Shown here: one piece after another, positions 1 through 40,521 of the stretch | Layout of the letters: every line of letters starts with the position of its first letter | How positions within the stretch are numbered: position 1 is the first letter of the stretch | Assembly (NCBI GenBank): GCA_009691415.1 | Contig: SICP01000013.1 | Span: 1 to 40,521, forward strand | Direction of reading: 5' to 3' | Origin: Candidatus Margulisiibacteriota bacterium | GTDB lineage: Bacteria; Margulisbacteria; Marinamargulisbacteria; SXXA01; SICP01 | DNA: 40,521 nt | Notes under the pieces: model-generated | What the model was told of the DNA's origin: nothing | Databases searched by the model: none | The model's input: only the letters and a program-made list of their open reading frames with translations | Program-made: the position numbers and the translations under genes

Positions 1-110
1 GGCTCCTTTTTTAGGCATCTAATATCAACAACAAAGTGTGAAAGCCTATGAGAAGGCTTCTTATAGAGTTATCGTAAAAAAAGTAAAAAAAATTTCACAA
101 AAATTTTTAC

Positions 111-1019
111 TTATAAGGATGTAGGCAACATACTCCGAGACTTATACGTTTCAAATGCAGCCTCTAGCTTATCTAGTGTAAGTGACTTAATCCCATCTAC
201 ACTAAAACCCTGCACCGTATGTGACGACACCAAAATGCCATAAATCACTGCCCGTCGAAACGCCAACTCATCCCAAACCGGTACCGTCGACAAATACCCA
301 CTAAAGGCACCCGCAAATGTATCGCCCGCACCCGTTGGATCAACCAATTCTGTGATCGGAACAGCAGGGCACATAAAATAATCTGAACCGTTATACATCA
401 ACGCGCCGTGCTCGCCTTTTTTGACTACAATGCGTTTCGGGCCCAGGGCAATCGCTTCCGGCAAGGCCTTGATCACATTATCCACGCCCGTTAACAAGCG
501 CAATTCTTGATCATTTAAAATCAAGACGTCAGCCAATGCCAACATTGCGCGCACATCATCGATGCTATTTTCAATCCAAAAATTCATAGTATCTACAACA
601 ACTAGTTCTGGTTTTTTGAATTGCAAAATGGCTTTTTTCTGAAGTGCAGGATCAAAGTTTCCCATAAGAACAACACGGCTATTGTGTGCAGCTGTTGGGA
701 CAAGTGGATCAAATTCTAAAAGCACGTTCAAATCGGTAGCAAGCGTATGCGCTTGACCCATATCTTTTTCGTAAAATCCACTCCAATGAAACGTCAATCC
801 ATCCGACCGTTTAATGCCCGACAAATCAATTTTGCGCGAGGTTAAAAATGCAAGATAATCGGGGTTAAAATCTTGTCCGATAATACTTACCAAATACGGC
901 TGTGCAAACAAGCTCGCCGCTACAGACGCAAACATGCCAGATCCACCTAATAATTTGGAATGAGATCCTAACGGGGTACGAATACTATCAAACGCAACGG
1001 TTCCTGAAATAGTTAACAT
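111..1019 (-). CDS. PfkB-family sugar kinase
   Basis: ORF 111..1037. Start at internal Met (MLTISGTVAFDSIRTP) preferred because it just overlaps the ileS stop. C-terminal DPTGAGDTFAGAF is the PfkB signature. Confidence 0.88.
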   Translation of the reverse strand: MLTISGTVAFDSIRTPLGSHSKLLGGSGMFASVAASLFAQPYLVSIIGQDFNPDYLAFLTSRKIDLSGIKRSDGLTFHWSGFYEKDMGQAHTLATDLNVLLEFDPLVPTAAHNSRVVLMGNFDPALQKKAILQFKKPELVVVDTMNFWIENSIDDVRAMLALADVLILNDQELRLLTGVDNVIKALPEAIALGPKRIVVKKGEHGALMYNGSDYFMCPAVPITELVDPTGAGDTFAGAFSGYLSTVPVWDELAFRRAVIYGILVSSHTVQGFSVDGIKSLTLDKLEAAFETYKSRSMLPTSL

Positions 1020-3763
1020 GAAATGGCCTCCTGGCATCTATCGCAAATAGCGTTAGTAAGAGGCAGGAATTTCCAACACCGCTCACATTTTTCTCCGAGA
1101 ATTTTTTCTGCACGAACTGTAATACTATCTCCCTGTACGACGGTGACTTGGCTTACAATTAAAAGTGACGCCCAATCGTCATACTGTATTGACGCGGGCA
1201 ACGTAAGCGTCACAGCCACTTCTAAAAAGCTGCGAATCGTTTTATCGGCACGCATTTTTTCTAGGTATTGATACGCAATGTCCCGTACTTCTAATAACGT
1301 GGACCAACGTGCCAAAAGCGTAACATCTTCATGGCGTTCATGTGCCATAGGCAGACGTTCTAAATGCACGCTTTCTTTTTTCTTAAAGGGTTTGAAATGG
1401 CTATACGCATCTTCGGTTGTAAATACCAAAATAGGTGCCAATAGTTTTAACAACGCTTCCACAATGTCGTGCATAGCCGTTTGTGTGCTCCGTCTTCTGG
1501 GGCTATTGATCGCATCGCAATAGAGACGATCTTTTACACTGTCCAAATACGCAGAGCTCAATGTCACCGCACAAAAATCATGGATAGATTGCACAATGCC
1601 GTGAAATTCAAAACGCGCATACGACTCTTTTGTTTCTCTAATCAGAAGCTGAAGTTTCGCAACGACCCATTGGTCTAGTTCGTCCATTTTCTCATAAGGC
1701 ACGACATGTTCTTCAGAAAAGTCATTCAGATTGCTTAGGCAAAATCGAAGTGTATTACGCACTTTAGAAAACGTATCGCGACTCTGATCCAAAATAGATT
1801 TGGACACACTAATGTCATTTCGGAAGTCAGAACTCGCCACCCACCACCGCAAAATATCAGCGCCATAGTCTTTTACAACCGATTGTGGGGAGATGACATT
1901 GCCCAAAGACTTGCTCATCTTTTTGCCCTTATCATCCACCAAAAATCCGTGCGTTAATACGGATTTATACGGCACTTTTCCGGTTGCCCCAAGACCAATT
2001 AAAAGAGACGATTGAAACCAGCCGCGATGTTGATCCGATCCTTCCAAATACAAATCCGCCTGGCCTTTAATTACCGATCCAAAACTAGAGCCAGACTCAA
2101 ACCAAACGTCTAAAATATTGGCATCTTTTTCAAAATCCCGTTTGCCACATTGACTGCATTTAAGATCTGACGGCAAAATCTCATGCGCCGATTTTGAAAA
2201 CCATCCCAGCGTTCCTTCGGCTTTGACGAGATCAACAACGGCTTTATTAAAGGCGCCTTTCATCTCATGATTTCCGCAAGACTGACACGTAAATACCGGA
2301 ATCGGAATACCCCAAAAGCGTTGACGAGAAATACACCAGTCTGGACGATTTAGAATCATAGGCGTAATGCGTTTTTCACCCCAAGCCGGATACCATCCTG
2401 TTTTTGAAATTCCAGAAAGTGCCTTTTGACGCAACGTCTCAATCGGCTCAGATCCATCTAAAATAGGTCTGTCCATACCAATAAACCACTGCTCGGTTGC
2501 CCTAAAAATAACAGGCGTTTTAGACCGCCAACAAAACGGATAAGAGTGCGTAATAAATTGTAATTTAAGTAGCGCACCTTTGGCTTGTAACGCTTCGCCA
2601 ATGGGTTTGTTGGCATCAAAGACCATCAGGCCTTTCCACTCAGGAACGTCGTTTGTAAAACGACCGTCATCGTCCACAGGCATGATCATGGGCAAGTCAT
2701 ATTTTAGACCCACTTGATAATCGTCCTGACCATGTCCGGGCGCAATATGCACAATGCCCGTGCCATCTTCTGCCGTAACATACTCTGCTGTGACCACTGG
2801 TGAAGGACGTTCATATAACGGGTGCTGTGTTTCGGTACCAAACAATTCAGCCCCTGTTAACGTGCCCAAAACATCTTTAGAAGTCCACTCAAAAAGGGTG
2901 CTTAATTTTTCGGACAGGCCTTTAGCATAGATAAAAATACCGTGCGAGGTTTTGGCTACTTCATAAAATAGTGTTGGGTTTGTGGCCAGAGCGACATTGG
3001 CTGGAAGTGTCCAAGGTGTGGTTGTCCAAACGATTAATTTTGCAGGTTCTGAAGTCAGTAACGCAGAAAGATGTGGTGACGGTTTAGTGACAGAAAACGT
3101 AATATAGATAGAGGGTGAACGATGATCGTGGTACTCCAATTCTGCCTCAGCAAGCGCAGTTTTACATCCAATGGACCAATGAATCGGTTTGCGTCCACGA
3201 TAGACCAAATCGTTGTCCGCCATTTTGCCAAATAGCGCAATCGTTTCGGCTTCGTAAGCAGGGTTCATTGTTAAATACGGGTGATCCCAATCTCCCAAAA
3301 TGCCCAAGCGTTTAAACTCTTCTTTTTGCTCTTCTACATAACCTATAGCAAACGTTTTGCACCGATCTCTAAACCAGGTAATATCATTTTTTTTATCTTC
3401 TTCACCTGTTTTTTGCAGCTCTTTTAAAACCTGAGTTTCGATAGGAAGTCCATGACAATCCCATCCCGGAGTATAGGTGCTTTTGAACCCGGACATCTGA
3501 TGAAATCGAATAATAAAATCTTTTAGAATTTTATTAAGCGCGTGACCCAAATGAATCGAGCCGTTAGGGTAGGGAGGGCCATCATGCAGCGTGAATGTTT
3601 TTTCGCCGTCCGATAAGTCGTTAAGGCGTTTTTCATATAAATTAGAGTGATCCCAACGCGCCAATAACTCAGGCTCTTTATCGGCAAGCCCGGCACGAAT
3701 AGGAAACTCTGTTTTGGGTAAATTAACCGTATCTTTTAATGCTTTCTTTTCTTCGTCTGTCAT
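1013..3763 (-). CDS. ileS: Isoleucyl-tRNA synthetase
   Basis: PYPNGSIHLGHALNKILKD (HIGH region), GKKMSKSLGN (KMSKS), C-terminal zinc motif CERCWKFLPLTNAICDRC. Start chosen at MTDEEKK, downstream of the ORF start at 3802. Confidence 0.96.
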   Translation of the reverse strand: MTDEEKKALKDTVNLPKTEFPIRAGLADKEPELLARWDHSNLYEKRLNDLSDGEKTFTLHDGPPYPNGSIHLGHALNKILKDFIIRFHQMSGFKSTYTPGWDCHGLPIETQVLKELQKTGEEDKKNDITWFRDRCKTFAIGYVEEQKEEFKRLGILGDWDHPYLTMNPAYEAETIALFGKMADNDLVYRGRKPIHWSIGCKTALAEAELEYHDHRSPSIYITFSVTKPSPHLSALLTSEPAKLIVWTTTPWTLPANVALATNPTLFYEVAKTSHGIFIYAKGLSEKLSTLFEWTSKDVLGTLTGAELFGTETQHPLYERPSPVVTAEYVTAEDGTGIVHIAPGHGQDDYQVGLKYDLPMIMPVDDDGRFTNDVPEWKGLMVFDANKPIGEALQAKGALLKLQFITHSYPFCWRSKTPVIFRATEQWFIGMDRPILDGSEPIETLRQKALSGISKTGWYPAWGEKRITPMILNRPDWCISRQRFWGIPIPVFTCQSCGNHEMKGAFNKAVVDLVKAEGTLGWFSKSAHEILPSDLKCSQCGKRDFEKDANILDVWFESGSSFGSVIKGQADLYLEGSDQHRGWFQSSLLIGLGATGKVPYKSVLTHGFLVDDKGKKMSKSLGNVISPQSVVKDYGADILRWWVASSDFRNDISVSKSILDQSRDTFSKVRNTLRFCLSNLNDFSEEHVVPYEKMDELDQWVVAKLQLLIRETKESYARFEFHGIVQSIHDFCAVTLSSAYLDSVKDRLYCDAINSPRRRSTQTAMHDIVEALLKLLAPILVFTTEDAYSHFKPFKKKESVHLERLPMAHERHEDVTLLARWSTLLEVRDIAYQYLEKMRADKTIRSFLEVAVTLTLPASIQYDDWASLLIVSQVTVVQGDSITVRAEKILGEKCERCWKFLPLTNAICDRCQEAISC

Positions 3764-3767
3764 CTTT

Positions 3768-4727
3768 CTACACCACATTCCGAGCAGACAGCCGATTTTC
3801 ACGATACCAGTCTACCGTTTTTTTAAGTCCATCTATCACTGTCGTAGAAGCAGAAAATCCTAGCTTAGATTTGGCCAATGACATATCAAAAACCCGACGT
3901 GATTGACCTTCTGGTCGGGACGTATTCCAAACAATTTCGCCACGATATCCCGTCACGTTGACAAGCGCTTCCACAACCGCACGAATACTTGTTTCTTCAC
4001 CGCGAGCCATGTTCATAAACACCGGCGTGTCCAACTGTTCTGCCGCAGCAATCATACCCGCAGCCACATCACCCGCGTACACAAAATCCCGTGTCGGTGC
4101 GCCACTTCCCCATACTTCCAGAGACGGCTTTTGATCATCCGTCGCTTCCACAAATTTTCTTACCAATGCAGGAATTACATGTGCTGCTTCCAAATCATAA
4201 TTATCATGAGGGCCATAAATATTACCTGGCACTAAAATCAAAATCGGAAATTTATACTGCTTCCAATACGCAATCGATTGTGTGTGTAACATGCGCTTCG
4301 CAAGCGAATAAGGCGCGCTGGCTTCTTGCGGATATCCATTCCAAAAATCAGATTCTTTTAATGGCAACGGCGCATGTTCTGGATACCCACATCCCGCACC
4401 TGCAGCGACCACTTTTTCTACTCCCGCCCGACGCGCATACTCAATCGTCAGCGTATTCATCATCAAATTCTGATAGAAAAAATCACCAGGTAACGCGTCA
4501 TTAGCACCAATGCCGCCGACATATCCCGCCAAATGTATCACGACATCCACCGGATGCTCATCATACATGCGCTTCACTTCGGATTCGGTCGTCAAATCAT
4601 AATCACGCTTACGAATCACGACAATTTCTTTACAGTTTTTTGCTTTTAATTGTTCTACAACATGGCTGCCCAAAAATCCGCCACCACCTGTTACCAAAAC
4701 GCGTTTTTCCATCCAATTAAACATCAT
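3768..4727 (-). CDS. GDP-L-fucose synthase-like NAD-dependent epimerase/reductase
   Basis: Rossmann GGGGFLGSHVVEQL, YSLAKRM (YxxxK), NIYGPHDNYDLEAAHVIPALVRKF as in GDP-fucose synthases. Confidence 0.85.
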   Translation of the reverse strand: MMFNWMEKRVLVTGGGGFLGSHVVEQLKAKNCKEIVVIRKRDYDLTTESEVKRMYDEHPVDVVIHLAGYVGGIGANDALPGDFFYQNLMMNTLTIEYARRAGVEKVVAAGAGCGYPEHAPLPLKESDFWNGYPQEASAPYSLAKRMLHTQSIAYWKQYKFPILILVPGNIYGPHDNYDLEAAHVIPALVRKFVEATDDQKPSLEVWGSGAPTRDFVYAGDVAAGMIAAAEQLDTPVFMNMARGEETSIRAVVEALVNVTGYRGEIVWNTSRPEGQSRRVFDMSLAKSKLGFSASTTVIDGLKKTVDWYRENRLSARNVV

Positions 4728-5708
4728 CTATTCCTTTGATTCTGAATATAAATAACATGCGACTTCACGATTTAATTCAAGAGATTGTAACACAGGTTCC
4801 ACCCCGCTGCATTTCGGCATAACATACGGACAACGGGTATGAAATCGGCATCCCGTTGGCACATTCATGGGGCTTGGAATATCCCCTGTGAGTAAAATTG
4901 GAGAATGCTTTTTATGAGGATCCGTACTCGGAATGGCCGAAATTAATGCCTGAGTATACGGGTGTTTTGGTGAGCCAAAAATCTGCTCCGGTGTTCCTTT
5001 TTCCACCAATTTCCCCAAATACATAATCACGATATAGTCACAGTATTGCGCGACAATACCCAAGTCATGCGAAATCAATAACACCGACATTTCACGTTCA
5101 CGCTGAATTTCTTTCAAAAGCGCCAAAATCTGAGCCTGAATCGTTACATCCAACGACGCCGTTGGCTCATCCGCAATCAATAACTTGGGATCCATCGCCA
5201 GCGTCAACGCAATCATAATCCGCTGACACATACCCAACGAAAACTGATGTGGATAATCGTCCAAACGTGTTTCGGGATCTGGAATATTTACCTGTTTCAA
5301 CAACGCCACGGCACGCTCACGCGCTATTTTTTTATCTACGTTATGATGCAAACAAATCGTTTCAATAAACTGATTTCCAATCGAAAACACCGGATTCAAA
5401 GCGGCCAACGGATTCTGAAAAATGAGTCCGATCTCTTTGCCTCTAATCTGACGCCGTTGATTTTCTGGCATCGTTAATACATCAGCCCCATTCCACAAAA
5501 CTTCACCAGACGTCACCCGCGCATTCGACGCCAAAAGCCCCATAATAGACAAGGCCGTCACGCTTTTTCCCGAACCTGATTCGCCAACAATACCAACGAT
5601 TGAATTAGAGGGGACTTCGAAAGAAACCCCGTCCACAGCCCTGACCGTTTTTTGTCCTACTTTAAACTCAGTTTTTAGATTTTTTACGCTCAGCATAATT
5701 GCCTCCAA
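4728..5708 (-). CDS. Oligopeptide/dipeptide ABC transporter ATP-binding protein (OppD/DppD type)
   Basis: Walker A GESGSGKS, signature FSLGMCQR, Walker B LLIADEPTASLD, C-terminal oligo_HPY region PTGCRFHTRCPY. Confidence 0.94.
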   Translation of the reverse strand: MEAIMLSVKNLKTEFKVGQKTVRAVDGVSFEVPSNSIVGIVGESGSGKSVTALSIMGLLASNARVTSGEVLWNGADVLTMPENQRRQIRGKEIGLIFQNPLAALNPVFSIGNQFIETICLHHNVDKKIARERAVALLKQVNIPDPETRLDDYPHQFSLGMCQRIMIALTLAMDPKLLIADEPTASLDVTIQAQILALLKEIQREREMSVLLISHDLGIVAQYCDYIVIMYLGKLVEKGTPEQIFGSPKHPYTQALISAIPSTDPHKKHSPILLTGDIPSPMNVPTGCRFHTRCPYVMPKCSGVEPVLQSLELNREVACYLYSESKE

Positions 5709-5743
5709 ATGTGATGGTTCAGCATACCAAAACCATGTAAATA

Positions 5744-5760
5744 CGGCAAAGTAATTGCCG
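5744..5760. repeat. Short inverted repeat CGGCAA-agtaa-TTGCCG
   Basis: Perfect 6-bp arms in the 137-bp oppC-oppD gap; operator or RNA hairpin, function unknown. Confidence 0.45.
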
Positions 5761-5845
5761 CTTTTGCTATTATTTTATAATTCTCGAGAGGAGGCGTTTA
5801 AATAAACATATATGGGGTGCTAAAAAAATGATGTGAATTTGAAAT

Positions 5846-6667
5846 CTACCGCTCCGGCCCCCAAAATTCCCGCAACCCATCTCCCAAAAAGTTCAAAGCC
5901 AACACCGTAATCGTAATAAAAATCCCAGGCACCCACGTCATCCAGGGCGCGTCCAACATATAGGACAAACTATTCTGCAACATATTCCCCCAAGACGCAA
6001 AAGGAGGTTGAACGCCCATGCCCAAAAAGCTCAGCACCGATTCCGTCAAAATCGCATGGCCCATGCCAATCATCGCAGAAATAATAATCACGGGGGCCGT
6101 ATGGGGCAAAATATGCCGGATTAAAATCCAAAAAGGCGATATTCCACGCGCACGTGCAGCCGTCACAAACACACGTTCTTTTAAACTCAAAACTTCGGCC
6201 CTAACCAAGCGTGCCACGCCCATCCAACTCGTCAATCCAATCACCACCATAACCGTCACAATACTCGGCTTTAACATCACCTGAATCGTCAAAATTAAAA
6301 ATAAAGTTGGTATCGCCAAAAACACATCCACAAGACGCATTAACACCTCATCCAACAGCCCCCCCTTAAATCCAGAAAGAGCACCCAATAACACCCCGAC
6401 AATAATCGAAATACTCACCGAAATCACACCCACCATTAACGACACCCGCGCACCGTCAATCGCACGAATCAGCAAATCTCTACCCAAATCATCTGTGCCA
6501 AACCAATGCGTCAAAGAAGGTGAAAGAGGCTCGCTCACCCCGCTGGCATTAAAACTATTAGGGTCCCAATGGAGTAACGTCGGTAGACAAAGTGAGGCTA
6601 ATAAAAGACCCACCAAAAAAACAATAGAAATAACAGCGCGTTTTGGTAAACGTCCGAATAGACTCAT
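5846..6667 (-). CDS. Peptide ABC transporter permease (OppC/DppC type)
   Basis: HWFGTDDLGRDLLIRAIDGARVSL and the BPD_transp_1 EAA-like loop AARARGISPFWILIRHILPHTAPVI. Confidence 0.94.
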   Translation of the reverse strand: MSLFGRLPKRAVISIVFLVGLLLASLCLPTLLHWDPNSFNASGVSEPLSPSLTHWFGTDDLGRDLLIRAIDGARVSLMVGVISVSISIIVGVLLGALSGFKGGLLDEVLMRLVDVFLAIPTLFLILTIQVMLKPSIVTVMVVIGLTSWMGVARLVRAEVLSLKERVFVTAARARGISPFWILIRHILPHTAPVIIISAMIGMGHAILTESVLSFLGMGVQPPFASWGNMLQNSLSYMLDAPWMTWVPGIFITITVLALNFLGDGLREFWGPER

Positions 6668-7635
6668 GCCGCGTCCATCCCAATTCTAGGATCCGCGTAA
6701 CGATACAACACATCTGCAGCCAAATTTCCGATAATAATCAGTAAAGACGACATCACAATCGTGCCCATCAAAATCGGATAATCCCGTGAAAATATAGCGG
6801 CGATTCCCAATTGCCCCATGCCAGGCCATGCAAAAATATACTCAATCACAAACGACCCCCCAATTAAATCCGGCAAACTCAAGCCCAAAAGCGTGACAAT
6901 TGGAAGGGCAATATTTTTGCCCGCATGTTTATATAAAATGCGATTTTCTGACAGTCCCCGTGCCCGAGCCGCCCGAATAAAATCCTGATTCAACACATCA
7001 ATCACACCAAACCGATTAAACCGAGTCAGCTTCGCCAAACTACCCAAAACAATCGTGACCAAAGGCAACGCCGCATGTGAAAGCATATTCAAAAGAACAG
7101 GGAAAAACCCATCTTCAGCCACACTAGCATCTATAAATCCCGACGTAGGTAACCAATTTAATTGCACAGAAAAAAATAGAATCAACATGAGCCCCAACCA
7201 AAACGTCGGCACCGCCATTCCTAAAAAAGAAAAAATGGTAATCACATTATCCCAAAATCCATCGCGTCTAGCACCAGAAAAAATCCCCAGAAAAAAGGTC
7301 AAAACCACAATCAAAAACAACGAACTCGCCGACAAAATCAACGTCGCCGGCATGCGCTCCATAATCGATTCCAAAACCGGCTTACCTGTCTGATACGAAT
7401 ACCCCAAATTCCCATGAAGCATCTGCCCCAACCACTTCACATACTGCACCGGAATCGGCTGATCCAAGCCCAAGTTCTGCCGCATCTGCGCCATATCTTT
7501 TGCACTCATCGTCGGATCCAAAAACATCTGCGTCGGATCCCCAGGCGCCAACTGCAAAATCGCAAACGACAAAAATGTCATCACCAGTAAAAGCGGAATC
7601 GCCCAGAGTAAACGTTTTAAAATGTAGCGGGTCAT
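6664..7635 (-). CDS. Peptide ABC transporter permease (OppB/DppB type)
   Basis: MTRYILKRLLWAIPLLLVMTFLSFAILQLAPGDP and FIRAARARGLSENRILYKHAGKN. Confidence 0.95.
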   Translation of the reverse strand: MTRYILKRLLWAIPLLLVMTFLSFAILQLAPGDPTQMFLDPTMSAKDMAQMRQNLGLDQPIPVQYVKWLGQMLHGNLGYSYQTGKPVLESIMERMPATLILSASSLFLIVVLTFFLGIFSGARRDGFWDNVITIFSFLGMAVPTFWLGLMLILFFSVQLNWLPTSGFIDASVAEDGFFPVLLNMLSHAALPLVTIVLGSLAKLTRFNRFGVIDVLNQDFIRAARARGLSENRILYKHAGKNIALPIVTLLGLSLPDLIGGSFVIEYIFAWPGMGQLGIAAIFSRDYPILMGTIVMSSLLIIIGNLAADVLYRYADPRIGMDAA

Positions 7636-7881
7636 GGTAGGTATATTACATTAAAAAATGGAGTAAAAACATCATGAACTCAATAGAAAACTGGGCCTAC
7701 AAGCCACAAAAACTAGATGCCTTATTAAACGATACCAAAACTTACCCCTTACTTTGGCACTTCTAAAAAAGGGCGGAATCTTTATTCTAGATGATACACT
7801 TCTTTCGCATTCATTCTTCCGGAGAAAAGATAGATATTTTAATTTCGCCACAGGAAAAGACACAGCTTGAGTCTTATTTAT

Positions 7882-8166
7882 CTAGAGAGACAATGAATGA
7901 ATTGTTGCTCGATGATCATGGGAGATTTGAGGCACTTGCTGCTTGAATGTGGGATTCACGGTATATGAGGACGCCATGTCGCTTGAGTTCTGGAACGATA
8001 CAGCCTTGATCCGTAAATTGCTCAAGAGTGGATACTTTTTGACTTTTTGATAAATTTTTTGAAAAATATCGATGGCAACCAACGGGTGGTCAGACAAAAT
8101 ATGATCAGAAATAGCATCTAAGTCTTGTTCTGCAGTTTTTGGCCAAAATACAGAGCGTCTAGACAT
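7882..8166 (-). pseudogene. Frameshifted RelE/ParE-superfamily toxin remnant
   Basis: ParE-like N-terminus WPKTAEQDLDAISDHILSDHPLVAIDIFQKIYQKV. The family-like continuation QGCIVPELKRHGVLIYRE is in another frame. Confidence 0.65.
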
Positions 8167-8437
8167 GTTTGGAGAGGCATTTTTTTAGCTTTTTAAAGAC
8201 GTCATCCTGAGAGATCAGGAGATGATGCTTGATGTCTTTCTCTCCTTGAGTAACCAGTTTTAACAGGGCGATAGCCTCTCGTGTTTGTTGGTAACTTTTG
8301 GGGTCTTGTAAAACTCCTTTTACTTCTCCATTTTGGGTAATAATGATAGGCCAATATGTTTCATTGATAAAGTGAAGCATGTCAGCAGTGTGAGATTTTA
8401 ACTAGCTAATAGGGTTTACATCTTCTTTTAAATTCAT
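8159..8437 (-). pseudogene. Phd/YefM-family antitoxin with an in-frame TAG
   Basis: GGAGGTGA SD then ATG at 8437: MNLKEDVNPIS*LKSHTADMLHFINETYWPIIITQNGEVKGVLQDPKSYQQTREAIALLKLVTQGEKD. TAG at 8404..8402. An ORF restarts at 8380. Confidence 0.78.
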
Positions 8438-8450
8438 GAAAGTCACCTCC

Positions 8451-8478
8451 AGTCTGAATAAAGTGCCTTATTTAGACT
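8451..8478. repeat. 11-bp stem-loop between oppA-like gene and antitoxin remnant
   Basis: AGTCTGAATAA-agtgcc-TTATTTAGACT, with one G-U pair; no U-tract. Confidence 0.6.
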
Positions 8479-8490
8479 AGATTAAACCAG

Positions 8491-10095
8491 CTACTTAACC
8501 ACATACACCTTTTCAATCTCAGCCATCATGCCCGCAGGTCCAGGTTCAGATAATCCTTTCACGCGTTTATTAATCCCTACAACCGATTCGGGATAATATA
8601 AAAAGACATAGGGTGAATCCGCAGCGATTTTCGTGAAGAGTGACGCATAGACTTCTTTTCTACTGGCATTGGACGTGGCTTCTCTACCTTCTTGAAGCAA
8701 TGTATCTACTTCAGGATTACTATAGCCAATTAAATTAAAGCCTTTAGGATATTCCTGAGTATGCCAAATCGATAGCGCGTCGGGATCAATGCCCAATTGC
8801 CAGGCCAACATGATGGCATCAAACGCTTTGGGATCTTTGGGATCATTTAGAACTTTGACGAAAGAACTCCATTCCATCACTTGAATGTTCATTTTAATGC
8901 CCACATCTGCCAAAAATTGTTGTATCATCTGCGCCACTTTTTCGCGCTCGGCATTTCCCTTATTGGTGATCATCGTAAATTCTACGGGCTTCCCTTTTTG
9001 CTCAAACCGCTTGAGCCGACCATTCCATAACAGCCCTGCCTCTTTTAATAACTGACGAGATTTCGCCGGATTAAAATCAAACTTCTTAATCTGATCGTCT
9101 GGTGGATACGCCCAAGAAATGGGAGAAGAGGGGAGGTCTGCCACTTTGCCATACCCCTTCAACACCCCTTTGACGATGGCAGGTTTATTAATCGCGTGGG
9201 CAATGGCTTCGCGTACTCGGCTATCAGAAAAGAGTGGTTTTTTTAGATTGAAACCCAAAAAATTGTACTGCAATGTTTGAAAATGGTAGATGCGGAATAG
9301 GGGATGTTTTTTGAGGTTTTCGACATCTTTGGCCGGAATATTGGTTTCGTCAATTTCACCTTTTTGCAACGCCAAAAGCGCTGTGTTTTGATCCGGAATA
9401 ATCCGAAGCAAAATCTTGGCTAACTTAGGCTTGGTTCCAAAATAATTAGGATTTCGTTTCAAAAGGACATAGTCACCAGACCTCCACTTATCAAAAATAA
9501 AAGGTCCAGTTCCCAGAGGCTGACGATTAAATCGGGTTGTATTAATATCTTGATTAAACAAAATATGTGCAGGCAAAATCCCGGTTGTCATATGCACCAA
9601 AAAGGGAGCAAACGGTTTGGGTAACACCGCCTGAACGGTATACGGATCCAAGGCTCTAAATTGAATAGGTTTTCCCTCAATCACAAAATCGCTTCTTCGT
9701 ACCGTGTTGGTTCTGGGGTCTAGAATCTTAGAGAAAGTGAAAATAACATCTGAGGCTGAAAAAGGATGCCCATCATGAAATTTCACATCTTTTCTTAAGA
9801 AAAATGTGTACACGCGACCATCGGCACTCACCGTATAACGGTGCGCCAAATCAGGGACCAATTCTAATTTTGAATTGACTTTCAAGAGGCCATTAAAGAC
9901 CATGCCGATCACTTCAGAAGACGGAACATCACGCGCCAAAATAGGATTTAAATAACTAGGCTCGCCCCCAATATTAATCACCAATTGACCATCCGGATCC
10001 CAAGCGCCAGTGCCTATTTTTTTGGATTTTCCGCATGATTGCAAACACAAACAGGCCAGAAGGAGTAAGCTGATAATCTGAAATTTCTTTGTCAT
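8491..10095 (-). CDS. Peptide ABC transporter substrate-binding lipoprotein (SBP_bac_5)
   Basis: Lipoprotein signal ending LCLQSC. INIGGEPSYLNPILARD, KFHDGHPFSASDVIFTF and RNPNYFGTKPKL are typical of OppA/DppA. Confidence 0.94.
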   Translation of the reverse strand: MTKKFQIISLLLLACLCLQSCGKSKKIGTGAWDPDGQLVINIGGEPSYLNPILARDVPSSEVIGMVFNGLLKVNSKLELVPDLAHRYTVSADGRVYTFFLRKDVKFHDGHPFSASDVIFTFSKILDPRTNTVRRSDFVIEGKPIQFRALDPYTVQAVLPKPFAPFLVHMTTGILPAHILFNQDINTTRFNRQPLGTGPFIFDKWRSGDYVLLKRNPNYFGTKPKLAKILLRIIPDQNTALLALQKGEIDETNIPAKDVENLKKHPLFRIYHFQTLQYNFLGFNLKKPLFSDSRVREAIAHAINKPAIVKGVLKGYGKVADLPSSPISWAYPPDDQIKKFDFNPAKSRQLLKEAGLLWNGRLKRFEQKGKPVEFTMITNKGNAEREKVAQMIQQFLADVGIKMNIQVMEWSSFVKVLNDPKDPKAFDAIMLAWQLGIDPDALSIWHTQEYPKGFNLIGYSNPEVDTLLQEGREATSNASRKEVYASLFTKIAADSPYVFLYYPESVVGINKRVKGLSEPGPAGMMAEIEKVYVVK

Positions 10096-10202
10096 ATTTG
10101 CCGCATCATAACATGTCTAAATAAAACTCGTAAATTTAGATTTTTACTCAATTTAGGTTTTTTTGATTTTACTATTCTAAAGTAGTGGTTTAGAATGGTC
10201 TT

Positions 10203-11390
10203 ATGATGGACGTGAAAAGAATGTATGCCAAAAATCTAGAAAATGAGTTGGATAAGCCCTTTATTTCAATATTAGTAGGACCAAGACAAGTCGGAAAATC
10301 GACACTGATGCAACACTTGCAAGTGATTTGTAAAAAACAAAAAAAGAAAACCCTTTATCTTAATTTGGAAGATCCCAGAGATCTCCAGTTTTTTAATCAT
10401 CCAGAAGAAGAAATTTTAGAAAAATTAGAAACAGCCGGAGATGTAATTTTTATTGATGAATTTCATTATTTAAAAAATGCGACCAAGTTATTTAAAATTT
10501 TATATGATTCTAAAAAGAAAATAAAAATTGTTGCATCAGGTTCTTCTGCAATTGAAATACATAAACATTTGCAAGAAAGCTTGGCAGGGCGATATCGAAA
10601 AACACAAATATTTCCATTAACATTGAAAGAGTATTTTTCTAAAAAAAATCCATTTAATCACTACCTTGTTTTTGGAGGAATGCCTGGATTGCTACATGAA
10701 GACAGTGATACAGAAAAAATGAATCTGCTCAATAATATTATTCAGGCTTACTTACTAAAAGATATTAAGTCGCTCATTAAAGAAGAAAACGTTAGGGCGT
10801 TTAATCATCTCTTGCAATTGTTGGCACAAAACCAAGGCAGTGTGGTGTCGGTTGCAAACTTGGCCAGAGAAATTGGGTTGAGTGAACCCACAATTCAAAC
10901 ACATCTAGAAATTATGTCACAAACATTTGTATGTTATCGGCTAAATAGTTATGCACGAAATTTAGCAAATGAAATTAAAAAATCTAAAAAATATTATTTA
11001 TTTGATCTAGGAATTCGACATAGTCTTCTGGCAGATTTTTCGGAAATTTCACGCCGTCAGGATATAGGTATCATTTCAGAAACCCTCGTTTTGTTAGCAA
11101 TATTACCGCAGCTAAAGCCCAACATGGATGTGAAATTTTGGAGGACACGCCAGGGTGAAGAAGTGGATTTCATCTTATTAAAAAATAGAATTCCGTACCC
11201 TGTTGAAGTAAAATACAATTTCACAGGGACAGTGATTCCCACAGGCCTCAAAATATTTTTAAGTAGATATCCCGAAGCCCCAGGAGCCCAAATAATTACT
11301 ACAACTGCACAAAACTCTCTCTGGTTTGATGGACGAGAAATAAAAATAACGGCTCTAAAAGAATGTGACCAATTAGATTATCTAGAATAA
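10203..11390 (+). CDS. AAA ATPase with C-terminal DUF4143-like domain
   Basis: Walker A GPRQVGKSTL, FIDEFHYLKNATKLFK, and C-terminal ARNLANEIKKSKKYYLFDLGIRH, WRTRQGEEVDFILL. Confidence 0.9.
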   Translation: MMDVKRMYAKNLENELDKPFISILVGPRQVGKSTLMQHLQVICKKQKKKTLYLNLEDPRDLQFFNHPEEEILEKLETAGDVIFIDEFHYLKNATKLFKILYDSKKKIKIVASGSSAIEIHKHLQESLAGRYRKTQIFPLTLKEYFSKKNPFNHYLVFGGMPGLLHEDSDTEKMNLLNNIIQAYLLKDIKSLIKEENVRAFNHLLQLLAQNQGSVVSVANLAREIGLSEPTIQTHLEIMSQTFVCYRLNSYARNLANEIKKSKKYYLFDLGIRHSLLADFSEISRRQDIGIISETLVLLAILPQLKPNMDVKFWRTRQGEEVDFILLKNRIPYPVEVKYNFTGTVIPTGLKIFLSRYPEAPGAQIITTTAQNSLWFDGREIKITALKECDQLDYLE

Positions 11391-11396
11391 AAGGAC

Positions 11397-12389
11397 ATGG
11401 ACATGAAAAAACAACGGCTCGTCAGTGGCATTCAACCTACCGGAAAAATGCATCTCGGTAATTATTTAGGGGCTGTTTCCAATTGGGTGCAGTTGCAACA
11501 TACATACGATGCCTACTTTCTCATCGTAGATTTACACGCACTCACCACTGTCTACGACAATCCCGCAAAACTACGCGAAGACAAACTCAATCTTGCGATA
11601 GATCTCTTGGCCGCCGGCATTGATCCAGAAGCCTGTTGTCTTTATTATCAATCGGACGTTCCAGAACACAGCGAACTCCATCTTATTTTATCCATGCTCA
11701 CGCCTCTACCTTGGCTAGAACGGGTGCCCAGTTACAAAAGCAAACTTCAAGACCTTCAAGAAAAAGACCTCAATACCTATGGCTTTCTAGGTTATCCAGT
11801 ATTGCAAGCTGCTGACATCATGTTATTCAATGCGCAACACGTGCCGGTTGGTGAAGACCAGCTTCCGCATTTAGAATTGGCTAGAGAAATCGCCCGTCGA
11901 TTTAACCATCTCTACAAAACCGATTTCTTTTGCGAGCCCCAAGCCCAACTCACACATTTCCCTGTTTTACCCGGACTCGATGGACGCAAAATGTCCAAAA
12001 GTTATGGCAACACCATTCCCATCTCTGCGTCAGAAGAAGCCGTCACAAAATCCGTCATGAGTATGTTAACGGATCCCAATCGCAAGCGACGTTATGACCC
12101 AGGCAATCCAGATATTTGTCCTGTATTTGCCTATCACAAAATTTATAACACCAAAGATCGCATTTCTGTAATCAATCAAACGTGTAAAACGGCAGAGCTA
12201 GGCTGTGTGGACTGCAAAAAAGAATTGGCCGCAACACTCAATGCCACACTTGCCGAGTTTCGCATCAACAGAACCCGCATTGCTAACGACATCGGAGAAG
12301 TCCAGAATATCCTCAAAAAAGGTGCGCAAAAAGCCAGAAACGAAGCAGCTAAAACACTTCAGAATGTTAGGATTTTAATTGGTCTTTGA
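11397..12389 (+). CDS. trpS: Tryptophanyl-tRNA synthetase
   Basis: SGIQPTGKMHLGNYLGA, GEDQLPHLELAREIARRFN, DGRKMSKSYGN. Confidence 0.96.
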   Translation: MDMKKQRLVSGIQPTGKMHLGNYLGAVSNWVQLQHTYDAYFLIVDLHALTTVYDNPAKLREDKLNLAIDLLAAGIDPEACCLYYQSDVPEHSELHLILSMLTPLPWLERVPSYKSKLQDLQEKDLNTYGFLGYPVLQAADIMLFNAQHVPVGEDQLPHLELAREIARRFNHLYKTDFFCEPQAQLTHFPVLPGLDGRKMSKSYGNTIPISASEEAVTKSVMSMLTDPNRKRRYDPGNPDICPVFAYHKIYNTKDRISVINQTCKTAELGCVDCKKELAATLNATLAEFRINRTRIANDIGEVQNILKKGAQKARNEAAKTLQNVRILIGL

Positions 12390-13860
12390 CGTGGCCTAAC
12401 GTTTGGACTGACACCGAAACATCATCCGCTTTACTAGAAAAAATAACGGATAACGCAGCAAGCGTATCGGACAATTCTTTGTCAGTTAATTTGCAGCGAA
12501 TCAATGCATTAGTTAAGGCCCAAAAAAGAGGCAAGTCGTTAAAATCAAGTTGTCTTTTACACCCATGCTGGTCCATATAGACCACCATGGGTGTACAGGT
12601 GATGTCAAAGAAGCCGTCAGAGCCCGTGATCACTTTGCTTCCAGAAAATACTGTAAGTGATGAAACAGAACAGACACTTTTGGTGTCATGATTATGAAAT
12701 CCCTCACTGCCGACATAGCCATTAGGGTTAGACATATCTCGCACACAATTATGCGAAGGTTGGCCTATGCATTTTGGATTTAAAACGGCGATAGCCTCTC
12801 CTGGAATGCCGACGTAATTTTCAGGTGCGTTCATCATGATGCATTCCCCATCAGGATCTACAACCATGGTTTGTGAATCTCCAATCGAAAGTGTAACTAC
12901 CTGAAAATGATCTCCCTCTGGGATCACAAGAGAGACTTCAAGTGTCGTGAGAGAATAGCTTTCAAGATCATGAGAATCAGGAAAAGTTTTGCAAATCTTT
13001 TCTATTTTCATCAAGAATTGAGAACGAAGAAACTTTAAATCTTCAGGGTTTGACGGATTAAAATTGGGTTTCAAAATTAGCTCGGCTTCAAAAAAATGTT
13101 TAAGTGATTCGGAGACATGTTTTGCCGCAAATTTACCTGTTGTCTTAAAAATATTATCTTCATCAGGACAGAAAGAAACGCCATCACAGACAATTGTAAA
13201 TGTACCCTTATTTTCAAACAACGTACCCGTATGTACGTGGTCGTGATTTTTATCAGAATGTTCAGAAGAAGGGAGGGATATGTAACTAGGGTGATCTAGT
13301 AATTCAGGGGGAGTTGTAGCATCAAATTGTTTGGGATTAAAATCTTTTACAGTATAACAATCCTTAAGTTCTATGCGGCAAAATTCTGTGATCAAGGACA
13401 TGACCTCCTCGCCAAGTTTTTCCCGAATAGAAGGACGTGTCAAAATATCAACTGCGGCATGAAAAACCCTAGGATCATCGTTGCTTTCCTCATGATTGAG
13501 GCCATTTCTACTATGGATATCTCCAAATCCGCACCCCTTTATTAATTGAAAAAGCGTCTCATGAAGCGACATTTCTTGCGAGTAGTCTGGATGAATACCA
13601 TAGAAAATATTCGTATAGAGAGTCCCGAATTGTTGAACCGCGTGTACCCAATAACCAAACTGATCTGGTGATATTTTTGTATTCTCAAAATTCTGAAGAT
13701 ATCCATGAACGTTTAAAAATCCAGTAGAACCCTCTGCTTTTGCCGCCTTTAAAAAAGCATCAGGATCATGCGCGATATATTCGGGGGTGTTCAAAAACGA
13801 TAAGACATTTGCCAGCAAATCTAATTCCGAGATATGTGCAGAAATAATTTTATACATCAC
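12367..13860 (-). CDS. PP2C-like protein phosphatase, paralogue 2 of tandem pair
   Basis: GTFTIVCDGVS, LSIGDSQTMVVD, VITGSDGFFDI and KADDVSVSV match PP2C metal-site motifs in order. Collinear similarity to the next ORF. Confidence 0.75.
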   Translation of the reverse strand: MMYKIISAHISELDLLANVLSFLNTPEYIAHDPDAFLKAAKAEGSTGFLNVHGYLQNFENTKISPDQFGYWVHAVQQFGTLYTNIFYGIHPDYSQEMSLHETLFQLIKGCGFGDIHSRNGLNHEESNDDPRVFHAAVDILTRPSIREKLGEEVMSLITEFCRIELKDCYTVKDFNPKQFDATTPPELLDHPSYISLPSSEHSDKNHDHVHTGTLFENKGTFTIVCDGVSFCPDEDNIFKTTGKFAAKHVSESLKHFFEAELILKPNFNPSNPEDLKFLRSQFLMKIEKICKTFPDSHDLESYSLTTLEVSLVIPEGDHFQVVTLSIGDSQTMVVDPDGECIMMNAPENYVGIPGEAIAVLNPKCIGQPSHNCVRDMSNPNGYVGSEGFHNHDTKSVCSVSSLTVFSGSKVITGSDGFFDITCTPMVVYMDQHGCKRQLDFNDLPLFWALTNALIRCKLTDKELSDTLAALSVIFSSKADDVSVSVQTLGHVKDQLKS

Positions 13861-13862
13861 GG

Positions 13863-15692
13863 TTAAACTCCAACCGTTTTAACAAGCAAAGTGATATCAT
13901 CTAGTTTCCCAGAGACTAAAACAGCAATAGCTGATAGTAATTCTGCTGTTTGGGGATCGGGTAAATTAAGAGCAAGAATTGATTTTGTGATAGCCTGGAG
14001 ACGCGGAAGATCATTAAAATCGATATCTTCACTAATAGATACGGTAGTCATGTCAAAAAATCCGTCTGAACCTACAAAATACGTACTTCCAGGATTTAAT
14101 TGTTTCACAGACACACCGCAAGACTGATTGTCTAATGTATGGTTATAAAAATTATATTGTCGGACGCTTCCCGTCCATTCTGGCGTCAATGTAATAGATC
14201 CACCAGGATTAGTCATATTTCTCACTAAATCAATGGGATGTTTCAAAAAATCAGTGGCTTCATCAAGATTAATAATCTCATTTCCAATAAAGCCAGAATA
14301 GTATTGGCAGATATTCATCATATGAAATGTTCCCGCAGGATCAAGCACCATCGTCTGTGAATCTCCACAGGTGAGCGTCACTAGATACGTGTGTTCTCCA
14401 AATGGAATTTCCAAAGCCACTTCCAAAGTTGTAGCTGATCTGGGATGTTGTAAATAGAAAGACATTTTCTTTTTAAGAAAGTGATTGAAATCCACTTGTA
14501 ACTTGGTGAGGTGAGATTTGTCTGTAGGATTAAAATCCGGCGGAAAAGTATATTTTGCAAGAAAGCCTTGGAGATTTACAGATATATTAATTGCAGCCGA
14601 TCGTCCAGTAATAGGCTTGCCTTCACGATCTCTACCACAGTTAGAAACGCCATCGCAAACAACAGTAAAACTTCCCTTCGGAATAGTGAGAGCGCCGACT
14701 ACGATACGATCCTGATTGTCGCCAGAATGTGTTGCTGAGGGAATAGAGGCATGGTTAGTGCCGTTGGATATTTCTATGGCATGAAGATAAGCGGAACTCT
14801 TTGGAGTACCACAATACGTTTCTAGATTAAGAATAAAGGGTTGTCCCAATTGGGGCTCAAATTTCCGAATAGTTTCTAGTGCGTATATCAGAATTCTCAG
14901 GTCATCTCCGATGTCTTGTCCTATCCCGTTACGATCTAATATAGAGTCAAAGTGATAGCCTGCGAAAAATTGCTCCAAGTGTTCAAGTAGAGAAGGAGGC
15001 GTTTCTTGCTTAGAATTTTCTGCGACAATGTGCGTATAGATAGCGCCCCATTTAGAAATCATGTCTTTCCATGCTGGACAAGAAATTCCCGAAGCCTTTT
15101 CGCAAGTCTCAAAAGAAGAAACAGAATAATGATCCCCCAAAAAACCAATAGACTTAGCTGCAATCAAAAATGAATCTAAAGCATCCAGAGAAGGCTTGTC
15201 CAAAAACTCTAAAACGGTTTTGATTTCAGGTCTGTCAGTGTGTGCCATTATAGGGGGCCCTTTCGTTTCTGGGAGATCTGGGATAACGCCAAGGGCGTGC
15301 GGGGGAGAGGAAAATGTAAAAAGTGTGTTCTGTTCTATAGGGCAATAACGCTTTGATTTTTCACAGAGAGCCTCCCAAAATTTAGCATCTACACCCTGAG
15401 GGGGTATACGATTAAGAGCACCCTCTTTAGTCATTAATCCAATCAACTTAGCATGAACAGCATACTCTTTTGTATTGAGTTTCGGGGACATCAAAATAGT
15501 AAGTACGTATCGAAACGAACTATCTCGCACATAGCGCTTCAAATCCTCGTGACTTAAATGGTCCAAATTAAAAAACGCCTGAAACGTTTTAATTAAAAGA
15601 CCAATCTCCGACTCAGTAGGAGAAGCTGGAGGAGAGGAATTAGATCTCAACAGGAGATTCATCTCTGATGCAATAACTTTATTCATACTCAA
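13863..15692 (-). CDS. PP2C-like protein phosphatase, paralogue 1 of tandem pair, with extra N-terminal region
   Basis: HSGDNQDRIVVG, GSFTVVCDGVSNC, TTLEVALEIPFGEHTYLVTLTCGDSQTMVLDP, YFVGSDGFFDM, KLDDITLLV. Confidence 0.78.
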   Translation of the reverse strand: MSMNKVIASEMNLLLRSNSSPPASPTESEIGLLIKTFQAFFNLDHLSHEDLKRYVRDSSFRYVLTILMSPKLNTKEYAVHAKLIGLMTKEGALNRIPPQGVDAKFWEALCEKSKRYCPIEQNTLFTFSSPPHALGVIPDLPETKGPPIMAHTDRPEIKTVLEFLDKPSLDALDSFLIAAKSIGFLGDHYSVSSFETCEKASGISCPAWKDMISKWGAIYTHIVAENSKQETPPSLLEHLEQFFAGYHFDSILDRNGIGQDIGDDLRILIYALETIRKFEPQLGQPFILNLETYCGTPKSSAYLHAIEISNGTNHASIPSATHSGDNQDRIVVGALTIPKGSFTVVCDGVSNCGRDREGKPITGRSAAINISVNLQGFLAKYTFPPDFNPTDKSHLTKLQVDFNHFLKKKMSFYLQHPRSATTLEVALEIPFGEHTYLVTLTCGDSQTMVLDPAGTFHMMNICQYYSGFIGNEIINLDEATDFLKHPIDLVRNMTNPGGSITLTPEWTGSVRQYNFYNHTLDNQSCGVSVKQLNPGSTYFVGSDGFFDMTTVSISEDIDFNDLPRLQAITKSILALNLPDPQTAELLSAIAVLVSGKLDDITLLVKTVGV

Positions 15693-15722
15693 AATTTACC
15701 TTTTCTATGATTACAACAAACG

Positions 15723-15762
15723 TTCGATAATAAAGTATCGAAAAAAACGCCCAAAAAATTTC
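15723..15762 (-). promoter_or_regulatory. Promoter-like element copy C and overlapping TTCGATA-ataaag-TATCGAA palindrome
   Basis: Minus strand GAAATTTTTTGGGCGTTTTTTTCGATACTTTATTATCGAA; matches copies at 58..96 and 37001..37041. Confidence 0.55.
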
Positions 15763-15808
15763 ACATCCATTGCCTTCACTCTTTAAACCCATTAAAATCT
15801 ATACAATC

Positions 15809-16000
15809 ATGACCCCCGCAATTTCAATGTTCTATGGTGTGCTATCTATTCCAGATGGAAACCTTCTTGAAGGGAGTCTTCCTGCTAAAAAACTAAGATT
15901 GGCTCAGGCATGGATAACCATTCATGAGGAAGAATTAATAGCTGATTGGAACTTAGACGTTAAGGGTGAAAATGTTTTTAAAATCGAGCCATTAAAATAA
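15809..16000 (+). CDS. DUF4160-like protein, apparently internally deleted
   Basis: MTPAISMFYG joined directly to VLSIPDGNLLEGSLPAKKLRLAQAWITIHEEELIADWNL; the usual central H-x-P-H-x-H stretch is absent. Confidence 0.65.
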   Translation: MTPAISMFYGVLSIPDGNLLEGSLPAKKLRLAQAWITIHEEELIADWNLDVKGENVFKIEPLK

Positions 16001-16233
16001 TGAATCCACGAGTACAATCTGTCGTTCCAAAAGAAGATTTTACATTAGAACTTCTCTTTAGTAATGGCGAAGTAAAGCATTTTGATATGCACGCTTATTT
16101 AGAAATAGGTGTATTTAGAGAACTTAAAAACCTAGCTTTATTTAAGACTGCAAAAGCAGACCATGGAACCGTCCAATGGGTCCATGAGCAAGAATTATGC
16201 CCCGATACACTCTATCTAAAAAGTAAAAAATAA
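16000..16233 (+). CDS. DUF2442-like protein
   Basis: MNPRVQSVVPKEDFTLELLFSNGEVKHFDMHAYLEIGVFRELKNLALFKTAKADHGTVQWVHEQELCPDTLY fits the family pattern. Confidence 0.82.
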   Translation: MNPRVQSVVPKEDFTLELLFSNGEVKHFDMHAYLEIGVFRELKNLALFKTAKADHGTVQWVHEQELCPDTLYLKSKK

Positions 16234-16252
16234 AACGCTATAGGAGCGCCTC

Positions 16253-17506
16253 ATGACCCCAAGATACACCTATCTCAAAGATACTGAAGTTTCCCAAGCA
16301 CTAGATCTAGAACTACAACGCCAACGCGACAAAATCGAACTCATCGCCTCTGAAAATTTCACCTCTCTTGCCGTCATGGAAACGCAAGGATCTTGGCTCA
16401 CCAATAAATACGCAGAAGGCCTTCCCAAAAAACGGTACTATGGCGGATGCGAATACGTCGACATCGTAGAACAACTCGCCATCGATCGTGTCTGCCAACT
16501 CTTTGGCGCCAAATTCGCCAACGTCCAACCGCACTCTGGGGCTTCAGCCAACAACGCCGTTTACTTCGCACTTCTCACGCCTGGCGACACCATCATGGGC
16601 ATGAATCTTGCACACGGCGGACACCTCTCTCACGGATCACCCGTTAATATTTCTGGAAAATATTTCAAAGTCATTCCCTACGGTGTTTCTGGCGAAACCG
16701 AAACAATAGACTACGACGAAATGGAACGCCTTGCTCTAGAACACAAACCCAAACTCATCGTCGCAGGTGCCTCTGCCTACGCCAGAATAATCAACTTCGA
16801 ACGCATTAGCCAAATCGCCAAAAAAATCGGCGCGCTTTTCTTCGTAGACATGGCGCACATTGCAGGATTAGTAGCCGCAGGATTACACCCCAGTCCCATG
16901 CCCTATGCAGATGTTGTTTCGTCCACAACACACAAAACATTAAGAGGCCCACGCGGCGGTATTATCCTCACTAACAATGCAGAAATTGCCGTAAAAATTA
17001 ACAAAGCCGTTTTCCCAGGCACGCAAGGGGGTCCGCTCATGCATGTGATTGCAGCCAAAGCCGTCTGCTTCCAAGAAGCGTTGCAACCAGACTTTAAAAC
17101 CTACCAAGCCCAAGTCATCAAAAATGCCCAGGCGATGGCCAAAACATTTATGGCGCGCGGCATCAAACTAGTATCCGGCGGCACCGACAACCACCTCACA
17201 CTGCTCAATCTCACCGATAAAAATCTCACCGGAAAAGCTGTTGAAGAAGCACTCGACCACGTCGGAATCACTACCAACAAAAACACCGTGCCCAACGAAA
17301 CCCAAAGCCCATTCGTCACATCAGGCATCAGAATCGGCACCCCAGCTATGACAAGCCGCGGTCTCAAAGAAGCCGATATGGCTCACGTCGCCACGCTCAT
17401 TGCAGACATCATCGACAACTTAACCGATGCCGCCGTACACGCAAGCGTCGCCAAAGAAGTCCTCGTGCTCACCCAAAAGTTTCCTCTCTATCCGGAGCTT
17501 GGATGA
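16253..17506 (+). CDS. glyA: Serine hydroxymethyltransferase
   Basis: [34 protein letters not shown] (PLP lysine), [18 protein letters not shown]. Confidence 0.97.
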
Positions 17507-18333
17507 CCATCGGGTACCTCGGCCCAGCCGGCACATTTACCGAACGCGCATTCAAGAAATTCTGTAGCCTAAATAAGCTTCCAGAAGAAGGCGTTCAGGC
17601 ATCCTCTATATGGGATCTCTTCGAACTGTTTAACCAAAAAAAATGTGACATTATTATCGTACCCATCGAAAATTCAATCGAAGGGTCTGTGAGTACAACG
17701 ATGGATCTTATCTCCTCAACAGAAAGTATTTATATTCAGCAAGAAATAGTGCTGCCCATTAAACACTGTTTATTTGGCAAGAAAAAAATGGCGCTTTCTG
17801 AAATAGAAAGTGTAGTTTCACACCCTCAAGCCCTATCTCAATGCCAACATTATTTGCGCCAAAATCTTTCAAAAGCCCAAGCGATACCAGCCACTTCAAC
17901 AGCACATGCCGCAGAATTATTGGATGAGAACGAATCTATAATAGGTAGCAAAGAGCTAGGTAGCCTGTACAATTTAGAGTTGTTGGCCGAAGGCATCAAC
18001 GACCAAAAAAACAACCAAACCCGATTCGTAGCCATCGGAAGAACATCTACCGAACCTACAGGAAATGACAAAACGTCTATTATTATTTCTTCTATTAAAG
18101 ACAAACCCGGTGGCCTCGTTGATATGCTCACCGCCTTTGCCAAAAGAAATATTAATCTCACCCGAATAGAATCCAGGCCCACACGAAACGTGCTCGGCGA
18201 ATATCTGTTTTACATCGATTGCGAAGGCCACGAAAAAGACCCTCTCGTTATGGAAGCCTTAACTGAAATCAAAAAAGAAGCCTCTTACTTTAAAAAGCTA
18301 GGATCATATAAAAAGGACACAACTCATGCTTGA
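17503..18333 (+). CDS. pheA: Prephenate dehydratase (PDT plus ACT, no chorismate mutase domain)
   Basis: [62 protein letters not shown]. Confidence 0.93.
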
Positions 18334-19570
18334 TCCCAAAATTGTTCGTGAAGAATACGCCCATGTAAAAGACGCCATGAACAGCCGAAATTATCCGCTC
18401 AATTTTTTAGAGAAATATGCGCAAGCTGACCAAGACTGGAGACAGCTACAGCAAGAAGTAGATCGCCTCAAAAATGAACAAAAATTACTCACGCCCAAAG
18501 GCAAACCCGATCCAGAAATTCTAGAAACACTTAAGAAAAAATCAGATGAAATCAAAGAAAAAAATGACACACTTCTCATCCTAGAAGACGCCGTCAAAAC
18601 GGCCGCACTCTACATCCCCAATATTCCAAAACCAGAAACGCCACTCGGAAAAAGCGAAGACGACAATCAAGTAGTCAGAATGGTAGGCGAAATCCCCGCC
18701 TTCTCATTTACCCCCAAACCCCACGAAGAAATTGGCGTCACCAGAGGCCTGCTAGAATTCGAAAAAGCCACGCAAATAACAGGTGCACGTTTTGCCATTT
18801 ACAAAAATAATGGTGCCCGACTAGAACGTGCCCTCATCAACTTCATGTTAGACAAACAGCGCGAAAATGGATACACCGAAATCCTACCTCCCGTTATTGT
18901 CCGAAGCCAAAGCCTACAAGGCACCGGACAACTCCCCAAATTTGCAGACGACCTCTTTAAACTAGAAGGCACCGACTACTGGCTCAGCCCCACCGCCGAA
19001 GTCCAACTCACCAATCTCTATCAAGATTCGATCATTCCCGAAGACGAACTCCCCATCAAAATCACCGCCTATACCCCCTGTTTTCGCAAAGAAGCCGGTT
19101 CCCACGGAAAAGACATGAAAGGACTCATCCGATTACACCAATTCAATAAAGTCGAGCTCGTACAATTCGAAACTCCCGAAAATTCCGACGCAGGACTCGC
19201 CACCCTCTTAGCCTCTGCAGAATCTGTTCTTCAGGCACTCAAGCTGCCTTATCGCGTCGTCTCATTGTGCACAGGGGACATCGGATTTTCATCTGCCAAA
19301 ACCTATGATTTGGAAGTCTGGTTTCCGTCTCAAAATAACTATCGAGAAATTTCTTCGTGCTCTCATTTCACAGATTTTCAATCCCGAAGGGCCATGATAA
19401 GATACAGACGTAACGCAGATGGAAAAGTAGCGTATTTACATACGCTCAACGGATCTGGAGTCGCGGTAGGACGTACATTCGCAGCCATTCTCGAAAATTA
19501 CCAAAATCAAGATGGTTCGATTAATGTACCAGAAGTATTGCAACCCTATCTTAGGGAAACCCTCATTTAA
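18326..19570 (+). CDS. serS: Seryl-tRNA synthetase
   Basis: Coiled-coil N-terminus starting [40 protein letters not shown] (motif 2); [22 protein letters not shown] (motif 3). Confidence 0.96.
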
Positions 19571-19580
19571 GGAAGAAGAC

Positions 19581-19862
19581 GTGGCAGAAAAAAATACACA
19601 ATACATTAAATTTTTTCGGGCACTCGCCAATGAAGAGCGCATTGAAATTGTAAAATTGCTCAAAAAAAACAAAGAAATGTCTGCGCAAGAAGTCGAAAAA
19701 AACTTCTATCTTGAGCAATCCACAACCTCTCATCACCTCAATACACTCAAACGTGCAGGCGTGACAAAATCCAGAAAAGAAGGCCGCAATATTTATTATT
19801 CGGTAGACTTTGAGACGTTTGCTGAAATCTGGAAGAAATTTGAACGGATATTGTTCGAATAA
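19581..19862 (+). CDS. ArsR-family winged-helix regulator
   Basis: GTG start inside ORF 19512..19862, preceded by ggaaga: MAEKNTQYIKFFRALANEERIEIVKLLKKN...STTSHHLNTLKRAGVTKSRKEGRNIYYSV. Confidence 0.85.
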   Translation: MAEKNTQYIKFFRALANEERIEIVKLLKKNKEMSAQEVEKNFYLEQSTTSHHLNTLKRAGVTKSRKEGRNIYYSVDFETFAEIWKKFERILFE

Positions 19863-19868
19863 AATCAT

Positions 19869-19907
19869 GCAAGTTTTATCCTGAAACTGACGATATACTC
19901 ATTAAGA
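19869..19907 (+). promoter_or_regulatory. Promoter-like element copy D (weaker)
   Basis: GCAAGTTTTATCCTGAAACTGACGATATACTCATTAAG, same 22-nt register from block start to CGATA as copies B and C. Confidence 0.4.
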
Positions 19908-19927
19908 CAGCGTAAGGAGGGGGTAAA

Positions 19928-20257
19928 ATGTGGAGTAAAGAAGAGCAAGAATTAGAATCGATGGAATCTTCACTGGCACTGAGCTTACTAGAAGATGACT
20001 TCGATTTTTTACCAACAGCATTTGAACGACGACAAAAATTCCAAGAAGTGCTCAAAAATATATTGCCTTACTTAGGCTCTGATGAGACCAAAATAATTTT
20101 GGCAGAAATTGTTATAGCCTTGAAATTAGAGGGTATAGTAGGTAAGACGCTCTCCGAAAGAGACGCCAAGATGATTCGCGTTCTAAATGAGGCCATCGTA
20201 GGCGAGCCCACCAAAAAGCAACAAGCCTTAAAATATGCTTACAAATTATTAAAGTAG
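19928..20257 (+). CDS. Hypothetical protein (109 aa)
   Basis: ORF with aaggagg SD; no family recognised. Confidence 0.7.
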   Translation: MWSKEEQELESMESSLALSLLEDDFDFLPTAFERRQKFQEVLKNILPYLGSDETKIILAEIVIALKLEGIVGKTLSERDAKMIRVLNEAIVGEPTKKQQALKYAYKLLK

Positions 20258-20264
20258 GGAAAGC

Positions 20265-20459
20265 ATGAGCAACATCAACTCCGACTATTTTAAAAGCCCC
20301 AAACAAAGCGATACCCCCATCGCAGACTCTCTCGCTGCCATGGCCAACAAACATTTCGAAAAATTAGGCATCGAAGACCGCGTTACCATAGACCCAGATA
20401 CGTCCAGAAACACACCCGCCCCCCCCCCGTCTTCTCTCACAAAAGGACATCTTGTCTAG
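20265..20459 (+). CDS. Hypothetical protein (64 aa) with internal C10 tract
   Basis: ORF 8 nt after the previous stop; C10 at 20419..20428 encodes APPPS. Confidence 0.5.
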   Translation: MSNINSDYFKSPKQSDTPIADSLAAMANKHFEKLGIEDRVTIDPDTSRNTPAPPPSSLTKGHLV

Positions 20460-20467
20460 AGAAATCT

Positions 20468-20770
20468 ATGGATATTAAACCCATACAAGTCCCCAAAAAA
20501 TTAAATCAACAAGCTCAAAATAGTACGCAAAAAGAACGTGCCGAAGAAGGTCGATTCGGAAAGCTCTTCAAAGAAACCGTAGAGACCGTCTCCTACCAAG
20601 CCGTCATTGCCGCAGAAGAAACCGAAAAACAACGCCTCCGAAAAGAAAAAGCCAAACTAGAAGCCCTCCGAAAAAAAGGTGACGACGACGACGAACCCGT
20701 CCAAAACATCAAAGACAAAATCCACGCCCTAGCAGAACTAGAACGAAGGGCTAGAGGGTTGGGGCTGTAA
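20468..20770 (+). CDS. Hypothetical charged helical protein (100 aa)
   Basis: ORF MDIKPIQVPKKLNQQAQ...; weak SD; may be the C-terminal part of the preceding ORF in another frame. Confidence 0.6.
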   Translation: MDIKPIQVPKKLNQQAQNSTQKERAEEGRFGKLFKETVETVSYQAVIAAEETEKQRLRKEKAKLEALRKKGDDDDEPVQNIKDKIHALAELERRARGLGL

Positions 20771-20783
20771 ATTAAAAGATAAA

Positions 20784-20802
20784 CGTATTGCAATGTAATA
20801 CG
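20784..20802. promoter_or_regulatory. Operator-like inverted repeat upstream of the RHH gene
   Basis: CGTATT-gcaatgt-AATACG, 23 bp upstream of the 20825 start. Confidence 0.4.
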
Positions 20803-20824
20803 ATCTTTAGGGAGGTGAAGAAAA

Positions 20825-21037
20825 ATGAGCACTCATAGCATTAGAATTCCTGAGAAATTAGAGAAAGAAATTAATTTTTTTATTTCTCCAAATTTTTCAA
20901 AAAGCACGTTTATAAGAAAAGCGCTAACAGAGTACGTGAAAAGAGAAAGGTTTAAACAGTTACGACGGTCTGTACTTCCCTTCGCAGAGGCACAAGGATT
21001 ACTGACTGATGAGGGTATCTTTGAGGAGATATCGTGA
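20825..21037 (+). CDS. Ribbon-helix-helix-type antitoxin
   Basis: MSTHSIRIPEKLEKEINFF...KSTFIRKALTEYVKRERFKQ; overlaps the start of a PIN-like toxin. Confidence 0.75.
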   Translation: MSTHSIRIPEKLEKEINFFISPNFSKSTFIRKALTEYVKRERFKQLRRSVLPFAEAQGLLTDEGIFEEIS

Positions 21038-21422
21038 AGCTAGTCCGTGATACCAATGTTATTTTAGCTGCATTTGCAACGAGAGGACTTTGTGCTGAAA
21101 TTTTTGAAATAGCCATCATTGATCATGAGATTTATTGTAGTGACTTTATATTAAAAGAGTCCGAATAAAATTTAAATTACCTGTGATAAAAATCAGGGAA
21201 ATCATAGGGTATCTTAGTGATAACATCATTTTTGTTGATCCAGAAAAAATTAAAAACTGTGTGGTCGAAGATAAGAATGATTGGGCCATCATAGGCACTG
21301 CTTTAGCCGCGAAGGTAAAAATCATTGTGACAGGAGACAAAGGGATACTCAAACACAAAAAAGTGAATGGTATCGCCATTCTTTCCCCAAGAGAATTTTG
21401 GGAACGGTTATCTAAGCGTTAA
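21034..21422 (+). pseudogene. PIN-domain toxin disrupted by a frameshift
   Basis: GTG start: MKLVRDTNVILAAFATRGLCAEIFEIAIIDHEIYCSDFILKESE*. It continues in another frame from 21165: IKFKLPVIKIREII...WAIIGTALAAKVKIIVTGDKGILKHKKVNGIAILSPREFWERL. Confidence 0.82.
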
Positions 21423-22252
21423 ACAAGTCTCGATTTCAAACGGGGTGCTTTCTCTAACTCTTTCACAAATCGAGCATTCAACGCATGTCCCGATTTCACC
21501 CCAATCACATGCCCCAAAATAGGCCGCCCCAACACCCACAAGTCCCCCATCAAATCCAACGTCTTATGCCGCGCCAACTCATCCGGAAATCGTAGCTCCG
21601 ACAAATAACCCGTTTTGCCAATTACAACCGCATTGTCCAAACATCCCCCTTGCGCCAATCCTCGATCCAGAAGCGCCTGGATCTCCGCTTCAAAACCATA
21701 TGTACGAGCAGGCGCAATATCCGACAAAAATTGAGATGTGCTAGTTGTAACGGTCTGTGAGCCGATAAACGTGTCTGGATAAGACAAGACATAGCTAAAA
21801 TAAGAAACGGGGGAGGGGAGGGCCATGACGTACCGATCTCCGTCTTGCACAAGAATAGGTTTCGTAATGACAAGCGGCGTAACAGACGCAGACAAGTCTT
21901 GGATACCCGCCTCAAGAAATCCCATAGAAAATGCAAGCGCACTACCATCCATAATAGGTACTTCAGCATGATCGATCTCAATCACCATATTATCAATGTC
22001 AAGTCCTGCGCAAGCAGCCAAAAGATGTTCGGGTGTAAAAATATCCACACCATCCCAATGCAATTGCGTGCATCGATCAGCTAGTTTGAGAGACTTGGGA
22101 TTAACAGCTACTTCTTTGCCGGCCAGGTCAAGACGCCTAAAAACAATCCCCGTATTGGCAGATGCAGGGAGACACGTCACCTGAACAAACTGCCCCGAGT
22201 GAATACCAATGCCCTGAAAAGAAAACGGTTTTTTTAAACTTTTTTGAACCAT
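21419..22252 (-). CDS. lpxC: UDP-3-O-acyl-N-acetylglucosamine deacetylase
   Basis: QKSLKKPFSFQGIGIHSGQFV, HLLAACAGLDIDNMVIEID, HKTLDLMGDLWVLGRPILGHVIGVKSGHALN. Confidence 0.95.
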   Translation of the reverse strand: MVQKSLKKPFSFQGIGIHSGQFVQVTCLPASANTGIVFRRLDLAGKEVAVNPKSLKLADRCTQLHWDGVDIFTPEHLLAACAGLDIDNMVIEIDHAEVPIMDGSALAFSMGFLEAGIQDLSASVTPLVITKPILVQDGDRYVMALPSPVSYFSYVLSYPDTFIGSQTVTTSTSQFLSDIAPARTYGFEAEIQALLDRGLAQGGCLDNAVVIGKTGYLSELRFPDELARHKTLDLMGDLWVLGRPILGHVIGVKSGHALNARFVKELEKAPRLKSRLV

Positions 22253-23388
22253 AAAAATGACATTGCCCCAAGTGCCAAGACAACGGCATATACGAGATAA
22301 AGCTGTTCTAGAGAAGAAAAAATTGTAAGGTATGCAATGGCGGGGCCTAAGATTCGGCCCATACTGCCAATCGATTCATACACACCCATAGATTTGCCTT
22401 CATTATTTCCCTTTACAGTTACCGAGACAAGCGACGGCAAATAGGTATTCACAATACCAATGCCAATAGAAAATACTGCGAGCGTTGCTAAAAGACCATA
22501 GAAAGAAGTGAGTTGAGAAAGCAACGCAAAACTAATCGCTGTGACCACAAAACCAGTGACAACCATGCCCGCAATAGACTTGCTAGACTTTCGACTAATA
22601 AAGCCCTGAACCAAAAGCCCCAAAATGCCAGAGTACATAAACAAAAGGCTATTTTGTTTGGGATCAAATCCAAACGTATGGTGTGTAAAGACAGAAAACG
22701 TGGTTTCAAATCCCGCAAAGACAATCATATAAGCCAGTTGAATCAAGAATAAATAACGAATAGCGGGCATATTTAATACCGATACAAAAGCCGCCCAGGA
22801 ACGACGCTCACCCTTCGAACGATTAGGCGGTTCTTTGAGTAGAAAAATAGTAAATAAAAGGGCAATAAAAGATAAACCAGCAGCGACCAATGCGGCAGGC
22901 GTATGACCTTTTCCAAGCCCATAAAAAAATCCGCCCAATGCCGGCCCCAAAATAAATCCTGTGCCAAAGGCAATACCAATCACCGCCATGCCCTTTGGAC
23001 GATTTTCAGGGGTTGTTACATCAGCAACATACGCTCTGGCTGCCGAAATATTCCCACCAGAGAACCCATCTAAAAGACGCGCTGCTAAAAACCACACATA
23101 AGAATGTGAAAAGGCCAGCATGATATAACCCGCACAAGATCCAATCTTACTCACAATCAAAATCGGTTTTCTGCCATACGTATCAGACAATCCTCCCAAT
23201 ATAGGTGCTGCAATAAACTGCGCCAGAGAATATGACGCCATTAAAAGACCAATATAAATGGGTTTAACTGCAAACTGAGATGCAAGCTGAGGAAGAATCG
23301 GGATAATAAGGCCAAATCCAATTAGTTCTGTGGCAACCACTAAAAACAAAGTTAATAAAGGTTTTTTGAGAGAAACTTCTATACTCAT
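22234..23388 (-). CDS. MFS transporter, TetA-like
   Basis: 12-TM-like hydrophobicity; GGLSDTYGRKPILIVSKIG, ARLLDGFSGGNISAARAYVADVT. Confidence 0.9.
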   Translation of the reverse strand: MSIEVSLKKPLLTLFLVVATELIGFGLIIPILPQLASQFAVKPIYIGLLMASYSLAQFIAAPILGGLSDTYGRKPILIVSKIGSCAGYIMLAFSHSYVWFLAARLLDGFSGGNISAARAYVADVTTPENRPKGMAVIGIAFGTGFILGPALGGFFYGLGKGHTPAALVAAGLSFIALLFTIFLLKEPPNRSKGERRSWAAFVSVLNMPAIRYLFLIQLAYMIVFAGFETTFSVFTHHTFGFDPKQNSLLFMYSGILGLLVQGFISRKSSKSIAGMVVTGFVVTAISFALLSQLTSFYGLLATLAVFSIGIGIVNTYLPSLVSVTVKGNNEGKSMGVYESIGSMGRILGPAIAYLTIFSSLEQLYLVYAVVLALGAMSFLWFKKV

Positions 23389-23930
23389 GACTTCTGATAC
23401 TCCTTTAATTGGTTCATCATTTTTGACACCATGCCATTTTTGTTGAATGGATATGACAACGTAACGGTTTGTTGTGCGTACTGCTCATAGAGGGGTTTAC
23501 GCTCATAATAGAGGGTTTCTAAAGAACTATTTTTGAGGCCAACAATGCCACGTTTATCAACATCCGAGACACGACTCTGAATATGTTTAAACGTATCTTG
23601 CAAAAAAATAATTAGAGAAAACGAAGCCAGGTGCGCCATGGCTTTTGGAGAATAAATCACACTGCCTCCAGTCGCAATCACACGAAAAGAAGGGCTTGAA
23701 AGAGAAAGAATAATAGATTCTTCCAGATCTTTAAAAGCGTCGTCTCCATTGGCTTCAATATAAGCTTGAAGGGGTTTCCCAATGCGATTTTGAATCAGCG
23801 CATCCGTATCCATAAAATCATAGTCCAAAACCTTGGCAAGCGCTTTACCTAGCGTACTTTTTCCTACACCAGACATGCCGATGAGTGTAATAGCAGAACC
23901 AAATGAAAATACAGGCTTATTGGGTGTCAT
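23385..23930 (-). CDS. aroK: Shikimate kinase
   Basis: LIGMSGVGKSTLGKALAKVLDYDFMDTDALIQ, FKDLEESII, VIATGGSVI. Confidence 0.85.
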   Translation of the reverse strand: MTPNKPVFSFGSAITLIGMSGVGKSTLGKALAKVLDYDFMDTDALIQNRIGKPLQAYIEANGDDAFKDLEESIILSLSSPSFRVIATGGSVIYSPKAMAHLASFSLIIFLQDTFKHIQSRVSDVDKRGIVGLKNSSLETLYYERKPLYEQYAQQTVTLSYPFNKNGMVSKMMNQLKEYQKS

Positions 23931-24051
23931 AAGATCAGCAAGTTTACCAGAACACGATTAATAACTCACTCAAAATTCGCGTTGTTCAAATAATAAAGGG
24001 AGGTTTCAAAGCATAACAAATCCATTCTAGAACATGATATGATCAACACCC

Positions 24052-24774
24052 ATGAATATTTCACAGCTAGGACTCAGAATTAAAACGCAACGTGAAAAAA
24101 ATAGACTCACGCAGCAACAACTAGCCCACTCACTCACCATCTCTGCGCAAGCGATTTCAAAATGGGAACGCGGTGAAAACGCCCCCGATATTTCCATGTT
24201 AAAACCGCTTTCTCTCTTGCTTGGCGTCAGTATTGACTGGTTGCTCACCGGAGGCGATGAAAAATCAGATACGTTCGAAGCCACTATTTTATGTACTAGT
24301 CTACGGGATTTTGCAGAGAGATCTACAGTATTCTCATGTAAAGATGTTGCGCTTTATATGAATGCGTTATTTCAGGGTATTACCGATATTGTCTTGCTAT
24401 TTGAAGGTGTGCCGATCAAATACGTGGGGGATGGGTTTCTTGCCTATTTTTCAGGGGGTGCTCATGCAAAGCGTGCCCACGAAGCCACCCAAAAAGCCAT
24501 GCAAATCTTAAAAAATCCTACACTCTTAATGACACTCAATACGGGGGATATTTATTTAGGGACCATTGGACACACAGACTATTCTCGTCCCGATATTATT
24601 GGAGATGCGGTCAATGTCTCGTTTCTCCTCAATTCTTGGGCTACACGACACAGTAATGCCTCGGTCGTAGTCTCAGGAACAACCATGAGCCAGCTCACCG
24701 TTTCGGGGTATTTTAAGCAGGAAAACATCTCTTTAAGCGACACGCATCAACTCACACTATATAAAAATGTTTAG
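24052..24774 (+). CDS. XRE/Cro-type HTH fused to class III nucleotidyl cyclase-like domain
   Basis: HTH: LGLRIKTQREKNRLTQQQLAHSLTISAQAISKWERGENAPDISMLKPLSLLLGVSIDWLL. Cyclase-like: EGVPIKYVGDGFLAYF...LNTGDIYLGTIGHTDYSRPDIIGDAVNVSFLLNSWA. Confidence 0.85.
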   Translation: MNISQLGLRIKTQREKNRLTQQQLAHSLTISAQAISKWERGENAPDISMLKPLSLLLGVSIDWLLTGGDEKSDTFEATILCTSLRDFAERSTVFSCKDVALYMNALFQGITDIVLLFEGVPIKYVGDGFLAYFSGGAHAKRAHEATQKAMQILKNPTLLMTLNTGDIYLGTIGHTDYSRPDIIGDAVNVSFLLNSWATRHSNASVVVSGTTMSQLTVSGYFKQENISLSDTHQLTLYKNV

Positions 24775-24843
24775 AATAATCTTTTAGTGGGCATAGCTAT
24801 CCCGGTTCTAGAATTTACTAGAATTAAAAAAGGGAGATGTGAC

Positions 24844-25002
24844 ATGACACATGACAAAACGGTAGGTCTTATTGTGATGTTATATGGATTGATACATTTA
24901 CTAGCATCGTTAGAAATAATAGCCCCAAAAATAGTCAGCTTTGTGATACCGGTTCTGGTGATACTGATAGGGCTGAAATTCTTTACAAAAGACTCAATAT
25001 AA
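24844..25002 (+). CDS. Small membrane protein (52 aa)
   Basis: MTHDKTVGLIVMLYGLIHLLASLEIIAPKIVSFVIPVLVILIGLKFFTKDSI after gggaga SD; two hydrophobic segments. Confidence 0.65.
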   Translation: MTHDKTVGLIVMLYGLIHLLASLEIIAPKIVSFVIPVLVILIGLKFFTKDSI

Positions 25003-25029
25003 AGGTGCAAGACAATCAAGTCAGCTACG

Positions 25030-25056
25030 AAGGGGGAGCAGAAATGCTCCCCTTTT
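25030..25056 (+). terminator. Intrinsic terminator, possibly bidirectional
   Basis: GGGGAGCA-gaaa-TGCTCCCC flanked by A-rich and TTTT sides between convergent genes. Confidence 0.85.
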
Positions 25057-25070
25057 GGCTGTGCATTTTT

Positions 25071-26207
25071 TCACACAATTTTTACGGCAGAAAAGCCGCC
25101 ATAAGGAGACTTAAAGTTGGTGACTTGCCCTTTAAAAAGACGCGCGCCCATTAATTCAATTTCACCATCATAGGTATAGACCCGCACATCATATTTATAG
25201 TCTTCTGGGCCAGAGTCGGTGGCAATAGCAATCGTTTTAGGAGTGACATACGTTTGGGCAAGTGAGTTCCCATCAACAATCTTTTGAAACGCAGTACGCG
25301 TAATACTAGCGCCTTTGTAGACGCCTTTGCTGCCATAAGCTTGGGCGGGTTTAAAGAAAAGTTGTTTACGTTTTTGCCATATATGATCGGCATTTTCGGC
25401 CGTTACAAGCTGTGTTTCTGGTATCATGTGGCGTACGGATTCTGGTAAAAATCCAGGCGTCGAAAAGTCAATCAAGCGCGATTTATCTGAGAGTAGAGCA
25501 AAGGCATTTGGAGAAGGCGAAAGACAGATTGTATGGGCTTGATAGGCCTGTTTAAGTCGCTGCGACAGGGGCTCAGACAGTAGAAAATCACAATATCGAT
25601 TATAAATTAAATCGTATTTCTCCGGCTCACACGACACCACATCAACAATATTAGCCTGCCATCCCCAGCTCTCAAATAGAGCCTTGAAAATCAAAAACTC
25701 AAAATACGTTTTTTGTGTTTCAGGAGTCTCATCAATAATGGCTACTTTGACAGAAATAATCGATTTTCCAGAGTTTATAAGTTCGGCTTCAAAATGCAGA
25801 CGAAGTCGGTCAAAATACTCCGTTTGGAAGTGTTCCTCATGATAAGACTGCAATAGCGACACAATAGGCCCTGCAGCAGCATTGGTATTAATCTCAAGCA
25901 GCCTAGGACCCTCATCTGTAATATAAAAATCAAAGGCAGTGACGGCACTGTACGCTTCGTCTAAACGGCCATTCCAAGCCGGATTCTCAGCTAAGCATTT
26001 TTCCCGATACGTACGTTGTGATGTAGCAGTATAAATTGCACGAACACAGTCTTGCATAGCATTAAAATCGGTTTGAGAAATGGAGACAATAGAATTGGAA
26101 ATAAATAACTCTGGAATCAGTGCGATACCTGGTTCCGAGAGAGGAAAAGAAGTTGAAACGAAGCCTTTGAAATGATCTGAAAAACAAGTTCTGTCGGGAT
26201 GACGCAT
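25071..26207 (-). CDS. ATP-grasp-like hypothetical protein
   Basis: FDFYITDEGPRLLEINTNAAAGP, KQLFFKPAQAYGSKGVYKG, DYKYDVRVYTYDGEIELMGARLFKGQVTNF. Confidence 0.7.
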   Translation of the reverse strand: MRHPDRTCFSDHFKGFVSTSFPLSEPGIALIPELFISNSIVSISQTDFNAMQDCVRAIYTATSQRTYREKCLAENPAWNGRLDEAYSAVTAFDFYITDEGPRLLEINTNAAAGPIVSLLQSYHEEHFQTEYFDRLRLHFEAELINSGKSIISVKVAIIDETPETQKTYFEFLIFKALFESWGWQANIVDVVSCEPEKYDLIYNRYCDFLLSEPLSQRLKQAYQAHTICLSPSPNAFALLSDKSRLIDFSTPGFLPESVRHMIPETQLVTAENADHIWQKRKQLFFKPAQAYGSKGVYKGASITRTAFQKIVDGNSLAQTYVTPKTIAIATDSGPEDYKYDVRVYTYDGEIELMGARLFKGQVTNFKSPYGGFSAVKIV

Positions 26208-26218
26208 AAAAAGTAAAC

Positions 26219-26253
26219 TACTATTCTTTCGCTATTCTTTCAATTTTCTTTCA
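26219..26253. repeat. Three 11-bp phased direct repeats (CTTTC core)
   Basis: CTTTC at 26226, 26237 and 26248, exactly 11 bp apart, upstream of the 26207 start. Confidence 0.55.
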
Positions 26254-26269
26254 GTCCGCTCTGCTGTAT

Positions 26270-26788
26270 CTATACAATCAGGCATAACCTTGGCAATATC
26301 GAAAACTCAACACGTTTTGCATCCCCCATAAACGTGCTAAGACGCGTTGTCTGCACCACAGTTAAAACAGAAACCAAAATGAAAATACACGCTTTGACTT
26401 TATGTTTTTTTGCCAACCCATTGAAATCTATGGGTAAGTGAGAAACGGCCCAAATCATCAACGTTGAAACAAAGAGGGCGAGAGAAATAAGCGCGGAAGC
26501 GATAATCAATGTAGCCTGCACATTGTTTCCTAATAAAATAGCTATGCCCACACCTACCGATGAGGCGCTAAGAAAACATCGTAAATGCACATGCTTATTA
26601 AATAAATTTAAAGAAAAGAGGGCGCCCATAGTAACCAAAAGCGAAGACAGGCTGATAAAAAAAGAATCAACTTTTATCTTTAAGATCCATGCGAAAAATG
26701 GCCACAGGGACTGTAAAAATATGGGGGCCAATGTCAACGAAATAAGCGCTGAAAATACTATGCGTTCAAATGATTTTGAGGGATTCAT
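26270..26788 (-). CDS. Hypothetical multi-pass membrane protein
   Basis: Hydrophobic segments from MNPSKSFERIVFSALISLTLAPIFLQSLW. Internal start chosen because the longer ORF runs into the RluA-like gene. Confidence 0.65.
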   Translation of the reverse strand: MNPSKSFERIVFSALISLTLAPIFLQSLWPFFAWILKIKVDSFFISLSSLLVTMGALFSLNLFNKHVHLRCFLSASSVGVGIAILLGNNVQATLIIASALISLALFVSTLMIWAVSHLPIDFNGLAKKHKVKACIFILVSVLTVVQTTRLSTFMGDAKRVEFSILPRLCLIV

Positions 26789-27617
26789 AAATTTTTCTAA
26801 TTCGGTACCGCTTGCCTTTCCAAAAAAAGTTATACCCAAACGCCGTAAGCCCCAAGGCTTGGCCTGGGAGTTCAACTTTCCCGCCATAAAGAGAATCTCC
26901 CAAAATAGGCGATAAATATCGGGACGCGTGAAGGCGAATTTGATGACGTCGGCCTGTAAAAATCATCACCCCGTACGTCACAATCGTATCCGAAACATCA
27001 CGTAAAATAAATAAACTATGCGCTATTTTCCCCTCATCTTCGATATAAGCTTTGTCCCTAAACGTCACTGTGTCCCGTATCCGAAGGCAGGTAGCTGGTT
27101 TTTCTATTTTCTCTACTTTTGCAACATAATATTTTCCAATCTTGCGATCCGCCATCAGTTTAAAAAGATCTTTTTCGGCCTGTTTGTGTTTAGGGAAAAG
27201 CACGAGGCCGTTCACCATAAAATCCAAACGCGTAATGGCAACCGGTACATAGGTGTTCCCAAGCGATTTATAATATTGGCCGACGCCATAACTCAAATTA
27301 TTTTGCGTGTGAGACCGATCTGCAACCGTCGTAATACCAGCGGGTTTATCTACCACCATCCAATCGTCTGTTTCTTCGACAATCTGAGAAGGGGAAAATC
27401 GATAGGTTTTGTGTTGTGTAGCGCTGATATAGACAATAAGTGTTTGGCCTTTTATGACAGGGTGTATTGCATCCGTAATACGTTTTTTCTCTAACCACAC
27501 ACCACCAGATTCCAACGCTTTTAGTGCGCCTTCATCAAGATGTTGAGAGAGAAGTTCGTTTACAGTGGTATCTGTTTTGGCGGTGATAAAATATTTTCTG
27601 GCATTTCTAAACGCCAT
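26766..27617 (-). CDS. RluA-family RNA pseudouridine synthase
   Basis: WMVVDKPAGITTV, VPVAITRLDFMVNGLVLFPKHKQAEKDL, IFTGRRHQIRLHASRYLSPILGDSLYGG. Confidence 0.92.
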   Translation of the reverse strand: MAFRNARKYFITAKTDTTVNELLSQHLDEGALKALESGGVWLEKKRITDAIHPVIKGQTLIVYISATQHKTYRFSPSQIVEETDDWMVVDKPAGITTVADRSHTQNNLSYGVGQYYKSLGNTYVPVAITRLDFMVNGLVLFPKHKQAEKDLFKLMADRKIGKYYVAKVEKIEKPATCLRIRDTVTFRDKAYIEDEGKIAHSLFILRDVSDTIVTYGVMIFTGRRHQIRLHASRYLSPILGDSLYGGKVELPGQALGLTAFGYNFFWKGKRYRIRKIYESLKII

Positions 27618-28571
27618 CTAAGAAGTAATTTCGGCAATATGAAAAAGGGCATCGCCTTTAGAAACGAGAGGGAGTTCGGTTTGTCCAATAATAAGGCCAG
27701 ATGCTTTGGCATGCACAGCATGATTGTGTACGCCGAAAGGATCAGTAATGTGACCTAATAAATCACCATATACCACCCAATCTCCCAATTTTTTTTCGAC
27801 ATTTAAGATGCCGCTTTGCGGTGCGCGTGTCCAATTGCTCCCGACCGAAATAATCGGAGCACTAGGTTTTTTTCTGGGGAGGTGCGAAATCATCCCATAG
27901 GTAGACATGACAGACAAGATGCCTTCTAGACCCTGCTGAATAGACGTTTCGTCAAAACGCAATGCCTCACCCGCCTCATACACCAAAAGCGGAATGCCAA
28001 GCTTGTAGCATGTCTGTCGTAATGACCCGCGAATTAAGTCAGAATTAATAACCAACGGTGATCCAAATGACAAGGCCAATTTTTTTATTTCGGCATTATC
28101 CAGACATGCGCGTATTTGAGGAATATTGTTTCTATGGACTGCTGCTGTATGGAGATCAATGACCATGTCACATTTTTTGACAATTTCATTGGTAAATAGA
28201 TAGGCCAACTTTGCGGCAAGAGACCCTTTTTTAGAACCAGGAAAGCTTCGGTTGAGTTCTCGTCGGTCCATAAAATAGCGTGACCGGTTATTAAATCCAA
28301 AGACATTTACAATAGGAACGGCAATCAGTGTGCCATGAATGGTTTTATGTTTTAGGTGCACAAGCAGGCGTTTGATAATGTCTATGCCATTGAGCTCATC
28401 CCCATGAACAGCTGCCGATACCAATAGGGTAGGTCCCTCTTTCTTGCCCCTGATGACTTCAACCGGAATATTCATATCCGTGTAGTCATACAACTTGGCT
28501 ATCTTAAGCTGTATGATTTTTCGTTCACCCGGGGCAATTTCTGTACCGCTAATTTTTAAGAGGGACGCCAT
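27618..28571 (-). CDS. AstE/AspA-family zinc deacylase
   Basis: LLVSAAVHGDELNGIDIIKRL, MDRRELNRSFPGS, DMVIDLHTAAVHRNNIPQIRACLD. Confidence 0.9.
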   Translation of the reverse strand: MASLLKISGTEIAPGERKIIQLKIAKLYDYTDMNIPVEVIRGKKEGPTLLVSAAVHGDELNGIDIIKRLLVHLKHKTIHGTLIAVPIVNVFGFNNRSRYFMDRRELNRSFPGSKKGSLAAKLAYLFTNEIVKKCDMVIDLHTAAVHRNNIPQIRACLDNAEIKKLALSFGSPLVINSDLIRGSLRQTCYKLGIPLLVYEAGEALRFDETSIQQGLEGILSVMSTYGMISHLPRKKPSAPIISVGSNWTRAPQSGILNVEKKLGDWVVYGDLLGHITDPFGVHNHAVHAKASGLIIGQTELPLVSKGDALFHIAEITS

Positions 28572-28580
28572 AAGTTGAAA

Positions 28581-29150
28581 CTAAAACGCTACTTTAGGGG
28601 TTTCTTTTGCTTCTTTTTGCATTTCAAAGCGGTCTTTTTTCTCTAAATGCATCAGACCCGCAACAAAACTATTTGGGAACACACGAAGTTGCTTATTGTA
28701 ACCAGTGACCAAGTCATTGAAGCGCATACGTTCTACTGACAGTCTATTCTCAGTACCGGCCAATTCGTCCATCAATCGGTTAAAACTTTCACTAGATTTA
28801 AGTTGAGGATATTGTTCAACAACGACTAACAACCTAGAAAGCGCAGACTCCATTTGAGTGGAGGCCTTAATTTTTTGGTCTACTGATTTAGCGCCAGCCA
28901 TTTTGGCACGTGCCTCAGCAATACCTAAAAAGACTTTTTGTTCCTGACCTGCAATCCCTTTCACCGTATTGATCAAGTTAGGAATTAAGTCATACCGACG
29001 TTGTAGTTGGTTTTCGACTTGTGCCCAAGCGTTATCAATATTTTCTTGAGTGCGGACAAAATCATTACGAGATTTAACGCCCCAGTAAAGAACTAAAACA
29101 ACCAAGCCAATTACTACATGCCACTTATATTTACTCATAAATTCGTTCAT
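28581..29150 (-). CDS. LemA family protein
   Basis: N-terminal TM; AWAQVENQLQRRYDLIPNLINTVKG, FNRLMDELAGTENRLSVERMRFND. Confidence 0.94.
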   Translation of the reverse strand: MNEFMSKYKWHVVIGLVVLVLYWGVKSRNDFVRTQENIDNAWAQVENQLQRRYDLIPNLINTVKGIAGQEQKVFLGIAEARAKMAGAKSVDQKIKASTQMESALSRLLVVVEQYPQLKSSESFNRLMDELAGTENRLSVERMRFNDLVTGYNKQLRVFPNSFVAGLMHLEKKDRFEMQKEAKETPKVAF

Positions 29151-29180
29151 AGTGTTGCTCCTTTTAAATAAAAAATAAGT

Positions 29181-29924
29181 TTACCAACTACCGCTCGATC
29201 CACCACCACCTGACGATCCACCCCCGAATCCTCCAAAACCACCAGAGCCTCCGAAATGACCACCATCAGAACCTCTGCCACCACCGAAAGTATTGGCTAA
29301 AAGCATAAAAAATACAAGCTGCCGAAACCCAGGACTCACAATCATCGCAACAATAATCAGGCCTAATAAAATAGCTGCACCAATAGGTGACCCTCGTTTT
29401 CCAGGAACCCTCTGCTGCTGCACACCGGCATCGCCAATATCTAGTGAAAGATGGTTAGCATCGGCAATAATTTTGGCAATACTAAGATGCCCCGCCGCAA
29501 TTCCCTGAGACGCATTTCCTGCTTTAAAATAGGGCACAATTTGTTGCCTAATAATATCACCCACGCGACCATCCGGAAGCGTACCTTCTAAGCCATAACC
29601 TACTTCAATACGTACTTTTTTTTCTTTCATCGCCAAAATCAAAAGCACGCCGTTATCTTTTCCCTTCTGACCAATGCCCCATTGTTTAAACGTAGCTATA
29701 GCCGCTTCTTCAATACTACTATCCCCAATACTAGGGACTACCAGCGTTGCAATTTGAATGCCCGATTGATCCTGAATTTTTTTAGAAACAGCTTCGCATA
29801 GGGCACGGTTTTCGGCAGACATGATATGGGCGACATCAGTCACATACCCTTGATTACTGGGGGCTTGAAATCCACATAATATAAAAAAAGAAGCCGCGCA
29901 GACCACCCATTTTTTAAGCATCAT
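29181..29924 (-). CDS. TPM-domain protein (YgcG-like)
   Basis: FKQWGIGQKGKDNGVLLILAMKEKKVRIEVGYGLEGTLPDGRVGDII; Gly/Ser-rich C-terminus. Confidence 0.92.
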   Translation of the reverse strand: MMLKKWVVCAASFFILCGFQAPSNQGYVTDVAHIMSAENRALCEAVSKKIQDQSGIQIATLVVPSIGDSSIEEAAIATFKQWGIGQKGKDNGVLLILAMKEKKVRIEVGYGLEGTLPDGRVGDIIRQQIVPYFKAGNASQGIAAGHLSIAKIIADANHLSLDIGDAGVQQQRVPGKRGSPIGAAILLGLIIVAMIVSPGFRQLVFFMLLANTFGGGRGSDGGHFGGSGGFGGFGGGSSGGGGSSGSW

Positions 29925-30538
29925 ATGCGATCAATAACCTCCACTAAAGAGGCTAATTCGATCAGATAATCCGAGATAGATCCCGACGCTGCCCGAACTG
30001 TAGGAAGCGATAGGGAGAATTCTTTCGACACTTTATCTACAAGCGCACCGTTGTCGGCGGGGACTTCAATAGACTGAAGATGTAAAAGCCCTGATAAAAG
30101 AGTCATAACACTTGAAATAGACTCGGGAATCAAGCTTTTCTGAGGCTGAGATTCTAGTAAATAAGCTGATCGCAATTTCAATAATGTGCTTCTCAAAACA
30201 AACTCGCATTCATGACGCAGATGCGCCGTAGCAAGTACAACATCTTTTAGTGCGTCTGGGCCAAACAATAAAACACGGGTGCGTTTCATGTCCAAAAATT
30301 CCATTGGAAACACATCCAAAGACGCCATGATTTCGTACATGCTAAACAACGTATATTGCACCCCAAATGAAAGTTTTGGTGGAGTAAATCTTTGAGGCTT
30401 TAACACTTGCGGCGAAATATCTTTCAAAATAATGAGTAACCGCAAAGAAGCTTTATCTAGAGACGCGCCATATTGATAGACAGATATTAAATTTTCTTTA
30501 TAAAATTCTTGAAGAGCCTGGATTAATTTAGAGGTCAT
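29921..30538 (-). CDS. Hypothetical protein, possibly nucleotidyltransferase-fold
   Basis: ORF overlapping the TPM gene; NLISVYQYGASLDKASLRLLIILKD faintly recalls a GS...DLDL region; family uncertain. Confidence 0.6.
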   Translation of the reverse strand: MTSKLIQALQEFYKENLISVYQYGASLDKASLRLLIILKDISPQVLKPQRFTPPKLSFGVQYTLFSMYEIMASLDVFPMEFLDMKRTRVLLFGPDALKDVVLATAHLRHECEFVLRSTLLKLRSAYLLESQPQKSLIPESISSVMTLLSGLLHLQSIEVPADNGALVDKVSKEFSLSLPTVRAASGSISDYLIELASLVEVIDRI

Positions 30539-30548
30539 AGAAACTCCT

Positions 30549-32447
30549 TTAGTTGAGTGCTGATTTAAGATTGTTTTGCGTTAAAATTTGGGGCAAAATA
30601 ACAGGCTCTTTTCCAGGTGCATAATACACGTAAAGTGGAACCCCGCTACGATTTAAGGACTGTAAATATTGCGTGATTTCTTTATCTTGATTTGTCCAAT
30701 CCGCCACAAGATAAGCAATCCCTTTCTCTTTTAAAAGGTTCTGAACTGCAGGCGTTTTTAAAACCAGTCGCTCATTGACCTGACAAGTGAGACACCACGC
30801 TGCTGTCACATCCACTAGAACAGGTTGATTCGAGGCACGTAAAGTAGCCAGAGTCGCAGAAGAAAAAGGTGTAACGGTAGAAACGGATACATTTAATTGC
30901 ATCACCAATACCCATATCAACCATACGGAACTTAAGTACATCGGAACCGCCAATATTTTCTTGAAAGTCACCATCCACATGCCAGGCTTTGGAATCCATT
31001 TTAAAGTAGCAGGTATAAAGCTCAAGGCAAGATAAGGGGCCGCAATACCCAACCCTAAACTCATAAAAATGACCAACGCCGTAAACGGTGACTGAGACAA
31101 AGCTACCCCAATAGCCGTAGCCATAAAAGGAGCCGTACAAGGCGTCGCAACCAATGTTGCAACTAAGCCCGTCATAAAACTACCCAAAAGGCTTTCGGAT
31201 TGAAGCCATGGCTTCATTGACTTTGACGACGTTTTAACCAGCCAATTGCGTCCAGGCATTTGTAGTACATCCGAAAACATGAGTCCAATCAAAAGCATCA
31301 GCACTGCCATACAGCCTACAAAAATAGGGGACTGCATTTGAAATCCCCAGCCAATATAGTGACCACTCTTTTTCAAAAGAATAAGCGTCCCAGAAAGTGC
31401 TAACATACTGACTAGAATCCCCATCGTATAAGCAATGCCATGCAAGCGAACAATCAAAGGCCGTTCGTTTTTTTGTTTTGCTAGAGATAATGTTTTAAGC
31501 GATAAAACAGGCAGGACACACGGCATCAAGTTAAGAAAAATGCCTCCCAGAAATGCAAATGCAATCGTAAGCGCAATTTTGCGTGCATGTTGAAAACTAG
31601 CCCCAGGAATAGCAATGGCCTGCGTTGTTGGGGTAACCGAAATCCAAAATGTCGAAATGTCCCCGTCGCGATACGTCAATTTTAGAAGTCCCTTAAAGGG
31701 CACTCTATTCGACTGCTGAGAACCAGCACTCCACAACACCAGCTTGTCTGATTTAAGGTTCCAATGCCACACTTCTGTGACAGGGATAGAAACCCCCGAT
31801 TCTGGAAAAAAATCAGCCTCTCTCAGTTTGTCAGTATCCAGTTTTTCGACAGGAAAAGACAGCATAATATAACGCCCATCTTCGTAAATATTTCCAGTAG
31901 ACTTCAATGCTTTAGGAAGCTGTTTTTGTGTTTTTTCAAGAGAAGCTAATTCTACGTGTTTCTCTTTTCCGGGAAGTACCAAATGTATCCGGCCCTTGAG
32001 ATTTGCAGATTGCGGAATACAGCTCTCCTGACAAATGAGCCACTTGGCTTCAGCCCCTAGATTCAACGAGTCTCCCACGGTAAGCGTCGGACTTAAATGA
32101 ATCCGCGCCATCGCAATCACTTCATCTGTATAGCCATAATTTAAAAACGTCCCTGTTCTAAAAGAAGTTGGGGCAGGCCACAATACCGCATCCACCGTGA
32201 CACCTTTTGGTAAAGTCCAGTTTATTTTGACTGGCAGACCATTATCCCCTGGATTTTGCCAATACGTATGCCACCCTTTTTCTAACGTCAATCGAATGCC
32301 AATCCAAGCGGTTTGTCCCGGAGACATCTGCGAAAACTCCGTTACAATTTCAGCGGTGCTTTTGGGCACGACAGGAAGATCTGCATAACTAAAAGAATAA
32401 AAGAAAAACGAAAAAAGCAGTGCGCCTAAAATACGTTTAATTAGCAT
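30549..32447 (-). CDS. DsbD/ScsB-family thiol:disulfide reductase
   Basis: Start at signal peptide MLIKRILGALLFSFFFYSFSYA; GWHTYWQNPGDNGLPVKI; GGIFLNLMPCVLPVLSLK; C-terminal AAWCLTCQVNE. Confidence 0.9.
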   Translation of the reverse strand: MLIKRILGALLFSFFFYSFSYADLPVVPKSTAEIVTEFSQMSPGQTAWIGIRLTLEKGWHTYWQNPGDNGLPVKINWTLPKGVTVDAVLWPAPTSFRTGTFLNYGYTDEVIAMARIHLSPTLTVGDSLNLGAEAKWLICQESCIPQSANLKGRIHLVLPGKEKHVELASLEKTQKQLPKALKSTGNIYEDGRYIMLSFPVEKLDTDKLREADFFPESGVSIPVTEVWHWNLKSDKLVLWSAGSQQSNRVPFKGLLKLTYRDGDISTFWISVTPTTQAIAIPGASFQHARKIALTIAFAFLGGIFLNLMPCVLPVLSLKTLSLAKQKNERPLIVRLHGIAYTMGILVSMLALSGTLILLKKSGHYIGWGFQMQSPIFVGCMAVLMLLIGLMFSDVLQMPGRNWLVKTSSKSMKPWLQSESLLGSFMTGLVATLVATPCTAPFMATAIGVALSQSPFTALVIFMSLGLGIAAPYLALSFIPATLKWIPKPGMWMVTFKKILAVPMYLSSVWLIWVLVMQLNVSVSTVTPFSSATLATLRASNQPVLVDVTAAWCLTCQVNERLVLKTPAVQNLLKEKGIAYLVADWTNQDKEITQYLQSLNRSGVPLYVYYAPGKEPVILPQILTQNNLKSALN

Positions 32448-32513
32448 AGAAAAATAGTCTAGCACAGCCAAAAAATACTGGCCACTCAACACACTATTAC
32501 GGCATAATAAGAC

Positions 32514-33071
32514 ATGCATATTATCTCGGGCCGTTACAAAGGCCTGTCTCTATCGTATCCCACCAACCAGAAGTTTAGGCCCACGCAAAATCGTGTTCGC
32601 GAAGCCCTCATGAGTATACTCAGACCTGTCCTTCAAGAAGCAGCTGTTCTGGATCTTTGTTGTGGGACAGGGGGGCTTGGTTTAGAAGCCCTTTCACAAG
32701 GCGCAGCAACGGTCATATTCGTCGATCAAGACATTCAATATGCAAAAGAAAATATACAAAAAATCATCTCAAAATATCCGGATGCAAAACACACGATTAC
32801 CGTTGTAAAAGCCAGTCTCTCCGTTTTTTTTGATAGACACAAAACCCCCGTCGATATCATCCTACTAGATCCACCCTGGCAGAAGACAGATCTTTACCAC
32901 CTTGCGTTGAAGCACATAGATCAATTTGATATACTCTCACCCAATGGCGTTCTGGTGTGTGAACACCATAAATCAACGCCGATGATACCCACATTACGAT
33001 TACATATTTTGTCTGTTCATACCTATGGTGACACCGCGATAACCATCTTAAAAAGAAACGAGACCCCATGA
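32514..33071 (+). CDS. rsmD: 16S rRNA (guanine966-N2)-methyltransferase
   Basis: IISGRYKG, RPTQNRVREALMSIL, VLDLCCGTGGLGLEALSQGA, ILLDPPW. Confidence 0.93.
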   Translation: MHIISGRYKGLSLSYPTNQKFRPTQNRVREALMSILRPVLQEAAVLDLCCGTGGLGLEALSQGAATVIFVDQDIQYAKENIQKIISKYPDAKHTITVVKASLSVFFDRHKTPVDIILLDPPWQKTDLYHLALKHIDQFDILSPNGVLVCEHHKSTPMIPTLRLHILSVHTYGDTAITILKRNETP

Positions 33072-33559
33072 AAAAAGCCATTTATCCAGGAAGTTTTGAC
33101 CCCATCACCAATGGCCATATTGACGTATTAAGACGCGCCAGTCGGGTGTTTGATGAAGTCCATATTGCCGTCATTCAAAATCCAGAGAAAAATTCATTTT
33201 TCACCATAGAAGAACGCATCGAGCACCTTCAAGAATTATTTCGAAGTGAGCCAGAAATTCAAATCGAAGGCTTCAAAGGTCTCTTGGTAGATTATGCAAA
33301 AAAGAAAGATATCTACACCATTATAAGAGGGCTTCGCGCCGTATCGGATTTTGATTTCGAATTCCAAATGGCACTCACAAACCGCAACCTAGAATCTAAA
33401 ATAGATACTGTTTTTCTCATGACTGACGAAAAATATTCTTATCTCAGTTCTAGCCTCGTGCGGCAATTGGCAAAATTAAACGGCCCCATCGGACAATTTG
33501 TACCCGATTTAATCGAACAAGCCCTGCGCGAAAAGTGCAAGGCACAAAAAGGACACTAA
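33068..33559 (+). CDS. coaD: Pantetheine-phosphate adenylyltransferase
   Basis: KAIYPGSFDPITNGHIDVLRRASRVFDEV, IIRGLRAVSDFDFEFQMALTNRNL, SSSLVRQLAKLNG. Confidence 0.97.
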   Translation: MKKAIYPGSFDPITNGHIDVLRRASRVFDEVHIAVIQNPEKNSFFTIEERIEHLQELFRSEPEIQIEGFKGLLVDYAKKKDIYTIIRGLRAVSDFDFEFQMALTNRNLESKIDTVFLMTDEKYSYLSSSLVRQLAKLNGPIGQFVPDLIEQALREKCKAQKGH

Positions 33560-33560
33560 T

Positions 33561-34028
33561 ATGGACGAAATCTTTGGCCTTATCGACTCATTAGAAGCGA
33601 CGATCTTAGAAGGGAAAAAACTTCCCTTCTCAGACAAAGTCATTCTAGAAGAACATAAAATTTTAGAGTTGGTAGATAAAATTAGACTCATCATTAAAAC
33701 CAATGGCAGTATCGTCAAACGATCTGTCGATCTCACCAAACGCTCAGAATCCGAAAGTATTGCCCAAGAAATGATCGAGCCAAAAGTAGTGATTCCCCAA
33801 ACACCCACAGCCCGCGCGCAGTCAGACAAAGATCTCCAAGAAGCCAAACAAGAAGCCGAAAAAATAAAAGCCGGTGCCCACGAATACGCAGACTACGTCA
33901 TGGCCAATCTCCAGCTACTCGTCACCAAGATGCAAACCAATCTCGTCAAAGCAGAAAAAACAATTACAGACAGCCGAGCACTCCTAGAAAGAAATCCCAA
34001 ATCACCCAACGAAGGTCGCCAATCATGA
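33561..34028 (+). CDS. Coiled-coil protein of the type found after coaD
   Basis: [42 protein letters not shown]... then a long helix [42 protein letters not shown]. Confidence 0.7.
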
Positions 34029-34732
34029 GAAACGACGGTAGAGCATATACCCAAAAACGCCCCCTAGACATCATACAAGGCTTCACAAAAAATGCCCTTT
34101 CATCCGTACTGATTTCAACAGGAGATACCAAAGTCCTCTGCACCGTGTCGTTCGAAAACAAAGTCCCCCATTTTCTCAAAGGCACTGGAACAGGCTGGGT
34201 CACCGCAGAATATTCTTTACTCCCAGGATCCACAAACCCCCGTGCCAATCGCGAAGTCTCCAAAGGAAAAGCCAGCGGCAGAACCAGTGAAATCCAACGC
34301 CTCATCGGACGATCTCTACGCGCCATTATCGACATGGATATCCTGGGCGAACGCACCCTCCAAATAGACGCCGACGTCCTCCAAGCCGATGGCGGCACAC
34401 GCACCGCAGCCATCACAGGTAGCATGCTAGCCCTCTCCGACGCCGTCAAAAAACTCATGGAACAAGGCATCTTAAAACGAAACCCCATCAAAGAATATTT
34501 GGCCGCAATCAGCGTAGGCATCGTCAACAATCAAGCCATGACCGATCTCTGTTACGAAGAAGATTCCAAAGCAGACGTAGACATGAACATCGTTATGACA
34601 GAATCGGGTCGATTCGTAGAAATACAAGGTACAGCCGAAAACACCCCCTTTACACAAACCCACATGCTAGAAATGTTAGATCTCGCGAACGGGTCAATTT
34701 CAGAATTAATACAGGAGATAAAAGCCCATTGA
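34025..34732 (+). CDS. rph: Ribonuclease PH
   Basis: [82 protein letters not shown]. Confidence 0.96.
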
Positions 34733-35325
34733 GTACCGTTTTTCAAATCACAAAACGCCACTACGACATCATCACCAAACAAGCGGCGGATAATTTCCCC
34801 ACAGAATCAGGTGGTTTTCTCGGCGGCAAAGACTTCGTCATCAAAGCCATTCTACCCATCTTTAATCAACACTTAGCAAACAAGACAGATACGTTTGCAT
34901 TTACCGCCGAAGACGTCGACCGTGCTCACCAATTTTTCGCCAAACACAATCTCGATTACTATGGCCTCTACCACACCCATCCCAGCGGCATTCCCGAACC
35001 CTCACAAACAGACATAGCCACCGGACACAAATATCATTTTATCATTGGCATCCCAGGAAAAGACCCAGCCAAAGCGGTCTTGCGTGCCTTCGAAGTCCAA
35101 AGAAAAACCGTCATCCCCCTCGCCATGAATATCCTTCTACAAGACGTCAAATCCGTCGATCTACAAACGGCCTCACCCACTAGTCCCTCTCTCCCGCAAA
35201 ATACGCTCATGTCCGAAGCCCAAGCCCTAGGCGAGCTCCTAGAAAATATCAAAAACGAAAAACCCCACTACAAAAAAGACGCCCCCATTAACACCTATAA
35301 ATCAGACTTTAGTGCGCTGGCTTAG
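34729..35325 (+). CDS. JAB/MPN (JAMM) metalloprotease-like protein
   Basis: [12 protein letters not shown] and [15 protein letters not shown], an intact E...HxHx10D-type arrangement. Confidence 0.88.
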
Positions 35326-35428
35326 TACTCATCCCCCAGTCCTCTTTTCTGTCCCAAAGACGGGGGAATTTGGCTCTGATTTTGTAAGCCCCTCTTTAGA
35401 ATAGAGAGGGGTTGGGGTGAGTATTAGG
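35324..35428. repeat. Nested inverted-repeat (MITE/REP-like) intergenic element
   Basis: Outer arms tactcatcccc/ggggtgagta; inner hairpin CCCCTCTttagaataGAGAGGGG (35389..35411); further pairing cccccagtc/gacggggg. Confidence 0.6.
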
Positions 35429-35506
35429 TTTTTAGCGTGCTGTCTTAATAGCTAAAGTAATAGCTACTTAGTGACAAAAGAGTAAAATGTAGCTAACATG
35501 TAATCT

Positions 35507-35809
35507 ATGCTATTTAAAACGCCTATCGAACTCATGCAAGACATCGCACAGCGCACGCGTACCAGGCGGCTCTCTCTCAATCTTTCTCAGTTCGGACTTG
35601 CTGCACAATCAGGCGTGAGCTTGGGAAGTCTCAAACGATTCGAAAATACAGGCCAAATAGCACTCAAATCTCTCCTTAAAATGGCACTCGTACTAGACTG
35701 CCTCTCTGAATTTGAAAACCTCATTCAACCCCTCCCTAATCCTACGACCATTAAAGATCTACTCACCCAAACAAAACACAGAAAAAAGGGCACACGACAT
35801 GCCATATAA
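35507..35809 (+). CDS. hipB: HipB-like XRE antitoxin
   Basis: TRRLSLNLSQFGLAAQSGVSLGSLKRFENTGQIALKSLLKMALVL; overlaps a HipA gene. Confidence 0.85.
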   Translation: MLFKTPIELMQDIAQRTRTRRLSLNLSQFGLAAQSGVSLGSLKRFENTGQIALKSLLKMALVLDCLSEFENLIQPLPNPTTIKDLLTQTKHRKKGTRHAI

Positions 35810-37016
35810 TCCCATAAGTGCACTGATAGTATCTTTGGATTTTGGTGAAGAAAAAATAGAAGTGGGGCATCTGATACAGAAAAATCGGCGCATTTTCTTT
35901 AATTACACCCCTGATTTCTTGAAGCATCAACTCCAAATTTCTCCATTTAAATTACCGCTAGCCATGGCCCTAACTACCTGTGAAGTAAGCGGATTTGAAG
36001 GTCTTCATGGGGTTTTTAACGACAGTCTGCCAGATGGGTGGGGGAAGCTTTTGTTAGATCGATATATGCGAACACAAGGCGTCATGCCCCAGCAACTAAC
36101 TCCCCTAGACCGGCTGTCTTTTGTGGGGAATAACGGAATGGGAGCGTTATGTTACACCCCACAATACGACTTAAAACACCATGCCTCAGAACCCGTAGAT
36201 TTACCAAAATTAGAGTGCGAAACACATGCCCTCCTAGACGGTGATACCGATACATTTTTTGAAGAATTACTGAGACTTAATGGATCCTCTCATGGTGCAA
36301 GGCCCAAAATTCTTGCCGAAGTTTCTCATGATAAAACTAAAATTTTATCCAAAAGGAAAAAGACAGAAGAAACAGATTCCTGGCTTATTAAATTTAAGTC
36401 TGTCCAAGACCCAGATGATAATGGCGCAATCGAATACGCTTATAGCCTCATGGCAAAAGAAGCGGGGCTGCATATGCCAGAAACCTATCTTTTTAACAAT
36501 CGTTATTTCGGTGTAAAACGCTTCGACTGCGACGTGAAGAAACGGCATCATATGCACACCCTTTCAGGGCTTCTTCATGCAGACTACAGAATTCCCAATT
36601 TAGACTATAAAGATGCATTAAAAGCAACACAGCTACTCACAAAATCGGCAAAAGACATTCAGTCCCATTTCAAATTAGCCGTATTCAACGTGCTAGCCCA
36701 CAACCGGGATGATCACGGTAAAAATACAGCCTATTTGATGGATCAATCAGGCGTGTGGCATCTCGCGCCAGCGTATGATCTTACATTTTCATACGGCCCA
36801 GCTGGAGAGCAAAGTATGACTATCATGGGTGAAGGAAAAAATCCCGCAGAAACCCACCTCATCAAACTTGCACAGGCTTATGATATTCAAAATGCAAAAG
36901 AAATCATTGAAGTCGTTCAGGCGACTATCAACAAATGGCCCTCAATCGCAAAAAATGCAGGTGTGACCAAGACCTCTACAACCCTCATTAAAAATTCCCT
37001 GAAATTTTTCAAATAA
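35799..37016 (+). CDS. hipA: HipA-family serine/threonine kinase toxin
   Basis: ATG at 35799 (MPYNPISALIVSLDFGE). GSSHGARPKILA, LIKFKSVQDPDDNGAIEYAYSLMAKEAGL, HNRDDHGKNTAYLMDQSGVWHLAPAYDLTFS. Confidence 0.93.
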   Translation: MPYNPISALIVSLDFGEEKIEVGHLIQKNRRIFFNYTPDFLKHQLQISPFKLPLAMALTTCEVSGFEGLHGVFNDSLPDGWGKLLLDRYMRTQGVMPQQLTPLDRLSFVGNNGMGALCYTPQYDLKHHASEPVDLPKLECETHALLDGDTDTFFEELLRLNGSSHGARPKILAEVSHDKTKILSKRKKTEETDSWLIKFKSVQDPDDNGAIEYAYSLMAKEAGLHMPETYLFNNRYFGVKRFDCDVKKRHHMHTLSGLLHADYRIPNLDYKDALKATQLLTKSAKDIQSHFKLAVFNVLAHNRDDHGKNTAYLMDQSGVWHLAPAYDLTFSYGPAGEQSMTIMGEGKNPAETHLIKLAQAYDIQNAKEIIEVVQATINKWPSIAKNAGVTKTSTTLIKNSLKFFK

Positions 37017-37041
37017 TTTTTCGATAACTCTAATAACGAGT
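37001..37041 (+). promoter_or_regulatory. Promoter-like element copy A
   Basis: GAAATTTTTCAAATAATTTTTCGATAACTCTAATAACGAG, 24 nt upstream of the 37065 start. Confidence 0.55.
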
Positions 37042-37064
37042 CAAGAATAAAGGGAGTAAAACTT

Positions 37065-39971
37065 ATGTCTTCAATACCTTCAAATACAAACACAATACCT
37101 AGCCTAACTTTTCGTATAGCGGGGAGGAGAATCTTAGTTGCAACAACAACAGATCGATATGGTAAAACTACTGTGGCCGAAAATGGTAAGCCGGATAGTG
37201 GTTGGGTAAAGAAAACAACTGAAAGTGCTCAGAGCAGATTAAATATAGAGGACGTTACCACGGATGCATCTTCTACAGATCAAAGTACTCAGCGCACTTT
37301 TAATATAGGGGGCGTTACCAAGAATGAATCTTCTACAGATACAGAAAGGCGTACTTGGGTTCAATCTTTAGGAGATAAGGCAAGGAATTTGTTTACAACA
37401 CCTAATTTTAAAGAACAAGCTGGCCAAGCAACTCAAACAAGACGCGCTCAAGAAAGCGCCCATCCCGGAATTACACATGAAATACAAGGGGTAAAAGCAG
37501 GTTCTGCACTTGCTTTGCAGTTATTAGGGGCAACCCCAGTATCTGTAGTATCAAAATTAATGCAAGCTCTGGGTATGGATGAAACTACTTTTGGTCAGCT
37601 TGTTGCTCATTCTGTAGCTGTAGGGGTAACTTCTTTGGCAGTGACAACACCAACAGGATTATTTATCGCTGCTCTCTCGACCTTAGGCGGAGAAGCACTA
37701 TGCGCTGGAGTCCAATGTATCACCTCAAAAGATAGTCAAGCACAAATACTATTAGATACGGTAGCCAAAGAATCGCTTGGGATCGCCATGCAGGTCGCCG
37801 TTGGTAATAATAGGGATAGCGCAGAAAAGCCTATGCCGACTATTTCCGAAGGCGCAGAAAATTATCAACAGCTAGGAAACACCGTTGTTTCCAAAGCACA
37901 AGATTTTTTTGCCTGTTATGGATTAGATACCACAGTAGTTGCCGTTAGTACTCTTGTCGGAGGACCTACAACAGGGGCCTTGGTGTTAGGGACAGTATTG
38001 GTTGTTAAGAATATAAACGTGGTGAATGCCGCCTCGATAGGGGAGCGCAGAGATGTAGGTAATCAAAGACAGAACTCAACCTTTACAGGACCTAGCGGTT
38101 TTGGAACAAAGGTGGTGCCCTTTGAAAGTAATAGTGGCAGCCAAATAATGGTCCTTGCTAATTCTGGAAATGGCACTGTTTTCATCCTTCCTACAGAAGG
38201 AGGGAGTCAACTTATTACAAACGCTTCACCTACAGGGGGAGCAAGAATATCGGGTGCGGATATAAAAATAGTATCTGCAGCGATAGTCGACTGGAATATG
38301 GATGGTAAGCCGGATGTTGCTGTTGCTTGTGTTGATGGGATGCGTATTGTTCCTGGGCCCGTGTATGGGGAAGTAAATTTAGCTACAGTCATCCCTTTAC
38401 CTAATACCGCCGGGCAAGGGGCGATTATCACACCGGTAGTCGTAGCAAATGAACCGAATTGTGTGGCGTTGAGTAGTCCGGATGGGCGAGTTTTTATCCA
38501 CTCTCCATCAGGAGTAAAATTCGAAATTCCTCCAGGGAAGTCTTCCTTAATAACCGGGATTTCTCAGGCTGGACATTACATAGGTATAGGCAATAGAGTT
38601 AGTGGTAACTTTAGCGGCGAGTTTAGTATTTATAGTATAGAAGGTGGCATCTCCACTCTTGTAGCTAGTATCACAGGTACGGGACCTGTCAGACTGGGGG
38701 CTTCTGTAAGTGCCCATAATGATATATTTGGTGTAGGCTCGACTACTTTTGGTACAGGCGGTGGGTTCATTCTATTTGATACTACAGGAGTTGAGGTGGA
38801 TAGGATAAACGGGCCGATCGCGGGGGGGCAGTTTGGTGGAAGTTCGGCAAACGGACCTAATGGATTTTTTGTTGCAGATATAAGAAATGGAGCTGTTTAT
38901 GAGCTCCCTCTAGATGCTAATGGAAAGTTTCCTACTTCATTAGGTGCGCCAAGTTCCAATGGAACAAAAGCAAGTTATGGTGCATCAATAGCATCGGGAG
39001 AAAATGCTTTCTTTATAGGCGATCCTCTAAGTGGAAAAGTTCATAAAGTCCCATATCCTTCTGGTTCCAATCCTACTTCTGACTCTTCAAGTAGTAGCAA
39101 GCAAGCGGTAATCTTAGCTTCCATTTTTGGGGGAGGGGCCAGTTTATTGGGGATTGCAAAGCTAGTGCACTATTTTCGGAATCGCCCTGCGAATCAGGCT
39201 GCTGTTGAGTATGAAGAACGCATGAATCGTGTCCCAATGGAAAACGTTCAAGACTTAATGAATCACTTTGCGAATCAGAATAATGTTGAGTATGAAGAAC
39301 GCATGAATCGTGTCCCAATGGAAAACGTTTCAGACTTAAATAATCCGCTTGCGAATCATGCTACAGTGAAGGAAACTTCCTTTGGTCAAAGAGAGGATGG
39401 GTATGCAAATCCCAGAGCATTGACGCTTGCGTCTGCCTCTAATCTTGATAACACTTTGTATGAAGCGACAGGACCGAGTGATTTCTATGCTGCTTTTACA
39501 GGGATTAGTAAAAATCCCGAAACAGGGACTGAATCGCCTGCAGATACTCTTCGACGGGGCAACCAATCCTCAAATTTAGTGGTCGCAGCTTCCGAAACAG
39601 TGAAGGAAACTTCCTTTGGTCAAAGAGAGGATGGGTATGCAAATCCCAGAGCATTGACGCTTGCGTCTGCCTCTAATCTTGATAACACTTTGTATGAAGC
39701 GACAGGACCGAATGGTTTCTATGCTACGGGGAATTTCGAAACACCGACTGAGCAGTTTGGAGGTACTCTTCGACGGGGCAACCAATCCACGTATGGAACG
39801 ACAGGACCGAATGGTTTCTATGCTGTTGTTAGAGGGGGGGATGAGTATGAAAGGCCCGAAAAATTGACGAGTGAGTATGCCGATATTCTTAACCGGCGAG
39901 GAGAATGTCCGGATGGGTATACTTTGCTTAATTTACCAAACGAAGTGTCCCCATATGCAAATCCAGCATAG
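37065..39971 (+). CDS. Large FG-GAP/propeller-like membrane-anchored protein with tyrosine-rich repeat tail
   Basis: SD gggag; Ca-site-like IVDWNMDGKPDVAVA; hydrophobic segments incl. AVILASIFGGGASLLGIAKLVHYF; C-terminal repeats VEYEERMNRVPMENV and YANPR...TLYEATGPxxFYA. Confidence 0.8.
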   Translation: MSSIPSNTNTIPSLTFRIAGRRILVATTTDRYGKTTVAENGKPDSGWVKKTTESAQSRLNIEDVTTDASSTDQSTQRTFNIGGVTKNESSTDTERRTWVQSLGDKARNLFTTPNFKEQAGQATQTRRAQESAHPGITHEIQGVKAGSALALQLLGATPVSVVSKLMQALGMDETTFGQLVAHSVAVGVTSLAVTTPTGLFIAALSTLGGEALCAGVQCITSKDSQAQILLDTVAKESLGIAMQVAVGNNRDSAEKPMPTISEGAENYQQLGNTVVSKAQDFFACYGLDTTVVAVSTLVGGPTTGALVLGTVLVVKNINVVNAASIGERRDVGNQRQNSTFTGPSGFGTKVVPFESNSGSQIMVLANSGNGTVFILPTEGGSQLITNASPTGGARISGADIKIVSAAIVDWNMDGKPDVAVACVDGMRIVPGPVYGEVNLATVIPLPNTAGQGAIITPVVVANEPNCVALSSPDGRVFIHSPSGVKFEIPPGKSSLITGISQAGHYIGIGNRVSGNFSGEFSIYSIEGGISTLVASITGTGPVRLGASVSAHNDIFGVGSTTFGTGGGFILFDTTGVEVDRINGPIAGGQFGGSSANGPNGFFVADIRNGAVYELPLDANGKFPTSLGAPSSNGTKASYGASIASGENAFFIGDPLSGKVHKVPYPSGSNPTSDSSSSSKQAVILASIFGGGASLLGIAKLVHYFRNRPANQAAVEYEERMNRVPMENVQDLMNHFANQNNVEYEERMNRVPMENVSDLNNPLANHATVKETSFGQREDGYANPRALTLASASNLDNTLYEATGPSDFYAAFTGISKNPETGTESPADTLRRGNQSSNLVVAASETVKETSFGQREDGYANPRALTLASASNLDNTLYEATGPNGFYATGNFETPTEQFGGTLRRGNQSTYGTTGPNGFYAVVRGGDEYERPEKLTSEYADILNRRGECPDGYTLLNLPNEVSPYANPA
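37241..37340 (+). repeat. Two 40-bp imperfect direct repeats, 60-bp period
   Basis: aatatagRggRcgttaccaMgRatgMatcttctacagat at 37241..37280 and 37301..37340 (LNIEDVTTDASSTD / FNIGGVTKNESSTD). Confidence 0.85.
39203..39329 (+). repeat. 46-bp perfect direct repeat, 81-bp period
   Basis: tgttgagtatgaagaacgcatgaatcgtgtcccaatggaaaacgtt at 39203 and 39284. Confidence 0.92.
39363..39711 (+). repeat. 115-bp perfect direct repeat, 234-bp (78-codon) period
   Basis: acagtgaaggaaacttcctttggtcaaagagagg...gaagcgacaggaccga at 39363..39477 and 39597..39711. Confidence 0.93.
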
Positions 39972-40188
39972 TTTGCTTCCTCTTGATAGTAAAACAATCC
40001 TCAAATCCAGTGGCCACGGATAAAGCTTCCGAAATAGGGACGTATTATGAAACGCTAACACAGCAATAGTATCTAATCTTTAACAGGGACTGGTAAAGAT
40101 TCCAAAACACTGACTGAGCAGTCTGCAGATACTCTTCGACGGCGCGAATAATCCGAAAATCCAGTATTGTATTAGTCATGAACCTAAG

Positions 40189-40209
40189 GTATAAATTATA
40201 AATTTATAC
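40189..40209. promoter_or_regulatory. Palindrome GTATAAAT-tataa-ATTTATAC
   Basis: Perfect 8-bp arms, 27 bp upstream of the 40237 start. Confidence 0.5.
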
Positions 40210-40236
40210 AACGCATAAGTATAAAGGAGATACCCT

Positions 40237-40338
40237 ATGAAATTAAAATGGCAAGTACCAATTATTAAAGTTATTAGCATTGAAGATACACAACTCGGAG
40301 GCATTCATCAGTCAGATACTGGGTCGCCAGCCAGCTAA
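40237..40338 (+). CDS. 33-aa peptide, candidate RiPP (lasso-like) precursor
   Basis: SD aaggaga, ATG, MKLKWQVPIIKVISIEDTQLGGIHQSDTGSPAS, TAA. Confidence 0.5.
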   Translation: MKLKWQVPIIKVISIEDTQLGGIHQSDTGSPAS

Positions 40339-40352
40339 GAGAAGAAATAGGA

Positions 40353-40384
40353 AAATAGGTGCCTGCGAGGGAAATAGGTACCTG
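40353..40384. repeat. AAATAGGTRCCTG tandem motif, possibly transposon/REP-associated
   Basis: aaataggtgcctg at 40353..40365 and aaataggtacctg at 40372..40384. Confidence 0.4.
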
Positions 40385-40521
40385 GACACTAAGCGACAGA
40401 AGGGGACAGGTTAAAAAACTGTCAGAATTGGAATTTATTGGATGAAAGGATTAGTGGGATTGAAAAACGAATGCTTGCTATTCATCCTATTAATCCATAA
40501 ACCCCACTAATCGCAATTCAA

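What the first reader, a model, noticed from the sequence alone, without database searches (positions are those of the whole stretch)
40189..40338. Possible lasso-peptide (RiPP) precursor at the right edge
Sequence: a 33-aa ORF, MKLKWQVPIIKVISIEDTQLGGIHQSDTGSPAS, has a strong SD (aaggaga, 6-nt spacer) and sits 27 bp after the palindrome GTATAAAT-tataa-ATTTATAC. Established knowledge: many lasso leaders carry a YxxP motif about 12 residues before the core and Thr at -2; the core N-terminal amine joins Asp/Glu at position 7-9. Here W5xxP8 resembles that motif, T18 would be -2, and the core LGGIHQSDTGSPAS would have Leu1 and Asp8. Leu1/Asp8 occurs in citrulassin-type peptides, and the spacing matches paeninodin-like leaders as I remember them. 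Inference: a lasso-like precursor. Caveats: the tail TGSPAS lacks a bulky plug, Trp replaces Tyr, and no biosynthetic genes are visible because the window ends. LGG could instead be a double-glycine leader site.
Basis: partly seen in the sequence, partly recalled or inferred. Interest (0 to 1): 0.72.

Follow-up and report, generated by a model that had tools for sequence, protein, structure and literature searches.

The report
Orphan lasso-type peptide precursor gene
The 33-residue reading frame at the window's edge looks like a real gene for a small modified peptide of the lasso type, because a sister genome keeps its leader half and its key residues while the product half has changed almost completely; but no enzyme that would make the lasso was found in either genome.

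Summary
In detail: ORF 40237-40338, Shine-Dalgarno and palindrome are all there. The ORF is real. The only same-genus genome held (G001) has an ortholog in the same place, MKLKWQAPVIKVISLEDTNANGNGGADITGQS. The leader is kept (15 of the first 18 residues; pN 0.13, pS 0.54), while the core is almost wholly changed, although flanking housekeeping proteins are 88-98% identical.

Set with Thr at -2, both peptides have W-15, P-12 and I-10, the register published for a paeninodin-type lasso leader, plus Asp at core position 8 and a C-terminal Ser, the residue that paeninodin kinases phosphorylate. This supports a precursor bound by an RRE (leader-binding protein), most likely lasso-like.

No maturation genes lie nearby. 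The true right neighbour (contig C7) is proA-proB-obgE. No B1, B2, cyclase or kinase was found in this 84%-complete genome, nor in G001. The nearest relatives hold pieces: G002 a lasso-type B1, a kinase and a cyclase fragment; G003 B1, a B2-nucleotidyltransferase fusion and an ABC exporter.

Best reading: an orphan paeninodin-like precursor in a genus-specific accessory block, its enzymes either missing from the assembly or lost. Lasso formation is inferred, not shown.

The parts
40237..40338 (+). Small ORF, 33 aa plus stop: putative RRE-dependent (lasso-type) precursor peptide
   Evidence: Read directly; ortholog G001:C9:7955-8053, 63% identity over residues 1-27, E 7.7e-7; HMM hits of 87 and 83 bits only in G000 and G001 among 27 genomes of the class
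40237..40293 (+). Leader, residues 1-19 (W5/P8/I10/T18 = -15/-12/-10/-2)
   Evidence: 15 of the first 18 residues identical in G001, pN 0.13 vs pS 0.54; register equals PbaA W-15xxP-12xL-10 (PMC13381572)
40294..40335 (+). Predicted core LGGIHQSDTGSPAS (Leu1, acceptor Asp8, C-terminal Ser14)
   Evidence: Inferred from Thr(-2); G001 core ANGNGGADITGQS shares Gly3, Asp8 and a C-terminal Ser and little else
40225..40231 (+). Shine-Dalgarno aaggaga, 6-nt spacer
   Evidence: Read directly
40189..40209 (.). AT-rich perfect palindrome upstream; not conserved in G001
40368..40417 (.). Dispersed genomic repeat downstream of the ORF (copies on C32, beside a transposase-like ORF, and on C1; also after the G001 ortholog)
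37065..39971 (+). Large FG-GAP-like surface-protein gene directly upstream; G001 also has one upstream of its ortholog, only about 30% identical
   Evidence: (weak Pfam hit)
40467..40521 (.). 55-bp overlap with the start of contig C7; joins to proA-proB-obgE
   Evidence: 100% identity; same gene order in G001

Best explanation
The ORF encodes a genuine RiPP precursor whose leader is built for a PqqD-like RRE (B1) of the paeninodin-like lasso type. Inferred working: B1 would bind W-15xxP-12xI-10; a B2 protease would cut after residue 19, with Thr at -2; a cyclase would join the amine of residue 20 to Asp27 (core Asp8); an HprK-like kinase could phosphorylate the C-terminal Ser. Shown: the sequence, its leader conservation and core divergence, the exact register, Asp8 and terminal Ser in both orthologs, and lasso-type B1, kinase, B2 and cyclase pieces in the nearest relatives. 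Not shown: that this organism owns the enzymes, or that the product is a lasso. The gene sits as an orphan in a genus-specific accessory block between a JAB-protein gene and proA. Its enzymes are either in the unassembled part of the genome or have been lost.
For: Ortholog in the only same-genus genome held, same synteny. Leader under purifying selection (pN 0.13, pS 0.54) with a near-unrecognisable core, while flanking housekeeping proteins are 88-98% identical. Register identical to the solved PbaA leader; Trp is typical of paeninodin-like leaders (PMC13381572). Thr(-2) is the usual lasso signature and Gly1-Asp8 a known ring (PMC10368454). Both peptides end in Ser, the PadeK site (PMC9266682). 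G002 (same family) has a PqqD-like protein whose best NCBIfam hit is lasso_PqqD (7.6e-16, below that model's curated cut-off) and whose best PDB matches include lasso B1 proteins TbiB1 and TfuB1; directly after it a kinase frame carrying the lasso-kinase motif H-G-G-G-K-S-D-D; and elsewhere a cyclase fragment with best hit NF033535 lasso cyclase, 1.1e-11. G003 (same order) has B1, a B2-NTP_transf_5 fusion and an ABC exporter in a row.
Against: No B1 (PF05402, E<=10) in G000 or G001, no credible B2 (NF033537) and no cyclase in either; in G000 also no PF13471 (E<=10); no G002-type kinase in either. If each genome were an independent 84% sample, both missing a present cluster has a chance of about 0.03, although binning losses are not independent. 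The tails after Asp8 (TGSPAS, ITGQS) are short and lack an obvious bulky plug. No NCBIfam or Pfam model hits the peptide. Only two sequences are known.
Confidence: 0.58

Rival explanations
1. Relic: the family once had a lasso cluster that has fallen apart; g1 keeps the precursor and G002 keeps B1, kinase and a broken cyclase. The peptide is no longer matured.
For: Cyclase fragment and lone B1-kinase pair in G002; no B2 in G002. No enzymes in two g1 genomes.
Against: Leader codons still show purifying selection and the ORF and SD are intact in both g1 genomes.
Confidence: 0.3
2. An RRE-dependent RiPP of another class: a linear phosphorylated peptide (LPP type) or a radical-SAM product, since KWxxP leaders are not specific to lassos.
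For: G074 in the same phylum has a KWQTPEL precursor beside PqqD-, B2- and HprK-like genes and several radical-SAM genes. G002 has B1 plus kinase without an intact cyclase. LPPs share these enzymes without a cyclase (PMC13381572).
Against: LPP leaders use Tyr, and LPP phosphorylation is at core Ser3. Thr(-2) plus conserved Asp8 plus terminal Ser fit lasso better. The G074 core is Cys-rich and unlike this one.
Confidence: 0.2
3. A conserved small protein or regulatory leader peptide with no post-translational modification.
For: No enzymes found; only two members.
Against: Conserved N-terminal half with the exact RRE register and a hypervariable Gly-rich C-terminal half is the classic RiPP pattern. 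It is followed by a repeat and a convergent gene rather than a gene to regulate.
Confidence: 0.12
4. Double-glycine (class II bacteriocin type) leader cut after LGG.
For: LGG at residues 20-22 in G000.
Against: G001 reads NANGNGG with no GG at that place; remaining cores would be 11 aa or fewer; W/P/T conservation would be unexplained.
Confidence: 0.03
5. A chance ORF.
For: Short; about 0.2 such patterns expected per genome of this size.
Against: Orthologous, syntenic and codon-conserved in G001.
Confidence: 0.02

Closest known systems
Paeninodin-like phosphorylated lasso peptides (paeninodin PadeA, PbaA, pseudomycoidin)
   Same: W-15xxP-12x[L/I]-10, Thr at -2, acidic residue at ring position, C-terminal Ser; relatives G002 and G003 hold B1, kinase, B2 and NTP-transferase homologs.
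   Different: No C-A-K-B1-B2-D cluster around the gene and no B1, B2, cyclase or kinase found in the genome; very short tail; not Bacillota-like in context (a DsbD-like gene in the window and BamA/LpxD-like genes in G002 suggest a Gram-negative).
Bsf-type phosphorylated lasso peptides (Bradymonas)
   Same: Asp8 ring acceptor; cluster includes kinase and nucleotidyltransferase.
   Different: Bsf has Ile(-2), YxxPxL at -17 to -12, and phosphorylation at core Ser3 (PMC10368454).
Linear polyphosphorylated peptides (LPPs)
   Same: RRE, HprK-like kinase and nucleotidyltransferase without cyclase, as the G002 remnants might suggest.
   Different: YxxP leader, archaeal-type signal peptidase, core Ser3 (PMC13381572).
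Prochlorosins (lanthipeptides)
   Same: From general knowledge: precursors with a kept leader and hypervariable core, often away from the enzyme gene.
   Different: Different leader (Nif11 type) and chemistry; the ProcM enzyme is present in those genomes.
SynChlorMet-like radical-SAM cluster of G074
   Same: KWQxP leader start beside PqqD, B2 and HprK-like genes.
   Different: 75-aa (95-aa if an upstream start is used) Cys-rich precursor with several radical-SAM genes.

Membership tests
Lasso peptide (precursor level) | RRE-binding [Y/W]xxPx[L/V/I/F/A] motif in the leader | tested here: met
   W5xxP8xI10 in G000 and G001 (motif per PMC13381572)
Lasso peptide (precursor level) | Thr at the penultimate leader position with Asp/Glu at core 7-9 | tested here: met
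   T18 = -2 and D27 = core 8 in both orthologs; cleavage site itself inferred
Lasso peptide (precursor level) | Tail long and bulky enough to stay threaded | tested here: inconclusive
   Tails TGSPAS and ITGQS are short without a clear plug
Lasso peptide (cluster level) | B1, B2 and C genes next to the precursor | tested here: not met
   Right neighbour C7 is proA-proB-obgE; left is FG-GAP, HipA, HTH, JAB; same in G001
Lasso peptide (cluster level) | B1, B2 and C anywhere in the genome | tested here: inconclusive
   None found in G000 or G001, but both assemblies are about 84% complete
Paeninodin-like subfamily | WxxP (not YxxP) at -15 to -12 | tested here: met
   Exact register match to PbaA
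Paeninodin-like subfamily | C-terminal Ser and a lasso-tailoring kinase | tested here: inconclusive
   Ser is terminal in both peptides; kinase with the H-G-G-G-K-S-D-D motif only in G002, no G002-type kinase in G000 or G001
Paeninodin-like subfamily | Match to a curated family model of the peptide (NCBIfam) | tested here: not met
   No NCBIfam hit up to E 10; very short queries may be filtered
Double-glycine bacteriocin | Conserved GG cleavage site | tested here: not met
   GG not at the same place in G001
Lasso peptide (product level) | Threaded macrolactam, core mass minus water | not testable with these tools
   Needs MS or NMR

The most novel reading that the evidence does not exclude
A genus keeps a stand-alone, hypervariable-core lasso-type precursor inside a fast-evolving surface-protein block, matured in trans by enzymes encoded elsewhere (or by a partner cell), so that the peptide diversifies together with the FG-GAP surface protein next to it.
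Probability: 0.15. Interest if true: 0.62.

Novelty: new variant of a known kind. Interest (0 to 1): 0.42.

Why it matters
Lasso mining usually starts from the enzymes, so precursors that stand alone are invisible to it. If this gene is functional it shows that paeninodin-type leaders exist outside clusters in a small-genome lineage, with cores that turn over faster than the rest of the genome. If it is a relic, the three nearest lineages show how a RiPP system falls apart: precursor in one, B1 and kinase in another, B1-B2-exporter in a third.

Tried and rejected
- Named relatives: the search for related loci on genome contigs with the two-row alignment gave 254 pattern stretches but none confirmed at E 1e-3. 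The organism is therefore unnamed.
- Plasmids by tblastn: no match. PDB with the peptide: none. Pfam and NCBIfam with the peptide: none.
- Asn-synthase hits in G000/G001 read as GuaA, NadE, MnmA, a sugar amidotransferase and QueC (my reading of the sequences) and were rejected as cyclase. The weak B2 hit in G001:C3 is a 74-aa ORF antisense to an ABC transporter, rejected. The AsnB-like gene at G003:C40 lies in a polysaccharide/haem-gene region with no precursor beside it.
- A G002 ORF with the same register (MPLTWQDPLLKIGSLGNT..., L038:7872-7750) lies out of frame inside a 489-aa gene and was taken as chance.
- NTP_transf_5 in G000 (C16) was followed as a possible tailoring gene; it sits in a polysaccharide locus with no B1 or B2, so it is not counted.
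- Weak A1 hits in other genomes of the class (E 0.03-0.9), several of them inside long ORFs, were treated as noise.

Full report
Observation. The window is a whole contig (C24) of a 1.31-Mb, 34-contig genome rated 84% complete. A search of the same motif set in 6 Mb of Markov DNA trained on this sequence gave one match and none with a terminal Ser, so the pattern is unusual for 40 kb but not decisive alone.

Context. The last 55 bases of the window equal the first 55 of contig C7, the look of an assembly-graph overlap. C7 continues with proA, proB, obgE, rpmA and rplU on the other strand (gene names here and below are my reading of the translations unless a family hit is cited). The same order is seen in the same-genus genome G001: rsmD, coaD, rph, JAB, FG-GAP protein, small ORF, repeat, a proA 3' fragment, a second FG-GAP gene, proA, proB, obgE. 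In G002 (same family) proA and the JAB gene lie 3 bp apart tail to tail, so the block with HTH-HipA, FG-GAP protein and small ORF is most simply an insertion in genus g1. No lasso gene is in it.

The gene is real. G001 encodes MKLKWQAPVIKVISLEDTNANGNGGADITGQS at the same place. Over codons 1-18 there are 11 nucleotide differences but 3 amino-acid changes (pN 0.13, pS 0.54; Ser14 is AGC in one and TCT in the other). Over the next 13 codons, 11 residues differ. Flanking housekeeping proteins are 88-98% identical and the FG-GAP neighbour only about 30%. Kept leader and changed core is the RiPP pattern. Among 27 genomes of the class only these two carry it.

Which RiPP. With Thr18 at -2, the conserved residues fall at W-15, P-12 and I-10. 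The solved paeninodin-type leader PbaA has W-15, P-12 and L-10, and Trp is near-invariant in that subfamily (PMC13381572). Thr at -2 is the usual lasso feature, and a Gly1-Asp8 ring is known (PMC10368454). Both peptides have Asp at core 8 and end in Ser, the residue phosphorylated in paeninodin (PMC9266682). These are matches of register, not proof of product.

Enzymes. In G000 there is no PF13471 or PF05402 match up to E 10, and in G001 no PF05402 up to E 10 and no NF033537 hit beyond one rejected antisense ORF. The Asn-synthase hits read as GuaA, NadE, MnmA, a sugar amidotransferase and QueC. The G002 kinase finds nothing in G000 or G001. The nearest relatives do hold pieces. G002 has a 94-aa protein whose best family is the lasso PqqD chaperone and whose best PDB matches include lasso B1 proteins. 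A kinase frame with the published motif H-G-G-G-K-S-D-D follows it directly; general HprK models hit it only weakly. On another contig G002 has an 84-aa fragment whose best family is the lasso cyclase. G003 has B1, a B2 fused to NTP_transf_5, and an ABC exporter beside polysaccharide genes. B2 is rare in the phylum: 2 of 75 genomes, and the second (G074) belongs to a radical-SAM cluster whose precursor also begins KKWQTPEL. That shows the leader motif alone does not prove a lasso.

Verdict. A genuine RRE-type precursor gene, most likely paeninodin-like, standing alone. Whether it is still matured depends on enzymes not seen in two genomes of about 84% completeness. Confidence: real precursor about 0.8; lasso-type about 0.6; functional in this organism about 0.4.

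Noticed in passing
window 37065-39971; G001 C9:5230-7875 and 8592-10940 (L030): Large FG-GAP-like proteins with a membrane segment and a C-terminal tail rich in Tyr motifs (for example YEVP in G001 and the tandem repeat DGYANPRALTLASASNLDNTLYEATGP in the window). About 30% identical between species whose housekeeping proteins are 88-98% identical; possible integrin-like, host-facing surface proteins (inference).
   Followed up: partly
window 35507-37016: HTH-HipA pair upstream of the FG-GAP gene; in G001 the HTH remains but HipA is replaced after about 37 residues by a second FG-GAP protein.
   Followed up: partly
L030 (G001 C9) about 8089-8267 and 11145-11323: Duplicated proA 3' end at 95.5% identity, a footprint of tandem duplication of the FG-GAP block.
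   Followed up: yes
window 39971-40170: Decayed copies of the FG-GAP gene's 3' repeat lie between its stop codon and the small ORF.
   Followed up: partly
window 40368-40417; L010 331-372 and 1055-1193: Dispersed repeat TAGGTACCTGGACACTAAGCGACAGAAGGGGACAGGTTAA beside a transposase-like ORF that resembles REP-associated tyrosine transposases (family not tested by a search).
   Followed up: partly
L066 5186-11367 (G074 C85): SynChlorMet-like cluster: Cys-rich precursor, HprK-like kinase, B2, PqqD and several radical-SAM genes.
   Followed up: partly
L039 1-3136 (G003 C133): B1, B2 fused to NTP_transf_5, and an ABC exporter next to polysaccharide genes; no precursor found in the 9 kb read.
   Followed up: partly
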